DNA of 64,000 nucleotides from Phycisphaerae bacterium (GTDB lineage: Bacteria; Planctomycetota; Phycisphaerae; JAJVII01), in assembly GCA_022072085.1 (NCBI GenBank), contig JAJVII010000045.1, forward strand, positions 1 to 64,000. The letters are read 5' to 3'. This document shows, piece by piece, positions 1-64,000 of this stretch. A model generated the notes under the pieces. The model had not been told where the DNA came from. It saw nothing but the letters and a program-made list of their open reading frames with translations, and ran no database searches. The translations under genes were made by a program, and so were the position numbers. The stretch's first letter is position 1. Every line of letters starts with the position of its first letter.

Positions 1-6
1 GCGACC

Positions 7-1110
7 ATGAACCTGTTGCTGGCCGGTGGCGGCACCGGCGGACATCTGATGCCCGGGCTGGCGGTGGCCGACGCCCTGATGCGCCGCGACGGCGACGCCG
101 AGGTCTGGGTCTTCGGCACTCCCCGGCCCATCGACCGGCGCGTCGTGCCGGCGGCTGGGCTGGAACTGATCGCCCAACCCGTCCGGCCGTTCAGCACGCG
201 GCCGTGGCATTGGCCGGGGTTCTATCGTGCCTGGCGGGCGAGCTGCCGCATGGCCCGCGCGTTCATCGCCGACCATCGGCCGGACGTCGTGCTCGGCCTG
301 GGCGGCTACGCAGCCGGCCCCGCGGTCCGGACGGCGGCCCGGTTCGGGCTGCCCACCGCGATCCTCAACCCCGACGCCGTGCCCGGCCGGGCCAACCGCT
401 ACCTCGCGCGGATCGTCGATCGCGTCTTCTGCCAGTGGGGCGTGACGGTCGATCGCCTGCCGCACCCGTCGCGCTGCCGGGTCGTCGGCTGCCCGGTGCG
501 GGCGGACCTGGACCGGCTGGACCGCGCCGAGTGCCGCCGGCGGCTGAAGCTCGATTCCGATCGCCCGACGCTCCTGGTCACCGGCGCGAGCCTGGGCGCC
601 GGGACGGTGAACGCCGCGCTGCCGCTGGCGCTGGCCCGGCTGGCCGACCGCCTTGACCGCCCCTGGCAGGTGCTCCACCAGGCCGGCGAAGGCCGCACGG
701 CCGAGGTCGCCCCGCCGACAGGGCCCGCGGCCGGCAAGTTCGACTACCGTGTCGTGGACTTCATCGACAACTTGCCCGAAGCCATCGCGGCGGCCGACCT
801 GGTCGTCTGCCGCGCGGGCGCCTCGACGCTGGCTGAGCTGACCGCGATCGGCCGGGCGTCGATCCTCCTGCCGTACCCCTATCACGCCGACGACCACCAG
901 AGCCACAACGGGCGTGTGCTGGTCGATGGCGGAGCGGCCGTCATGGTCAAGGACCTCCGCGACGCGTCGGCCAACGCGGTCCAGCTCATCGAGCCGCTGA
1001 CGGCGCTGCTGACCGACACGGCCGCCCGCGACCGGATGGCCGCCAAGGCCCGCGCGATGGGTCATCCGATGGCCGCCGACGAGGTCGTGGACGAGCTGCT
1101 GCGGTTGTGA
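7..1110 (+). CDS. murG: MurG, lipid II-forming N-acetylglucosaminyltransferase
   Basis: Transfers GlcNAc from UDP-GlcNAc to undecaprenyl-pyrophosphoryl-MurNAc-pentapeptide on the cytoplasmic face of the inner membrane, making lipid II for peptidoglycan. The 367-residue product has the family length and begins with the diagnostic glycine-rich loop GGGTGGHLMPGLAVA (residues 7-21). A second glycine-rich stretch (TGASLGAG) and the acceptor/donor-site segment CRAGASTLAEL follow in the C-terminal GT-B domain. The ATG lies six bases into the window, so any upstream mur/fts partner is outside view. Its presence implies a peptidoglycan wall. No cell-division gene follows; a 363-bp gap separates it from the next gene. 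Confidence 0.95.
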   Translation: MNLLLAGGGTGGHLMPGLAVADALMRRDGDAEVWVFGTPRPIDRRVVPAAGLELIAQPVRPFSTRPWHWPGFYRAWRASCRMARAFIADHRPDVVLGLGGYAAGPAVRTAARFGLPTAILNPDAVPGRANRYLARIVDRVFCQWGVTVDRLPHPSRCRVVGCPVRADLDRLDRAECRRRLKLDSDRPTLLVTGASLGAGTVNAALPLALARLADRLDRPWQVLHQAGEGRTAEVAPPTGPAAGKFDYRVVDFIDNLPEAIAAADLVVCRAGASTLAELTAIGRASILLPYPYHADDHQSHNGRVLVDGGAAVMVKDLRDASANAVQLIEPLTALLTDTAARDRMAAKARAMGHPMAADEVVDELLRL

Positions 1111-1473
1111 GCCCCGCGCACCATCTGCGTTCTAAGCCCCCTCCGTTTGCGCAGGATCGACGAGGCCGATCTGATCGACCCCGAGTCGAGGCGACCCGGC
1201 CGGATGCGTCAGATCGCGTTGGCCGGCGTATCTTGTAACACGTTGCCGCCCAACGGCTTGTAATACAGGCAAATACAGGCCAATGCAGGCCGTTGCAGAG
1301 TGCGCCGCCTCCTGGACCGAGGGGGGAGGACCGTCCGGCGCTGACGCGAAGCCGGCGTCGGCGGTCCGGGGACCGCGGGCGCTCGGCCGACTCGGCGGCG
1401 TGGAATTCCGTTTTCCGGTCCGGCCGGTCGCGGTAAGATAGCGCCGTTCGATTTCCATTCTTCGGGGGCCGGG
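1111..1473. other. Intergenic region after murG with a 10-bp tandem repeat
   Basis: No convincing gene is present in these 363 bases. At 1261-1290 the unit (t/a/c)AATxCAGGC is repeated three times head to tail at exactly 10-bp spacing, with a fourth degenerate copy to 1300. A possible promoter for the downstream operon lies at 1411-1439. A long minus-strand reading frame across the region has no family resemblance and is treated as a high-GC shadow. Confidence 0.6.
1411..1439 (+). promoter_or_regulatory. Candidate sigma70-type promoter for the kinase/ESCRT-like operon
   Basis: A TTTTCC hexamer (1411-1416) and a TAAGAT hexamer (1434-1439) are separated by 17 bases, placed 35 bases ahead of the first gene of the operon. 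The -35 match is weak and high-GC promoters are hard to call, so this is only a candidate. Confidence 0.3.
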
Positions 1474-1875
1474 ATGTTCAGGGCGTTCGGCAAAGTCGTG
1501 GCCGAGAAACTCGTCGGCGTCATCGCGCTGGTGCTGGCCGTCGTGATGCTTTACCTGGTCTGGCAGAACCGCCAGCACCTGCCGACCGTGGGAATGTTCG
1601 TCGCCCGCTGCGTCCTGTGGCTGGTGTTCGCGACGCTGCTGCCCTGGATCACGTTTTTCATGGTGGCACTGGTTCACCGGGCCGAGTCCAACGGACCGGC
1701 GGCGGCGCTGCTGATCGTCTGGGCGCTGCTGGATGCGCTGCTGGCGTGGTGGCTGATCATGAACGGCTCGATCGAGCCGATGGGGCTGGTGGTGGTGGCG
1801 TTGGCCTTTTGCCTGGGCGGACTTTATAATCTGATAGCGGCTAACCAGATCGCCGCTCGGCTGCAACGCCGGTAG
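1474..1875 (+). CDS. Four-helix integral membrane protein, unknown
   Basis: I do not recognise this 133-residue protein. It has four hydrophobic helices at about residues 13-30, 42-66, 75-95 and 102-122, with a positively charged cytoplasmic N-terminus and a short basic C-terminus (AARLQRR). A ribosome site (cgggggccggg) precedes the ATG. It ends 37 bases before the preferred start of the downstream kinase, on the same strand, so it is probably the first gene of the kinase/ESCRT-like/AAA run. By inference it could be a membrane anchor or partner for that system; nothing in the sequence shows this directly. Confidence 0.7.
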   Translation: MFRAFGKVVAEKLVGVIALVLAVVMLYLVWQNRQHLPTVGMFVARCVLWLVFATLLPWITFFMVALVHRAESNGPAAALLIVWALLDALLAWWLIMNGSIEPMGLVVVALAFCLGGLYNLIAANQIAARLQRR

Positions 1876-1912
1876 GTTAGTGTCGAAGTTCGCGCACCCA
1901 GCCGAGGGGACC

Positions 1913-2980
1913 ATGCAGCAGCCCAGGCCCGGCGACCGAGTCAGCGAATACCTCCTGATCGAGCCGATCGGAGTCGGGACGTTCGGCAGCGTTTTCAGAG
2001 CCCGCCACCACGTCTGGCCCGACCAGCTCGTCGCGATCAAGTTCCCCACCGACCCCGGATGCCTGCGGGCCCTTCAGCGCGAAGGCGCGTTCATGCACCG
2101 CGTCGCTCACGCGTCGGTGGTCAAGCCGCTGGGCTTCGATCCGTACGCCGACCCGCCTTACCTGGTCACTGAATACGTTGGCGGGGGCGACCTGCGCAAG
2201 CTGCTGGCCGACGGGCCGGCGACGATTGACCGGGCCGTGAGCATTATCTCCGACGCCCTGGCGGGCCTGTCGGCCGCCCATGCCGCCGGCGTGCTGCACC
2301 TGGACCTCAAGCCCTCCAACATCCTGCTGACCGAATCCGGCGAGGCCAAGCTGACCGACTTCGGACTCGGCCGAGCGCTCAAGCTCGACGATCGGTCGCT
2401 GATCCAGTCGCTGAGCCTGTCCGGCGACGCCGCGTCGATCACCGGCACACTGGACTACATGGCCCCCGAGCAGCGGCAGGGCCGCGAGGTCGACGCCCGC
2501 GCCGACCTCTACAGCATCGGCGTGGTGCTGTTCGAACTGCTGACCGGCGAGCGTCCGGCGGGCGGCGAGCGGCCCAGCGACCTGCGGGCCGAGGTCCCGT
2601 CCTGGCTGGACCGCGTCTTCGGGCTCTGCTATACCCGCGTGCAGTGGCGCTACGAGTCGGCCGACCAGATGCTCGACGACCTGCGGGCCGCCGGACGCCG
2701 GGGCGCTCCGCCGCCGCTGCCGGCGGTGCGTCCGCAACCGGTCGCCGACTTGCACGTCATGGCCCGGGCCGCCCGGCCCGCCGCCAGCGTGGCCGGGGCA
2801 CTCGAGATGGCGGCGGCGGTGCGGCGATGTCCGACGTGCAGCGGTCCCATCCGCCCCGAGGACCAGTTCTGCATCCACTGCGGGATGCAGTTGACCGAGA
2901 CCGTCCGCCGCTGCACCCATTGCGGCGGATTTCCCCAGCCGCAGGATCGCTTCTGCGTTTCCTGTGGCGCGGCCCTTTGA
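1913..2980 (+). CDS. Ser/Thr protein kinase with C-terminal double zinc ribbon
   Basis: Hanks-type kinase, 355 residues from the ATG at 1913, which has a ribosome site (gagggg) and is preferred over an in-frame GTG at 1880. Kinase motifs are in order: glycine loop GVGTFGSV (20-27), invariant Lys43 (AIK), catalytic loop HLDLKPSN (129-136), DFG (149-151) and APE (184-186). The usual HRD arginine is leucine (HLD), which suggests activation-loop phosphorylation is not read in the standard way. After a proline/alanine linker come two CxxC...CxxC zinc ribbons at 306-323 and 334-351. There is no transmembrane helix, so it is cytoplasmic. It ends 14 bases before the first ESCRT-like gene and probably regulates that system by phosphorylation or through its ribbons (inference). 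Confidence 0.9.
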   Translation: MQQPRPGDRVSEYLLIEPIGVGTFGSVFRARHHVWPDQLVAIKFPTDPGCLRALQREGAFMHRVAHASVVKPLGFDPYADPPYLVTEYVGGGDLRKLLADGPATIDRAVSIISDALAGLSAAHAAGVLHLDLKPSNILLTESGEAKLTDFGLGRALKLDDRSLIQSLSLSGDAASITGTLDYMAPEQRQGREVDARADLYSIGVVLFELLTGERPAGGERPSDLRAEVPSWLDRVFGLCYTRVQWRYESADQMLDDLRAAGRRGAPPPLPAVRPQPVADLHVMARAARPAASVAGALEMAAAVRRCPTCSGPIRPEDQFCIHCGMQLTETVRRCTHCGGFPQPQDRFCVSCGAAL

Positions 2981-2994
2981 CGCAGCGCGAGAAC

Positions 2995-4446
2995 ATGCTC
3001 CTGGATTCGCTGAGAACGCTGAACGACGCCGCCGAGACCTTCCTCAACGGCGTGCGCCGACGGATCGAGGAGCATGCCGGCGGCGTGTTCGGCGGGCACG
3101 TCGCGACCGTCACTCGCACAGACCAGTCGCCGCGATTCAAGGAGCGGCTGGCTAACGCTGGCGTATTCGATCACGACCTGCTCATGCGGGCGCCGGCCAA
3201 CCCGATGCTGCGATGCGACATGTCGCTGCGCGTGCTGGGGGTGGCCGGCCGACGGCGCGGTCGGCTGGCGGCGGTCGTCGCCCTGGATGGCCAGGAATTG
3301 ATCCGCCAGAGCCGGGCCCAGCGCGACGGCGACGACCCCGGGCCCTGGGCCCGGCTGTCGGGCGAAGGGCTGGCTGAGGCGCTTCGGTCGTTCCGCGATC
3401 CGCCGCGGCGGGCCTTCGTCGGCGTATGCAGCCCCAGCGGGTTCAGCGACGAGGCCATCGAGCGGGCCCACCTGCTGGCGGCGCCGCTGGTCGAGCGCGG
3501 CGGCGGCATGGTGCTGGTCAGCCCGCGGCCGGGCGGCGGGTGGCGGCTGCATCTGCTCGAGCACGACCGCCAGCCGTGGCATTTTCTCTTTGATCCCGAG
3601 CCCGAGGATGACAAGATAAGGCGCATCCACGCCGCCGTCGCCGACGCCCGGCTGGACGTGACGGCTGGGGGGCTGGTCGACGTTGAACTGGCCCGCGAAC
3701 TGGACGTGGAGGTTGGCCTGGTCCGCGCGGCGTTTGCGACCGAGGCCGGTCGAAATCCGCTGCTCCAGGTCCAGCGCGTCGAGGCCAATTTCGTGCTGGT
3801 CGGGCTGCCGGCCCTGGCATTCTCTGTCCCGGCAAGGAGCCATTCCATGTTTGACCGACTGCGAAGCCTGTTCGGCCTCCAGGGCTCGGAGCAGCGCAAG
3901 ATCGAGACGCTGGCGAGCCGACAGGCCGATCTGACCGCACGCCGCAAGCTCCTCTACGACCATGTCGACGGGCTGATCGCGCAGGAGGCCGAGTTGAAGC
4001 AGCGCGGCGTGGCCGCCGACTCTGACGCGTCGCGCCGGCGGATCGCCGGCGAGTTGGCCCAGGTGCGGCGGCGGATCGAGCAGGGCAACACGCTGCTGGG
4101 CCTGTTCAACCGCCAGATCGACGTGCTGAGCACGCACATCCACAACCTGACGCTCGTGTCGCAGGGCCGCAAGATCGACCTGCCGGACGTCGAGGCGATG
4201 ACCGCCGACGCCGTGCGGGCCGAGGAACTGCTGGAACGCGTCAAGGCCGACGCCGACTCCGTCGAGTCGCTCAGCGAGTCGGCGTCCGTGCCGATGGCCA
4301 GCAGGATGGAAGACGCGATCATGGCGGAGCTCAAGGGCGAAGCCGCCGCGGCCCAGGCCCCGGGCGAGCCCTCGGCCCAGCCGGAAAAGGCGTCGCCCGA
4401 GCAGCCGCAGAAACGCAAGGACCGCGATCGGCCGATGGCCGAGTGA
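2995..4446 (+). CDS. ESCRT-III-like protein with N-terminal domain and winged-helix-like segment
   Basis: 483 residues from the ATG at 2995, 14 bases after the kinase; the frame stays open further upstream but only as a shadow of the kinase. Residues 1-219 form a mixed domain I do not recognise. Residues about 220-272 have a helix-turn-helix then beta-wing pattern (LARELDVEVGLVRAAFA, then LLQVQRVEANFVLVG). From Met285 the protein becomes a helical module: MFDRLRSLFG, a basic helical hairpin (about 298-392), an acidic helix with Snf7-like spacing (LPDVEAMTADAVRAEELL), a short terminal helix (SRMEDAIMAELKG), then a disordered charged tail. A winged helix followed by a Snf7 core is the order seen in eukaryotic CHMP7. 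Family assignment is by pattern and needs profile or structure support. Confidence 0.7.
   Translation: MLLDSLRTLNDAAETFLNGVRRRIEEHAGGVFGGHVATVTRTDQSPRFKERLANAGVFDHDLLMRAPANPMLRCDMSLRVLGVAGRRRGRLAAVVALDGQELIRQSRAQRDGDDPGPWARLSGEGLAEALRSFRDPPRRAFVGVCSPSGFSDEAIERAHLLAAPLVERGGGMVLVSPRPGGGWRLHLLEHDRQPWHFLFDPEPEDDKIRRIHAAVADARLDVTAGGLVDVELARELDVEVGLVRAAFATEAGRNPLLQVQRVEANFVLVGLPALAFSVPARSHSMFDRLRSLFGLQGSEQRKIETLASRQADLTARRKLLYDHVDGLIAQEAELKQRGVAADSDASRRRIAGELAQVRRRIEQGNTLLGLFNRQIDVLSTHIHNLTLVSQGRKIDLPDVEAMTADAVRAEELLERVKADADSVESLSESASVPMASRMEDAIMAELKGEAAAAQAPGEPSAQPEKASPEQPQKRKDRDRPMAE
3834..3839 (+). promoter_or_regulatory. Internal ribosome binding site for a free ESCRT-like module
   Basis: AAGGAG sits 7 bases before an in-frame ATG at 3847 inside the preceding gene. 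Starting there gives a 199-residue protein, the same size as the next two ESCRT-like proteins (202 and 203). No stop separates the upstream part, so both a fused and a free form may be made. Confidence 0.55.
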
Positions 4447-4458
4447 GAGGGAGCCGAC

Positions 4459-5067
4459 ATGGGACTTCTCGAACTGATCACCGGCAGGAAAAAGGGTCTG
4501 ATGAGCATGACCCGCGCCGAGCTGCGGCAGCAGGAACTGCTGCTGGGCAAGCAGCGCGACGGGCTCATGAAGAAGATCGAGGACCTCGCAGCCGCCAAGC
4601 GGGAGATATTCGGCCGTGGCGCCAAGACCAAATCGCCCGAGGTCCGCCGGGCCCTGGCGATGGAGTTCGAGGCCCGCACGCAGGAGCAGGTTCTCTACGG
4701 CCGACAGCTCAACATCCGCAGCAAGGAGTTGCTGACGGTGACGCGCGTGCGGCTGGCCCGTGAGAACCGCGACCAGGCGCAGAAGCTGGGCATGGGCCGA
4801 ATCGCCGAGACCGACATGGTGCGGCTAGCGGCGATGATCGAGGACGACGCGGTCAGCGCGGAGGTTTACGGCCAGCGGCTGGACGAGTTGCTGGCTGGGG
4901 CGGCCGAGGCCGACAAGGCCGCGATGGGCGAGCCGACCGACGCGGCCGCGACGTTGATGCACGTCTGGGACCGCATGGACCGCGGCGTGCTGGCCGACGA
5001 GCAGGCGTTCGACGAAGCCGACGAAAAGATTCGCTCCCGCGCCCGCGGCCCGCTGGCGGAAGAGTGA
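4459..5067 (+). CDS. ESCRT-III-like helical protein, second subunit
   Basis: 202 residues, soluble and almost entirely helical. It starts with an amphipathic segment MGLLELITGRKK, like the membrane-inserting N-terminus of ESCRT-III subunits. A basic helical hairpin follows (about 18-50 and 58-108), then an acidic second half with a Vps2/Snf7-like helix (MVRLAAMIEDDAVSAEVYGQRL, 120-141) and a final acidic helix. The change from basic core to acidic tail is the charge layout of ESCRT-III proteins, whose tail folds back to autoinhibit. It lies 12 bases after the first ESCRT-like gene with a good ribosome site (gagaggga). Generic coiled coil or a PspA-like protein are alternatives. Confidence 0.65.
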   Translation: MGLLELITGRKKGLMSMTRAELRQQELLLGKQRDGLMKKIEDLAAAKREIFGRGAKTKSPEVRRALAMEFEARTQEQVLYGRQLNIRSKELLTVTRVRLARENRDQAQKLGMGRIAETDMVRLAAMIEDDAVSAEVYGQRLDELLAGAAEADKAAMGEPTDAAATLMHVWDRMDRGVLADEQAFDEADEKIRSRARGPLAEE

Positions 5068-5069
5068 AC

Positions 5070-5533
5070 GGCCACAGATGGACACAGATGAGCACAGATG
5101 CGGAAGGGGAGAGATGGGGGAAGAAAGAGACTTTCCGCATGCGGATGTGACTGCGCTGATACTTGGGGCGGCCTTCGAAGTTCACAACGTGCTGGGGCCG
5201 GGGTTTCTGGAGTCGGTCTATGAGACGGCCCTTGCTCACGAGTTGAGTCAGCGCGGCATTGCGTTTCAACGCCAGGTGCGGCTTCAGGTGAGGTACAAGA
5301 GTATTGCGGCGGGAGATTTTGTTGCGGACATCGTTGCGGCCGGCTGCGTCGTCATTGAGATTAAGGCTGCGGCCGGTAACCACGCGGAGCATGAAGCGCA
5401 GCTTCTGAACTATCTAAAGGCGACGGGCGTGAAGGTTGGCTTGTTGTTGAATTTCGGCGACGCGAGACTTCGTTACAAGCGAATGGTTTTCTAAGTCTCT
5501 TCTCATCCGTGTCATCTGTGTGCATCTGTGGCC
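5070..5533. mobile_element. Inverted-repeat cassette carrying a GxxExxY gene
   Basis: The segment is bounded by near-perfect inverted repeats: left arm 5070-5100 begins ggccacagatg and right arm 5504-5533 ends catctgtggcc. Each arm is itself a head-to-tail run of 10-11 base CACAGATG units. Inside is a single gene of visibly lower G+C. The cassette begins two bases after the stop of the second ESCRT-like gene and ends 21 bases before the start of the third, separating genes that otherwise follow each other closely. No transposase is encoded, so any movement would need help in trans. Confidence 0.7.
5114..5494 (+). CDS. GxxExxY family protein
   Basis: A 126-residue protein of the GxxExxY family, matching the usual family length from the ATG at 5114, which has a ribosome site (ggaagggga). 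An in-frame ATG at 5078 lies inside the terminal repeat and is less likely. The signature GPGFLESVYETAL is at residues 32-44. The D-(x)n-E-x-K core typical of a PD-(D/E)xK nuclease fold is visible as FVADIVAAG...VVIEIKA, and the C-terminal RYKRMVF is characteristic. The biological role of the family is not established. Codon use is less G+C-biased than its neighbours, consistent with recent arrival together with the flanking repeats. Confidence 0.9.
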   Translation: MGEERDFPHADVTALILGAAFEVHNVLGPGFLESVYETALAHELSQRGIAFQRQVRLQVRYKSIAAGDFVADIVAAGCVVIEIKAAAGNHAEHEAQLLNYLKATGVKVGLLLNFGDARLRYKRMVF

Positions 5534-5554
5534 ATTCTCCGGAGCCCGCGAATC

Positions 5555-6166
5555 ATGGCACTGTTCAAGAGCAAAGACGAGCGGAAGATGGAGCGGGAGG
5601 TGCGGATCCGCCAGGGGATCCGGCAGATCGAGAAGGCCATCCGCCAGCAGGCGAAGTTCTCCGACGAGTTCATCGCCAACGCCCAGCGGGCCAGGCGGGT
5701 CGGCGACTCGGGGCAATACCAGTTCATCCGCAACGCCCTCAAGAAGACCGCGACGGTCAAGAAGATGCTCGAGCGGCAGCTCCTGGCCATCAAGAACGCC
5801 CTGCTCATCAAGCAGCAGGCCGAGGCCAACGAGTTGTTCGCCCGCTCGATGGGCGAGATGAGCCGGGAGATCAGCCGCATTTTCGGCGCGACCGACCTGG
5901 TCAAGACGCAGGCCCAGTGGGAGAAGGCCATCGCCCAGGCCCAGACGATGGAAGAGCGGATGTCGATCTTCCTGGACAGCATCGAGGACCTGGCTGCCGC
6001 CGACGCCGAATCCAGCCAGCAGGTCGTCAGCGACGAAGAGATCGACCGCATGATCGAGGCCGACGTGCTGGCGTCTGAGAAGAAGGAACTGGACGAACTG
6101 CGGAGCCTGACCGACGAGATCGAGTCCGAACTGGGCCGGGGCGAATCGACGGGCAAGGAGAAGTAG
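5555..6166 (+). CDS. ESCRT-III-like (Vps2/CHMP2-type) helical protein, third subunit
   Basis: 203 residues from the ATG at 5555, just outside the inverted-repeat cassette; an upstream GTG lies inside the repeat. The layout is the most Vps2-like of the three: short N-terminus MALFKSKDERK, basic helical hairpin at 12-50 and 53-105 (ending EMSREISRIF), then a helix pair WEKAIAQAQTMEERMSIFLDSIEDL (122-146), an acidic linker, and DEEIDRMIEADV (160-171). This order parallels the region of CHMP2 that runs from its 'MMEFERQ' helix to 'VLDELG'. The C-terminal helix ELDELRSLTDEIESEL (178-193) is a candidate MIT-interacting motif. The gene is followed within 7 bases by a small membrane-protein gene and then the MIT-AAA ATPase. 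Confidence 0.7.
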   Translation: MALFKSKDERKMEREVRIRQGIRQIEKAIRQQAKFSDEFIANAQRARRVGDSGQYQFIRNALKKTATVKKMLERQLLAIKNALLIKQQAEANELFARSMGEMSREISRIFGATDLVKTQAQWEKAIAQAQTMEERMSIFLDSIEDLAAADAESSQQVVSDEEIDRMIEADVLASEKKELDELRSLTDEIESELGRGESTGKEK

Positions 6167-6173
6167 GCTGGCC

Positions 6174-6383
6174 ATGATCGGTTTCGTCTTCACCGCCATC
6201 GCCTCCGCGTTTCTCATCTTCTACGGCCTGTGCCTGGCGGCCGGCTGGCCGGTGAACGTCGTAAAAGGCATCGGCCTGCTGGAGCGCCGCTCGCGCGGGC
6301 TGCGCGTGACGATCGGCGTGCTGATGATGGCCGCCGGCGTGCTGGTCCTGGTCATCGAGGCGAAAGGCGTCATCGGCTCATGA
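6174..6383 (+). CDS. Small two-helix membrane protein, unknown
   Basis: Not recognised. The 69-residue protein has a hydrophobic helix at about residues 2-24, a basic loop (LERRSRGLR, 36-44) and a second helix at about 46-64. Its stop overlaps the start of the AAA ATPase gene (ATGA), which implies translational coupling and roughly matched synthesis. By position it could anchor or recruit the AAA ATPase or the ESCRT-like filaments at the membrane; this is inference from context only. Confidence 0.7.
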   Translation: MIGFVFTAIASAFLIFYGLCLAAGWPVNVVKGIGLLERRSRGLRVTIGVLMMAAGVLVLVIEAKGVIGS

Positions 6384-7534
6384 CGGTTTCCTTCGACACC
6401 TTCGAGCACTTCAAGGAGCGCGGGCTGGCGTCGCGGCGGCGCGGCGACTACCGGGCCGCCCGGGTCTACCTGCTCCAGGCCGCCAAGGCGATGACCGAGT
6501 TGGCCGAGTCCGTCGCCGGCGAACTGCGGGCCGAGCGGCGACGCACCGCCGCGCGGCTGCTGGAACTGGCCCGCGACTGCGAGCGGATGGGCGAGCGGGA
6601 CGTCCCGGCGGCCGGTCGTCGCGGCGGGCAGGCCGGCTCGCGTGCGCCGGTGGACGCCCGCGGGGAGGATTCGGAAGCGACGCCGGAGGACTGGGTCCTG
6701 CGCGAGCGGCCGACGGTCTCGTTCGACGACGTGGCCGGGCTGGACGAGGCCAAGGCCGAGATTCGCATGAAGATGATCTACCCGGTCGCCCAGCCGGCGC
6801 TGGCGGAGCGCTTCGGCGTCCGCGCGGGCGGCGGGCTGCTGCTCTACGGCCCGCCGGGCTGCGGCAAGACGATGATCGCCCGGGCGGTGGCAGGCGAACT
6901 GGAGGCGACGTTCTTTGCCGTCTCGCCGGCGCAGATTCTGAGCAAGTGGGTCGGGCAGGCCGAGCAGAACGTGCAGAGGCTTTTCGCCGTCGCCCGGGCC
7001 GAGCCGGCGGCCGTCATCTTCATCGACGAGATCGAGGCCCTCGTGCCGCGCCGCGCCGAGTCGGCTGCGGGCGGGTCGGCGGTCATGAGCCGCGTCGTGC
7101 CGCAGATTCTGACCGAGATGGAGGGCGTCGGCGGGCGGTCGCCCAATCCGCTGCTGTTCCTGGCGGCGACCAACGAGCCGGCGGCGATGGACCCTGCGGT
7201 CCTGCGGCCCGGGCGGTTCGACGAGAAGGTCTACATCCCGCTGCCGGATGCGCCGGCGCGGTATCGCATGCTGGAGCTGTTCCTGGCCCCGCGTCCGCTG
7301 GCCGACGACGTGGACCTTGGGGCCCTGTGCGACCGGCTGGAGGGGTTCAGCGGGGCCGACATCCGCCGCGTCTGCGAGCGGGCCGCGACGATCCCGTTCC
7401 TGGAGGCCGTGAACGGCCAGGCCGAGCGGACGATCGCGTGGGCCGACATCGAGCAGGTGCTGTCGGCCAGCCGCCCGTCGGTGACGCCGGCGATGCTGGC
7501 CCGCTACGATCGGTTCGCCGCCCGGGGGGAGTGA
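6380..7534 (+). CDS. MIT-domain AAA ATPase, Vps4/CdvC-like
   Basis: 384 residues from the ATG overlapping the upstream stop. Residues 4-73 form a three-helix segment (FEHFKERGLASRRRGDYRAARVYLLQAAKAM...RLLELARDCERM, quoted in part) with the spacing of an MIT domain. After a linker the AAA core begins (FDDVAGLDEAK, 115-125). It has Walker A GPPGCGKT (157-164), pore loop SKWVGQ (188-193), Walker B IFIDEIEAL (213-221), ATN (263-265) and arginine fingers in RPGRFD (276-281). YIPLPD (285-290) and the tail RPSVTPAMLARYDRF (365-379) are typical of Vps4, katanin and CdvC. There is no transmembrane helix, protease domain or Vps4-style beta insertion. Vps4 enzymes extract ESCRT-III subunits from filaments through the pore; the three neighbouring genes are the natural substrates. 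Confidence 0.85.
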   Translation: MTVSFDTFEHFKERGLASRRRGDYRAARVYLLQAAKAMTELAESVAGELRAERRRTAARLLELARDCERMGERDVPAAGRRGGQAGSRAPVDARGEDSEATPEDWVLRERPTVSFDDVAGLDEAKAEIRMKMIYPVAQPALAERFGVRAGGGLLLYGPPGCGKTMIARAVAGELEATFFAVSPAQILSKWVGQAEQNVQRLFAVARAEPAAVIFIDEIEALVPRRAESAAGGSAVMSRVVPQILTEMEGVGGRSPNPLLFLAATNEPAAMDPAVLRPGRFDEKVYIPLPDAPARYRMLELFLAPRPLADDVDLGALCDRLEGFSGADIRRVCERAATIPFLEAVNGQAERTIAWADIEQVLSASRPSVTPAMLARYDRFAARGE

Positions 7535-7629
7535 AGGGGACCGGGAGCGGCTCAAGTTTTTCCCGCCGCCTGGCCGATACTTGGCAATCCGGAACCGGTT
7601 CCATTCACCCCAAGCTCGAGGAGTGAGCT

Positions 7630-7833
7630 ATGAAGCGCGAGATGATGTATGTCTGTGTGGAAACAGACAAGGACGGCTGCATCGAGATCAGCCAGTATCA
7701 GGAAGAGGAAGAGGGGCGCGACGTGATCACGTTGATCCCCGAGCAGATCGACATCGTGGTCAAGTGGCTCCAGGACTGCAAGAAGGACGCCATGGTGGGC
7801 CACAACCGACCCATGGCGGCCGCCACCGCCTGA
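7630..7833 (+). CDS. Small acidic protein, unknown
   Basis: A 67-residue protein with a good ribosome site (gaggagtgagct) ahead of the ATG. It has an N-terminal strand-rich part with an acidic patch (QYQEEEEGRD) and a helix ITLIPEQIDIVVKWLQDCKKD. I do not recognise the family. It lies 95 bases after the AAA ATPase on the same strand and is followed by a terminator-like hairpin, so it may be the last gene of that transcript. Confidence 0.65.
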   Translation: MKREMMYVCVETDKDGCIEISQYQEEEEGRDVITLIPEQIDIVVKWLQDCKKDAMVGHNRPMAAATA

Positions 7834-7870
7834 GCGGCGCAGCCGAGAAACGCCCATCGCCCGACGGCCG

Positions 7871-7900
7871 GAACGCCTGCGCCGCCGGGCGTTCTTCTGT
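7871..7900 (+). terminator. Rho-independent terminator-like hairpin
   Basis: Stem GAACGCC (7871-7877) pairs with GGCGTTC (7888-7894) around a 10-base loop and is followed by TTCTGT. It closes the kinase/ESCRT-like/AAA run before the next gene. Confidence 0.6.
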
Positions 7901-8053
7901 ACGGACCGCCGGTGCAGCACGATGGCGCGGAGGCCCGGGTTGCGGAAGCGGTCGGCTTCATCCCGCTCTTGACCCGGGCATCCGGGCCGGTATCCTCGGA
8001 GCCTCATGGACCTCGGCGACCGAACGCTCGAACTCCTCAACGGCGGACATGAC

Positions 8054-9097
8054 ATGACCTCTCGCGAACGCTGGCTGGCTGTGCTCAGAGGGCAGACCCC
8101 CGACTTCGTCCCCACCGACTACTGGGCGACGGAGGAGGTGACCGAGCGGCTGCTGAAGGACTTGGGCTGCTCCGACGAAATGGCGCTGTGGAAGAAGCTG
8201 GGCGTGGACCGCAAGCTTGGCTTCGGCCCGCGCTACGTCGGTCCCGACCGCGGCGGGCGCGACACGTGGGGCCTCGCCCGCGTCGTCAAGAGCTACGGCC
8301 AGGGGCTGGGGACATACGCCGAAGTCGTCGAGCACCCGCTGGCGTCGGCGACGACGGTCGAGCAGATCGACGCCTACCCCGGCTGGCCGGACCCTGACGA
8401 CTACGACGTCGCCGATCTGCCGGGCCGCATCGACCGGTTCCGCGACTGGCCCATCCACGTCGGCGGCTACGAACCGTTCCTGACCGTCTGCCACCTGCGT
8501 GGCCAGGAGCAGGCGATGATGGATCTGGTCATGGCGCCCGAACTGGTGGACGCGATGATGGGCCACATCTTCGACTTCTGGTACACGCTCAACCAGCGAT
8601 GCTTCGAGGCCGTCGGCCCCGACGTCATCACGACGACCTACGTGGCCGAGGACCTGGGCACGCAGGAATCGCTGCTGATGAGCGAAGCGCTGGTGGACCG
8701 GTTCATTCGGCCGAAGATGAGGAAGATGTGCGAGTTGGCCCACCAGTTCGGGGTCTTCGCGTTCCACCACAGCGACGGCGCGGTCCGCCCGCTGATCGCG
8801 GGCATGATCGACGTCGGGATCGACATCCTCAACCCGATCCAGTGGCGCTGCCGCGGGATGGACCGCCGCGGGCTGATGGCCGACTTCGGCGACCGGCTGG
8901 TCTTTCACGGCGCGGTGGACAACCAGCACACGCTGCCGTTCGGCTCAGCCGACGACGTGCGGACCGAGGTGGCGGAGAACATCGCCATCTTCGGCAACCG
9001 CTACATCTGCGCACCATGCCACAACATCCAGCCCAACACGCCGACGGAAAACATCGTTGCCCTCTACGAGGCGGCCCGCGAGGCGGGGAAGTTCTGA
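8054..9097 (+). CDS. Uroporphyrinogen decarboxylase family protein
   Basis: 347 residues from the ATG at 8054 (MTSRERWLAVLRGQ); an in-frame start 16 codons upstream is less likely. The sequence follows the URO-D/methyltransferase TIM-barrel fold: N-terminal RERWLAVLRGQTPDFVPTDYW, a central Gly-Tyr-Glu-Pro segment, FHHSDGAVRPLI and the C-terminal YICAPCHNIQPNTPTENIVALYE. The last His/Cys-containing segment resembles the zinc-binding region of corrinoid or CoM methyltransferases in this superfamily rather than haem-biosynthesis HemE. It is an isolated gene, so the substrate cannot be named. Confidence 0.8.
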   Translation: MTSRERWLAVLRGQTPDFVPTDYWATEEVTERLLKDLGCSDEMALWKKLGVDRKLGFGPRYVGPDRGGRDTWGLARVVKSYGQGLGTYAEVVEHPLASATTVEQIDAYPGWPDPDDYDVADLPGRIDRFRDWPIHVGGYEPFLTVCHLRGQEQAMMDLVMAPELVDAMMGHIFDFWYTLNQRCFEAVGPDVITTTYVAEDLGTQESLLMSEALVDRFIRPKMRKMCELAHQFGVFAFHHSDGAVRPLIAGMIDVGIDILNPIQWRCRGMDRRGLMADFGDRLVFHGAVDNQHTLPFGSADDVRTEVAENIAIFGNRYICAPCHNIQPNTPTENIVALYEAAREAGKF

Positions 9098-9119
9098 AAG
9101 ACGCCGGTGCGGCGGGGAA

Positions 9120-10022
9120 TCAGGCGGCCACGGTTACGCGGTTTCGGCCGGCGGCCTTGCTGCGATAGAGGTGTTCGTCGGCTTCGTCGATCATATCGGT
9201 TATGGACAGGCCGGGGCGGATCAGGGCGGCGCCGGCCGAGAGCGTGACGTTGATCGGCTGACCGTCGCGGACGACGTAGGAGTCGGCGGCGAGGAACCGC
9301 AGCCGTTCGCCCACCTCGGCCAGGACCTTGACGTTGTCGACCGCGACGATGGCCAGGAACTCCTCGCCGCCCCATCGGCCAATGACGTCGCCCGGGCGAA
9401 CGCCCTCGACGAGGCTGCGGGCGACGGTCTGAAGGACCACGTCGCCGGTGCTGTGGCCGAAGCGGTCGTTGACCTGCTTGAAGTGATCCACGTCCATCAT
9501 GAGCAGCCCGAAAGGCCAGCCGCCGTGCTCGAACTCCGACTGGGCGGTCCGCAGCTTCTGGTTGAGGAAATGGCGGTTGGGCAGCCGCGTCAGCTCGTCG
9601 AGCATGGAGAGGGTCCGCATGCGTTCAAGCTGGCGGTGCAGATCGATGCGGCGGGAGGCGTCGCTGAAGATCTGGACGGCGCCGATCACCTGGCCGTGTT
9701 CGTTGAACATTGGCGAGATATGCACGTCCACCGTCAGCCGAAACCCCGCCTTGTGGTGCAGGCAGACGCAGGCCGACCGGTTGCGGCCGTCCGCGATGGT
9801 CTGGGCCATCGGGCAATGCCCGTTGCAGAGCCGGCCCGTGTCCTGGTCGGAATGCGTAAGGATGTTGTTCTCGCAGCAGGCGCCGATGACCTCGTCGGCG
9901 CTGAACCCGGTGATCTGCTCGGCCCCGCGGTTCCAGTAGGTGATGCGCCTCCGGGGGTCCATGAAGTAGACGCCGTCGGACAACTGATCGAGAATCTTCA
10001 GAAAGAACTCGGAGCGCTGCAT
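9120..10022 (-). CDS. PAS-GGDEF diguanylate cyclase
   Basis: Makes cyclic di-GMP. The start is the ATG at 10022 with a ribosome site (ggagagg), giving 300 residues. The N-terminal PAS domain begins ILDQLSDGVYFMDPRRRITYWN and carries a cysteine/histidine cluster (CCENNILTHSDQ, CNGHCPM, CVCLHH) that could bind a metal or sense redox. The GGDEF domain has DELTRLPNR, the metal-binding MMDVDHFK and the active site RWGGEEF. An RPGD motif five residues before GGEEF is an intact inhibitory I-site, so product feedback is expected. No transmembrane helix is present. It converges with the preceding gene. Confidence 0.92.
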   Translation of the reverse strand: MQRSEFFLKILDQLSDGVYFMDPRRRITYWNRGAEQITGFSADEVIGACCENNILTHSDQDTGRLCNGHCPMAQTIADGRNRSACVCLHHKAGFRLTVDVHISPMFNEHGQVIGAVQIFSDASRRIDLHRQLERMRTLSMLDELTRLPNRHFLNQKLRTAQSEFEHGGWPFGLLMMDVDHFKQVNDRFGHSTGDVVLQTVARSLVEGVRPGDVIGRWGGEEFLAIVAVDNVKVLAEVGERLRFLAADSYVVRDGQPINVTLSAGAALIRPGLSITDMIDEADEHLYRSKAAGRNRVTVAA

Positions 10023-10168
10023 GACGGCCTCTCCAGGTCGAACGAACGGAGCCCCGGCGAGTCCCCGAACCATTCCCGCAATCGTCCTTTCCCGGGCTCG
10101 GGTTCTGCTATTTATTCCTCCGGATGCGGGGCCTGTTCTCATCCCCCGGCCGGCGCGATAGACTAGAA

Positions 10169-10214
10169 GCTGCTTCAAGACCCACGCGATCCCGTGTAGG
10201 TCTTGAAACAGCAT
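10169..10214. repeat. Long inverted repeat in the gap before the SPFH-like gene
   Basis: GCTGCTTCAAGACC (10169-10182) is mirrored by GGTCTTGAAACAGC (10201-10214) with one mismatch, around an 18-base loop that adds further pairs (cacg/cgtg). It lies in the 241-bp divergent gap between the diguanylate cyclase and the SPFH-like gene. It may be an operator or an intergenic palindromic repeat. Confidence 0.6.
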
Positions 10215-10263
10215 CCAAGAGCGTCGTTGCTGGAATCATCCCGGGGAGGCGACGCGGGCGGCC

Positions 10264-12015
10264 ATGTCCGACATACTCAAGCAATTCCTGGGCGACCCGA
10301 ACGGGCTGGCGATCCTGATCCAGCCCGGCGAACTGGGCAAGCGGACCCGCGTGCCGGTGGGCTGCCTGGCCGCCGAGCCGGCCGGCGACGAGGTCGGCGC
10401 GACGCTGGGCGAGGGCGACCGGCTGGATCGCCTCGGCGGGCCGCTGCTGTTCGTCCGCAACCGCGATTGGCCGATCGAGTTCCCTTTCGTCTCGATGGCG
10501 ACGCAGGACCGCTACCGGGCGGCGGCGTCGGTCACGCTGTCGATCCGCCCGCGGACGGCGGCGGTGGAACTGGTCAGCCTGGCGCGGGCGGTCATGGCCG
10601 GTCGCGATCGGCTGACGGCCGCCGACCTGGCCGATTGGCTGGGCGAGCCGCTGGCGGCGGCGCTGCGGGCGGTGGCGGCCGGGGCAAAGCTGGAGCATTT
10701 GGTGGAATCGACCGACGCCGCGAGCCTGGCGGCGGAACTGGCCCGTCGGCTGGCTGAGCCGCTGTTCCGCGCGGGACTGGAACTGGTGCGGGTCGAGCGG
10801 CTGGACTTCGCCAGCGCGGACTACCAGCGCCGGCGGCAGGCTGAGTCGCGGGCGGCGCTCGCCGAGGACCTCGCCCGGCTCAGCGGCCGAGTCGAGGCGA
10901 CGCGCGACGCGGCCCGCACAGCGCAGGTCCGGCGGCTGTCCGAACTGCTGGGCCGGCTTCAGGAACTCGTCGGCCAACTCGAACCCCAAGCCGATCCGCG
11001 CGTCCGGGCCCGCCAGTTGGCCCGGCTGCTGGAGCGGTTCGCGCCCGCGGACCGCGAGGCCTTCGCGGCGGCGACCCCCGCGTTCGACGCGGGGCAGGAG
11101 ACGCGTCGGCCGACGGTGCTGCTGGCGGCTGGGGAGGACGTATATCGCCTCGCGCCCGGCGACGACCTGTGCGAGCCGCTGGCTGGTGCGCAGGAGGCGG
11201 CTGCGACGCTGGGGCCGCTGCGGTCGCTTCGGTTGCAGGACGGCCGACTGCTGTGCGGCGCCCGCGACGGCGTGGCCATCCTGCCGGTCGGTCCGGACGG
11301 GAGCGTCGCCGGTCCGGCGGCGATCTTCCGCCTGCCCCCTTCGCCGCGGCCGCGGCTTGGCGGGGTCAACGCGGCGACGACGGCCGGTGGGTTCCTGCTG
11401 GCGACCCACAGTGAGGTGGGCCTGGTCCGCTGGCCGATGCAGGAGGGCCCCGCTGCCCACGTGCTCTTCGCCGCCTCGCCGGACCACGCGGTCCGGGCGG
11501 TCGGCCCGGGCCTGGGCGGCTGCCTGGTCTTCGCGTGCGACAGAACGCTGTTCGCCCTGCCGGCGGACGCCGAGTCAGCCGACCTGTCGCCGCTGCTGTC
11601 GGTGGCTTCGCCGGTGACGGCCGTCTGCGCCGACCTGGACGCGCTGTGGGTCGGCGAGCAGTCGGGCGGACTGTGGCGGGCGGACGGGCAGGGGGCCGAA
11701 CAGGTCGGCCGACTGGCTGGGCCGATCTGCTCGATCCAGCCGGCGCTGCTGGGCTGCCTGGAGCGGCTGCTCGTCGCGACCGGCCGAGGTGGCCTGGTGC
11801 TCCAGCAGCCCGAGTTGGGTGTCAGCAGTCGCGTCGCCGGCGACGGCCTGGGGGTGCGGGCGGCCTCCTGTGGGGCGGGCTGGACGGTGGCGGTCAGCGA
11901 GGAGCGCGACCGGCTGATGATCTGGCCGCCCGGCGGGATCGGTCTGCTGCCGCGGGTTCTGCGGATGCAGTCGCAGTTTGGGCATTCCATCCAGGACATG
12001 ATACTCGTGGGGTAG
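10264..12015 (+). CDS. SPFH/band-7-like protein with C-terminal propeller-like repeats
   Basis: 583 residues. The N-terminal half resembles an SPFH domain: strands around FVRNRDWPIEFPFVSM and DRYRAAASVTLSIRP, an acidic/helical middle, and GLELVRVERLDFASADYQ (about 172-189). It is followed by a charged helical region with coiled-coil character to about residue 260. The C-terminal 320 residues are repeated beta strands with recurrent Gly-Gly-xx-hydrophobic patterns (GGFLLATHSEVGLVRW, DALWVGEQSGGLWRAD), consistent with a beta-propeller. There is no clear transmembrane helix. SPFH proteins scaffold membrane domains, so its closeness to the ESCRT-like operon is suggestive. The propeller call is by pattern only. 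Confidence 0.6.
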   Translation: MSDILKQFLGDPNGLAILIQPGELGKRTRVPVGCLAAEPAGDEVGATLGEGDRLDRLGGPLLFVRNRDWPIEFPFVSMATQDRYRAAASVTLSIRPRTAAVELVSLARAVMAGRDRLTAADLADWLGEPLAAALRAVAAGAKLEHLVESTDAASLAAELARRLAEPLFRAGLELVRVERLDFASADYQRRRQAESRAALAEDLARLSGRVEATRDAARTAQVRRLSELLGRLQELVGQLEPQADPRVRARQLARLLERFAPADREAFAAATPAFDAGQETRRPTVLLAAGEDVYRLAPGDDLCEPLAGAQEAAATLGPLRSLRLQDGRLLCGARDGVAILPVGPDGSVAGPAAIFRLPPSPRPRLGGVNAATTAGGFLLATHSEVGLVRWPMQEGPAAHVLFAASPDHAVRAVGPGLGGCLVFACDRTLFALPADAESADLSPLLSVASPVTAVCADLDALWVGEQSGGLWRADGQGAEQVGRLAGPICSIQPALLGCLERLLVATGRGGLVLQQPELGVSSRVAGDGLGVRAASCGAGWTVAVSEERDRLMIWPPGGIGLLPRVLRMQSQFGHSIQDMILVG

Positions 12016-12140
12016 AGAGGCGTTCCGGGGCTCATCATGCACGGGCGTTGACGCATGGAGGGCCCACCGCTAAAATTCCTACTAAATTGACAGGTGTTTT
12101 GCCGTCCCGCCCCGGCGGGTATCATCGAAAGGGCAGCCGG

Positions 12141-12590
12141 ATGAGGCTGAGCAAGCGGAGCGAGTATGGTCTGCGGGCCGCGGTGCAGTTGGCGGCCAGC
12201 TACAAGGAGGGCTACCTCCAGACCCGCGAGCTGAGCAGGCGGGAGAACCTGCCGAACAAGTTCCTCGAGTCGATCCTGCGGAGCATGAAGTCGGCCGGCC
12301 TGCTGGTGTCCAAGGTCGGGGCGTCGGGCGGCTATCGGCTGGCCGAGTCCCCCGAGCAGATTTCGCTGGGCGCCCTGCTGCGGTCGCTGGAAGGCCAACT
12401 CGTCAACCCCGAACTGCTGGACCGGCCGCACGACCCAGCCAACACCGAGGCCGGCGCGTTCGCGCTGCACCTGTTGGCGCTGCGGGTGGAGGGGGCGATC
12501 CGCACGGTGATCGACTCGCTCACGCTGGCCGAACTGCTGGACGAATCCCGCAAGGCCCGCGGCGACGCTCACACGATGTTTTACATCTGA
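12141..12590 (+). CDS. Rrf2 family transcriptional regulator
   Basis: 149 residues with the Rrf2 winged helix: MRLSKRSEYGLRAAVQLA, a recognition helix NLPNKFLESILRSMKSAGLLVSK and wing GASGGYRLAESPEQISLGALLRSLEG (shortened here). The three cysteines that bind the Fe-S cluster in IscR and NsrR are absent, so it is more like the CymR/cluster-free type. A ribosome site (gaaaggg) precedes the ATG. It is not next to Fe-S or cysteine genes, so targets are unknown. Confidence 0.9.
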   Translation: MRLSKRSEYGLRAAVQLAASYKEGYLQTRELSRRENLPNKFLESILRSMKSAGLLVSKVGASGGYRLAESPEQISLGALLRSLEGQLVNPELLDRPHDPANTEAGAFALHLLALRVEGAIRTVIDSLTLAELLDESRKARGDAHTMFYI

Positions 12591-12664
12591 TTGGGTTCGC
12601 GTGAAGTCGGTGTTCGGTTCCCACGCCGGCCTGCCGATCCCGCCGCCCGGCTGAGGCTTTCCCC

Positions 12665-12693
12665 TTGCAATCCGGCTGTTGGATTCGCATAGT
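12665..12693 (+). promoter_or_regulatory. Candidate promoter before the outer-membrane protein gene
   Basis: TTGCAA (12665-12670) is followed after 17 bases by CATAGT (12688-12693), in an unusually A+T-rich patch of a 186-bp gap. A short palindromic hairpin (ccagaga/tctctgg) follows near 12702-12724. Weak candidate. Confidence 0.3.
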
Positions 12694-12776
12694 TAAGACC
12701 GATCCAGAGAAGTGGAGATCTCTGGCTCGATGCCGGGCTTGCGTTGAGCTTTTCTTGCGGCCTCCAATTGGAACCG

Positions 12777-14192
12777 ATGACCAGAATCGTCGCGATGCTT
12801 ACGGCCGGACTGGCGATGCTGACGCTCACGGCGACGCTGCCGGCGCAGGATGCGAGCACCTTCGAGCGCCAGCAGCGGCAGTACGAAGAGCGGCTGCGCA
12901 GCCAGCTCGACGTGCACCCGTCGGCCGAGCAGCGGCTGGGCGTGGACTGGGGCGGCTGGCTCAACTTCGCGGTCTCGCTGGCTGAGGACACCGGCGACGA
13001 GCTGCGGACGCTGCGGCGTTACGACCTCTACCTTTGGGGTCGGGCGACGGTCGACCAGGGGCACGAGTTCTACGCCCGCGGGCGGCTGAGCTTCCTGGAC
13101 TTCAACCCCGGCGACGCCCCAGACGGCAACGAGGACGACTGGAACGGTCCCAACGTCGACCGGCTGTACTACCGCTACGACTACCGCAGCCAGATGGTCC
13201 GCAAGGAGAAGCGCGGCGTCGCTCACAACTTCGGCTGGAAGATCGGCCGACAGTACGTGCAGTGGGGCACGGGCCTGGCGCTGTCGCTGCCGATGGACGC
13301 GGTCCAGGTCTGGGGCGAGCTGTACAACCTGGAGGTGACCGGGCTGGGCGGGCACACCATCGCGTCGCAGCCCAACTTCGACCGCTCGATGCCCGTGCGG
13401 TCGCACAACGAGCGGTCGATCTACGGCGTGCAGGTGAAGTACAAGGGCATCCCCAACCACGAGCCGTTCGCGTATTACGTCTGGCAGCAGGACCACACCA
13501 GGGAACGGCCGACCGACCCGGCGCAGGAATACGGCTACGACTCGCAGTACCTCGGGTTCGGAAGCCTCGGCCGGCTCTGCATGCCGGGGCTCTACTACCA
13601 GACCGAACTGGTCTTCGAGCGCGGCCACAGCTACGGCAACGGCGCGACCGACGACCCCGACCGCATCCGGGCAATGGCCTATGACGTGCGGGTCAACTAC
13701 CTGATCCAGGACCCGGTTCACCAGCCCGAGCTGGTGTTCGAGTATCTCTTTGCCACAGGCGACAGTGACCGGTTGGGCAGCCCGACCAACACGGTCGGCG
13801 GCAACCTCGCGGGCACGACGGACCGGGGGTTCAACGGGTTCGGTTTCCGCAACACGGGCATGGCCTACGCCCCGCCGATGACGAACCTGCACATGTTCCG
13901 GCTGGGCGCCAACGTACGCCCGCTGCCCAACTGCAAGATGTTCCATGACATGGTTGTCGGGGCCGACGCGTTCTTCTATCTCAAGGACGAGTCGCGGGCC
14001 GCCGGCGCCGACCCGGCCTCGACGCGCAACAGCTCAAACCTGGGCCAGGAAACCGACGTCTACATGAACTGGCGGATCACCTCCGACCTGCTCCTGACGG
14101 TGCGGTACGGCGTTTTCTTCCCCGGGTCGGCCTACAATGGGACGCGGTCGGCGAGGAACTTCTTCTTCACCGGCCTGTCGTTCAGCTTCTAG
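12777..14192 (+). CDS. Outer-membrane beta-barrel protein
   Basis: 471 residues from the ATG at 12777; a TTG 11 codons upstream is less likely. It has a signal peptide (TRIVAMLTAGLAMLTLTATLPAQ), a short coiled-coil stretch (STFERQQRQYEERLRSQL), then many alternating aromatic strands such as YDLYLWGRATVD and FYARGRLSFLDF. The last strand ends in Phe (FFFTGLSFSF), the recognition signature for the BAM complex. The composition and the GRQYVQWGTGLAL segment resemble alginate-export-type barrels, but the transported substrate cannot be stated. A lipoprotein gene follows within 20 bases. Confidence 0.75.
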   Translation: MTRIVAMLTAGLAMLTLTATLPAQDASTFERQQRQYEERLRSQLDVHPSAEQRLGVDWGGWLNFAVSLAEDTGDELRTLRRYDLYLWGRATVDQGHEFYARGRLSFLDFNPGDAPDGNEDDWNGPNVDRLYYRYDYRSQMVRKEKRGVAHNFGWKIGRQYVQWGTGLALSLPMDAVQVWGELYNLEVTGLGGHTIASQPNFDRSMPVRSHNERSIYGVQVKYKGIPNHEPFAYYVWQQDHTRERPTDPAQEYGYDSQYLGFGSLGRLCMPGLYYQTELVFERGHSYGNGATDDPDRIRAMAYDVRVNYLIQDPVHQPELVFEYLFATGDSDRLGSPTNTVGGNLAGTTDRGFNGFGFRNTGMAYAPPMTNLHMFRLGANVRPLPNCKMFHDMVVGADAFFYLKDESRAAGADPASTRNSSNLGQETDVYMNWRITSDLLLTVRYGVFFPGSAYNGTRSARNFFFTGLSFSF

Positions 14193-14211
14193 CCGCGGGT
14201 GGACCAGACAG

Positions 14212-14808
14212 ATGAAGTCAAGACAACACCCCTCCCGGACGGCGGCGATCGCGGCGGCCCTGGGCGCTGCGCTGCTGACGGCGACTCTGGACGGCTGCAA
14301 TTCGGCCAACTCCGGCGCCGGCCCGTGGCTGGACCGCAGGGATCTGCCGGCTGAGCCGTGGAAGGGCGTCAGCGAAGCCGAGTACTTCAACTACCTCGTC
14401 ATGCAGACCCCGCTGGTCACCGAGGACGACGCCTACCACGCGTTCCTGATCTGGGTCGACGGACGCGACGACGCGACGGGTTTCGGCCGGCGGATCCAGG
14501 TCCTCACCCAGCGCGGCATGATGGACGCCAACTGGGCGCACGCCCCGACCGACTCGCTGACGCACGGACGCCTGGCGGCGATGATCTGCCGGCGATACGA
14601 CCTGCGGACCAGCGTGGCCCTTCGGCTGGTTGGCCCGGTCGAGCGGGCGGCCCGGCGCGAGCTGGAGTATCGCAAGGTGATGGTCCCCGGCGGCGGCGAC
14701 GGGGCGACGATGTCCGGGGCGGAATTCGTGAACATCCTCAAGAAGGCCGATGAACTGCTCGGCCCGCAGGAAAGCGTTGCCACGACCCAGCCGGCGGGAA
14801 TAGAATAG
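14212..14808 (+). CDS. Predicted lipoprotein, unknown
   Basis: 198 residues from the ATG at 14212. A twin-basic N-terminus and hydrophobic helix lead to a lipobox ending LDGC (about residues 26-29). The mature part is helical with no recognised domain (SEAEYFNYLVMQTPLVTEDDAYHAF region, then AAMICRRYDL). It ends ATTQPAGIE, one of several T-T-Q-P motifs in exported proteins of this window. Located between the outer-membrane barrel gene and the FecR-like gene, it is probably part of the same envelope gene set. Confidence 0.75.
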   Translation: MKSRQHPSRTAAIAAALGAALLTATLDGCNSANSGAGPWLDRRDLPAEPWKGVSEAEYFNYLVMQTPLVTEDDAYHAFLIWVDGRDDATGFGRRIQVLTQRGMMDANWAHAPTDSLTHGRLAAMICRRYDLRTSVALRLVGPVERAARRELEYRKVMVPGGGDGATMSGAEFVNILKKADELLGPQESVATTQPAGIE

Positions 14809-14851
14809 ACCCGACAGGGGACGCTGCGGCACGTCACGGGAGCTGTGAGCC

Positions 14852-15805
14852 ATGCGACGACTCGCCATTCTGGCCATCGTAGCGATCGCCCTGCCGACGG
14901 CGTGGGCCCGCGGCGCCGACGACGCCGCAAAGGCCCAGGCCGACGCCCGGCCGCTCAACCAGCCGCCGGCGGCCGCACCCGCCGCCGCTCCCGCGCCCGC
15001 TGCTGTTCCGACCACGCAGCCCGAGGGCGTCCAGATCAAGGCCAAGGTCGTGCAGACGACCGGGTCGGTCATCTACCGTTCCGCCAGCGGCGGCGGCGAA
15101 TTCAAGCCCGTCACCGTCGGAATGGAACTGGGCGGCGACACGCTGATCAGCACCGGCCGAAAGGCCACCGCGCTGCTCCAGTTCGGCGACAACTCGGCTG
15201 TCCTGCTCGAGCAGTTCTCCATCCTGACCATCGAGAAGGTCTACCAGACGCGAGTTGCCGACAAGACCAAGGTGACCACGCGGCTGAAGCTGAACAACGG
15301 CAGCGTGCGGGCCGGCGTGGAGCGCGGAAAGACCGAGAGCGACTTCCAGGTGGCCACGCCCGTCGCGACGCTGTCGGTGCGCGGGACGCTGCCGATCCGC
15401 GTCTACTGGGATCCTGGGACCGGGACGCTCTGGTTCTACCTCGGCTCGCAGGGACAGATCGGCGTGCGCATCGAACCGGGCGCCGAGGGTGGACCGGGCA
15501 AGCTCGTCCTGCTCGACCCCGGCGAGGGAACCAACCAGGATCTGCTGATGGCGATCCTGCTGGCCCAGTTCCAGCAGTATGTGCAGTTGGGCGATCCGTG
15601 GGGCCAGACGCTTCAGGAATACCTCGTCGAGGTCTTCAACCAGAGCGCTCTGGGCAGCTTCGGCGGCGGCAACCCCCTGGATCTCATTCAGCAGATTCTC
15701 AACGACCAGAGGACCATCACCAACAACTCGACCGATGACGACTCCGGCGGCGACGACGCCGAGGGCGACGTGCTGATCGACGACTTCTCGACCGTCAGGC
15801 CCTGA
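14852..15805 (+). CDS. Exported FecR-domain protein
   Basis: 317 residues with a signal peptide (LAILAIVAIALPTAWARGA) and an alanine/proline-rich linker carrying PTTQPEG. A FecR domain follows: GSVIYR...GMELGGDTLISTGRKATALLQFGDNSAVLLEQFS (in part), then LNNGSVRAGV and FQVATPVATLSVRGT. FecR domains occur in periplasmic signalling proteins and in proteins paired with CHASE2 cyclases. The C-terminal 100 residues are helical and end in an acidic tail. The next gene, 36 bases downstream, is such a CHASE2 cyclase, so the two probably form a signalling pair. Confidence 0.85.
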   Translation: MRRLAILAIVAIALPTAWARGADDAAKAQADARPLNQPPAAAPAAAPAPAAVPTTQPEGVQIKAKVVQTTGSVIYRSASGGGEFKPVTVGMELGGDTLISTGRKATALLQFGDNSAVLLEQFSILTIEKVYQTRVADKTKVTTRLKLNNGSVRAGVERGKTESDFQVATPVATLSVRGTLPIRVYWDPGTGTLWFYLGSQGQIGVRIEPGAEGGPGKLVLLDPGEGTNQDLLMAILLAQFQQYVQLGDPWGQTLQEYLVEVFNQSALGSFGGGNPLDLIQQILNDQRTITNNSTDDDSGGDDAEGDVLIDDFSTVRP

Positions 15806-15840
15806 CGCGTTTCGCCCGGTCCTGATGCCCGTCCAATGCA

Positions 15841-18600
15841 ATGCGATACCGCCTCATCGCCTTCTGCCTTGGCCTGCTGATCACCGCGGTGATCGGGCTG
15901 GCCTACTGGGTCGGGCTGTTCGACTCGACTGAGCGCATCGTCTACGACCGCCTGTTCCGCTACAGCCCGGCGTCGGCCCGGGCGCCGGACTGCCGCCAGA
16001 TCACCCACGTCGACATCGACGACGCGAGCCTGGCCGAGGTCGGCCGATGGCCCTGGCCTCGACGCCGGCTCGCCGAGCTGATCGACGAACTAAGCGGCCT
16101 GGGCGCCAGCGCCGTCGTGCTCGACGTTATCATGCCCGAGCCGCAGTCGCCGCGGCCGGTTGATGACGACTACCTCCGCCACCCCGACTTCGTCCGCCCG
16201 CAGGCCCGCATCGGCTCAGCCGACGCGATGATCCGCGACGACGACGAACTGGCCCGCGCCATCGGCGGACGCACGCCGGTCTGCCTTTCCATTTACTTCC
16301 AGGTCACCGCCGACGAGAAGCCCGACGGCGGTCCGTTGGACGAGCGCATGGTGCGCGAACGGATCGCGGCCCTGCTGTCGGACGATCCCAACGCGACGGC
16401 CGTGCAGGCCGCCCAGGCGATTCAGCCCTCGGCCGCCGTCGAGGCAGGTCCCGTGCAGGACCAGATATTCAACACGTTTCGGCGGATGCGCTCGATGCTG
16501 CCGGTCCGCACACGGTTCAGCCTGGCGGCCGGCGCCGAGGACGGGCTCAAGCTCATCCACGCCGTGCAGGCCGTCCCGCCGATCCCGCCGCTGGCCGACG
16601 CAGCCGCCGGCGAAGGCTACGTCACCTTCGAGCCCGACGGCGACGGAACCGTGCGGCGGATTCCGCTGCTGATGCGCTACCAGGACCGCGTCTATCCGCA
16701 GTTGGCGCTGCTGCTGGCCTGCCGCACGCTGGGCGTGAAGCTCGACGACATCCGCGTGCAGGACGGCGGCACGATCGTGCTTCCCGGGACCGGGGGCCAG
16801 CCGACGGTGCGCATCCCCGTCGATGCCCAGGGGCGAATGCTCATCAATTGGCGTGACCGGAACGACCGCTGGGAGGAGACGTTCCCGCACCTGGCGGCCC
16901 ACTACTTCCTCGGCATCGCCCGCAACCGCCGCCTGATCGCTGAGAAGGAGGACAAGCTTCATCTCGCGGTCAACCTGGCCTACGGGGAGGACTCGAAGGA
17001 GGCCGCAGCCTACCGCGAGGCCTTCAACTTTCTGCGCGACCCGCCGCCGGAACTCAAGCAGCTCCCGGCCGAGATGCAGAAGCAGCAGTTGGCCGACGCC
17101 CAGGCGGAGGTCGACGAACTGGAGCGTAAGGCCCGCGCGGACCTGCGCGTCCTCCACGACGCGCTGCGGGCGATGGCGCCGGACAAGTTGGCCCCCGACC
17201 AGCGCGAGCGGCTGGACATCCTGGAAGGGATGGCTGAGCCGCTCTTCGAGCCCGACAAGACCCGCGCGGAGATCGCTGCGCTCGGCCAGGCCATCGAGGC
17301 GGCGCGGGCCCGGGCCCGCCCGCTTATCGCCGGTCGGATTTGCTTCATCGGCTCGACCGCGACCGGGGCCGCGGACTTCGTCCCCACCCCCACGGTCGGA
17401 CGTTGCCCGGGCGTGGCGATCCACTCGAACATCCTCAACACGATTCTGGTTGGCCGATTCATCCGCACTGTGCCGCGCTGGCTGAACCTGCTGGTCATCC
17501 TCGGCTGCGGGGCGCTGGCGTCGGCGATCAGTTCGCTGGTCGGCCCGCGGCTGACGACGCTGCTGGTCCTGTTGACCGGCGTGGCGCTGACCGCGGCCAA
17601 CCTGCTGGTGGTCTTCTCGCGGCTGTCCAGTTGGATGGTGCTGGCTTCCCCGCTGGCGGCGCTGTTCCTGGTCTGGGGGTCGGTCGCGGTCTACCGCCAG
17701 CTCACCGAGGAGCGGCGGCGGCGGTTCATCACCCACGCCCTGAGCAGCTACACCTCGCCGTCGGTCGCCCAGCGCGTCGCCGACCGGCCGGATCTGCTGG
17801 CCCTGGGCGGCGAGCAACGCGAAATCTCCTGCTTCTTCAGCGACATCAAGGGCTTCACGCCGATCAGCGAGGCCCTCCAGGCCGACCGCACCGTCGCCCT
17901 GCTCAACCGCTATCTCGACCGCATGACCGACGCCCTGCTGCGCAGCGAGGCCACGATCAACAAGTTCCTCGGCGACGGCATCTTCGCCTTTTTCGGCGCC
18001 CCCGACACCCAGCCGGACCACGCCCGCCGGGCGGTCCTGGCGGCGCTGGCCTGCCGCGATGCGTTGGGCGGGCTCTGCACCGAACTGGTCGCCGACGGCC
18101 TGCCGTCGCTGGCGATGCGCATCGGCATTGCGACCGGGTCGGCCGTGGTGGGCAATTGCGGCTCGGCTCGCAAGTTCGACTACACCGCCATCGGCGACAC
18201 GGTGAACCTCGCCTCGCGCCTGGAGGGCGGCAACAAGCACTTCGGCACGTCGATCATGGTCAACCGGGCTGCCGCGGACGCCGTCGGCGGCGAGTTCCTT
18301 TTCCGCCCGCTCGGTCGAATCCTCGTCGTCGGCAAGCAGGAGCCGGTCGAAGTGCTCGAACTGCTCGACCGTCGGGCGTCGGCCCCGGAGGCGGCGGTCG
18401 CGATGGCAGAGCGATTCGCCGCGGCGCTGGAGCATTACCGCGGGCGCCGCTTCGCCGAGGCAGCCGACGCTTTCGCCGCGATACTGGCCGACCGGCCCGA
18501 CGACGGACCGGCGCGGGCTTACCTCGACATGACCCGCGCCGCGGCGCAGACGGCGCCTGGCCCGTGGTGGTCGGATGTCGTCGAGTTGACCCACAAGTAA
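15841..18600 (+). CDS. CHASE2-domain adenylate/guanylate cyclase
   Basis: 919-residue membrane receptor. Residues about 5-25 form a transmembrane helix, followed by an extracytoplasmic CHASE2 domain (FDSTERIVYDRLFRYSP, VDIDDASLAEVGRWPWPRR). Three helices at about 540-620 return the chain to the cytoplasm. The class III cyclase domain (about 650-835) carries both metal aspartates: FFSDIKGFTPIS and FLGDGIFAFFGAP. The substrate/transition-state segment FDYTAIGDTVNLASRLEG follows. The CHASE2 domain contains a long helical charged insertion (about 375-480), larger than usual. It likely makes cAMP in response to an envelope signal, perhaps through the adjacent FecR protein. Confidence 0.93.
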   Translation: MRYRLIAFCLGLLITAVIGLAYWVGLFDSTERIVYDRLFRYSPASARAPDCRQITHVDIDDASLAEVGRWPWPRRRLAELIDELSGLGASAVVLDVIMPEPQSPRPVDDDYLRHPDFVRPQARIGSADAMIRDDDELARAIGGRTPVCLSIYFQVTADEKPDGGPLDERMVRERIAALLSDDPNATAVQAAQAIQPSAAVEAGPVQDQIFNTFRRMRSMLPVRTRFSLAAGAEDGLKLIHAVQAVPPIPPLADAAAGEGYVTFEPDGDGTVRRIPLLMRYQDRVYPQLALLLACRTLGVKLDDIRVQDGGTIVLPGTGGQPTVRIPVDAQGRMLINWRDRNDRWEETFPHLAAHYFLGIARNRRLIAEKEDKLHLAVNLAYGEDSKEAAAYREAFNFLRDPPPELKQLPAEMQKQQLADAQAEVDELERKARADLRVLHDALRAMAPDKLAPDQRERLDILEGMAEPLFEPDKTRAEIAALGQAIEAARARARPLIAGRICFIGSTATGAADFVPTPTVGRCPGVAIHSNILNTILVGRFIRTVPRWLNLLVILGCGALASAISSLVGPRLTTLLVLLTGVALTAANLLVVFSRLSSWMVLASPLAALFLVWGSVAVYRQLTEERRRRFITHALSSYTSPSVAQRVADRPDLLALGGEQREISCFFSDIKGFTPISEALQADRTVALLNRYLDRMTDALLRSEATINKFLGDGIFAFFGAPDTQPDHARRAVLAALACRDALGGLCTELVADGLPSLAMRIGIATGSAVVGNCGSARKFDYTAIGDTVNLASRLEGGNKHFGTSIMVNRAAADAVGGEFLFRPLGRILVVGKQEPVEVLELLDRRASAPEAAVAMAERFAAALEHYRGRRFAEAADAFAAILADRPDDGPARAYLDMTRAAAQTAPGPWWSDVVELTHK

Positions 18601-18645
18601 CGGACTGGCGGACCCATCGCCCGAATCCAGGGAGGAGCACCAGGC

Positions 18646-19527
18646 ATGCGAATCGCGATCACCGGCGTCAGCGGGTTCATCGGCGGCCGAACGGCTGAAC
18701 TGCTCCACGGCAGCGGGCACGAGATCGTCGGGCTCGTCCGCGATGAGCGCCGCGCCGGGCACGTCGCCGGCGTGATCGACCGCAGCGTCGTCGGGACGTT
18801 CGAAGACCCCGACGTCCAGCAGCGGCTGTGCGATGGCGCCGACTGCGTCATCCACGTGGCCTACGACTGGCGGGCGATGCGCGACCCGGGCGACAACGTC
18901 CGTGTCAACATCGGCGGCTCGGTCGGGCTGCTGGATGCGGCCCGCCGGGCGGGCGTCGGCCAATTCATCTACTTCTCCTCCATCGGCGCCTACCACGAGA
19001 TCCTCGCCGACCGCAAGCTGGACGAGAACCATCCGACGTGGCCCGACTCCGACTACGGCGCCGCCAAGGCGGCGGTCGAGGCGTTTCTGAAGGTCTACCA
19101 TCACCGGCATGGGATGAACACGGTCAGCCTGCGTCCTGCGGGCGTCTATGGCCTGCACGCCGAACTGGACCGCTCGTGGTACTACCGCCTGGTCAGGCAG
19201 ATCCGCGACGGCCAGCCGGTGGACACCGACCGCGGCGGCAAGATCGTGTCGGTCGAGGACTGCGCGATCGCCGCGAAGCTCTGCGTCGGCAACGCCGCAG
19301 CGGCCGGGCGGTTCTTCGTGCTGGTCGACTGCTACCTCTACGACCAGGAGATCGCGCGGATGGCCCGCCGCATCTGCGGCTCGCGCAGCGAAATCGGCGA
19401 GACCGACGGCCCCGGCCCGAAGAACCATTTCGACACGTCGGCGGCCCGGGCCCTGGGCGTGCCGCTCAACCGTGGCAAGGAGGGCGTGCGGGCCTACGTC
19501 GAGGAACTGCTGGAGGCGATGAAGTAG
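18646..19527 (+). CDS. NAD-dependent epimerase/dehydratase family protein
   Basis: 293 residues, extended short-chain dehydrogenase fold. The Rossmann motif TGVSGFIGGRTAELL is at the N-terminus, then a conserved serine region YFSSIGAY and the catalytic Tyr-x-x-x-Lys (YGAAK). Cofactor- and substrate-binding positions are intact, so it should be active, but the sugar or steroid-like substrate cannot be deduced. A ribosome site (ggaggag) precedes the ATG. A GNAT gene begins 5 bases after the stop, suggesting co-transcription. Confidence 0.85.
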   Translation: MRIAITGVSGFIGGRTAELLHGSGHEIVGLVRDERRAGHVAGVIDRSVVGTFEDPDVQQRLCDGADCVIHVAYDWRAMRDPGDNVRVNIGGSVGLLDAARRAGVGQFIYFSSIGAYHEILADRKLDENHPTWPDSDYGAAKAAVEAFLKVYHHRHGMNTVSLRPAGVYGLHAELDRSWYYRLVRQIRDGQPVDTDRGGKIVSVEDCAIAAKLCVGNAAAAGRFFVLVDCYLYDQEIARMARRICGSRSEIGETDGPGPKNHFDTSAARALGVPLNRGKEGVRAYVEELLEAMK

Positions 19528-19531
19528 CCTC

Positions 19532-20239
19532 ATGGCTGCGACGACCTTCGCCGGGCCTGACGTCCCCGCCGACGCGGTCGGCCGCTTCGCCATACGCCCG
19601 TTCGCGCCGATCGACGCCCCGGCCGTCAGAGCCATCTGCATCCAGGCCGGGTGGCGGGGCATCCCGGCTGACAGTTTCCTGGACCATCCCGAAGTCTGGG
19701 CCGACTTCTGGACGGGCTACTATCTCGCGCGGCAGCCGCAGCATTGCTGCGTGGCGGCCGACGCGTCCGGCCGCGTCGTCGGCTACTTGACCGGCTGCCC
19801 CGACACGGCGGCGGCTGACCGGTTCGTCGCGTGGCGGGTCGTGCCCGCGCTGGTCGGCAGGGCGTTGGCCGGCGGCTGGTGGCTGCGGACCCGCGACCGC
19901 CGATTCTTCGCGCGGGTGATCCGCGCCGGGCGGCGGGGTGAGTTGGCGATTCCCCGCGCCATCGTTCGCGACTATCCCGGTCACTTCCACTTCAACCTGC
20001 TGCCGGCCGCCCGCGGGCAAGGCCTCGGCGCGGCGTTCTACGATCGGTTCGAGTCGCAGATGCGTCGCGAAGGCGTGCGCGGGCTGCACGGCCAGGTGCT
20101 CGGCAGCAACCCGGTGGTCATCGGCTTCAGCGAACGCCGCGGCTATCGCGTCGCCCACCGGGCCCACGCCGCGTCGCTGGACGGCTGGATCGAGCCGGGT
20201 CCGGTGGAACTGGTCACCCTCGTCAAGTCGTTGGCCTGA
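19532..20239 (+). CDS. GNAT family N-acetyltransferase
   Basis: 235 residues. The acetyl-CoA binding loop is LPAARGQGLGAAFYDRFES (Q/RxxGxG/A pattern), and the C-terminal FSERRGYRVAHR matches the end of the GNAT fold. The N-terminal part (FAIRPFAPIDAPAVRAICIQAG) is a typical GNAT start. An insertion of about 60 residues with basic helices sits before the acetyl-CoA motif. The acceptor is unknown. Confidence 0.82.
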   Translation: MAATTFAGPDVPADAVGRFAIRPFAPIDAPAVRAICIQAGWRGIPADSFLDHPEVWADFWTGYYLARQPQHCCVAADASGRVVGYLTGCPDTAAADRFVAWRVVPALVGRALAGGWWLRTRDRRFFARVIRAGRRGELAIPRAIVRDYPGHFHFNLLPAARGQGLGAAFYDRFESQMRREGVRGLHGQVLGSNPVVIGFSERRGYRVAHRAHAASLDGWIEPGPVELVTLVKSLA

Positions 20240-20288
20240 TCGCCGAACTGCATCGCCCGCCCGGCGGCGAAAACCCTATAATGAACCG

Positions 20289-20858
20289 ATGGCCGACCGA
20301 CCCGACGCAACCGATGTGACGATGCCCGAAGTCATCGACCGCCGCCGCCTGCACGACGGGCCGCGGATTTCGCTGGATCGGCTGACCGTGCGCGCCGGCG
20401 ACGGGCAGATCGTCCGCGACGTCGTGCGTCATCCCGGCGCGGTCGTCATCCTGCCGCTGACCGGCGACAGCCGAGTGATCCTCATCCGCAATGCCCGCGT
20501 TGCGATCGGCTGCGTGCTGCTGGAACTGCCGGCCGGCACGCTCGAGCCGCCCGAAGAGCCGCGTGCCTGCGCCGCGCGAGAGTTGACCGAGGAGACGGGC
20601 TACTCGGCTGGTCGCCTGGAGCGGCTGTGCGGGTTCTACTCCGCGCCGGGATTCTGTGACGAGTATCTGCACGTCTTCGTGGCTGAGAACCTGTCGGCCG
20701 GCGCGATGGACCCCGACGCGGGCGAGTCGCTGGCGCCGGTGGCCGTCGAGCTGGACGAGGCGGTACGCATGTGCCTGGACGGGCGGATCGAGGACGGCAA
20801 GACGATCGCCGTGCTGCTGGCGTATCGCTGCATGTCAGGGCAGGGGGGATCGGCATGA
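20289..20858 (+). CDS. Nudix hydrolase, ADP-ribose pyrophosphatase-like
   Basis: 189 residues from the ATG at 20289. A complete Nudix box GX5EX7REUXEEXGU is present (GTLEPPEEPRACAARELTEE and on to TGY), with the upstream ELPAG that is typical of ADP-sugar pyrophosphatases. The following FYSAPGFCDEYLHVFVAENL also matches that subfamily. It is likely to hydrolyse ADP-ribose or a similar nucleotide sugar. Its stop overlaps the start of the rhomboid gene (ATGA), so the two are translationally coupled. Confidence 0.9.
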   Translation: MADRPDATDVTMPEVIDRRRLHDGPRISLDRLTVRAGDGQIVRDVVRHPGAVVILPLTGDSRVILIRNARVAIGCVLLELPAGTLEPPEEPRACAARELTEETGYSAGRLERLCGFYSAPGFCDEYLHVFVAENLSAGAMDPDAGESLAPVAVELDEAVRMCLDGRIEDGKTIAVLLAYRCMSGQGGSA

Positions 20859-21808
20859 GCTGGCGCGACCGGCCCTACGCGCGGGAGGACGAATACGGCG
20901 GCGGCCGCGGCGGCGGGATGGGCTTCCGCCTCCCGCCGATGACGCCGGTCATCAAGTGGCTGATGATCGTCAACGTCGCGGTCGCGGCGCTGGGCATCTT
21001 TTGGGCGGGGCCACGGCATGCCGTCGGCGGAATGCACCCGTTCGAATACTACGGCTCGCTGATGCCCTGGACCAGGACGATCCAACACGGCCAGTTCTGG
21101 CGGCTGCTGACCTACCAGTATCTGCACGACACGCAATCGCCCGCGCACCTGCTGTTCAACATGCTGGCGCTCTGGTTCCTCGGCCCGCCGGTCGAGCGGA
21201 CGATGGGCGGGCGGCGATTCTTCTGGTTCTACACGACGTGTGGCGTCGTGGCCGGGCTGGCGTTCCTGGGCATCGAGCCGCTGGTGACGGCCCATCAGGA
21301 TATCCCGAGGCTCATCGGCGCCAGCGGATCGGTGCTGGGCGTCATCGCGGCGCTGGCGATGTTCTTCCCCCGCCAGACCGTGCTGCTGATGCTCGTGGTA
21401 CCGATGAAGATACGGACGCTGGCGATCGGGATCGCCGCGGTGTATCTGGTCTCGGTGATCGGCCACAAGAACCTGTCCGACGTCGCCCACCTCGGCGGCA
21501 TGCTGGGCGGCGCGGTCTGGGTGCTGGCTGAGCGTCGGTTGGGCGTGCGCGGCCGCGGCGCTGGCGGCGCCAGCACGGAATCCTCGCCGCGGGAACGCGT
21601 CGGCCGATCGGCCGGGGCGTGGGCCAAGCACCAGGCGAAGATGAGGAAGCTCGAAGCGCAGGTCGACCAGGTGCTCGCGAAGGTCCACGAGCGCGGCATC
21701 GGGTCGCTGACGCGGCGCGAGAAGCGGCTGCTCAAGAAGGCGACCGAACTTCAGCAGGAAGAGGCCCGGCAGAGGGAAGAGCGTCTCCGCGACTGGGGTG
21801 TGCACTGA
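20855..21808 (+). CDS. Rhomboid family intramembrane serine protease
   Basis: 317 residues from the ATG that overlaps the Nudix stop. Six helices are expected. The catalytic serine lies in IGASGSVLGVIAAL (GxSG), the catalytic histidine in DVAHLGGMLGGAVW, and the HLLFNMLALWFLG segment provides the conserved His/Asn of the oxyanion region. The C-terminal 90 residues are a charged coiled-coil tail (AKHQAKMRKLEAQVDQVLAKVHERG in part, ending LRDWGVH), typical of planctomycete/verrucomicrobial rhomboids. The substrate is unknown. Confidence 0.92.
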   Translation: MSWRDRPYAREDEYGGGRGGGMGFRLPPMTPVIKWLMIVNVAVAALGIFWAGPRHAVGGMHPFEYYGSLMPWTRTIQHGQFWRLLTYQYLHDTQSPAHLLFNMLALWFLGPPVERTMGGRRFFWFYTTCGVVAGLAFLGIEPLVTAHQDIPRLIGASGSVLGVIAALAMFFPRQTVLLMLVVPMKIRTLAIGIAAVYLVSVIGHKNLSDVAHLGGMLGGAVWVLAERRLGVRGRGAGGASTESSPRERVGRSAGAWAKHQAKMRKLEAQVDQVLAKVHERGIGSLTRREKRLLKKATELQQEEARQREERLRDWGVH

Positions 21809-21844
21809 ACAAGCGGGCGCGGGCGACGCAAGGTCGGGGGGCCA

Positions 21845-22033
21845 TCAGTTCGCGGGGGGGATTCCCAGGTCTCTGCATATCTTGCGGGCAAGATGGTCGT
21901 TGATTTCGGCGTGTCGTGGAACGGACGATCGCTTGTTCTGTTTCGGATTCCCCCACCAGGAATGGCGGCCGCCCTCGCGTATCAGGCAGCAGCCCTGGTT
22001 GCGAAGATGCTGAAGGAATCGGCGTCGCTTCAT
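21845..22033 (-). CDS. hicA: HicA family mRNA interferase toxin
   Basis: A 62-residue HicA: MKRRRFLQHLRNQGCCLIREGG with the catalytic histidine in GGRHSWW, then SSVPRHAEINDHLARKICRDLGIP. This double-stranded RNA-binding-fold toxin cleaves mRNA when free of its antitoxin. The start overlaps the stop of the upstream hicB gene (ATGA). Order is antitoxin first. It converges with the rhomboid gene. Confidence 0.92.
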   Translation of the reverse strand: MKRRRFLQHLRNQGCCLIREGGRHSWWGNPKQNKRSSVPRHAEINDHLARKICRDLGIPPAN

Positions 22034-22242
22034 ACGATGACCGGCTCTTCAGTGAAGTCCGCTTCGGCAGCATCCAAGGCTTCGCCGCGGTTGAAGGCCA
22101 GCGCTTCCTTCAGAGCGATCTTCAGGCTCTTGAGCAATGCAGGACGGGTGCGTTCCTGGCAGTTGACTCCGGGCACCTCGGCGATCCAGCCGATCCACCA
22201 CTTTCCGGACTTCTTCGTTATGGCGGTGTATGTGTTGGCCAT
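22030..22242 (-). CDS. hicB: HicB family antitoxin
   Basis: 70 residues from an ATG at 22242 with ribosome site (aggaga). The N-terminal partial RNase-H-like fold is recognisable (YTAITKKSGKWWIGWIAEVPGVNCQERT), followed by a helix KSLKIALKEALAFNRG. It lacks a clear C-terminal DNA-binding domain, so it is a short HicB that neutralises the overlapping HicA. Any autoregulation would need another DNA-binding partner. Confidence 0.88.
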   Translation of the reverse strand: MANTYTAITKKSGKWWIGWIAEVPGVNCQERTRPALLKSLKIALKEALAFNRGEALDAAEADFTEEPVIV

Positions 22243-22313
22243 GTTCGGTCTCCTGCCCCATCGTATCACTTGGCCACGAGGCCGTCCACACAGGCCTTGG
22301 CCTTGGGCGGGAC

Positions 22314-23123
22314 TCACTTGTCCCCGAACAGCACGTCCTGCATCGAGTAGAGGCCCGGCTCGCGAGCGGCCAGCCAGGCGGCGGCCCGCAGGGCGCCGGC
22401 GGCGAACGTGTCGCGCGTGTGGGCCGAGTGGCCGATCGTCACTGTCTCGCCCAGCGCCCCGAAGCTGACTGTGTGCTCGCCGACCGTGTCGCCCATACGC
22501 AGGGCGTGCATGCCGATCTCGCGGGCGGTCCGCTTGCCGACCTGCCCGCTGCGACCGTGAACGAGATCCCCGGCGACGTCGCGGCCGGTCGCCTGGCAGA
22601 TGGCCTTGGCCAGGCCCATGGCCGTGCCCGACGGGGCGTCCAGCTTGAAGCGGTGGTGCGTCTCGCTGATCTCGATGTCGTAGCCGTCGCCCAGAGCGCG
22701 GGCCAATTCGCCGACCACGCGGAACAGCACGTTGACGCCGACGCTCATGTTGGGGGCATGGACGATCGGGATGTTCTCGGCGGCGGCCTCGATCGCCCGC
22801 TCGGCGGCTGCGTCCAGGCCGGTCGTGCCGATCACCATGGCCACGCGGGCCTTCTCGCACAGCGCGACCCAGCCCGGGGCGGCCTGCGGCACGGTGAAGT
22901 CGATCAGCACGTCGGCGACGCCGGCGGGCAGGTCCGCGGAGACCGGCACGCCGATCTTGCCCACGCCGGCCAACTCGCCCGCGTCAGCGCCGAGCGAGGC
23001 GTGCCCGGCGGCCTCGGTGGCGGCGGTCACCTTCAACTTTGCATCGGCGTGGGCGAGGGCGACCAGGCGTCGGCCCATGCGTCCGGCGCCGCCGGCAATC
23101 GCAACTCGAATCGGGTCAGCCAT
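22314..23123 (-). CDS. dapB: 4-hydroxy-tetrahydrodipicolinate reductase
   Basis: Reduces hydroxy-tetrahydrodipicolinate in the diaminopimelate/lysine pathway, supplying peptidoglycan cross-links. The 269-residue product has the usual length. The nucleotide-binding motif is VAIAGGAGRMGRRL; the substrate/catalytic region is EISETHHRFKLDAPSGTAM. GTTGLD and FGALGETVTIGHSAHTRDTFA are also conserved. Threonine synthase, also in the aspartate family, is next upstream on the same strand. Confidence 0.95.
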   Translation of the reverse strand: MADPIRVAIAGGAGRMGRRLVALAHADAKLKVTAATEAAGHASLGADAGELAGVGKIGVPVSADLPAGVADVLIDFTVPQAAPGWVALCEKARVAMVIGTTGLDAAAERAIEAAAENIPIVHAPNMSVGVNVLFRVVGELARALGDGYDIEISETHHRFKLDAPSGTAMGLAKAICQATGRDVAGDLVHGRSGQVGKRTAREIGMHALRMGDTVGEHTVSFGALGETVTIGHSAHTRDTFAAGALRAAAWLAAREPGLYSMQDVLFGDK

Positions 23124-23205
23124 GACTGTCTCCGGTCAAGCGGGTCAGAAAGCAGCAAGAATGCCAGGGCGATAAGAAGGCCGACGCGAGGAACCAAAGG
23201 GCGAC

Positions 23206-23289
23206 GGCAAATCTGGCGTTTCACGCCATCCATGAAATCCGTGTTCCGCCTTCTCTCTCTTCTTTGCGCCCTTCGCGCCTTGGCGGTTA
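23206..23289. repeat. Intergenic repeat of short phased units
   Basis: The 163-bp gap between dapB and thrC contains a lower-G+C segment with the phased form ctttgcgcccttcgcgccttggcgg and a small hairpin ggcgt-ttc-acgcc (23215-23227). Its style matches the repeat arrays at 5070 and 36754, though the sequence differs. The exact limits are uncertain. Confidence 0.45.
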
Positions 23290-24633
23290 TCCTTCCTGAA
23301 TTTTCGCCACGATCGCCTCGATGTCGTCGGGCACCGGGATCGGGCGGTTGCTCAGCTCGCGTCCCATCTCCGCGTGATACTTCACCGTCGCGTTGGGGTC
23401 CTTGAGCAGGTGGCCGGTCAGGATGCAGACGACGCGGTCCCCGCGCGAGATCGTCCCGTCCGCGAGCAGCTTGCGCAACCCGGCGACGCTGGCGGCCGAC
23501 GCGGGCTCGCAGCCATAGCCGAACTTGCCGACGGCGGCCTTGGCGTCGCGGATTTCGTCGTCGGTCACCTCGCGGACCACGCCGGCGGTCGCATCCAGCG
23601 TTCGCAGGCACTTGGCGAGATTGACCGGCACGTTGATCTCGATGGCCGACGCGATCGTGCTGGCCTTTCGGCCGGCGGCGCGCATGTTGGCGTAGTAGCG
23701 ATCGACGAGCCCGGCGTCGCAGCATCCGCCGTTCCAGGCCAGGCCTTCCTGCTCGACGAGGCGGTAGAGCGTGTTGGCGCCGGCAGCATTGATGACCGCG
23801 ACGCGCGGCACGCGGTCGATGAGGCCCAGCTCGCGCAGCTCGATGAACGCCTTGCCGAACGCGGAGTTGTTGCCGAGGTTGCCGCCGGGCACGACGATCC
23901 AGTCGGGCGGCTGCCAGCGCAGCGACTCCAGCACGCGATACATGATCGTCTTCTGGCCTTCCAGCCGGAAGGGGTTGACCGAGTTGACCAGGTAGAGGCC
24001 CAGCCGATCGGTCGCCTCCTGCACGCGGGCCATGCAGGCGTCGAAGTCGCCGGCCACCTGGAGCGTCCGCCCGCCGTATTCGAGGGCCTGGCTGAGCTTG
24101 CCGAAGGCGATCTTGCCCTGGCCGATGAAGACCCACGCGGTCATGCCACAGCGGGCGGCGTAGAGGGCGAGGCTGGCCGACGTGTTGCCGGTGGACGCGC
24201 AGGCGACCCGCGTTGCCCCGACCATGCGGGCGTGGCTGAACGCGGCGGCCATGCCGTTGTCTTTGAAACTGCCAGAGGGGTTGAAACCCTCGTATTGGAG
24301 AAACAGTCGGCCGGCGTCGTGGCCGATGAACGCGGCCAGTTCGTCCGCCTGCTGGAGCGGTGTCTGACCTTCGCCGACGGTGACCTTCATCGCGTCGGGG
24401 GCGAAGGGCAGCAGCTCGCGGAACCGCCAGACGCCGGAGTGGTCCAGCGGCTGGCTGCGGGTCTGCCAGCGGGCCTCGAAGTCGGCCAGCCGGGCGGGCA
24501 CGCGCAGCCGGTCCCAGTCGTAGCGCACGTCCAGCAGCGACCCACACCGCGGGCAGGCGTAGAGCGACTGGCCGAGGTCGAACGTCGCGGCGCAGTCGGG
24601 GTGGATGCATTGTTGGAAGGCGGCGTCGTTCAT
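23287..24633 (-). CDS. thrC: Threonine synthase
   Basis: PLP enzyme converting O-phosphohomoserine to threonine. 448 residues. An N-terminal zinc-finger-like segment ([10 protein letters not shown]...[10 protein letters not shown]) precedes the catalytic domain. The PLP lysine is in [10 protein letters not shown], the phosphate-binding region in [16 protein letters not shown], and a second glycine loop in [16 protein letters not shown]. The zinc-ribbon N-terminus marks the type found in many bacteria and archaea. It lies upstream of dapB, grouping two aspartate-family genes. Confidence 0.92.
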
Positions 24634-24755
24634 GCGGTCTCCGTCAGAAGCCGCCCGGCACGATACCGGCGCGGGGTCGGGAATTCAAGCTTGCGGGAAT
24701 CGGGAAAGGGCCATTAGTCTACAGTACAGACGGCAAGCGTCTTGAAGGGACCAAG

Positions 24756-25022
24756 ATGCCCACAATACTCCAGGTGCGGGGCTGGCGGGTGTTCTTCTAC
24801 GCCAACGAAGGCAACGAGCCGATCCACGCGCATGCCCGCAAGGGCGAAGCTGAATGCAAGTTCTGGCTCAAGCGGGATGTCTATGATATCGAGGAAGCGT
24901 GGTCGCACGGCCTGACGCCGCGGCTGCGTCGAGAGATTCGGCGAATCCTGTTCGATCACTTCGACCTGATCGCCGAGGAGTGGGATCGGGTGATGGGAGA
25001 CCGAGGCGATGAAGACAACTGA
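24756..25022 (+). CDS. DUF4160 protein
   Basis: 88 residues, DUF4160 family: MPTILQVRGWRVFFYANEGNEPIHAHARKGEAECKFW (in part) has the conserved Phe-Phe/Tyr...Pro-x-His-x-His core. These small proteins usually occur next to DUF2442 genes, as here; a toxin-antitoxin role has been suggested for such pairs but is not established. The downstream DUF2442 start overlaps this gene by 14 bases. Confidence 0.88.
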   Translation: MPTILQVRGWRVFFYANEGNEPIHAHARKGEAECKFWLKRDVYDIEEAWSHGLTPRLRREIRRILFDHFDLIAEEWDRVMGDRGDEDN

Positions 25023-25248
25023 AATCGTCCTTGCCAAGGCCGTCGAGGCGACCGACAAGGGGCTTCGCATCATTCTTGCAGACCGGGAAGTGGTCGTGCC
25101 TTGGGAGCGGTGCTCGGAGAAGCTTGCCCGGGCCTCGCGGCAAGCACGTTCATCGGCCGAGTTGTCCCCCGGCGGATACGGAGTACGCTGGGCTGAACTG
25201 GATGAGGATCTGTCTATCGGCGGGCTGGTGCGGTTGATGGAAACGTAG
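25009..25248 (+). CDS. DUF2442 protein
   Basis: 79 residues. The pattern is typical of DUF2442: LRIILADREVVVPWERCSEKL, then a helical stretch and the end WAELDEDLSIGGLVRLMET. It overlaps the DUF4160 gene by 14 bases and shares its ribosome supply. A perfect terminator hairpin follows. Function unknown; the C-terminal 'DEDLSIxGLL' signature supports the family call. Confidence 0.88.
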   Translation: MKTTEIVLAKAVEATDKGLRIILADREVVVPWERCSEKLARASRQARSSAELSPGGYGVRWAELDEDLSIGGLVRLMET

Positions 25249-25274
25249 ACGCCCCGCCGGGGCAGAATGAATAG

Positions 25275-25303
25275 AGCCGGCCCCGGAACGATCCGGGGCC
25301 GGC
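25275..25303. terminator. Strong bidirectional terminator hairpin
   Basis: AGCCGGCCCCGG and CCGGGGCCGGCT form a perfect 12-bp stem around a 6-base loop (aacgat). It sits between the convergent DUF2442 and groEL genes and could end transcripts from both sides. Confidence 0.85.
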
Positions 25304-25330
25304 TCGCTTGAGACTTCAATCACCGCCGGA

Positions 25331-26950
<1,620 letters not shown>

Positions 26951-27027
26951 GTCAGGTCTCCGATTTCTGGTTTCGAGTTATCTTGTCCGGCAAATGCCGA
27001 ATCCTGAATTCGTCACTCGACGTTGTC

Positions 27028-27315
27028 TCAGTCCAGCACCGCCAGGATGTCCGACTCGTCCATGACCAGCAGTTCCTGGCCGTCCACCTTCACCTCGGTC
27101 CCGCCGTAACTGCTGAACAGCACCTGGTCGCCCTTGGCCACCGTCAGCTTGCTCCGCTGCCCGTTCTCCAGCAGCTTGCCTTCCCCGACGGCCAGCACGG
27201 TCCCGCGCTGCGGCTTTTCCTTGGCCGACTCCGGCAGCACGATGCCGCCCTTGGTCCGCTCTTCGGCGTCCAGACGCTTGACCACCACTTTGTCCCCCAA
27301 CGGTCGCAGCTTCAT
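27028..27315 (-). CDS. groS: GroES co-chaperonin
   Basis: 95 residues, standard length. [19 protein letters not shown], the mobile loop region [18 protein letters not shown], and the C-terminal [19 protein letters not shown] are all canonical. The ATG has a ribosome site (aaaggag). First gene of the groES-groEL operon. Confidence 0.97.
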
Positions 27316-27423
27316 CGACTACTCCTTTCCACTTGGAAGTTGATGTCTGCTTGATGTCCTTGTGAACGCAGCCCGGCCACCGGCCGGACGCCTGTCATCA
27401 CGCTTACCCCGTTCCCGTCTCTT

Positions 27424-27447
27424 CCCTCTCCCTCTCAAGGGAGAGGG
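27424..27447. repeat. Palindromic intergenic repeat
   Basis: CCCTCTCCC (27424-27432) and GGGAGAGGG (27439-27447) form a perfect 9-bp stem with loop TCTCAA, followed by a purine-rich run (gcaggggtgaggg). This motif type is a common dispersed bacterial intergenic repeat and could act as a terminator for the receiver-domain gene. Confidence 0.65.
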
Positions 27448-27469
27448 GCAGGGGTGAGGGTCTTCTCTT

Positions 27470-28012
27470 TCATCCCCGCTTGCGAAACCGCAGGATCTTG
27501 GCCAGCCCGCTCTCGGCGGCCGGCCGCATCGGCTCGGGCGACGGGTCGGCGGGCTGCTCGTCGTCGGGCTCAGCCGTCAACGGATCTGCCAGCCGCTCGA
27601 TGAACCGCTCGAACACGCGGGCCATCTGCCCCAGCAGGACCTCCAGGTCCACCGGCTGAGCCAGCACGCTGAACGCCTCCAGTTGCAGGGCCGCCTGGAG
27701 CAGCGGGGCGCCGGCTGGGTCAGCCGGTCCCGGGCCCACCAGGATGATCGGCATCACCTGGTTGAGCGTGCGGATGACCCGCAGCGCCCGGACGCCGGGC
27801 ATGTCCGGCAGGTCGTTGTCGAGCACCGCGGCGTCGACCTGCCGCCGCTCGACCATCCAGATGGCCTCGTCGCCGCTGCTGACCCGGGTGATGGCAAACC
27901 CGTGCGGCTCCAGCAGGACGCCCAGGGCGTCGGCGTACTGGTCCCGGATGTCGCTGACCATGACGTTCAGCGGCGGCCGACTGCCTGATCCGGGATTCCA
28001 CGCCGCCACCAT
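27470..28012 (-). CDS. Receiver-domain protein with atypical active site
   Basis: 180 residues from the ATG at 28012, which has a ribosome site (ggagg). It reads as a CheY-like receiver: VMVSDIRDQYADALGVLLE, phosphoacceptor Asp65 in AAVLDNDLPDMPG, then PIILVGPGPAD and FSVLAQPVDLEVLL. The conserved Lys of the Lys-Pro dipeptide is Gln (AQP), and the Thr/Ser switch position is not clear, so standard phosphorylation is doubtful. A C-terminal charged tail of about 40 residues ends LRFRKRG. No kinase is nearby. Confidence 0.7.
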   Translation of the reverse strand: MVAAWNPGSGSRPPLNVMVSDIRDQYADALGVLLEPHGFAITRVSSGDEAIWMVERRQVDAAVLDNDLPDMPGVRALRVIRTLNQVMPIILVGPGPADPAGAPLLQAALQLEAFSVLAQPVDLEVLLGQMARVFERFIERLADPLTAEPDDEQPADPSPEPMRPAAESGLAKILRFRKRG

Positions 28013-28283
28013 GCCGATCCTCCAGCCTGCCGGGGCACCACCTCGCGACCCACGATAGTGCAAACCGCGTGCCAGCGGCGGTCGGCGGCTGACGTTTCCG
28101 GAGGAATTCATGTAACTCCTGATGAGTGCGTGCGATATGGGATATACCGGCGGGCCGCCCGTCCGGTCCCCGGCTGCCCGGCTACCGCCTCTGCTGCCAA
28201 CCGGACCGCCCCCCAGCCGCCCCGCTGCCATATCGGCAGGGCCGAGGCGAGCCATCCGGGCACGGGGCAGGGGCGTTGCGGCA

Positions 28284-28571
28284 TTACCTCGCGGGCCAGT
28301 CGCGGGCGCCGTGGATGATGCCGGTGAGCAGCACCTTTTCGCCTTCGATGCGGTACATGATGCGGTAGGGACGCAGGATGATCTCGCGGGCGGTCGGCTC
28401 GCCAATTTCGGGAATCACGCGGCCGACCTGGGGGAAGTCTGCCAGTTCCTCGGCGGCCTCGACCAGCCGGGTCACAAACAGGGCGGCATGATGGGGTGAG
28501 TCGCGGGAGATATAATCGGCGATGGCCTGAACGTCCTCCAAGGCGGCGGGCGACCAGATTACCTCAGCCAC
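28284..28571 (-). CDS. RelE/ParE family toxin
   Basis: 95 residues from a GTG start overlapping the antitoxin gene by 13 bases. VIWSPAALEDVQAIADYISRDSP, FPQVGRVIPEIGEPTAREII and PYRIMYRIEGEKVLLTGIIHGAR (in part) are the conserved ParE/RelE-like blocks. It would act on ribosome-bound mRNA or on gyrase depending on subgroup; the PxxGRxxPE block with the YRIMYRI segment favours ParE-like. Paired with the small gene upstream. Confidence 0.87.
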   Translation of the reverse strand: MAEVIWSPAALEDVQAIADYISRDSPHHAALFVTRLVEAAEELADFPQVGRVIPEIGEPTAREIILRPYRIMYRIEGEKVLLTGIIHGARDWPAR

Positions 28572-28741
28572 TTCTGGAGTCTCCCCGTGGCCTGTTCGTG
28601 CGGGATTCCCCGGCCCTCCCGAATTTCCTTCTCGCCGCGGTTGAACTTGGCGCGGACGTAGAGGGCGTAGATGATGTCCTCGAGACTGGCCGACTCGGGC
28701 ATCGACTCGACGACCTGGCGTGCCTGCTCTTTTGCCACCAT
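28559..28741 (-). CDS. Antitoxin partner of the RelE/ParE toxin
   Basis: 60 residues from an ATG with ribosome site (aaaggag). Helical: MVAKEQARQVVESMPESASLEDIIYALYVRAKFNRG (in part), then IPHEQATGRLQKWLR. The 'LEDIIYALYVR...RGxxEIxEGRxIPHEQ' pattern is the small antitoxin family that commonly precedes ParE/RelE toxins. The stop overlaps the toxin start, giving translational coupling with antitoxin first. Confidence 0.82.
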   Translation of the reverse strand: MVAKEQARQVVESMPESASLEDIIYALYVRAKFNRGEKEIREGRGIPHEQATGRLQKWLR

Positions 28742-28899
28742 CTGCGAACACTCCTTTCCGCCTGAATCAATGATAGCCGATGTTTCCCACGCATACCACA
28801 TTGGAGATGACAAGAACCTTCCAAGAGGCCGCAGTTTGACCCCCTCGATGGCTCGGCCTACCATCGTGGCGGTGTTGGGTGGACTTCGGGGTGATTTCC

Positions 28900-29946
28900 A
28901 TGGCCGATTCCGAGAAGACCAGGCTGACCGTCAAGTGGTATCGCTCGCGCGTAACGCGGGAGCAACTCAGCCAACTCAACAAGCGCAGCGACCTGCTCGG
29001 CCTGGCCCAGACGCTGGGCTTTCTCGGCTTGCTGGCGACGACCGGGGTGGCGGCGTGGTACTCGGCCTACCACTGGCCCTGGTGGGTTACGCTCCCGGTG
29101 CTCTACTTCCACGGAACCTGCTGGAACTTCCAGATCAACGGCTTCCACGAACTCGTTCACGACTCGGTCTTCGCGACGCGCTGGCTGAACAAGGTGTTTC
29201 TGTTTGTCCTCAGTTTCCTGGGCTGGCTGAACCCCTATCAGTTCTGGGCCAGCCACACCGAGCACCACAAGTACACACTCCACCCGCCGGACGACCTGGA
29301 GGTGATCCTGCCGGTCAAGCTGACGTTGCGCGGATTCTTCTCGGTCGCGATCGTCTCGCCGATGGGGCTCTACTGGACGCTCCGCGGCACGATCCGCAAC
29401 GCCGACGGCCGTGTCCAGGGCCAGTGGATGGAGCACCTGTTCCCCCAGTCCGACCCAGCCAGACGCCGCCCCCTTGTCCGCTGGGCGCGGATCCTGCTGG
29501 CCGGCCACCTGGCTATCCTCGTCGTCGCGATCGTGATGCGCTGGTGGATGCTGCCGGTGATCGTCACGCTGGCGCCGTTCTACGGCGGGGCGCTGCATTA
29601 CCTGTGCAACAACAGCCAGCACTCCGGCCTGTGCAACAACGTCTCGGACTTTCGGCTCTGCTGTCGGACGGTCCTTCTCAATCCATTCCTCCGGTTCCTC
29701 TACTGGCACATGAACTACCACACCGAGCACCACATGTATGCCGCGGTCCCCTGCTACCGGCTGGGACGGTTGCATCGGCTGATCCGGGCCGACTTGCCCG
29801 AGTGTCCCCGCGGCCTGCTGGCAACGTGGCGGCAGATCATCGCGATCATGAAGCGGCAGAAGCAGGATCCGACTTACAGGTTCCAAGCCGACCTGCCCGC
29901 GCCGCCGGATGCTACGCCGGTCGCGTCGGTTGCGTCGATTTCGTGA
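28900..29946 (+). CDS. Membrane fatty acid desaturase
   Basis: 348 residues from the ATG at 28900; a GTG 7 codons upstream is possible. A di-iron membrane desaturase: histidine boxes HELVHD, HTEHH and, near the C-terminus, HTEHHMYAAVPCYRLGRLH (HxxHH). About four transmembrane helices lie between them. The arrangement matches the FADS family that introduces double bonds into lipids or related molecules; the substrate is not determined. The first gene after a divergent 158-bp gap shared with the toxin-antitoxin pair. Confidence 0.9.
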   Translation: MADSEKTRLTVKWYRSRVTREQLSQLNKRSDLLGLAQTLGFLGLLATTGVAAWYSAYHWPWWVTLPVLYFHGTCWNFQINGFHELVHDSVFATRWLNKVFLFVLSFLGWLNPYQFWASHTEHHKYTLHPPDDLEVILPVKLTLRGFFSVAIVSPMGLYWTLRGTIRNADGRVQGQWMEHLFPQSDPARRRPLVRWARILLAGHLAILVVAIVMRWWMLPVIVTLAPFYGGALHYLCNNSQHSGLCNNVSDFRLCCRTVLLNPFLRFLYWHMNYHTEHHMYAAVPCYRLGRLHRLIRADLPECPRGLLATWRQIIAIMKRQKQDPTYRFQADLPAPPDATPVASVASIS

Positions 29947-29967
29947 GGATGCGGCCGGGCAAGCGGG

Positions 29968-31326
29968 TCACTGCGGCAGGGCGGGCTGGGGCGGGTCGTC
30001 GCTGCCGCCGGCGACCTCGCGCGGAAACTGGTCGATGGTTTCCAAGTCCGAGAGATCGTCGCCCTGACCGGCGCCAAGTTCCTTGAGGCGTCGAGCGCTT
30101 GGAAGCACCATGCGATTCACGGAACCAACCGAACGGTCAAACCGCTCGACGGTGGACTTCAGGGAACTGCGGACGGCTTCCAGATGTGTCAGCCACTTAC
30201 TGACGCGAGAGTAGAGTTCCTCCCCGGCCTGGCGGATCTTCTCGCAGTTCTCAGCCGCCTCGTGCTGACGCCAACTATAGGCGACCACCTTCATCAGGGC
30301 CAGGAGCGTCATCGGGCTGGCGAGCATGACGCTCTCGCTGACGCCCAGTTCCATCAAGTCAGGGTCATGGTCCAGGGCCGCGCGGAAAAGCGACTCGCCG
30401 GGCAGAAACATCACGACGAAATCGGGACTGGGGCCGAAGTGCGCCCAGTAATTCTTGGAACTGAGTTCGCGAAGCCGGTCGCGGACGCGGCGCGTGAAGC
30501 CATCCATGGCTGCGTTACGCTGGTCAACCGTCTGGGCTCCTTGCACCGCCATGAACGCGTCGACAGGGCACTTGGCGTCGATGATGAGGCGGAGTCGCCC
30601 CGGCAGTTCAACAATCATGTCGGGCCGAAGTGGGCCGTCATCCGTGGACTTGGTTACCTGCGTGGCAAAGTCGTGGGTGTGCTCGTTCATCCCGGCCGCC
30701 TCGACGATCCGTTGGAGCTGAAGTTCGCCCCAGTGCCCAGCCACCTGCGGCTTGCGCAGGGCCTCGACCAGGTCGCGCGTCTCGCGGGAGATGGATTGCA
30801 GATAGGGCTTGAGCTCTCCTTGCTCCTTGCTTCGCTGGCTTTCCAGACGCCGGGCCTGATCGTCGAAGGCCTTGAGCGCCTCGCCCAACGGCTTGACCAG
30901 CTTGTCGATCGCCTCCTGCCGCTGGCCGAGGTCGCCCTTGGCTTGCTCGATGTACTTCTCCAGCGCCCCCTTGGCCAGTTGCAGAAACTCCGCGTTTGAA
31001 CTCTTGAGCGCCTGCCCAGCCAGCGCGGCGAATGAATCCTTGAGTTGCTGCTGGGCGGTCTCCAGCCCCTTGCGCTGATCGGCGATCGACTGCTGCGCCG
31101 ACTCCAACTGCGTGCGGGCCTGGGCGGCGGCGATCTTGGCCTGTTCGAGCTGGTCGCGCAGCGCCTGGGTTTCCTTCCGCTGAAGTTCCAGCAGGCCGTC
31201 GCGCTCGGCCACCTGGGCCTCAGCTACCGCAGCCCGCTCGCCGCCGCTGCGCCGGCGCAGCAGCACGGCCAACGCTCCGAGCCCCGCGCCGACGACCAGG
31301 CCGATGATGAGCATGAGTATCTGCAT
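29968..31326 (-). CDS. rmuC: RmuC family DNA recombination protein
   Basis: 452 residues from the ATG at 31326 (ribosome site ggggagt). An N-terminal membrane helix (ILMLIIGLVVGAGLGALAVLL) precedes a long coiled coil (about 30-190). The RmuC domain has WGELQLQRIVEAAGM, the nuclease-like core PDMIVELPGRLRLIIDAKCPVDAF, and the C-terminal TLLALMKVVAYSWRQ. RmuC limits DNA inversions in E. coli and has a PD-(D/E)xK-type fold; the Asp and Asp-x-Lys residues are visible here. Confidence 0.93.
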   Translation of the reverse strand: MQILMLIIGLVVGAGLGALAVLLRRRSGGERAAVAEAQVAERDGLLELQRKETQALRDQLEQAKIAAAQARTQLESAQQSIADQRKGLETAQQQLKDSFAALAGQALKSSNAEFLQLAKGALEKYIEQAKGDLGQRQEAIDKLVKPLGEALKAFDDQARRLESQRSKEQGELKPYLQSISRETRDLVEALRKPQVAGHWGELQLQRIVEAAGMNEHTHDFATQVTKSTDDGPLRPDMIVELPGRLRLIIDAKCPVDAFMAVQGAQTVDQRNAAMDGFTRRVRDRLRELSSKNYWAHFGPSPDFVVMFLPGESLFRAALDHDPDLMELGVSESVMLASPMTLLALMKVVAYSWRQHEAAENCEKIRQAGEELYSRVSKWLTHLEAVRSSLKSTVERFDRSVGSVNRMVLPSARRLKELGAGQGDDLSDLETIDQFPREVAGGSDDPPQPALPQ

Positions 31327-31437
31327 GCGGACTCCCCGATATGCAGGCATCGTAGGGCCTGGCTGCCCCGGCGTAAAGGGCAAGGGGGCGGACGCAAATG
31401 GTAGTTTCCCGGACCGGCTTCGGATATCATCTGGAGA

Positions 31438-32034
31438 ATGAGCCGGGGCTTCTGGCACATGATGCTCTTAGCGCTGGCGGCGCTGCTGGCTGCGACGGCC
31501 GGCGGGTGCAGCCGGTTGGGGCCGGGGCCCCTGAGCGCCGGCGACCGCGAGCGGCTGGTGGCCCAGCGGCAGAATGTCGCCAACGAACTGGTTCACGCCC
31601 AGCAGCGGCTGGACGTCCTGGAGGCCCAGGACATCGACCGTCGCGTGGACCTGGCCGACCAGCAGGTCGCCATGCTCCAGACGCGGCTGGCGACCGAGCA
31701 GTCGTCGCTGAACGACGCCCTGGAGCAGCGCAAGGCCCTGCTGCGGGAGATGTCGGGGGCGACGACCCAGCCGGCCGACGAGGATCTCGGCCAGCGGCTC
31801 AAGGCGCTGGGCCTGCTCATCGACGCCGAGCAGATCGACTGCGTGCGGCTTGGCCGCCAGCTGTCGCAGGCCGGGGTGTCGGCCGACCAGATGCGGCGGC
31901 TGGCGGTGCAGCAGGACCTCTGCCGGCGGCATCGCGACGAGTTGAGGACGCGGCTGGTCGCGATCGAATCGCAACTGAACGGCGGCCCGACCGCGGCCGT
32001 CCCCGAGTTTGTCCCGACCACGCAGCCCGAGTAG
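31438..32034 (+). CDS. Coiled-coil lipoprotein, unknown
   Basis: 198 residues with a signal peptide and lipobox (ATAGGC, Cys at 24). The mature protein is mostly coiled coil, with heptads through LVAQRQNVANELVHAQQRLDVLEAQ and onward (in part) and a second helix after residue 105. It contains ATTQPADED in the middle and ends PTTQPE. No family is recognised. It lies immediately before dxr on the same strand, divergent from rmuC. Confidence 0.72.
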   Translation: MSRGFWHMMLLALAALLAATAGGCSRLGPGPLSAGDRERLVAQRQNVANELVHAQQRLDVLEAQDIDRRVDLADQQVAMLQTRLATEQSSLNDALEQRKALLREMSGATTQPADEDLGQRLKALGLLIDAEQIDCVRLGRQLSQAGVSADQMRRLAVQQDLCRRHRDELRTRLVAIESQLNGGPTAAVPEFVPTTQPE

Positions 32035-32053
32035 AACCGGGCCGGTTTTGCGA

Positions 32054-33220
32054 ATGCCTACGACCAAACGAATCTGCATCCTGGGCTCGACCGGATCCAT
32101 CGGGTCCAGCGCGCTGAAGGTCATAGCGGCCATGCCCGGCGAACTGGCGGCCTGGTCGCTGGCGGCCCGCCGCGACTACAAGACGCTGGCCGGGCAGGTG
32201 CGTGCCTACGCCCCTTCGGCCGTCGCGCTGCACGACGCCGAGGCGGCCGACCGGCTTCGCGGCGAACTGAACGGCAGCCCGACGCGTATACTTTCCGGGC
32301 CGGACGCGCTGGGCGAACTGGCCCGCGACCCGCAGGCCGACCTGGTCGTTTCGGCGGTGGTCGGATCGGCCGGCCTGCCGGCGACGATGGCCGCGGTGCG
32401 TGCGGGCAAGACCGTCGCGCTGGCGAATAAGGAGAGCCTGGTTGTCGGGGGCGAGCTGCTGATGAAGGCGGCCGCCGAGCACGGCGCGACGTTGCTGCCT
32501 ATCGACAGCGAGCACTCGGCTGTCTTTCAGGCGATCCAGGCCGGGAGGGCGGGGGAGGTGCGGCGGATCATCCTGACGGCCAGCGGCGGGCCGTTCCGAA
32601 CGTGGGACGCCGCCCGGATCGCCGAGGCGACCGTCGAGCAGGCCCTGAACCACCCGACCTGGAACATGGGCCCCAAGGTGACCATCGACTCGGCGACGCT
32701 GATGAACAAGGCGCTGGAGATCATCGAGGCCCACCACCTGTTCGGCGTCGAGGTGGACCGCATCGAGGTGCTGGTTCACCCCGAATCGGTGATTCACTCG
32801 ATGGTCGAATTTGTCGATGGTAGCGTAATCGCCCAGATGGGCCCGACCGACATGCGCAGCCCGATCCAGTACGCCATGACCTGGCCCCGCCGCTCCGACA
32901 CGGTCTGCGGGCAGTTGGACCTGACGAAGATCGGTCGGCTGACGCTCGAACCGCCGGACCACGAGCGGTTCCCCGCGCTGGGACTGGCCTACAGGGCCGC
33001 CCGCGCCGGCGGGGCCGCGGGGGCGGTGCTCAACGGCGGCAACGAGGCGGCGGTGGCGGCGTTCCTGTTGGGGCGCATACGATTCGGCCAGATCGTCCCG
33101 CTGGTGGCCAGGGCGTTGAGAGAGCACGAGTCGAAGACTGCTCGCGGACCGTTGAGCCTGGAACAACTCCAGGCCGCGGACCGCTGGGCCCAGGAACAGG
33201 TGAATCGATGGATTGCATGA
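32054..33220 (+). CDS. dxr: 1-deoxy-D-xylulose 5-phosphate reductoisomerase
   Basis: Second enzyme of the MEP isoprenoid pathway. 388 residues from the ATG at 32054. The NADPH-binding motif is ILGSTGSIGSSALKVI; other blocks are ANKESLVVGGEL, PIDSEHSAVFQ, LTASGGPFR and the substrate/metal region WNMGPKVTIDSATLMNKALE. The end overlaps the rseP gene by 13 bases, the common dxr-rseP arrangement. Confidence 0.97.
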   Translation: MPTTKRICILGSTGSIGSSALKVIAAMPGELAAWSLAARRDYKTLAGQVRAYAPSAVALHDAEAADRLRGELNGSPTRILSGPDALGELARDPQADLVVSAVVGSAGLPATMAAVRAGKTVALANKESLVVGGELLMKAAAEHGATLLPIDSEHSAVFQAIQAGRAGEVRRIILTASGGPFRTWDAARIAEATVEQALNHPTWNMGPKVTIDSATLMNKALEIIEAHHLFGVEVDRIEVLVHPESVIHSMVEFVDGSVIAQMGPTDMRSPIQYAMTWPRRSDTVCGQLDLTKIGRLTLEPPDHERFPALGLAYRAARAGGAAGAVLNGGNEAAVAAFLLGRIRFGQIVPLVARALREHESKTARGPLSLEQLQAADRWAQEQVNRWIA

Positions 33221-35190
33221 TCGCGGCGTCGGGCCTCGTCGACCTTCTTCAGACCACGGGCCTGATCGTGCTTGTGGTGATCGGCTTCTCGGCCGTCATC
33301 TTCGTCCACGAGCTGGGCCACTTCCTGGTGGCCAAGTGGGGCGGCATCCGCGTGGAGCGGTTCGCGATCGGCTTCGGCCCGCGGCTGTTCGGCATCAAGC
33401 GCGGCGAGACCGACTACTGCATCAACCTGCTGCCGCTGGGCGGCTACGTGAAGATGACCGGGCAGGAGGACTTCCGTCTGGAGCAGGAAGCCAAGCCCGA
33501 TCCCCGCGCCTACAACAACGCGACCGTCGGCGTGCGGATGTGGGTGGTGTCGGCCGGCGTCATCATGAACGTGATCTTCGCGGCGATCCTGCTGACCATC
33601 GTGTTCCTGGTCGGCGTGAAGTTCCCGCCCAGCCAGGTCGGCAACGTCGAGTTCGGTTCACCGGCGTGGAAGGCCGGCATCCAGCCGGGCGTGACGGTGA
33701 CCTCGGCCGCCGGCGACAAGACCGTCGACTTCCAGGATCTGCTGCTGGCGACCGCACTGAGCAAGGGCGGCCAGCCTGTCCCGCTGTCCTATCGTGACCT
33801 GGACGGCCGCCAGCGCGAGGCGGACCTGCGGGCCGAGGCCGGTCCGATCCAGGGGCTGCCCTATCTCGGCTTCTCGCCCGAGGCCACGCTCCAACTTCCC
33901 GACTCGCTGGACCCGCAATCGATGGAGCGGTTCAACAAGCTGAAGGAACGCTACGTCGTCTCCGGCGACTTGAAGCTCAACGACCGCATCGTCGCGATCT
34001 GGGCCGACGGCCAGTGGCGTCCGGTCACGCTGCTCAGCGACCTGGTCCGCCAGGTGCGCGGCGGCGACGGCCTGCCGTTCCGTGTGCGGCTCCAGCAGAA
34101 GGCCAAGGGCGACGGCGGCGAGATCCATGAGGCGACGCTGCGCCCCGAGTTGCCCGATCCCAGCACCGCCAAGGATCTCAGCCTGTTCGGCGCCCACCCG
34201 TCGCTGCGGGTCGAGGGCACGGTCCCCGGCAAGCCGGCCGACGGCAAGCTGCTCAAGGGTGACATCATCCGCCGCGTCAGCGAGATCGACTATCCTTTCT
34301 TCGAGCAGTTCTCCCAGGCCGCCCAGGCCAAGGGCGGCGAGTCAATGGCCGTCGACGTCCTGCGCGACGGCAAGCTGGTGACGACGGAACTCACCCCTGG
34401 CAAGCGGTGGTTCGAGAGCCGCGAGACCGTCGGCGTGGAGTTGGCGCTGTCGACGCAGCAGGCCGTCGTCGGCCAGGTCGACGCCGACTCGGTGCTCGGC
34501 AGGGCCGGCCTGCCCGGCGGGGCGATCATCCTGGGCATCGGTGGCCCGGATCGGACGCCGACCACCCAGCCGGATAATGCGCCGATCAGTTGGGGCGAGT
34601 TCCACGCCGGCCTGCGGGCCAGCGCAGGCGGCGCTGCCACCATCGTCTACACGCTGGGACCGGACGGCAGCCAGTCGTCCCTGAAGCTGGCCGTGCCGGC
34701 GCTGGACAAGTGGCCGCGGTCGTTCACGTTCAATCCCCCGCCGCTGCCGTTCGAGAACTACGAGGTGATCTACGACGCCGGCGGCAACCCGCTGCGGGCG
34801 GCGTGGATGGGCTGCCAGAAGGCCTGGCAGTTCATCATGCAGGCCTATGTGACGATCGATCGGCTGGTTTCCCCGTCGAGCAAGATCGGCATGAAACACC
34901 TGTCGGGACCGGTGGGCATCGCCCACGCCAGCTATAAGTTCGCCGAGGCCGGATGGGTCAAGCTGCTGTACTTCCTGGCGCTGATCTCGGCGAGCCTGGC
35001 TGTGCTCAACTTCCTGCCTTTGCCGATCGTCGACGGCGGGCTGTTCGTGTTCCTCATCATCGAGAAGATCAAGAAGAAGCCGGTGTCGATCAAGGTCATG
35101 CAGGCGACGCAGATCATAGGACTGGTGCTGATCGGCGGCCTGTTCCTCTGGGTGACCTGGCAGGACATTCTCCGGCTGCTCGTCTCGTGA
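33208..35190 (+). CDS. rseP: RseP-type site-2 zinc metalloprotease, enlarged
   Basis: Membrane-embedded protease that cuts anti-sigma factors and signal-peptide remnants. Zinc motif HELGHFLVAKWGG is in the first transmembrane helix, FVHELGH; the second zinc residue region is NFLPLPIVDGG near the C-terminus. At 660 residues it is about 200 longer than E. coli RseP. The extra length is in the periplasmic part between the helices, where several PDZ-like repeats occur (GVTVTSAAGDKTVDFQDLL, LLKGDIIRRVSEID, GGAIILGIGGPD). The insert contains a PTTQPD motif. Overlaps dxr. Confidence 0.92.
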   Translation: MDCMIAASGLVDLLQTTGLIVLVVIGFSAVIFVHELGHFLVAKWGGIRVERFAIGFGPRLFGIKRGETDYCINLLPLGGYVKMTGQEDFRLEQEAKPDPRAYNNATVGVRMWVVSAGVIMNVIFAAILLTIVFLVGVKFPPSQVGNVEFGSPAWKAGIQPGVTVTSAAGDKTVDFQDLLLATALSKGGQPVPLSYRDLDGRQREADLRAEAGPIQGLPYLGFSPEATLQLPDSLDPQSMERFNKLKERYVVSGDLKLNDRIVAIWADGQWRPVTLLSDLVRQVRGGDGLPFRVRLQQKAKGDGGEIHEATLRPELPDPSTAKDLSLFGAHPSLRVEGTVPGKPADGKLLKGDIIRRVSEIDYPFFEQFSQAAQAKGGESMAVDVLRDGKLVTTELTPGKRWFESRETVGVELALSTQQAVVGQVDADSVLGRAGLPGGAIILGIGGPDRTPTTQPDNAPISWGEFHAGLRASAGGAATIVYTLGPDGSQSSLKLAVPALDKWPRSFTFNPPPLPFENYEVIYDAGGNPLRAAWMGCQKAWQFIMQAYVTIDRLVSPSSKIGMKHLSGPVGIAHASYKFAEAGWVKLLYFLALISASLAVLNFLPLPIVDGGLFVFLIIEKIKKKPVSIKVMQATQIIGLVLIGGLFLWVTWQDILRLLVS

Positions 35191-35248
35191 GCTTCGTCCG
35201 CTGCCGGTCGCCGCGGCCCCTGGCGCCTGTCTGGGCGGAAGGTGGACT

Positions 35249-36730
35249 TTGGCCTCCAGGACCCGCACAGCCTCGCTGGCCGTCAAGCTCTTCGTCACGA
35301 TCAACGCGATCCTGGTCGTCGTGAGCGCCGCCGGCCTGGCGCTGGACGTGCTGCGTCAGTATCGCTCGTTCCATCGGTTGATGTATGAGCAGCTTTCCAA
35401 GGACGCCCGGCGGTGGGGGGCGGCCTGGGGCGAGAACCGCCAGCGGTTCATCGACCGCGTCTCCAGCGACCGCAGCGAAGGCCAGTTTGTCATGTTCGTC
35501 GGGCCCGCCGCCGGCGGCGCCCCGCCGGTGCTGGCGACGCTGCCGACCGACATCGACGCCGACGTCCGCCGGGCGATGCTCGACCACGCCGGCGAATCGC
35601 ACTTCATGGGTCGCATCGGCGAACACGACCTGATGGTCATTTCCATGCCGGTGCCGACGACCGCCCCGCGCCGTCAGGGCGACGCCGCCGATGCTGACGT
35701 GCGCGTCGTCCTGGCCGAGTTCCTCGACCCCCTGGGCAAGATCGTTGAGCACGAAATCATCAGCCGTGTTGGTTTCGCCGTGGTCACGGTGCTGTGGGTG
35801 ATGGTCATCATCAACCTGCTGCTGGCCCGCTGGGTGGCCCGTCCCGTGCAGCGGCTGACCGCGGCGGCCGAGCGCATTGGCCGATCCGAATACGACGAGC
35901 CGATCCCCACCGATTGGGGCACGCGCGAGCTGAACCGGCTGGCTGAGAGTTTCGAGGAGGCCCGCGAGCAGCTCCACCTTGGCGAGATGACTCGCCAGGC
36001 CGACCTGGCCCGCGCTCGCCGCACGCAACTGGCTCTGCTGCCGCCGCTGGAACGGCAGATTCCCGGCATGGCCGTCGCCGGATACTACCGTCCCGCCAAC
36101 CACGTCGGCGGCGATCTCTACGATTTCCAGGTCGGTTCCGACGGCAAGGTGATGGCCGTCGTCGGCGACGCGAGCGGGCACGGCGTGGCGGCCGCCCTGA
36201 TGATGGCGATGGTCAAGACCGACCTGACGCACCTGGCCCGCGGCGGGCCGGGCGGCCTGCGCGAGATGGCCGCGGAACTCAACGGCGAGCTTCAGGCGCT
36301 GGGCGAGCCGATGGACTTCGTCTCGCTGCTGGCGGTGGAGGTGGACACGGCCACGGGTCGGGCGCAATACGTCAACGGCGGCCACCCACCGGCGCTGCTC
36401 CAGCGCGCCGACGGCACGACGATGATGATCGACTCGACCGGTCCGCTGGTCGGGGCGTTGGCCGACAGCGACTGGCAGGAGCCGGTGCTGGAGCTTTCGC
36501 CCGGCGATCGGTTCGTGCTCTACACCGACGGGCTGGTCGATGCGGAGAACGGCGACGGCGAGCCGTTCGGGGCCGACCGCCTGGACAGTCTGCTGGAGCG
36601 CTGCCGGGCGATGTCGCCCGCCCAGTGCGTGAACGTCTGCAAGGTGGAACTGGCCGCCTGGACCGCCGGCACGGCCGCCGCCGACGACATCACGGTTCTG
36701 GTGCTAGACTATACCGGCATGCTTGGCTAG
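35249..36730 (+). CDS. Membrane SpoIIE-type phosphatase with HAMP
   Basis: 493 residues from a TTG with a ribosome site (ggaaggtgg). A transmembrane helix (LFVTINAILVVVSAAGLAL), an extracytoplasmic segment of about 135 residues, a second helix (VVTVLWVMVIINLLLARWVA) and a HAMP domain (RPVQRLTAAAERIG) lead to a coiled linker and a PP2C-like SpoIIE domain. Catalytic metal positions are in GGDLYDF, VGDASGHGVAAALMMA and NGGHPPALL; LYTDGLVDAEN and AADDITVLVLDY end the domain. It likely dephosphorylates an anti-sigma-factor antagonist in response to an envelope signal. No partner genes are adjacent. Confidence 0.92.
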   Translation: MASRTRTASLAVKLFVTINAILVVVSAAGLALDVLRQYRSFHRLMYEQLSKDARRWGAAWGENRQRFIDRVSSDRSEGQFVMFVGPAAGGAPPVLATLPTDIDADVRRAMLDHAGESHFMGRIGEHDLMVISMPVPTTAPRRQGDAADADVRVVLAEFLDPLGKIVEHEIISRVGFAVVTVLWVMVIINLLLARWVARPVQRLTAAAERIGRSEYDEPIPTDWGTRELNRLAESFEEAREQLHLGEMTRQADLARARRTQLALLPPLERQIPGMAVAGYYRPANHVGGDLYDFQVGSDGKVMAVVGDASGHGVAAALMMAMVKTDLTHLARGGPGGLREMAAELNGELQALGEPMDFVSLLAVEVDTATGRAQYVNGGHPPALLQRADGTTMMIDSTGPLVGALADSDWQEPVLELSPGDRFVLYTDGLVDAENGDGEPFGADRLDSLLERCRAMSPAQCVNVCKVELAAWTAGTAAADDITVLVLDYTGMLG

Positions 36731-36753
36731 CCGTTTATTGAGACCTGCAAAAG

Positions 36754-36880
36754 GAATCTTCATTCACCACAGAGGACACCGAGATCACAGAGGAGGTCAG
36801 AAGCGTCAAGAAATGCCTGAAATCAAGAATCTTCTGATACTCCCGACTCTGTGCTCTCTGTGTTCTCTGTGGTGAAGATT
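36754..36880. repeat. Inverted-repeat (MITE-like) element
   Basis: In a 231-bp gap, the left arm aatcttcattcaccacagagg begins at 36754 and the right arm, ending ctctgtggtgaagatt at 36880, is its near-inverse. Both arms are made of short phased CACAGAG units. It has no gene inside, about 50 bases between the arms, and lower G+C than surrounding DNA. The ends resemble those of the GxxExxY cassette at 5070 in style. Confidence 0.65.
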
Positions 36881-36961
36881 GCTTCTACAGGATTCAGTAG
36901 CCGCGAGCCTCAGGCGAGCGCGTGGCTCGGGCCACGGGGAATCCGGGCGAAAGGAACTCGC

Positions 36962-37468
36962 ATGCGACTCGAAATGATTCACCCCGTCGTCGTTCACCTG
37001 GCCATCGGCCTGCTGGCCGGCAGCGTCGTGTTCGGGCTGCTGGGCTGGCTGCTCAAACGCGTGAGCCTGCGCTGGACGGGCATCTGGACGCTGTGGGCCG
37101 GCGTGGCGCTGGCGCTGCTGTCGATCGTCACCGGCGGGTTGGCTGAGGACAACATCCTCAAGGACAAGCCCCTGCACGACCTGATCGAGACGCACTGCAC
37201 GATGGCCTGGATCACGCTGGGTGTGTTCGCGGCCGCGGGGCTGGGCTGGCTGCTGGCGTGGTCCGGCAAGCGGAAGAAGTGGGAGCCGTGGCTGCACCTG
37301 CTGGGCGTCGTCGGCCTGGCGCTGATCTCGGTGACCGGCTACCTCGGCGGGGAGATGGTCTACAACCACGGCGCCGCGGTGGACCGGCAGGGCACGCCGG
37401 TGCAGAAGATTGACATGCCCAAGGCGACCACGCGGCCGGACTCGGATTTCATCCGTGAAGCAGACTGA
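36962..37468 (+). CDS. DUF2231-like membrane protein
   Basis: 168 residues from the ATG at 36962, with four transmembrane helices. [27 protein letters not shown], the internal [16 protein letters not shown] and [14 protein letters not shown] fit the DUF2231 pattern, whose histidines suggest haem or metal binding. The C-terminus ATTRPDSDF is a variant of the T-T-Q-P motif. It lies 16 bases before a copper-transporting ATPase, so a metal-related role is plausible. Confidence 0.8.
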
Positions 37469-37484
37469 CCTGCCCGGAGGTTTC

Positions 37485-39965
37485 ATGGCTCGCGACATTC
37501 GCATTCACGTCGAGGGCATGACCTGCGAAAACTGTGTGAAACATGTCCGCCAGGCGCTGACCGCGGTGCCGGGTGTCGCCTCGGCAGACGTGTCGCTCCA
37601 GCACAAGCAGGCCGTCGTTCGCCTCTCCGACCCGGCCGTCACCGTGGCCCGCCTGGCTGACGCCGTCCGCGAGGCCGGCTACTCCGCGTCGGCTGACGGC
37701 GGCAACAGCGACGCCTCCGGCGAGGCGACTGAAGAGCCCGACCCATCGCCGGCAGACGGCAAGGCCCGCCTGACGCTGGAAATCGAGGGCATGCACTGCG
37801 CCTCCTGCGTCGGCAGAGTCGAGAAGGCGCTCAGCAAAGTCCCCGGCGTCCGCGAGGCCTCTGCGTCGCTGGCGAGCGAGCAGGCGGCTGTCCGCTTCGA
37901 CCCGGCGCAGGCCGACGAAGCGGCCCTGCTGGCGGCAGTGCGGTCGGCCGGCTACACGGCGTCGGTTGCGCGCGGATCGCCCGTTGATCGCGAGGCCGTC
38001 GACCGCCGTCAGGCGCGGCGTGACCGCGACGCTCGCATGTGGCGGGCCCGGTTCCTTTTCGGCGCCACGCTGACGCTTCCCGTCTTTATCCTGAGCATGT
38101 TCAGCGACGACACGAGCTGGCGGCCCTGGCTGCTGCTGGTCCTCGCGACGCCGGTGCAGGTCGCGCTCGGCTGGCCGTTCTGCGTCGGGGCCCTGCGGAC
38201 GCTGCGGCACGGGTCGGCGAACATGGACAGCCTGATAGCGATGGGCACGACGGCCGCCTACGCCTTCTCCGTCGTGGTCTTCGCGTCGATTGTCCGCGAA
38301 TCGCCCATCGCCGAGGGCCATCTCTACTTCGACGGCGCCGCCATGATCCTGACGCTCATTGCGCTGGGGAAGTGGATGGAGTCGCGGGCCAAGGGCCGGG
38401 CGTCGTCGGCCATCCGCGAGCTGATGGAGCTGGCGCCCGACATCGCACACCGCGTCGGCCACGGCGGCCGCGAGCAGGACGTGCCCCTGGCCGAGATCGC
38501 CGTCGGCGACCGGCTGCGCGTGCGGCCGGGCGAGAAGGTTCCCGTGGACGGCCTGGTGCTGGAGGGCCGCTCGTCGCTCGACGAGTCGATGCTCACCGGC
38601 GAGTCGATGCCCGTCGGCCGCGGGCCGGGCGACGAGGTGATCGGCGCGACGATCAACGGTGAGGGGTCGCTGCTGATCCGTGCGGCACGCGTGGGGAGCG
38701 AGACGGCGCTGGCCCGCATTGTCGAGATGGTCCGCCGGGCGCAGGAATCCAAGGCGCCTGTGCAGCGGCTGGCCGACCGCGTCAGCGGCTGGTTCGTGCC
38801 CGCGGTCATCGTCGTGGCGCTGCTGACGCTGCTGGGCTGGGGCCTGCTGGGCGGCGGCTGGTCGACGGCCGTGCTGCGAATGACCGCGGTGCTCATCATT
38901 GCCTGCCCTTGCGCGCTGGGCTTGGCGACGCCGACGGCGATCATGGTCGCGACCGGCCGCGGGGCGAAGATCGGCGTACTGGTCCGCGACGCCGAGGCGC
39001 TGGAGCGGGCCGGCCGGCTTGACGCGGTGATCCTCGACAAGACGGGCACGGTGACCGCCGGCCGACCGCAGGTGACCGATCGCGTCGTGCTGGATAGGAG
39101 GCTGACCAAGGATGAGCTGCTCGCGCTGGCGGCGTCGGCGGAGCAGGCGTCCGAGCACCCGCTGGCCCGGGCGATTGTCGAGGCCGCTGGCGTGCGCGGC
39201 GGGCGGCTGAGTGACGTGATGGATTTCCAGTCGGCGACGGGCCGGGGCGTCGCGGCGACGGTGGCCGGCCGATCGGTCCGCGTCGGCAAGGCTGATTTCC
39301 TGGCCGAGGCGGGCGTGGATGTCTCGCCGGCGGCCAGCAAGCTGAGCGAACTGGAGGGGCAGGGCAAGACGGCCGTGCTCGTGGCGGCGGACAACGAGTT
39401 GATCGGCCTGCTGGCGATCTCGGATCAGCCCAAGCCCGACGCCGCAGCCGCCGTGGAGCGGTTCAAGTCGCTGGGCCTGGAGGTGCACCTGGTGACCGGC
39501 GACAACGAGCGGACGGCCCGCGCGGTCGCCGAGGCCGTGGGAATCGACGCGGCCCGCGTGATGGCGGGTGTGCGCCCCGACGGCAAGGCGGACCGCGTGC
39601 GATCGCTCCAGCAGGAGGGGCGCCGCGTCGCGATGGTCGGCGACGGGATCAACGACGCCCCGGCGCTGGCGGCGGCGGACGTGGGCGTCGCCATCGGCGC
39701 CGGGTCGGACGTGGCGATGGAGGCGGCCGGCGTGACGCTGGTCGGCGGTGACCTGATGGGGGCGGCCCGTGCGGTGCGGCTGTCGCGGCTGACGCTGGCC
39801 CGGGTCAGGCAGAACCTCTTCTGGGCGCTGGTCTACAACACCGTGGGCATCCCGGTTGCGGCGCTGACGCCGCTGTCGCCGATGATCGCCGCCGCCGCGA
39901 TGGCTGCCAGCTCGGTCTCGGTCGTGAGCAACTCCCTCCTGCTGCTCCGCAAGAAGCTGGACTGA
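37485..39965 (+). CDS. copA: Copper-translocating P-type ATPase
   Basis: Exports Cu(I). 826 residues from the ATG at 37485 with ribosome site (ggagg). Two N-terminal HMA domains carry GMTCENC and GMHCASC. The membrane metal site CPC is in [13 protein letters not shown], followed by the phosphorylation motif DKTGTVTAG, and [10 protein letters not shown]. The last helices contain YNTVG and [13 protein letters not shown], the Cu(I)-subgroup (P1B-1) signature. It follows the DUF2231 gene closely. Confidence 0.95.
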
Positions 39966-40011
39966 CCGTCGGCCGCTGCGTATGCTGCGATGACTCACAC
40001 AGGAGCTTGGC

Positions 40012-40845
40012 ATGAGACTGGGCGGGCCCGTGCAGGCCGACTGGCGCGACGCGCAGGCATGGGTGGCGGCGCATCGGTCGGCTGGCTACTCGGCGGCTTA
40101 CTTCCCCGGCGATCCCAAGATGACCGAAGCCGAGGAGCGGGCCCTGGCCGACGCGGCCCGGCGGGCGGGCCTGGTCCTGGCCGAGGTCGGGGCGTGGTCC
40201 AACCCGCTGTCGTCCGACAGCGCCGCCCGCCGCGAGGCGCTAAACAAGTGCAAGCGGATGCTGGCCCGCGCCGACCGCGTGGCGGCCCGCTGCTGCGTGA
40301 ACATCACCGGCTCGCGCGGCGCCAAATGGGACGGGCCCGACCCGCGTGACCTGACCGACGAGACGTTCGACATGATCGTCGCCAGCGTCCGCGACATCAT
40401 CGACAGCGTAAAGCCCGTGCGGTCGTTTTACACGCTGGAGACGATGCCGTGGATGTATCCCGACTCGGCGGAGTCCTACCAGCGGCTGCTGAAGGCGATC
40501 GACCGTCCGGCGGCGGCCGTCCACCTGGACCCGGTGAACCTGATCTGCTCGCCGCGGCTGTTCTTCGACACCGGCGCCGTAATCCGCGACTTTGTCGCGC
40601 GGCTGGGCCCGCGGATCCGAAGCTGCCATGGCAAGGACATCCTGCTGCGGAACAACCTGACCACGCACCTGGACGAGGTCCCGCCGGGGCAGGGCGGGCT
40701 GGACTACCCCTGCTACCTGGGCGAACTGTCGCGGCTGGACCCGGACACGCCGCTGATGCTGGAGCACATGAAGCCGGAGCAGTACCCGGCGGCGGCGGAA
40801 CACGTCCGCCGCGTCGCCGCCCGGGTCGGAGTGACGATCCTGTGA
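40012..40845 (+). CDS. Xylose isomerase-like TIM-barrel protein
   Basis: 277 residues of the sugar phosphate isomerase/epimerase superfamily. Metal-binding-type blocks: YTLETMPWMYPDS, VHLDPVNLICSP, IRSCHGKDI and LDTP/LMLEHMKPE. The Glu, Asp, His and Glu positions expected of the divalent-metal site are present. The substrate is not deducible. It stands alone after copA. Confidence 0.8.
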   Translation: MRLGGPVQADWRDAQAWVAAHRSAGYSAAYFPGDPKMTEAEERALADAARRAGLVLAEVGAWSNPLSSDSAARREALNKCKRMLARADRVAARCCVNITGSRGAKWDGPDPRDLTDETFDMIVASVRDIIDSVKPVRSFYTLETMPWMYPDSAESYQRLLKAIDRPAAAVHLDPVNLICSPRLFFDTGAVIRDFVARLGPRIRSCHGKDILLRNNLTTHLDEVPPGQGGLDYPCYLGELSRLDPDTPLMLEHMKPEQYPAAAEHVRRVAARVGVTIL

Positions 40846-40990
40846 CCCGTTGCGCCGGGAAACAGGGCCATGCGGATTGAACCCGGGCCGCAGATTGCCC
40901 TTCACTTGCCCGGCGATCTGGGGTATAAATTTCTCCGTGCTGGCCCGTCAGGACTCCTGCAAACACGTCGGGTCCGGGGAGACATCGGTT

Positions 40991-41242
40991 ATGTCTTCAC
41001 TTCTGGCCGCCTTCTCCGGAATCGCCGCCAAAGGCATGGACGGCATCGACCGCGTCGTCTTTGTCGTGGCGATACTGGCGATCCCCGTCTCGATCTGGGC
41101 CAACGTCCGCTGGTGGCGCAAAGTCCGCAGAAACGAACTGCCCCGTGAATGGCAGTCGTTCTGGATGATCATGGTCGGGCTGGTCTGCATGATCTCCATC
41201 GTCTGCTGGTACCTCTTCAAGTTCATCCTTCCCGCGCGATAA
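40991..41242 (+). CDS. Small membrane protein, unknown
   Basis: 83 residues from the ATG at 40991 with two transmembrane helices (VVFVVAILAIPVSIWANV and FWMIMVGLVCMISIVCWYLFKF), separated by a basic loop. Not recognised. It ends 3 bases before the ABC permease gene, so it is probably co-expressed with it. Confidence 0.7.
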   Translation: MSSLLAAFSGIAAKGMDGIDRVVFVVAILAIPVSIWANVRWWRKVRRNELPREWQSFWMIMVGLVCMISIVCWYLFKFILPAR

Positions 41243-41245
41243 TCG

Positions 41246-42955
41246 ATGCGTCCACGCGCGATCCACTACGTTCTCGGACTGGGGGCACTGGCGGTTCTGG
41301 TGCTCGGGCTGATCTATCCGCTCGTGCAGATGCTCGGCCGCGGGTTCACGACGCCCGGACCCGACCCGCACTTCACGCTCGACTACGTCTGGATGACGGT
41401 CAGCTACTGGCCTCTGGCCGCCGGGCTGATCAACGCCGTGAAGATCGCCCTGGCGACAACGGCCGTCGTCTGCCTGATCGCCATGCCGCTGGCCGTGCTG
41501 TCGGACCGATACCACTTCCGCGGCAAGACGCTGCTGAGCGGGCTGCTGCTGGTGCCGATGATCCTGCCGCCGTTCGTCGGGGCGATCGGGCTGCGGCAGA
41601 TTCTGGCCCGCTACGGCGGCTCGCTCAACCTGCTGCTCCAGCAGCTTGGGCTCCAGTCGCCGGCCAATCCGATCGACTGGCTGGGCGCGGGGCGGTTCTG
41701 GGGCATCGTGATCCTTGAGGCCCTGCACCTCTACCCGATCATGTATCTGAACCTGACGGCGTCGCTGGCCAACATTGACCCGACGATGAGCGAAGCGGCA
41801 GCCAATCTCGGCGCCGGCCCGTGGCGGCGGTTCCGAAAAGTAACGCTGCCGCTGATGATGCCCGGCCTGTTCGCCGGGGCCTCGATCGTGCTGATCTGGA
41901 GTTTCACCGAGCTGGGCACGCCGCTGATGTTCGACTATCGTCGGCATACGGCCGTCCAGATTTTCGAACGGCTGAGCGAGTATCGCACCAGCCCGCTGCC
42001 GTTCGCGATGGTCGCGGTCATGCTTACCGCCAGCCTGCTGATCTACGGCGCGAGCAAGCTGCTGCTGGCCCGTCGGCGGACGGTGGCGGTCTCCGGCAAG
42101 GCGACGATCGCCGCCAGCGCACGCCGCCTCGGCCCGGGCGGCTCGCTGCTGGCGGCGCTGCCGTTCGTGCTGGTGATCGGGCTGGCCATTGTCCCGCACA
42201 TCGGCGTAGTGCTGACCAGCGTCGCCGGCGACTGGTTCAACAGCATCCTGCCCGGGCAGTGGACGCTGGCCCACTACCACGACGCCCTCGGTCACGAATT
42301 GACGCTGCCGTCGATCGCCAACTCGATGAAGTACGCCGGTGCGGCCATGCTCGTCGACCTGGCTCTGGGCCTGTTGATCGCGTATCTCGTCGTCCGCGTG
42401 CGGATTCGCGGCGGGTGGATTCTGGATTCGCTGGCGATGCTGCCGCTGGCTGTGCCCGGGCTGGTGCTGGCGTTCGGGTTCGTCGCGACCACGCTGCCCG
42501 GCGGGCTGCTCAGCTTCATCAACCTGGAGCAGGACCCGACGCTGCTGCTGATCTTCGCCTACGCGATCCGGCGGCTGCCCTACGTGGTGCGGGCGTCGGC
42601 CGCCGGGCTGGAGCAGAGCCCGGTGACCCTGGAGGAGGCGGCTGCCAACCTGGGCGCCCCGCCGCGGACCGTCCTCCGCCGCGTGACCGTGCCGCTGATC
42701 GCCGCCAACCTGATGGCCGGGGCGCTGCTGGCGTTCTCCTTCGCCATGCTGGAGGTGAGCGACTCGCTCGTGCTGGCCCGCAAAGCCGAGCACTACCCCA
42801 TCACCAAGGCCATTTACGAACTCTACCAGCGGCTGGGCGAGGGCCAGTTCATCGCGTCGGCGTTGGGCGTCTGGGCGATGGCGTTGCTGGTCGTGACGAT
42901 CCTGGCCACCAGCGTCCTGCTCGGCCGCCGCATGGGGGCGGTGTTCAGGTTGTGA
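41246..42955 (+). CDS. Fused two-domain ABC transporter permease
   Basis: 569 residues forming two tandem permease domains of the FbpB/ThiP type (iron(III), thiamine or similar solutes). Each half has an EAA-type loop: EAAANLGAGPWRRFRKVTLPLMMPG (in part) and EEAAANLGAPPRTVLRRVTVPL. About twelve transmembrane helices are expected. Neither the ATPase nor the periplasmic binding protein is in the window, so the substrate is unknown. Confidence 0.9.
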   Translation: MRPRAIHYVLGLGALAVLVLGLIYPLVQMLGRGFTTPGPDPHFTLDYVWMTVSYWPLAAGLINAVKIALATTAVVCLIAMPLAVLSDRYHFRGKTLLSGLLLVPMILPPFVGAIGLRQILARYGGSLNLLLQQLGLQSPANPIDWLGAGRFWGIVILEALHLYPIMYLNLTASLANIDPTMSEAAANLGAGPWRRFRKVTLPLMMPGLFAGASIVLIWSFTELGTPLMFDYRRHTAVQIFERLSEYRTSPLPFAMVAVMLTASLLIYGASKLLLARRRTVAVSGKATIAASARRLGPGGSLLAALPFVLVIGLAIVPHIGVVLTSVAGDWFNSILPGQWTLAHYHDALGHELTLPSIANSMKYAGAAMLVDLALGLLIAYLVVRVRIRGGWILDSLAMLPLAVPGLVLAFGFVATTLPGGLLSFINLEQDPTLLLIFAYAIRRLPYVVRASAAGLEQSPVTLEEAAANLGAPPRTVLRRVTVPLIAANLMAGALLAFSFAMLEVSDSLVLARKAEHYPITKAIYELYQRLGEGQFIASALGVWAMALLVVTILATSVLLGRRMGAVFRL

Positions 42956-42976
42956 CCCCTCGGGTCGCTGAAGATT

Positions 42977-44293
42977 CTACTTCGCTTCCGGTCCCTGCAC
43001 GTCGGGTCCCGGCGCGGGCCTGCGCGGCAGGGGCGGGACCGGCATCGGCGTCACGGGGGCCGGCGCGGGCGGCGGGAAGGTCGCCTCGTAGCGCTCTCGC
43101 GATCGGCCGAGGTCGGGGAACTTCTCCTCCCAGTTGATCCGCCCGGTCAGTTGCATGATGACGAACAGCGTGATGACCGCCCCGATCGTCACCGTCAGAC
43201 CCGTCCATCCGTGGAAGAAGAAGGCGTAGCTGAAGAAGACGAGGTAGATCATCTGCGCCAACCCCGCGTAGAGCAATGCCGCCTTGGCCCCCACGACCAG
43301 CCGCAGGTAGCTGAGCACCAGGAACACCGAGACGCCGGCGGCGATCCAGAACGCCGGCTGAATGTGGACGTGGTCGACCAGGTAGGCCAGCAGGATGTGG
43401 AACGCGAAGAAGCCCGCGGCGATCAGCAGGTAGTTCATCGGGTGAATCTTCAGGTTCCGCACGAGCTGGATCGTGATCATGACCGTCAGGAAGAAGAACA
43501 GCGAGACCGGGGCGAAGTAGGAAATGCGGGCCGACAGCTTGCCGGCCGGCGGGCGGCTGGGCATGACCATGCCGATGACGTGATTGGCCGCCGGCAGCAT
43601 CTGGGAATACTCCCAGACCGCCTCGGCGCCGTTCTGCCCGTCGGGGGTCTTGGCGTCATGGGCGGCCGTCGTCGGGCTCAGGCCCTCCTCGGGGTAGTCC
43701 ACGTCGGTGAAGTTGGTGGTCATGGCCAGCCTGAAATTGCGCAGCCCGCTGCCGTTGTCGCCGGGGTCGTAGCACCAGCGGTCGCGCCCCTTGCTCGTAT
43801 ACGCGACGCGGACCTCGGCCGGTTGGGCGGCGCCGGCGTCGAAAGCGATGAGCCGATCGATCTTGCGGCCGGTGACTTTCTCCTCGCGGCCGTCCACGGT
43901 CACGTGAACGTTGTCGATGTTGGCGTTGTCCGGCAGGGCCATGCTGAACCGCACGGCCTTGCCGCCCGGCGCCGGGTTGACCGTGTAGGTCCCGTCAAAC
44001 CGCACGGTGTAGAGCGAGAACCAGATCAGCCCCTTGTAGCGGATTTCGTGGTCGAAGCCGACGTCGATCCTGCTGGCATCCGGCGGGCGGGTCGCGACGT
44101 CATAGCCGCCAGGCTGATCGGCCAGCCTGGGCGCCGACTGCGTCTGCGGCGGGCCGAAGAGTCGGCCGACCTCGCTGGTCAGATCGGTCTGCGACCGGTC
44201 GGTGCGGTCGGTGATGGTCCGCCCGAGAATTTGCCAGCCGACGCTGGCGGCTGCGAAAATCACGATGATGGCAATCAGCTTCCGCGTGTTCAT
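42977..44293 (-). CDS. CreD-like inner membrane protein
   Basis: 438 residues. An N-terminal helix, a large periplasmic beta-rich domain (about 30-275), then five or six helices containing LKIHPMNYLLIAAGFFAFHILLAYL (in part) and GRINWEEKFPDL, which match the conserved RLHPMQYLLVG... and NIDWYSL of CreD. The C-terminal 45 residues are proline-rich and cytoplasmic. CreD relates to envelope stress in enterobacteria; its function here is not known. Confidence 0.8.
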   Translation of the reverse strand: MNTRKLIAIIVIFAAASVGWQILGRTITDRTDRSQTDLTSEVGRLFGPPQTQSAPRLADQPGGYDVATRPPDASRIDVGFDHEIRYKGLIWFSLYTVRFDGTYTVNPAPGGKAVRFSMALPDNANIDNVHVTVDGREEKVTGRKIDRLIAFDAGAAQPAEVRVAYTSKGRDRWCYDPGDNGSGLRNFRLAMTTNFTDVDYPEEGLSPTTAAHDAKTPDGQNGAEAVWEYSQMLPAANHVIGMVMPSRPPAGKLSARISYFAPVSLFFFLTVMITIQLVRNLKIHPMNYLLIAAGFFAFHILLAYLVDHVHIQPAFWIAAGVSVFLVLSYLRLVVGAKAALLYAGLAQMIYLVFFSYAFFFHGWTGLTVTIGAVITLFVIMQLTGRINWEEKFPDLGRSRERYEATFPPPAPAPVTPMPVPPLPRRPAPGPDVQGPEAK

Positions 44294-44395
44294 GTCCGCC
44301 CCCGGCCGATCGGCCTGCTGGAGTGTGAGGTGCCCGACATTACTACGTCGGCCAGCCGAGTCGGTTCACTGAAATCCGGATTGTCGCGCAGGAGT

Positions 44396-45046
44396 TCACG
44401 CCGACGGTGGGAGTCGGAGGGCGCACCCGCGGTAACGCTGCGGCGCGGGGACGATCAGCCGATCGCGGTCGAGGAGGGTCGAGACGCCAAAATCGCTCAT
44501 CAGCCCCAGCACCGCCGACAGGTCGGCGCCGGCCGGCAGTTGCAGCAGCACGTCATCGGCGGCGCAGGGCAGGGCGATCAGCACCGCCGGCAGCGCGGGC
44601 AGAGCGGCGGCGGCGACGCGCAGTTGGCCCCAGCGCAACCCGCGCCCGAGGACGTTCACCGGCAGGCGGCCGGGCTGATCGCCGTAGCCGATCACCGCGC
44701 CCACGTCGGTCAGGACATTGACGACCGGCGCGACGTCCACAGCCGGGTCGCCGGCGATGGTGTATTCCCCGCGTGCGACGGCGAGGATCGCCAGCAGCAC
44801 CTCGGCGGCCCGGGCGTGGCGACCCGCGTCGACGCAGCCGTCGCTGGCGGGGATGTGCCCGCCGCAGCCGGCGACGCGCAGGATTTCGCCGTCGCGCTCA
44901 GCCGTGATGTCCGCTTCCAGCGCCCGCAGCGCCGCGACCAGGGCCGCGACCGCCGGGGTGAAGGCGACGCCGGTCAGTTCGCTGTCGCCGTCGGCCAACA
45001 CGGCACAGCCGACCGCAAGCAGGGATGTGAGTTCGGGATCGTTCAT
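44396..45046 (-). CDS. Half-length EPSP-synthase-like protein
   Basis: 216 residues, about half of AroA. The pattern of one inside-out domain is visible: DAGRHARAAEVLLAILA, GEYTIAGDPAVDVAPVVNVLTDVGAVI (in part) and LPVNVLGRGLRWGQLRV resemble the EPSP synthase block order, but the Gly-Asn-Ala-Gly-Thr motif is degenerate (DAGRHARAA). It may be a diverged single-domain relative rather than an active aroA. It overlaps the LOG-family gene by 4 bases. Confidence 0.55.
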   Translation of the reverse strand: MNDPELTSLLAVGCAVLADGDSELTGVAFTPAVAALVAALRALEADITAERDGEILRVAGCGGHIPASDGCVDAGRHARAAEVLLAILAVARGEYTIAGDPAVDVAPVVNVLTDVGAVIGYGDQPGRLPVNVLGRGLRWGQLRVAAAALPALPAVLIALPCAADDVLLQLPAGADLSAVLGLMSDFGVSTLLDRDRLIVPAPQRYRGCALRLPPSA

Positions 45047-45612
45047 GTGCGATTCGGTTCCCGGTGCCTCAATACGCGGACCAACTCGGCTGCCGCGGCG
45101 TCGACGCTGTCGGCGAGAAGCGGGCGGCGGTCGGGCTTGGCGCCGGCGGCGATCATCTGCTCGATCAGCGGACGCCAGAAGTCGCCGAGACAGACGATCG
45201 GCCGATCGGGCATCATCCGCTTGGCCCGCAGTTCCCAGACCATCGCCAGTTCGACCAGCGTGCCGGTCAGGCCGGGCAGGACGAGGTATCCGTTGCCCAG
45301 GTCGATCAGCGTCTGGAGGCGGCGGTGCAGGTCGGGCGTGCGGACCTCGCGGAGGATGTGCTCGTTGGGGATCGAGCGGGCGAAGACGTCGCAGGTGACG
45401 CCGACGGTTGTCGCGCCGGCCTGCCGCGCCCCGGCCGCCGACGCGGCCATTGTCCCGCCGTAGCCGCCGTTGGCGACGGCGAACCCCGCGCGTCCCAACG
45501 CCAGGCCGGCGTCGAAGGCGGCCTGCCACTGCGGCTCGCCCGGGCGGGGCTTGCTCGATCCGAAGACGACGATGGTGGCGGGTGCGAGGGAGTCGGCCAC
45601 GGGTGCTTTCAC
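45043..45612 (-). CDS. LOG family protein
   Basis: 189 residues of the LOG/lysine-decarboxylase-like Rossmann family: VVFGSSKPRPG, FAVANGGYGGTMAASAAGARQAG and the signature LPGLTGTLVELAMVWEL. The usual PGGxGTxxE is PGLTGTLVE, with one glycine lost, so nucleoside 5'-monophosphate phosphoribohydrolase activity is uncertain. Overlaps def upstream and the EPSP-synthase-like gene downstream by 4 bases each. Confidence 0.85.
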   Translation of the reverse strand: MKAPVADSLAPATIVVFGSSKPRPGEPQWQAAFDAGLALGRAGFAVANGGYGGTMAASAAGARQAGATTVGVTCDVFARSIPNEHILREVRTPDLHRRLQTLIDLGNGYLVLPGLTGTLVELAMVWELRAKRMMPDRPIVCLGDFWRPLIEQMIAAGAKPDRRPLLADSVDAAAAELVRVLRHREPNRT

Positions 45613-46220
45613 TTTCCTGTCGACGCGGCGGCCTGCTCGAAGGTCTCCTCCAGGCGGCGGATCTGGTCGCGGATGGAGAGCTTGCCGATGGGCCCGACGC
45701 GGTCGATGATCAGGCGGCCGTCGAGGTGGTCGTTCTCGTGCTGGCAGATGGTGGCCAGGAAGTCGCGTACGTCGACGACGTGCTCGGCGCCGGCCAGGTC
45801 GAGGTACTTCAGCCGCACGCGCTGGCGGCGGCGGAGCGAGCAGGTCACCTCGGGAATCGAGAGGCAGCCTTCCTTGGTCTCCTGCCAGCCTTCCTCCTCA
45901 ACGATCTGCGGGTTGATCGCGACAATCTCGTCGGCGGCCTCGTGCGTCGGACTGGCGATGAAGATGCGCAGCGGCACGTTGACCTGCGTTGCAGCCAGCC
46001 CGACGCCGTTGTCGGCGAGCATGAGTTGTCGCATGCGGCTGACCAGCGCGAATATGCGGGGATCGGACGGATCCTGGACGGGGCTGGCGACCTCGCGCAG
46101 GCTGGGGTGCGGGTAGATGATGATCTCCAGCGTCTCGGGGTTGTCAGGCGGCGTGGGCAATGTTGCTCCTCGAAGTCGTATCGCGTCGATGTCCGCCACA
46201 ACTATAGGCTGCCTGTCCAC
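45609..46220 (-). CDS. def: Peptide deformylase
   Basis: Removes the N-formyl group from nascent proteins. 203 residues with all three motifs: GVGLAATQV, EGCLSIP and QHENDHLDG, which supply the metal ligands Cys and two His plus the catalytic Glu. An N-terminal extension of about 30 residues precedes the core. First gene of a translationally coupled three-gene unit with the LOG protein and the EPSP-synthase-like protein. Confidence 0.96.
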   Translation of the reverse strand: MDRQPIVVADIDAIRLRGATLPTPPDNPETLEIIIYPHPSLREVASPVQDPSDPRIFALVSRMRQLMLADNGVGLAATQVNVPLRIFIASPTHEAADEIVAINPQIVEEEGWQETKEGCLSIPEVTCSLRRRQRVRLKYLDLAGAEHVVDVRDFLATICQHENDHLDGRLIIDRVGPIGKLSIRDQIRRLEETFEQAAASTGK

Positions 46221-46238
46221 CCGCGGGCAACCCTGGCG

Positions 46239-47138
46239 CTACTCCAGCGGCGGCAGTTCCAGGCCCGGGCCGGTCGGGTTCGTCGGGTTGCTCGGGTCGG
46301 TCGGCGTGGACGGGCTGTCCGGGCGGCCGCCGCGGATCATCGGCTGGTAGTGCTGCTCCCGCGCCTGGGTGCCGGTCGTCAGGGAGAGCGTCCGGGTGAC
46401 GTAGTCCTCCTCGGACTTGAAGTACTTCGTGGACTTCTGAACGTGGTAACCGTCGGCGTACTTCAGCAGGGAGGGGAAGTTGAGCTTCCAGTGGCCGTCC
46501 TCGCGCGTGAAGTGGACCATCTGGCTGATCATGCCGTTCTGGTCCCGCAGGTTGGCGTGGGCTTTGGCTGAGTCGTCCAGGAACATGGCCCCGACGTGGA
46601 GGCTCGTCAGCCCGGTCCGATTGATGAAACTGTCGGTGATGGATCTGGCGAACAACTCCTTGCCGGTGAGCTTCTTCAACTCCGATGCGTTGGATTTGAT
46701 GCGAAGGGTCAGCACGAACATGCGGGCCGCAAGCGGCAGGGCGCGCACCTGCTCCGGCGAGTCGTAGAGGGCGATGAGCCGCAGCTTGTCGAACTGGTCG
46801 AATGTATCCTTGTCGACCAGGGCGGCCGCCTCGGCGCCGGCCCTACGCTTCATCGCCTCGATGAAATCGTCGAAGCACTTGCTGATCTGGCCCCGCTGCT
46901 TCTCCTCCTCCGCGTTGATCCCTTCTTCCGGGACGACGGGGATCGACATATCCGAAGGCTTGGCCGAGCCGTCCTTCTTCTCATCCTCGGGCGGCCGGGC
47001 TGCCGTCGCAGGCGGGCTGCCGGCGTTGTTGGTCTTGCCGGAGAAAGGGAACGTGAGCAGACCGATCAGCGCAGCCAAAGCCCCCAGGCCGATCAGGATT
47101 GGCGTCAGCGGATTGGACCTGTTGCCATCATTCGACAT
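46239..47138 (-). CDS. Membrane-anchored exported protein, unknown
   Basis: 299 residues from the ATG at 47138. One N-terminal transmembrane helix (PILIGLGALAALIGLLTF) and a disordered Pro/Ala linker are followed by a mixed helical/strand domain (KCFDDFIEAMKRRAGAEAAALVDKD, FTREDGHWKLNFPSLL) reminiscent of SnoaL/NTF2-like folds. The C-terminus is Pro/Thr/Asn-rich (PSTPTDPSNPTNPTGPG). No firm family. Confidence 0.68.
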   Translation of the reverse strand: MSNDGNRSNPLTPILIGLGALAALIGLLTFPFSGKTNNAGSPPATAARPPEDEKKDGSAKPSDMSIPVVPEEGINAEEEKQRGQISKCFDDFIEAMKRRAGAEAAALVDKDTFDQFDKLRLIALYDSPEQVRALPLAARMFVLTLRIKSNASELKKLTGKELFARSITDSFINRTGLTSLHVGAMFLDDSAKAHANLRDQNGMISQMVHFTREDGHWKLNFPSLLKYADGYHVQKSTKYFKSEEDYVTRTLSLTTGTQAREQHYQPMIRGGRPDSPSTPTDPSNPTNPTGPGLELPPLE

Positions 47139-47219
47139 GATCGCCCCCGCGCCGGCGGCGCAGCCACGGGCTTCAGTCAACACGCATTATAACCCCGCAG
47201 GCCGCGGATGTGCGCCCAA

Positions 47220-47533
47220 TCAGCAGGCGTAATCGAATGCCAGCACGGCATCGTCGTCGGCGACCAGGTGGGGCTTGATGATCGCGACGACCTTCTGATG
47301 CTCGGCGTGCGGGCCGTAGCGCCGCAGCGACGCCTCGTCGGCGAAGTCCATCGTGAACCCGTGCGTGTAGCCGTGCTGGCGGCCGTCGTCGGTGACCCCC
47401 GCGCCCCAGCGGTAGGCGGCGAACCCGCCGATCTTCCGCTCCAGGGCAGCCAGGCCGTCGCGAATCTCCTCCAGCGTCGCCGCCGGCGTCCCCGGGCTGA
47501 ACTTGAACAGCACGACGTGTCGGATCATGGGGT

Positions 47534-47537
<4 letters not shown>
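47220..47537 (-). CDS. Stress-responsive A/B barrel (Dabb) domain protein
   Basis: 105 residues, single Dabb domain: [29 protein letters not shown] (in part), [24 protein letters not shown] with the conserved His/His near the end. These small ferredoxin-like dimers have varied or unknown functions. The start overlaps the aconitase stop by 4 bases. Confidence 0.9.
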
Positions 47538-50206
<2,669 letters not shown>

Positions 50207-50285
50207 TCCGAATCCTCCGGGTGAGTGGGGCTCAACCCGGGGAATTCTACCGCTCGGCGGCCGATTTACAATGATCGGGTGAGGG

Positions 50286-51188
50286 TCAGTCCGGCTGGGT
50301 CGTTGGCGACAGGGCCGACGTCGCCTGGGCCGGCTGGGCCGTCGGGCCGACGGTCAGCAGGTCGTTGATGTCGCCGTTGCCGGGCAGGCGAAAGAGCATC
50401 GTCCCGGTCAGACGGAACCGCGTGTCGGGCCGCTGGAGCATCTCGGCCAGCGACCGCACGCCGACTTCCGGCGAGCGAACCCAGACGACCAGCCTCAGGT
50501 CCTGCGGATGACCCGCGGTCAGGGGGATCGGGTTGCTCACCATCGTGTCGATCTCGACCAGCGGGCGCTCGTTGATGAACAACTGGCCCACCAGGGCTGA
50601 CGGCGCCAGGGCCAGCACGTTGGGGTTGGCGACCTCTGCCGTCAGGGCGATGCCTACGCGGGTCTCGCTCGTGCCGATCATCTCGATGCTTGTGAGCTTC
50701 ACCGTCATCGGCTGAATGACCGGGAACCGTCCGGAGTTCTCGCACCGGATTTCGATCGGCCCGATCGGCCCGCTGACGTGGGCGGTCATCTCGAACCGGT
50801 AAGGGAAGAAGGGCAGGCTGTCCAGGCCGACTTCACGGATCGCCCGCAGGGGCAGATGGACGTCGAGGTTCAGCGGCACGCTTCGGTCGGCCGGCAGTTC
50901 AGTGGGCTTGGAAGAGGAGCCTGAAAGCAGCTCGACCTGCCCGCTGCGGATGGACCAGCTCACGTCTTCGATGCGGAGCTGGAAATCGTTGGGGTTCTCA
51001 ACCTCGCACATGGCCAGGTAGTCCGCGCTCTCCAGCCCGAGCTTCTGGATGGTCATGCTCTGGAACGTGAGCCTGGGCTGAAGCTGATCGCAGCCCCCGG
51101 CCGCCAGCGCCGACGACAGCAATGCCGCGGCCAGGATGAACCGACGATTGGAAACGCGCAACGTTTCGGTCACGTGGCCCGGAATCAT
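50286..51188 (-). CDS. LEA-2 (LEA14-like) domain lipoprotein
   Basis: 300 residues from the ATG at 51188 (ribosome site ggaga). A signal peptide leads to lipobox LAAGGC. The mature part has two LEA14/WHy-like units, each with a VENPNDFQL or [11 protein letters not shown] motif in [20 protein letters not shown] and [20 protein letters not shown]. Such proteins are associated with desiccation or envelope stress. The end reads SPTTQPD. Confidence 0.78.
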
Positions 51189-51298
51189 CCGAGTTCTCCC
51201 GGTGTTCGGCGTGGCTTTCGGCAAACCGTTTGTCTGCCGGCGCAGGCCATGATAGCATCATGAACCGGCCGGCGACAGGGCCGATGAGAGGAAATAAC

Positions 51299-52987
51299 GT
51301 GGCCGAGCAGGACACATTGCAGCTGACCGACTTTCTGGACGTCGCGACGCTCCAGCTTGTCCAGGACCGTTTCGCCGCCGTCACCGGCGTGCGGACCAGC
51401 ATCCGCAACGCGATGGGGCAGTTGCTGACGCGGCCCAGCCCGGCGACCGACGCCTCCGACCTGCCAGGCGCCGGCCCGACCGTCGAGGCCTACTACGCCG
51501 CCGCCCCCATCGAGGTCGACGGGCGACGCATCGGGTCGATCGTCATGGAGGACCGTCCGCGGCCGGCCTTTGTGCCCGGACCGGTCGCGTCGCTGGCCCG
51601 CGAGTTCAGGCTGTCGGGCAGCCAGCTCGACCGCCTCCTGAGCTGCCTCTACCAGTCGTCGGTCGACCGCTACAGCGCGGCCCTGGAGTTCCTGCACCTG
51701 CTGGCCAACACGGTCGCGAGGCTCTGCTACCAGGAATACCAGCTTCGCCGCCGGGTCGAGGAACTCAGCGCGATCTACCGCGTCGCCAACGAACTGGTCG
51801 GCCAGCGCGACCTCCAGAGCCTGCTCGACCGCATCACGCGGCTGGTCTGCGAGGTCATGCACGTCAAGGCTGCGTCGCTTCGGCTGCTCGATCCCGAGCG
51901 GCGCGAGCTGCGGATGAAGTCCGTCTTCAACCTCTCGGCGCAGTACCTCAACAAGGGACCGGTCATGGTCGAAGCCAGCCGCATCGACCGCGCGGCCCTG
52001 GGCGGCGAGACCGTCTACATCCCGCTGCTGACCGAGGATCCGCGGGTGATCTACCCCGCGGAGATGGAGCGCGAGGGGCTGGTCAGCGCCCTGGTCGTCG
52101 GGCTGGTCTATCGCGGACGGTCGGTCGGCGTGCTGCGAATCTACACGGGCCAGCGCCAGGAGTTCCAGCCCGTCGAGGTGTCGCTGCTGCGGGCGGTAGC
52201 CAACCAGGCCGCCGCGGCCATCGTGAACACGGAACTTCAGATCGAGACGCGGCAGGCCGAGATCACCCAGCGGCAGATCGAAGTCGCCCGCGACGTGCAG
52301 CGGCGGATGATCCCCGGCCGCCCGCCGCAGGTGCCGGGCTACGACCTGGCGGGGCTCTACACGCCGGCGTTCGACCTGGGCGGCGACTTCTACGACTTCA
52401 TCGAGTTGCCCGACGGCCGAGTCGGCGTGGCCATCGCCGACGTCGTCGGCAAGGGCGTCGCCGCGTCGCTGATGATGGCGTCGGTGCGGTCGAGCCTGCG
52501 GGCCTACGCGTTCCAGTATCGCAGCCTCGACGAGCTGATGCGCTACGTGAACCTTTCGCTCTGTCGCGACACGCTGGGCAGCGAGTTCACGACGGCGTTC
52601 TACGGCGAGTTGGACCCGCGCAGCGGGCGGGTGCTCTACTGCAACGCCGGGCACAACCCGCCGCTGCTGCTGCGGGCCGGCGGGGAGTTCGAGGAACTCA
52701 GCACCGGTGGAACCGTGCTCGGGGCGTTTGAGGACGCGACCTTCGAGGTGGGAAGCGTGAACCTGCGGCCCGGCGACCTGCTGCTGCTTTACACCGACGG
52801 GCTGCCCGACTCGATGAACTTCGAGGACGAGCCCTACGGCATGGATCGCGTGCGGGCGAACGTGGCCCACTTCATCGGCCAACCGGCCCGCCAGGTGCTG
52901 GGCAACATCCGCTGGGAGGTCCGCAAGTACACCGGCCTGACCCAGCGCGTCGACGACCTGACAATGGTGGCTGTCCGGGTGGAGTAG
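51299..52987 (+). CDS. PocR/GAF-domain SpoIIE-type phosphatase
   Basis: 562 residues from a GTG with ribosome site gagagga. Two ATG codons upstream (51260, 51284) lack one. The N-terminal segment TDFLDVATLQLVQDRFAAVTGV resembles a PocR sensory domain. A GAF domain follows (about 185-330), then a helical linker (QRQIEVARDVQRRMIPGRPP) and a SpoIIE PP2C-like domain with GGDFYDF, IADVVGKGVAASLMMA, CNAGHNPPLLL and YTDGLPDSMN. It is soluble, unlike the membrane SpoIIE phosphatase at 35 kb. Likely resets an anti-sigma factor antagonist. Confidence 0.9.
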   Translation: MAEQDTLQLTDFLDVATLQLVQDRFAAVTGVRTSIRNAMGQLLTRPSPATDASDLPGAGPTVEAYYAAAPIEVDGRRIGSIVMEDRPRPAFVPGPVASLAREFRLSGSQLDRLLSCLYQSSVDRYSAALEFLHLLANTVARLCYQEYQLRRRVEELSAIYRVANELVGQRDLQSLLDRITRLVCEVMHVKAASLRLLDPERRELRMKSVFNLSAQYLNKGPVMVEASRIDRAALGGETVYIPLLTEDPRVIYPAEMEREGLVSALVVGLVYRGRSVGVLRIYTGQRQEFQPVEVSLLRAVANQAAAAIVNTELQIETRQAEITQRQIEVARDVQRRMIPGRPPQVPGYDLAGLYTPAFDLGGDFYDFIELPDGRVGVAIADVVGKGVAASLMMASVRSSLRAYAFQYRSLDELMRYVNLSLCRDTLGSEFTTAFYGELDPRSGRVLYCNAGHNPPLLLRAGGEFEELSTGGTVLGAFEDATFEVGSVNLRPGDLLLLYTDGLPDSMNFEDEPYGMDRVRANVAHFIGQPARQVLGNIRWEVRKYTGLTQRVDDLTMVAVRVE

Positions 52988-53044
52988 GGCGGCAGCACGG
53001 GCGCCGCATGCCTGACGGTCAGCCGATCGCGACGTCCCTTCCCG

Positions 53045-55114
53045 TCAGTCCTCCAGTGCGACCGGGCTGTCGTCGTCGTCCCAGTCCCACGCGCCCTGCG
53101 ACGCGGTCTCGGCGACCTGCGGCTGGGCGTCCGGCGCGGCATCGGGTTCGGTGATCGCCGTTTCAACTTCGGCATTCGCGTCGGCTTCGTCAGGCGGCCC
53201 GTCATCGTCGGGTTCGCCGTCGCCGTCCTGCGTCGGCTGGCCGTCGCCGGGCTGACCGGCGGCGTCCTGGGCGGACTTGTCGCGGTTCTTGTTGCGGCGG
53301 CGCCCGCCGCGGCGGCGACGGCGGCGTCCACGACGCTTCTCGCCGGTCTGCTCGCCTTCCTGGCGGGGCTGGCCGTCCTGCTGCGGGGCAGCCGCCTGCT
53401 CCGGGCTGCCCTCGGCGGCCGGCTGATCAGACTGCTGCGGGGGGGCGCCCGACTCATCCTCGCCCGAGTCGCCCGACTCGTCCTCGCGGTCGAGGTCGCG
53501 GGCGACGTCGCGCTCCTGCTCCTGCTGGCGGCGGCGCTGCTGCTCCCGCTGGCGCTGCTGGAGGTGGACCGGCTGCTGGACGCGGGCGTCGAGCTGCACG
53601 GTAGCGCCGCGATGATCCACCGCATTGTAGCGGACCTCGTCGGCGCCGAAGTTCTCATCGATGTTGATGAGCACCTGCTTGCGGGTCTGGTCTTCGAGCT
53701 GGACCAGCAGCCGCCGCTTGCGGTTGTTGAGGAACTGCCCGACGACCGGCGAAACCGTGACCTCCAGCCGCGAGACGTTGTCCAGCACCAGGGCGTACTG
53801 GATGGTCCGCATCACGTCGAAGCTGAGGCTCTCGGGCGTCTTGATCAGCCCCGAGCCGTTGCAGTGCGGACAGTCCTGATAGAGCGACCGCTTCAGGCTC
53901 GGCCGCATCCGCTGGCGGGTCATCTCGACCAGGCCGAAGCGGCTCATGCGGGTGAACTCGGTGCGGGCCCGGTCCTTCTTGAGCAGGTCGCGCAGCTTGT
54001 GCTCGAGGTCGCGCTGGTGGTTGCGGTCGCGCAGGTCGATGAAGTCGATCACGATCACGCCGCCCAGGTCGCGCAGGCGGAGCTGGCGGCAGACCTCGTC
54101 GGCGGCGGCCATGTCGGTCAGGAAGGCGGTCCGCTCGGCGTCGGCCTGCGAGCGGTACTTGCCACTGTTCACGTCGATGGCCACCAGGGCCTCGGTCTGG
54201 TCAATGACCAGCGATCCGCCGTTGGGCAGGTCGACGTGGCGAGAGTTGATCCGCTCCAGCTCGGCCTCGATGTTGTACTTGTGGAACAGCGGCTCGGGCC
54301 CGCTGTAGTGCTCCAGCAGCCCCTTGGGGGCGCGGGGCATGGCGATGCTCATGAAGTCGCTGACCCGCTGCATCACCTTCTCGCTGTCGACGACGATCCG
54401 GTCGATCTCGGTGTTCAGCACGTCGCGGACGGTGCGGATGACCAGGTCGGATTCCTGGTAAAGCTCTGCCGGCGCCTTGTCGCTCTTGATCTTCTTGGCC
54501 ACCTGGTTCCACAGCCGCGTCAGGTAGTTCAGGTCGCGCTGAAGCTCGCGCTTCGGGCGACCGACGCCGGCGGTGCGGACGATGAACCCCATGTTCTTGG
54601 GCGGGGTGAGTTCTTCGAGCACCTTGCGGACCGCGCGGCGGGCCTCGTCGTCCTCGATCTTGCGCGACACGCCCAGCTTGCTCATGCCGGGCATGAGCAC
54701 GAGGAATCGGCCTGGGATCGACAGGTAGCTGGTGAGCGTTGGGCCCTTGGTGCCGATGCCCTCCTTGGTCACCTGAACGATGATCTCCTGCCCGCGGCGG
54801 AGGCACTTCTGGATCGGCGGGCGGTCGCGGCGGGAGGTCTTCTTGCCGACCTCCTCCTTGCGCTCGGGCCCGGGGAAGTACTGCGGCTGGAGGTCGCTGA
54901 TGTGGAGGAATCCGTTCTTGGCTTCGCCGAAGTCGATGAACGCCGCCTGGATCGACGGCTCCACGTTGACAACCTTGCCCTTGTAGATGTTCCCGACGTG
55001 GCTTTCGGCGCTGGTGCGCTCCATGTAGAGCTCTTCCAGTCGGCCGTCCTGCACCACGGCGATGCGGACTTCCTCCCCTTCGACGGCGTTGATGAGCATT
55101 TCCTTGTTGGACAC
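53045..55114 (-). CDS. rng: Ribonuclease E/G family endoribonuclease
   Basis: 689 residues. The S1 RNA-binding domain has GNIYKGKVVNVEPSIQAAFIDFG and GFLHISDL. The catalytic DNase-I-like domain has VAIDVNSGKY and VIDFIDLRD, and the Zn-link is CPHCNGSG. The C-terminus is disordered: arginine-rich (GRRRRRRGG) then strongly acidic, ending DDDDSPVALED, as in RNase E-type scaffolds. It processes rRNA and mRNA. The start is 3 bases after the DUF2344 stop, so it is in the hpf-pts run. Confidence 0.95.
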   Translation of the reverse strand: MSNKEMLINAVEGEEVRIAVVQDGRLEELYMERTSAESHVGNIYKGKVVNVEPSIQAAFIDFGEAKNGFLHISDLQPQYFPGPERKEEVGKKTSRRDRPPIQKCLRRGQEIIVQVTKEGIGTKGPTLTSYLSIPGRFLVLMPGMSKLGVSRKIEDDEARRAVRKVLEELTPPKNMGFIVRTAGVGRPKRELQRDLNYLTRLWNQVAKKIKSDKAPAELYQESDLVIRTVRDVLNTEIDRIVVDSEKVMQRVSDFMSIAMPRAPKGLLEHYSGPEPLFHKYNIEAELERINSRHVDLPNGGSLVIDQTEALVAIDVNSGKYRSQADAERTAFLTDMAAADEVCRQLRLRDLGGVIVIDFIDLRDRNHQRDLEHKLRDLLKKDRARTEFTRMSRFGLVEMTRQRMRPSLKRSLYQDCPHCNGSGLIKTPESLSFDVMRTIQYALVLDNVSRLEVTVSPVVGQFLNNRKRRLLVQLEDQTRKQVLINIDENFGADEVRYNAVDHRGATVQLDARVQQPVHLQQRQREQQRRRQQEQERDVARDLDREDESGDSGEDESGAPPQQSDQPAAEGSPEQAAAPQQDGQPRQEGEQTGEKRRGRRRRRRGGRRRNKNRDKSAQDAAGQPGDGQPTQDGDGEPDDDGPPDEADANAEVETAITEPDAAPDAQPQVAETASQGAWDWDDDDSPVALED

Positions 55115-55117
55115 GAG

Positions 55118-55888
55118 TTACTGTTCCTTTCCTGCGGTTGTTCCGTTGTCGCTTCCGCGTCCGTCCGTCGGGTCGCACGGGGACAGTCCCCACTCGACCC
55201 GCAGCCGCGTGATGCGGTGGCCCATCGCGGCCGCGTCCAGGCCGAGGGCTTCGAGCACCTCGGTCGGGCGGGCCGTTCCCCGGTCGTCCAGCGTCAGGTC
55301 GATCGCCAGCGCCGCGCCCCCCGGCTCGATCGCGACGCCGGCCAGGTGCGGCCGGATGTCGCGCGGCTGGGTGCTGCCCGTCTCGTCCTGGACACGCTGC
55401 ACGATGCAGCGGTCGGAGGCGAGCAGCGCCGCGATGCGGGCGTCCAGGTCCGCCGGCGTCTGATCGGCCGGCAGCTCGACGCGGTAGCGCACCGAGGCAG
55501 GGCGGGGCGGACGCGCGACGCCCAACGCCTCGACCAGCCGAACGTCGGCCGGCATCTGGGGCGAAAGGCTCTCGCGGACCTGCGCGGGAGAGAGCGGGGC
55601 GTGATGGCCCGTGGCGTCGTCGTCGCCCATCAGCTCCAGGACGAGCATCTCGTCGTCGCTGGCCACGCCCAGCGGGCGAGGCAGCGGCAGCGACAACCGG
55701 GGCCGGGGGTTGAACCCCTTGCCCCAGCGCAGCGGCAAACGGGCGCGGATGGCGGCCCGCTCGAAGAGGCGCATGGTGTCCTGGTGGCTGAGATAGCGAA
55801 GGTCGCCGCCAAGGGTGAACCGAATCGCGACGCGGTAGGACAACGAATTGGATGTCTGGTTCGAAACCGTTGTTGAAGACTCGTACAC
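55118..55888 (-). CDS. DUF2344/TIGR03936-like protein
   Basis: About 256 residues; the start is uncertain (GTG at 55888 chosen; a TTG at 55843 is also possible). The conserved N-terminal block is RFTLGGDLRYLSHQDTMRLFERA, followed by WGKGFNPRPRLSLPLPRPLG, the signature of DUF2344. In many bacteria this is fused to or beside a radical SAM protein; here the radical SAM part is missing from the neighbourhood. It precedes rng by 3 bases. Confidence 0.85.
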   Translation of the reverse strand: MYESSTTVSNQTSNSLSYRVAIRFTLGGDLRYLSHQDTMRLFERAAIRARLPLRWGKGFNPRPRLSLPLPRPLGVASDDEMLVLELMGDDDATGHHAPLSPAQVRESLSPQMPADVRLVEALGVARPPRPASVRYRVELPADQTPADLDARIAALLASDRCIVQRVQDETGSTQPRDIRPHLAGVAIEPGGAALAIDLTLDDRGTARPTEVLEALGLDAAAMGHRITRLRVEWGLSPCDPTDGRGSDNGTTAGKEQ

Positions 55889-55924
55889 TCGCCCGGCCGG
55901 ACGGCGGTCGACCCGGTCGCTCAC

Positions 55925-56096
55925 GACGCCGCGAAAAGCGGCGTGCCCCGCATGCGCCCCGGGACCGCGGTCCCCGATCCAGGCATGGTTTTCCTTGTGT
56001 GCCGGCTGACGGGCTCGCGCCCGCCGGCCGCTCTCTTGTCCGTCAAGAGACAGTTTCGTCGCCCGGGCACGGGGCGCGGGCAGCGAAACGGTCTCT
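55925..56096. other. Structured intergenic segment with four hairpins
   Basis: Four successive palindromes lie between ptsI and the DUF2344 gene: ACGCCGC-gaaaa-GCGGCGT (55926-55944), the perfect 14-base palindrome GGGACCGCGGTCCC (55961-55974), GCCGG...CCGGC with an inner GGGC/GCCC stem (56001-56028), and a 20-bp arm hairpin at 56046-56065 with 56077-56096 (17 of 20 paired). It could be a leader, an sRNA or a processing site in the pts-rng transcript. Confidence 0.5.
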
Positions 56097-56123
56097 GGTC
56101 TCCGCAGGCTCCAAGGCCGCTGT

Positions 56124-57863
56124 TCACAAGGCCTTGGGGGCAATCCGCCGCGTTTCCTCCCGCAGGTAGTTGAGTATCTGGCGGTCGGAATCGAACGTCA
56201 TCACCCTGCGCGATATCTTAGCAGCTTTTTCAAGAGAAACTGCGCGAATCACGCGTTTGATCTGCGGAATTCTGGGCGGGGTCATGGAAAATGTTCGTAA
56301 ACCAAGCCCCAGCAACAAGATAGTATATTCCGGGTCGCCGGCCATTTCGCCGCACAGGCTCACGCCGATTCCCTGGCGCCGGCCGGCTTTGAGGATGTCC
56401 TTGATGAGTTTGACCACCGCCGGGTGGGCCGGCGTGAACAGCGGGGCGACCCGTTCGTTGGTCCGGTCCACCGCCAGCGTGTACTGCACCAGGTCGTTGG
56501 TGCCGATGCTGAAGAAGTCGACTTCCTTGCCGAGGGTCGCCGCGGTCAGGGCCGCCGACGGCGTCTCAATCATGATGCCGATCTTGACGTCGCGGTTGAA
56601 GGGGATGTGCTCCTCTTCCAGATCCTCCATGACGTCGCCGATGATGATCTTGGCCTGCCGCAACTCCAGCGTGCTGGTGATCAGCGGGAGCATGACCCGC
56701 ACGTCGCCCTTGACCGACGCCCGCAGGATCGCCCGAAGCTGCGTGCGGAACAGCGGCAGGTGCTGGAGGCAGAAGCGGATCGACCGCAGGCCCAGGAAGG
56801 GGTTGCGTTCGGGCTCGGATCGGCGGGCCTGCGACCACTTGTCGGCGCCCAGGTCCAGGGTGCGGAAGACGATCGGCTTGCCGCCAGCGGCCTGGATGGC
56901 TTCGGTGTAGGCGGTCAGGTGCTCGGCTTCTGTCGGCTCGGTCTCGCTGCCGAGGTAGAGGAACTCGGTGCGGTAGAGGCCGATGCCATCGCCGCCCTTT
57001 TCCATCACGCTGGCGACCTCGTGGGGAAACTCGATGTTGCCCATGAGGGTGATCTGCACGCCGTCGCGCGTGACCGCCGGCAGCGAGGCCAGCTCCTCCA
57101 GCTCGTGCTCCAGCTCCTGATATTCGCGGATGTGCCGGTTGTATTCCTCGCGGGTCAGGTCGTCGGGGTTGATGATGACCACGCCGCGGTTGCCGTCGAT
57201 GATGACGGTGTCGCCACTGGCGACGTCGCGGGAAATGTCCGACACGCCGACCACCGCGGGGATCGACAGCGCCCGGGCGACGATGGCCGTGTGGCTGGTG
57301 CGCCCGCCGACGTCGGTGGCGAACCCCCTGACGCGGCTGCGCGCCAGCAGGGCCGTCTGCGAGGGCGTCAGGTCGTGGGCCAGCACGCAGACGTCCTCGG
57401 TGAGGTGCTCGATGGTCTCTCGCCGCTCGCCCAGCAGGTGGCGCAGTAGCCGCTTCTCCAGATCGTAGATGTCCCGGGCCCGCTCGGGCAGGACGGAATT
57501 GGACATCTGGAGGAACGCCCGGGCGTGGCCGCGCAGGACGGTGGTGACCGAATACTCCGCCGTGTAGCACTTGTCGGCGATGGTGCGGTGGATCTGCTCG
57601 ATAAGGCTGCGGTCGCGCAGGACGCCGAGGTGGAAGTCGAAGATCGACGCCGTCTCGGCGCCGAGCTGGTCGACCGCGTCGGTGCGGAGCTTCTCCAGTT
57701 CGTCCTGGCTCTCAGCCAGCGCGTGGTCAAGGCGCTTCAACTCGGTGGGGACTTCGTCCGGGGTGATGGTCCGCCTGGGGATGCGGTATTCCTCCGTCTC
57801 GAGCACGAAGCCCGAGGCGATGGCCACACCCGGCGAGACGCCCATGCCTTTCCTGATTTCCAT
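56124..57863 (-). CDS. ptsI: PTS enzyme I
   Basis: Phosphoenolpyruvate-protein phosphotransferase, which passes phosphate from PEP to HPr. 579 residues, standard length. The active-site histidine is in GGRTSHTAIVARAL; the PEP-binding parts FRTLDLGADKW, MIETPSAAL and SLCGEMAGDP are intact. No sugar permease is encoded nearby, so it probably serves the regulatory chain with ptsH and ptsN. Confidence 0.96.
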   Translation of the reverse strand: MEIRKGMGVSPGVAIASGFVLETEEYRIPRRTITPDEVPTELKRLDHALAESQDELEKLRTDAVDQLGAETASIFDFHLGVLRDRSLIEQIHRTIADKCYTAEYSVTTVLRGHARAFLQMSNSVLPERARDIYDLEKRLLRHLLGERRETIEHLTEDVCVLAHDLTPSQTALLARSRVRGFATDVGGRTSHTAIVARALSIPAVVGVSDISRDVASGDTVIIDGNRGVVIINPDDLTREEYNRHIREYQELEHELEELASLPAVTRDGVQITLMGNIEFPHEVASVMEKGGDGIGLYRTEFLYLGSETEPTEAEHLTAYTEAIQAAGGKPIVFRTLDLGADKWSQARRSEPERNPFLGLRSIRFCLQHLPLFRTQLRAILRASVKGDVRVMLPLITSTLELRQAKIIIGDVMEDLEEEHIPFNRDVKIGIMIETPSAALTAATLGKEVDFFSIGTNDLVQYTLAVDRTNERVAPLFTPAHPAVVKLIKDILKAGRRQGIGVSLCGEMAGDPEYTILLLGLGLRTFSMTPPRIPQIKRVIRAVSLEKAAKISRRVMTFDSDRQILNYLREETRRIAPKAL

Positions 57864-57922
57864 CGTCGATGGATTCCGCTCGCTCGTGCAGACGGTTCCG
57901 CGCGGCCGGACTCCTGGCCCGG

Positions 57923-58195
57923 CTACTCCTCGTCGAACTTGCGTCTGACCAGGGCGGTCAGGGCGTTGAGGGCCTCGGCGGCGTCATCGCCGTCGGCTCG
58001 CAGCGTCAGTTGCGTGCCCTGGGTGGCCGCCAGCAGGAGCATCTGCATGATGCTCTTGCCGTCGACGGTTTCCTTGCCCTTGACGACCTGGATGGCGCTG
58101 CTGAACTTGCTGGCGACGTCGACAAAGGCCATGGCCGGCCTGGCGTGCAGCCCCAGCTTGTTGCAGATTGTCACCTCGCAGGTCGCCTCAGCCAT
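57923..58195 (-). CDS. ptsH: HPr phosphocarrier protein
   Basis: 90 residues from the ATG at 58195. Active-site His is in NKLGLHARPAMAF. The regulatory-serine region KSIMQMLLLAATQGT keeps Ser at the HPr-kinase site, although the following motif differs from the Gly-Val-Met of Gram-positive HPr. It accepts phosphate from enzyme I and delivers it to the adjacent EIIA. Confidence 0.95.
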   Translation of the reverse strand: MAEATCEVTICNKLGLHARPAMAFVDVASKFSSAIQVVKGKETVDGKSIMQMLLLAATQGTQLTLRADGDDAAEALNALTALVRRKFDEE

Positions 58196-58255
58196 GGTCA
58201 CTGCCGATCTGGACGGGCCCACGGGCCCGGCGCGAAACAGTCCGCGATCCCGAAC

Positions 58256-58735
58256 TCACGATCCCGAGTTGAGCGTGGAGTCGGCTTCCTGCACCAGGTC
58301 GACAATCTCGCCCTTGGCGTTGGCCTGGCGCATGAACCGGCGGAAGTTGTCCCGCTGCAGGTGGCGGAAGATGGTTTCCATCGCCTGCAAGTGCTGCTCG
58401 GGCTGGTCCGGCGGGCTGAGCAGGAGGACCACCGAGTAGACTGGCGCCTGGTCGAGGGCGTTGAAGTCGATCCCTTCGGCCGATCGGCCGATCGTGGCGG
58501 TGACCTTCTTGACCGCGGCGTGCTTGGCATGCGGCATGGCGACGCCTTTGCCCATGCCGGTGGTCGCGACGCGTTCGCGTTCCAGGACGGCTTCGATCAG
58601 TTCGTCTACCTTGGACCGGGGGACGTCGCCCGCATCGGCCAGCGACTGGACCAGTTCGGCAATTGCTCCGTCCCGGTCCGTCGCTGTCAGGTCGGCGATT
58701 ATGGCCTTGGTTGATATGAAGTCTGTCAGCTTCAA
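58256..58735 (-). CDS. ptsN: PTS EIIA of the PtsN (nitrogen-regulatory) type
   Basis: 159 residues. The phosphorylatable His is in TGMGKGVAMPHAKH, the fructose/nitrogen EIIA signature. There is no EIIB or EIIC, as in PtsN-type regulators that work by protein-protein contacts. Its position after hpf mirrors the hpf-ptsN order of proteobacterial rpoN operons. Confidence 0.93.
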   Translation of the reverse strand: MKLTDFISTKAIIADLTATDRDGAIAELVQSLADAGDVPRSKVDELIEAVLERERVATTGMGKGVAMPHAKHAAVKKVTATIGRSAEGIDFNALDQAPVYSVVLLLSPPDQPEQHLQAMETIFRHLQRDNFRRFMRQANAKGEIVDLVQEADSTLNSGS

Positions 58736-58789
58736 GACGATGCTCCTGCAATGGGGACACTCATCCGAAACGGCCCCGGAGCTGCCATG

Positions 58790-59095
58790 TCACTGGGCCG
58801 GATGTTTCCGGTTTCGGAACTTTTCCTTGTGGTCGGTGAGCTGCCGCTCCATCTTGTGGACGGCTGCGTCAAGCGCCGACCGGAGGGTCTCCTCGCTGGC
58901 CGTCGCCACCAACTCGACGTTCCTTTCCGCGTTGACCAGTATTTCGACATCGAACGTCGTGTCGGTCCGGTCCACGATCACCTCGATCTCCTGGATGCGA
59001 TCGTAGTAGCGGGTCAGACGCCCCGCCTTTTCCTCGATCGTCTCCTTGCTCTCCTGGGTCAGGTTGATCCGTTGCGCGGTAATGACGACCTGCAT
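58790..59095 (-). CDS. hpf: Ribosome hibernation promoting factor, short form
   Basis: 101 residues from the ATG at 59095 (ribosome site ggaga). MQVVITAQRINLTQESKETIEEKAGRL (in part), FDVEILVNAERNVELVATAS and LRSALDAAVHKMERQLTDHKEK are canonical RaiA/HPF blocks. It lacks the long C-terminal domain that dimerises ribosomes by itself. First gene of the ptsN-ptsH-ptsI run. Confidence 0.95.
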   Translation of the reverse strand: MQVVITAQRINLTQESKETIEEKAGRLTRYYDRIQEIEVIVDRTDTTFDVEILVNAERNVELVATASEETLRSALDAAVHKMERQLTDHKEKFRNRKHPAQ

Positions 59096-59164
59096 ATCGT
59101 GTCTCTCCAGAGGGATTTTCGTCCGCGCCGGCGGGGCCTTGCTCACGTCGTCCGCGCCATGCGG

Positions 59165-59195
59165 CGAAGTACTATAACATAATCAATCGTGGCAG
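59165..59195 (-). promoter_or_regulatory. Candidate promoter for the hpf-pts run
   Basis: On the minus strand a TATAGT box near 59170 lies 17 bases downstream of TTTCCT, in the only A+T-rich patch of the 162-bp gap. The -35 is weak. Confidence 0.3.
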
Positions 59196-59230
59196 GAAAA
59201 CGCAAACCGGCCACACGCGGCGGCCGGCCT
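59195..59230 (-). terminator. Rho-independent terminator of the DUF502 gene
   Basis: Read on the minus strand, a CCGGCC/GGCCGG stem (plus-strand 59207-59212 and 59222-59227) is followed by TTTGCGTTTT. It lies 28 bases after the stop of the DUF502 gene. Confidence 0.75.
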
Positions 59231-59257
59231 TTCTGCTGTCGCTCGACTGTCCGCCGG

Positions 59258-60088
59258 TCACGGCCGCGCCGACGCGTCGCCCAGCACCGGCGCCGGGCGG
59301 CTCGATCCGTCGGCCATCCGCGGCGGCTGCACCACCCCGCCGCTGATCGTGAAACGCAGCGCCTGGTCCACCGTCAGGTTGACGTCGTACACGTCGCTGC
59401 GCGGCACCTGGATCACGTAGCCGGTCACCGGCGTCGGCGAGGAGGGGATGAACACCGCCAGCATCTCCGTGCCGGTCATCCGGTTCATCTCGTCCAGCCC
59501 CAGCCCGGTCACCAGGCCCAGCGACCAGCACCCCTTGCGCGGGTATTCCACCATCACCACGCGGGAATACTCCAGCGGGCGCTCGTTGAGCACAAAGTCC
59601 GTCACCTGCTTGACGTAGGGGTAGACCTGCTTGATCCCGGGCACCCGCTGGAGCATCCGCTCGATCACCCGCCAGCCGGTCCGACCCAGGAAACTGCCCG
59701 TCAGCAGCCCGACGATGAAGACGAGAATCAGGGCCAGCACCATCCCCGTCCAGCCCAGCCAGTGCGCGTCCCAGTAGGCGGCCAGCAGGTCGGCCTTCTT
59801 TGCGGTCAGCCGCTTCTCGAGCGGCAGGCTGCCCCGGTAGGGCTCCAGCGTGTTCTGGTCGACGAACGGGGCGATGGCGTGCTGCATCACCTTGTTCAGC
59901 GGCTCGGCGACGTAGGTGTCCAGGATGTTGTAGGCCCACAGCAGGATGATCAGCGTCAGCAGCGTCGGGAGCAGGACCGCCAGCCCGCGTCCGAGAAAGC
60001 GGCTGAGCAGCCCGCGCGGTTTCTTGGGCTTGGTCGGTGTGGTCCGCAGGGGCAGGCCTGGAGGGAGTTTGCTCTCTTGCGTGTCCAT
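59258..60088 (-). CDS. DUF502 membrane protein
   Basis: 276 residues. Two transmembrane segments (LAVLLPTLLTLIILLWAYNIL and GMVLALILVFIVGLLTGSFLG) and the conserved DUF502 blocks LQRVPGIKQVYPYVKQVTDF, VVMVEYPRKGCWSLGLVTG and VFIPSSPTPVTGYVIQVP. Function unknown; the family is widespread in bacteria and plant plasma-membrane relatives (COV). Confidence 0.92.
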   Translation of the reverse strand: MDTQESKLPPGLPLRTTPTKPKKPRGLLSRFLGRGLAVLLPTLLTLIILLWAYNILDTYVAEPLNKVMQHAIAPFVDQNTLEPYRGSLPLEKRLTAKKADLLAAYWDAHWLGWTGMVLALILVFIVGLLTGSFLGRTGWRVIERMLQRVPGIKQVYPYVKQVTDFVLNERPLEYSRVVMVEYPRKGCWSLGLVTGLGLDEMNRMTGTEMLAVFIPSSPTPVTGYVIQVPRSDVYDVNLTVDQALRFTISGGVVQPPRMADGSSRPAPVLGDASARP

Positions 60089-60162
60089 AAGGCCTCGTGG
60101 CGCCGGGTCAATCCGCCGCCATCCTAGCGATGGCCGTCTGCGCGGTCAATAGAGCCGTGGCG

Positions 60163-61626
60163 TCACGCGGGGGTGGGTTCGGCGATCTGACGCGGCGTCT
60201 TGCGCGACACCTTCAGCGCCGCCAGCAGCCGCCGCCAGCGCGGCGTGTCGGTCTTGACCGGCCCGAACTTGGCGATGTCGCGGGGAACCTGGTTGCTGGC
60301 GATCCGCTTCCACCCCTTGTTCATGCCGTGCACGAACAGCGTCGTCGTCAGCGACCGCGTCATCCGCCAGGTCCGCCAGGTGCGCTTCCAGACCCAGCTC
60401 TTGGTGGCTGCCAGGTAGCGCATCTCGCAGATGGCCTCGTCCAGTTCCGCTGCGGTCATCTTGCGCGGGTTGTAGACCGTCTCGGTGAAGGTGAACCGCT
60501 CCCAGTCCTGCGGGTAATTGGTCGCGAAGATGCGGCCCTCGGACATGAACCGCTCGTACATTTTCGTGCCTGGCAGCGGCGTGAGGTTGGTGATCTGGAT
60601 GATGTCCACGCCCAGGCGGATGGCTTCGGTCAGCGTGTCTGCGACGGAGTACTGGTCGTCGCCGTCGCCGCCGGCGATGAACCCGCCGATCAGCGAGATG
60701 CCCGCCCCATGGAAGCCGTCGATCAGCTCCTGGTAGCGGTCGAGGTTCTTGCGGTTGATCCCCTTGTGATACTCGCGCAGGTTCTCGCGGTTGAACGTCT
60801 CGAACCCGACGAACATGCCGCGGCATCCGCACTTGTAGGCCTTGCGCAGCCCGTCGGCGTCGTCACCCATGTTGATCGTCGTCTGGCTGAACCACAGCCG
60901 CCGCCGGTTCCCCTTGGCCCCGATGCGGTCCATCAGTTCCTTGGCCCAGACCGCGTGCTTCTCGCCCACGCCGAAGAAGTTGTCGTCCACCACGAAGATG
61001 AACGGCTTGGTCGTCTGGTTCCACTCCTCGATGATGTCGTCCATCGGACGGCGGCGGATCGGCGCCCCGTTGAAGTTGGTCACCGAGCAGTACTCGCACC
61101 CCACCGGGCAGCCGCGCGACGTCTGGATGCACGACACGTCGTACTTCCCGTTCACCGGGTCCAGGTTCTGCCGCGCCCGTCCGATCCCGGCCGTCAGCTC
61201 CGCCAGCGAGCCCTGGTATCGCTTCTGCATGCGACCGGCCGCCGCGTCGTTCACGATGCCCGGCCAGATCAGGTCGCACTCGCCGATCGCCACCGAGTCG
61301 AAGTGCGTCGCCGCCTCGTCGGGAACCGCCGACGCGTGCGGGCCGCCCATGATGCAGGGGATGCCCGCCTTGCGGGCCATCGCGGCGATCTCATACGCCC
61401 GCGTCGCCCCCGACGTGTAGCCGGTCACCGCGACCAGGTCGTAGCGGTCCTTGCGGATGTTGGCGTTGGTGAAGTCCGCCCCGAAGCACTCGTCGATCAA
61501 CTCGACCTCGTGGCCCGGCGGCACGAGCTGGGCCAGCACCTGCAGCCCGAGCTGCGGGATGAACGTCCCGATCGTGTGGTACCCGTCCGACAAACGCGTG
61601 ATGGGGTTAATCAGCGCGATTCGCAT
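60163..61626 (-). CDS. B12-binding radical SAM protein
   Basis: 487 residues from the ATG at 61626. An N-terminal cobalamin-binding Rossmann domain (ALINPITRLSDGYHTIGTFIP, VAVTGYTSGATRAYEIAAMA in part, MGGPHAS) is followed by the radical SAM domain with the cluster motif CPVGCEYC (CxxxCxxC). FIFVVDDNFF and GCRGMFVGFETFNRENLREY (in part) are family blocks. The C-terminal segment suggests a lipid- or hopanoid-type methylase or ring-forming enzyme; the substrate is not known. Confidence 0.88.
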   Translation of the reverse strand: MRIALINPITRLSDGYHTIGTFIPQLGLQVLAQLVPPGHEVELIDECFGADFTNANIRKDRYDLVAVTGYTSGATRAYEIAAMARKAGIPCIMGGPHASAVPDEAATHFDSVAIGECDLIWPGIVNDAAAGRMQKRYQGSLAELTAGIGRARQNLDPVNGKYDVSCIQTSRGCPVGCEYCSVTNFNGAPIRRRPMDDIIEEWNQTTKPFIFVVDDNFFGVGEKHAVWAKELMDRIGAKGNRRRLWFSQTTINMGDDADGLRKAYKCGCRGMFVGFETFNRENLREYHKGINRKNLDRYQELIDGFHGAGISLIGGFIAGGDGDDQYSVADTLTEAIRLGVDIIQITNLTPLPGTKMYERFMSEGRIFATNYPQDWERFTFTETVYNPRKMTAAELDEAICEMRYLAATKSWVWKRTWRTWRMTRSLTTTLFVHGMNKGWKRIASNQVPRDIAKFGPVKTDTPRWRRLLAALKVSRKTPRQIAEPTPA

Positions 61627-61850
61627 GCGGCGTCCCTGGGCAAGCCCTGACAAAGCGGAGGAAGCCTCGATGGTCGGCAGCGGCCGGGGCTCGTCGGCCG
61701 GGCTGGTGTTCCGCATTCTGAACCTTCATCGCACAACAGGTCACAGTACGCCGCTGCCGTGCCCCTGTCAAAAGAAAAGGCCTCAAACGCCCCCGCCGCT
61801 TGACCCGGCTCAGCCTGATCGTTAACTTCCACCTCCGGTCCGGAGGTCCG

Positions 61851-63197
61851 ATGGCCGACGTCTCGCGCATCCTGCTCGACTGCACCGACACCCGCTCGCG
61901 CGGACTCAAGACCGGCATCCAGCGGGTGGTCCGCAACATCGTCAACTGCTCGCTCGAACGTCCGCCCGCCGGCGTAACCTGCCAGCCGGTCGTCATCAGC
62001 GACGGGCGGCTGCTGCCCGTGGGACGCATCGGGCGGCGGGCGGCGTTTGCCTATCGCCTGCTCGCCGGGCCGCTGGTCGTCTACCGCATCCTGCGGCGGT
62101 CCATCCTCCGCGTGCTGCCGTTCGATCCGCTGCGGCGGTTCCTGTTCAACCAACCCGCCGAGCCCGGCCTGGCCCGCATGCTTCGCGCCCTGTGGCGGGG
62201 GCTGACCTGGCCGGTGCGGGCCGTTCGGCCGGCGCGGCACGGCTACATCCAGCCGCGCCCCGGCGACGTCCTGGTGCTCCTGGATGCGTCGGTGCTCTAC
62301 GACCCCTGGCCGGCCGCCCGCGCCGTCAGGCAGGCCGGCGGCGTCGTCATCACGATCGTCTACGATCTCATTCCGATCCAGGCGTGCCGCGACGAGCGAT
62401 ATTCGTTTCACCGCGCGTTTCCCGCCTGGCTGGACGCGGCTCTGTCCGAGAGCGACGGCATCATCACCATCTCGCGGACCGTCGCCGATGAGATTGCCGA
62501 CGAGGTGCGGCGGCGCGGGCTTTCCGAACGCCTGGGGCCCGGGCGGATCGACTGGTTCCACCTCGGCTACGACCTGGACGAGGCCACGGGCCGTCGGCCC
62601 CGGCGCGAGATCGAGGCCATCTTCGACGATGCCGGCCGCGACGGCGGCGGGGTCTACGTCACGGTCGGTTCGCTTACCGCCCGCAAGAACCACGTGACTG
62701 TCCTGGAGGCGTTCGAGCGGCTCTGGCAGCGCCACCCGCAGGCCCGTTGGGTTGCGCTGGGCCAGATGACCGTTTGCGCCGACGAGTTCCTCGCCCGCCT
62801 GCGAAACAGCGGGCAGCAGCAGCGGCGGGCCTTCCTGTTCAACGACGCGACCGACGCGGAACTGGAATTCTGCTACCGCCGCGCCCGCGCGACGGTGCAG
62901 GCCAGCAGGTCCGAGGGGTTCGGCCTGCCGGTCGTGGAGGCTCTCACCCGCGGCTGCCCTGTGCTGCTCAGCGACATCCCGGTCTTCCGCGAGGTGGCTG
63001 GCCCGTTCGCGTCCTACTTCCCCCCCGACGCCCCGGACCGGTTGGCCGACCTGCTGGCGGCGATGGAGGAGGGACGCCCCGACCCGGACCGTCACCCCCC
63101 GTCCGAGTTCACATGGCCCGACTGGCGCCAGGCGACGGACCGCCTCCTGGCGATCGTTCGCGAAATGTCCGAAGGCGTGACCCGTTCGCGCGAATGA
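61851..63197 (+). CDS. Family 4-type glycosyltransferase
   Basis: 448 residues from the ATG at 61851 with ribosome site ggagg. N-terminal DCTDTRSRGLKTGIQRVVRNIV, and the C-terminal donor-site segment ASRSEGFGLPVVEALTRGCPVLLSDIPVFREVAG (in part), with the E-x7-E spacing of the GT4 (retaining GT-B) family. VGSLTARKNHVTVLEAFERLW is the nucleotide-binding start. It probably adds a hexose during polysaccharide or glycan synthesis. Confidence 0.9.
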   Translation: MADVSRILLDCTDTRSRGLKTGIQRVVRNIVNCSLERPPAGVTCQPVVISDGRLLPVGRIGRRAAFAYRLLAGPLVVYRILRRSILRVLPFDPLRRFLFNQPAEPGLARMLRALWRGLTWPVRAVRPARHGYIQPRPGDVLVLLDASVLYDPWPAARAVRQAGGVVITIVYDLIPIQACRDERYSFHRAFPAWLDAALSESDGIITISRTVADEIADEVRRRGLSERLGPGRIDWFHLGYDLDEATGRRPRREIEAIFDDAGRDGGGVYVTVGSLTARKNHVTVLEAFERLWQRHPQARWVALGQMTVCADEFLARLRNSGQQQRRAFLFNDATDAELEFCYRRARATVQASRSEGFGLPVVEALTRGCPVLLSDIPVFREVAGPFASYFPPDAPDRLADLLAAMEEGRPDPDRHPPSEFTWPDWRQATDRLLAIVREMSEGVTRSRE

Positions 63198-63201
63198 GGC
63201 G

Positions 63202-64000
63202 TTACGTCTGCTTCCCCCCGAAGCCCGCGCGCCTGAGCACCGGCAGCCCCTCGCGGGCCGCCTGCTGGGGGTCGTCGGTGCAGGTGTAAAGTTCCACCGT
63301 CGCGTAGCGGTCGTAGCCGTCGGCCTCCAGGGCCGCATGGGCCGCGGCAAAGTCGTAGCTGCCGCGCCCGGGAATCAGGTGGTAGTGCTTGCGCCCGGGC
63401 AGGTCCTCGACGTGCACGTTCCAGATTCGCCCGAACAGCCGCCGCACCGCGTCGCCGGCCGACTCCCCGCCGACGTGGGCGTGGCCGAGGTCGAGGTTGG
63501 CCCCCAGCAGCGGCGAGCCGACGCGAGCGATCAGCTCGGCCAGTTCCGCCGACGTCTCAATGAACAGCGCCGGCTCGGTCTCAATGCCGACGCGAATGCC
63601 GCCGAGGCGGCCAGCCGTCTCGCAGACGCGCTTGAGGCCCTCCACCAGCATCGGCCAGGCCCGGTCGGGGTGCATCAGCAGTCGGCCGGAGGTGATCGAG
63701 ATGTTCTCCGCGCCCAACCACGCGGCGATCTGAAGCGCCTGGCCGATCAGCGTGTGCCGGTCGGCCCTCATCCGTTCGTCCGGCGAAACCAGTGACGGCT
63801 CGAAAAAGGGCTCCGGCGGCGCGTCGGTGAAGTAACCGAAATTACAGTTCGCGTTGATGTTGCTGATGCCCAGACCCAGCCGATCCAGCCTCGCCCGCAG
63901 GCGGTCGGCATCGGCCCGGCTGAAATCGCCCGGCCAGATGTGCGGCTTGTCGGCCAGCAGTTCCACGCCGTCGTATCCTGCCGCCGCGATGTCATCCACC
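63202..64000 (-). CDS. Xylose isomerase-like TIM-barrel protein, incomplete
   Basis: At least 265 residues; the gene runs off the right edge, so its start is unseen. Typical barrel blocks: AAGYDGVELLADKPHIWPGDFS, VGIETEPALFIETSAELAELIARVG, GANLDLGHAHVGGE, VHVEDLPGRKHYHLIPGRGSYDF and YATVELYTCTDDP (in part). The Glu, Asp-x-x-His, His and Glu metal residues are present. It converges with the glycosyltransferase gene with a 4-bp gap. Confidence 0.85.
   Translation of the reverse strand, partial: VDDIAAAGYDGVELLADKPHIWPGDFSRADADRLRARLDRLGLGISNINANCNFGYFTDAPPEPFFEPSLVSPDERMRADRHTLIGQALQIAAWLGAENISITSGRLLMHPDRAWPMLVEGLKRVCETAGRLGGIRVGIETEPALFIETSAELAELIARVGSPLLGANLDLGHAHVGGESAGDAVRRLFGRIWNVHVEDLPGRKHYHLIPGRGSYDFAAAHAALEADGYDRYATVELYTCTDDPQQAAREGLPVLRRAGFGGKQT

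Follow-up and report, generated by a model that had tools for sequence, protein, structure and literature searches.

Within the window, that is, the whole stretch of 64,000 nucleotides analysed here, one gene appears to contain a second signal for the initiation of translation in the middle of its reading frame, and the question that arises is whether this gene is read as one protein or as two, and what two such proteins could do together. The fused ORF (positions 2995–4446, on the + strand, as are all the features described here) encodes 483 aa which, judging from its translation, its homologues and its AF2 model, would comprise an N domain with a winged helix, a linker, and a module (M) resembling ESCRT-III. 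Direct reading of the sequence agrees with the original prediction that a Shine-Dalgarno (SD) sequence, AAGGAG (3834–3839), stands 7 nt (CCATTCC) 5′ of an ATG (3847–3849) that is in frame with the ATG at 2995 and shares with it the stop TGA at 4444–4446. This ATG, which is Met285 of the fusion, is marked as a start by the alignment of homologues, by the start of the neighboring gene B, and by the region in which the split genes of other classes begin. The short product (3847–4446) would have 199 aa, arranged, according to translation and AF2, as a helix a0 (residues 285–294), an a1/a2 hairpin (299–340 and 344–391), and C-terminal helices.

It had also been proposed that the ATG coincides with a domain boundary, and that the 199-residue product equals its neighbors in size, and both points hold, the neighbors being of 202 aa (4459–5067) and 203 aa (5555–6166). 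In the AF2 model of the fusion, built with 47 homologues (pLDDT 84), residues 1–272 (2995–3810), the part that forms a separate ORF outside the class, are ordered; residues 273–284 (3811–3846), the predicted disordered linker that bears the internal ribosome-binding site, fall below a pLDDT of 50, with pairwise identities mostly of 10–30% across homologues; and a new helix begins precisely at residue 285, the internal Met. The N domain has one recognizable winged helix, at about residues 203–272, whose structure matches GntR and Zalpha winged helices (Z 7–8). The most likely interpretation, as far as sequence can indicate, is that of one gene with two products, the longer of which would bear an anchor while the shorter would serve as a free subunit of a filament; taken as a whole, with an origin by fusion, a retained start, and a division of roles between anchor and polymer, we consider this reading to be probable.

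What these proteins are has to be judged from the cassette, in which the order kinase, fusion, B, C and AAA recurs across homologous loci. The first gene (1913–2980) encodes a Ser/Thr protein kinase (Pfam Pkinase, 1.5e-39) with a C-terminal double zinc ribbon (Zn_ribbon_3/DZR), and at most homologous loci a kinase gene precedes the fusion. Gene B (202 aa, 4459–5067) is a paralogue of the module, with which hhalign aligns it Met to Met, that is, the start of B with the internal Met (E 1.9e-6 and 1.5e-7, probability 94%); the hhalign comparison of C with M or B is not significant, M being paralogous to B only. Gene C (203 aa, 5555–6166) is ESCRT-III/Snf7-like, since its AF2 model has the five-helix ESCRT-III topology (a1–a5) with a long a1/a2 hairpin, the structures closest to it are ESCRT-III proteins from Asgard, Sulfolobus, human, and yeast, at modest scores (VIA Z about 10.5; Foldseek E no lower than 0.15), and it matches Snf7 (8wb6) at 1.8 Å over 102 residues (Z 10.1). 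When family C was widened with members from outside the class, its PDB profile returned ESCRT-III chains only (CHMP3, Snf7, and CHMP2A; 8 matches, E 0.017–1.6), and Pfam Snf7 was matched by 16 of its 35 members, with a best E of 2.7e-6, and by several of them over nearly the full model. Ten relatives of C, scanned singly, all stayed under the Snf7 cut-off of 27.3 bits, Snf7 was matched neither by P0005 alone nor by the in-class members of C, and a Pfam Snf7 scan of the genome itself gave no match. Likewise, M, B, and C as encoded in the window had no ESCRT match in Pfam or NCBIfam, members from outside the class being needed.

The last gene of the cassette (6380–7534) encodes a single-domain AAA ATPase (Pfam AAA, 1.3e-36) of CdvC/Vps4/Cdc48-like type, with an N-terminal helical region, and its start is overlapped by a small hydrophobic ORF of membrane type (69 aa, 6174–6383), of which no homologue was found in other cassettes. 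The Vps4-type C-terminal helix (Vps4_C) was detected in 31 of the 33 AAA family members, with a best value of 3.2e-7; a similar tail is present in Cdc48 D2. Among three AAAs tested against NCBIfam, CdvC (NF041006) was the best model for two and CDC48 for P0007, all under the equivalog cut-off, and the PDB profile search was dominated by two-domain Cdc48/p97. On the 5′ side of the kinase, a small membrane-type protein (1474–1875) has weak homologues (27–36%) just upstream of the cassette at nine other loci, and by this recurrence it may belong to the cassette. The adjacency of MurG, considered as a link to a division cluster, is not present at other loci.

As for the module, it is by fold and paralogy that it is assigned, putatively, to ESCRT-III. 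Its hairpin matches Vipp1, PspA, Asgard ESCRT-IIIB, CdvB2, and Shrub, and it also matches unrelated hairpins, so that the resemblance is not specific. Its first helix is amphipathic, with a hydrophobic moment of 0.60–0.65 beginning at the internal Met, higher than elsewhere within 40–60 residues, and it occupies the position where ESCRT-III and PspA carry their membrane-binding a0. The sequence profile of the module matched no ESCRT-III chain in the PDB, the PDB profile searches with A1, A3, A6, and A7 giving designed coiled coils, TPRs or nothing, and one member of A1, the family of the short product, matches Snf7 at E 0.011.

An alternative is that the cassette is not ESCRT at all, and that M, B, and C are generic coiled coils served by a Cdc48-like AAA, with a role, for example, in proteostasis or in defence, while the dual start would still be real. 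Long helical hairpins do match many folds, P0007 is slightly closer to CDC48 than to CdvC, and the N-terminal helical region of the AAA was matched by TPR-like models and not by the MIT model. However, a generic coiled coil would hardly explain why every one of the PDB matches of family C is an ESCRT-III chain, why nearly half of that family reaches Snf7, why gene C should fold into the five helices, or why three proteins of Snf7 size should precede a CdvC-like AAA; besides, none of the three module proteins matches a defence family, the PADLOC matches being confined to the generic folds of the kinase and the AAA, for which reason the defence version was discarded. We therefore consider the alternative unlikely, and the cassette looks ESCRT-like, C matching Snf7/CHMP3 by sequence and predicted fold, and the AAA resembling CdvC/Vps4.

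Fusion homologues are present in 108 of the 397 genomes sampled from the class Phycisphaerae, mostly metagenome assemblies, and in a second collection nearly every named match is an assembly of Phycisphaerae or Planctomycetota; a planctomycete cassette also appears in a record titled Alphaproteobacteria (L177), a title that is probably wrong. The scored set consists of 104 distinct same-class copies in seven families, which are mutually related, and whose counts are consequently not independent; all 104 are single open in-frame fusions, the apparent fragments that might have been taken for in-class split copies sitting at contig ends, and 102 of the 104 have an ATG or GTG within −4 to +2 codons of the junction. 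Met occupies the internal-start position in 93% of the homologues, against a background of 2.2%. An SD 4-mer with proper spacing precedes 90 of the 102 internal starts (about 88%), a count in which the start was picked among near neighbors, thereby favoring a good SD, as against 63 of 890 (7%) of the other in-frame ATGs within the same genes, which served as background; with the first ATG only, the count is 86 of 102. The stronger AGGAG/GGAGG is found at 51 of 102 internal starts (50%) and at 3 of the 890 control ATGs (0.3%). Shuffles of synonymous codons retain 52.6 ± 3.8 of the 90 4-mers and 24.3 ± 3.5 of the 51 stronger motifs, and the contrast remains when a single sequence is taken per cluster, both at 50% identity (16/19 versus 9/172 control ATGs) and at 45% (9/11 versus 5/102). 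A Glu codon conserved at −4 supplies much of the SD, and part of the signal therefore belongs to the protein level, which is why the shuffle expectation is not zero, and the shuffle test allows for it; the core GGAG, while concentrated in one codon phase, occurs in the other two as well (38/12/1). Within the class, then, the fusion is always kept and its ribosome site is conserved, the outcome named beforehand as adverse to the original prediction having been a constant fusion with no conserved site and detection of the long product only.

The site also bears the marks of a genuine start at the level of the mRNA. Local folding is weaker there (about −7 versus about −10.5 kcal/mol per 40 nt), GC falls exactly at the internal start in the same-class homologues, and GC3, which averages 0.77 over the gene, drops to 0.46–0.53 at codons −3, −2, +4, and +5; genes B and C have comparable dips after their own genuine starts. 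The SD is, moreover, commoner at the internal site than at the cassette starts of B (9/38) or C (40/62). On these sequence signs, the internal site is far more than a product of chance. Five copies (L060, L082, L116, L117, and L118) are without the internal start or the SD, and several members of family f19 have a weak SD. Two of the five, L082 and L060, are second fused copies, in genomes G366 and G357 respectively, that retain neither the SD nor the internal ATG, and they are possibly a paralogue making the long form only.

Outside the class, the two parts of the fusion are found apart. The original prediction had named, as something to look for in related genomes, split forms of the gene in which a stop precedes the ATG, and it is in the other classes that they were found: in 12 of 12 scorable loci the N part and the module are separate ORFs, the first closing with a stop and the second beginning at the position of the internal Met or no more than a few codons away from it (for example, MLDKIRKLLG in a split module and MFDRLRSLFG in the fusion). 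At the junction of L217 a TGA and an in-frame TTG are immediately adjacent, that of L213 reads TAGccATG, and in L188 the ATG is preceded, at a distance of 30 nt, by a TAG in the same frame. These N-termini were placed by HMM, the MAFFT alignment A7 having misplaced them, and no fused copy was seen among the out-of-class loci.

The economical reading of the split state outside the class, together with the Met-to-Met alignment of gene B, is a stop-loss fusion of two genes in the ancestor of the Phycisphaerae, with the start of the second retained by selection; from the distribution, we infer that the direction was fusion and not fission. In that ancestor, a gene for the N domain and its winged helix would have stood beside a gene for the ESCRT-III-like module, the stop codon of the first would have been lost, and the SD and start codon of the second would then have been preserved by selection. 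The original proposal of an internal start in a fused gene thus finds support, at the sequence level, in the conserved ribosome site and in the split relatives. Outside the class, in L206–L213, gene B is often duplicated, giving the order N, M, B, B2, and C, from which it follows that the ESCRT-like subunit set grew by duplication.

Could the same signals have accumulated for reasons other than initiation? An SD-like sequence placed, as this one is, right within the disordered stretch that joins two domains could, through its match to the anti-SD, slow the ribosome and give the N domain time to fold, in which case the Met would be incidental and only the long protein would be made; however, a pause needs no start codon, and yet Met occurs there far above background, and the lower mRNA structure and GC3, as well as the split homologues that begin at this point, correspond to initiation, for which reasons we regard a mere pause as improbable. 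The site could otherwise be a disused relic of the two-gene ancestor, and outside the class the genes are indeed split, but among homologues of about 30% identity, whose linker has been randomised, the ATG and SD persist, the latter also in most of the 45% clusters, when a disused site would have decayed, and we consider it very unlikely that it is only a vestige. Finally, that the short form comes from proteolysis in a linker whose predicted disorder would expose it to proteases, the start signal contributing little, has a very slight probability, given that the linker has no conserved protease motif and that the start signal is conserved at the nucleotide level.

Returning to the reading of two products from one gene, a single mRNA would give both the 483-aa form, in which the winged-helix domain is tethered to the module, and the 199-aa form, with its amphipathic N-terminal helix. 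The long form would be the minority, an anchor or nucleator whose winged-helix domain could recruit the polymer or time its assembly, and the short form, whose a0 would be free as in an ordinary subunit, would form the bulk and copolymerise with B and C on the membrane; the CdvC/Vps4-like AAA would recycle the polymer, and the cassette kinase could possibly control it. That the long form nucleates and the short one polymerises is suggested by analogy with two known systems, without membership of either being claimed. In the cyanobacterial carboxysome, one gene, that of CcmM, gives by an in-frame internal start a long anchor and a short scaffold form (PMC11005335), a bacterial precedent for long and short forms arising in this way, although the proteins are unrelated, and in the present case sister classes still show the ancestral arrangement of two genes. 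CHMP7, a winged-helix/ESCRT-III chimera (ESCRT-II/ESCRT-III), initiates polymerisation under the control of phosphorylation (PMC7618577), and like the fusion it joins a winged-helix domain and an ESCRT-III-fold module in one chain; however, CHMP7 has a pair of winged helices, where here there is a recognizable one plus an unrecognized N domain, and the present system is bacterial, with a module predicted to be made free as well through the inner start.

The cassette also resembles the archaeal Cdv/ESCRT-III-Vps4 systems (PMC10936438) in that several proteins of Snf7 size are encoded with a single-ring AAA and have a winged-helix partner upstream, but it belongs to Planctomycetota, its sequences lie below most curated cut-offs, and it includes a kinase. 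With PspA/Vipp1, the bacterial ESCRT-III, it shares the helical hairpin fold with an N-terminal amphipathic helix, whereas here there is a multi-gene cassette with an AAA and the PspA systems are without one (PMC7615534); the PspA_IM30 family had no matches in the whole genome (97% complete), while 9 of 14 control genomes were positive. Published surveys confine systems of Vps4 plus ESCRT-III to archaea and eukaryotes (PMC7615534, PMC10936438), statements to which a bacterial ESCRT-III-like, CdvC/Vps4-like cassette runs counter, and no description of such a bacterial cassette was found in the open-access literature.

Planctomycetota are without FtsZ (PMC6952346), in line with which no tubulin/FtsZ match was found in this whole genome, and because of this the cassette offers a candidate that can be tested for how these cells carry out membrane scission, yet it is present in only those 108 of the 397 class genomes sampled. 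More tentatively, and as a possibility to which we would give somewhat less than even weight, FtsZ-less Planctomycetota could carry a complete bacterial machine of the ESCRT-III/Vps4 type, in which the Phycisphaerae fusion with its retained start would fix the ratio of anchor or nucleator to free subunit, a CHMP7 and its polymer in one gene, for membrane scission or division. The case is, moreover, a well-resolved one of gene fusion, apparently with the retention of both ancestral products, the sister classes still having two genes and the fused lineage conserving the inner start. In-frame internal starts are already known; what would be new is a fusion that keeps both products while the two-gene state is still alive in sister classes.

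Between genes B and C, the window carries a PDDEXK_3 gene of GxxExxY type (5066–5537) flanked by 26-nt inverted repeats (92%), and the genome has six PDDEXK_3 genes in all, each of them bounded by long inverted repeats that consist of quasi-repeats of 10–12 nt and differ from gene to gene. The repeat here, GGCCACAGATGNACACAGATG (5070–5090 and 5513–5533), has 41 genomic matches when up to 2 mismatches are allowed, whereas its reversed control has none, and its copies often form inverted pairs 60–75 nt apart, in a REPIN-like manner.
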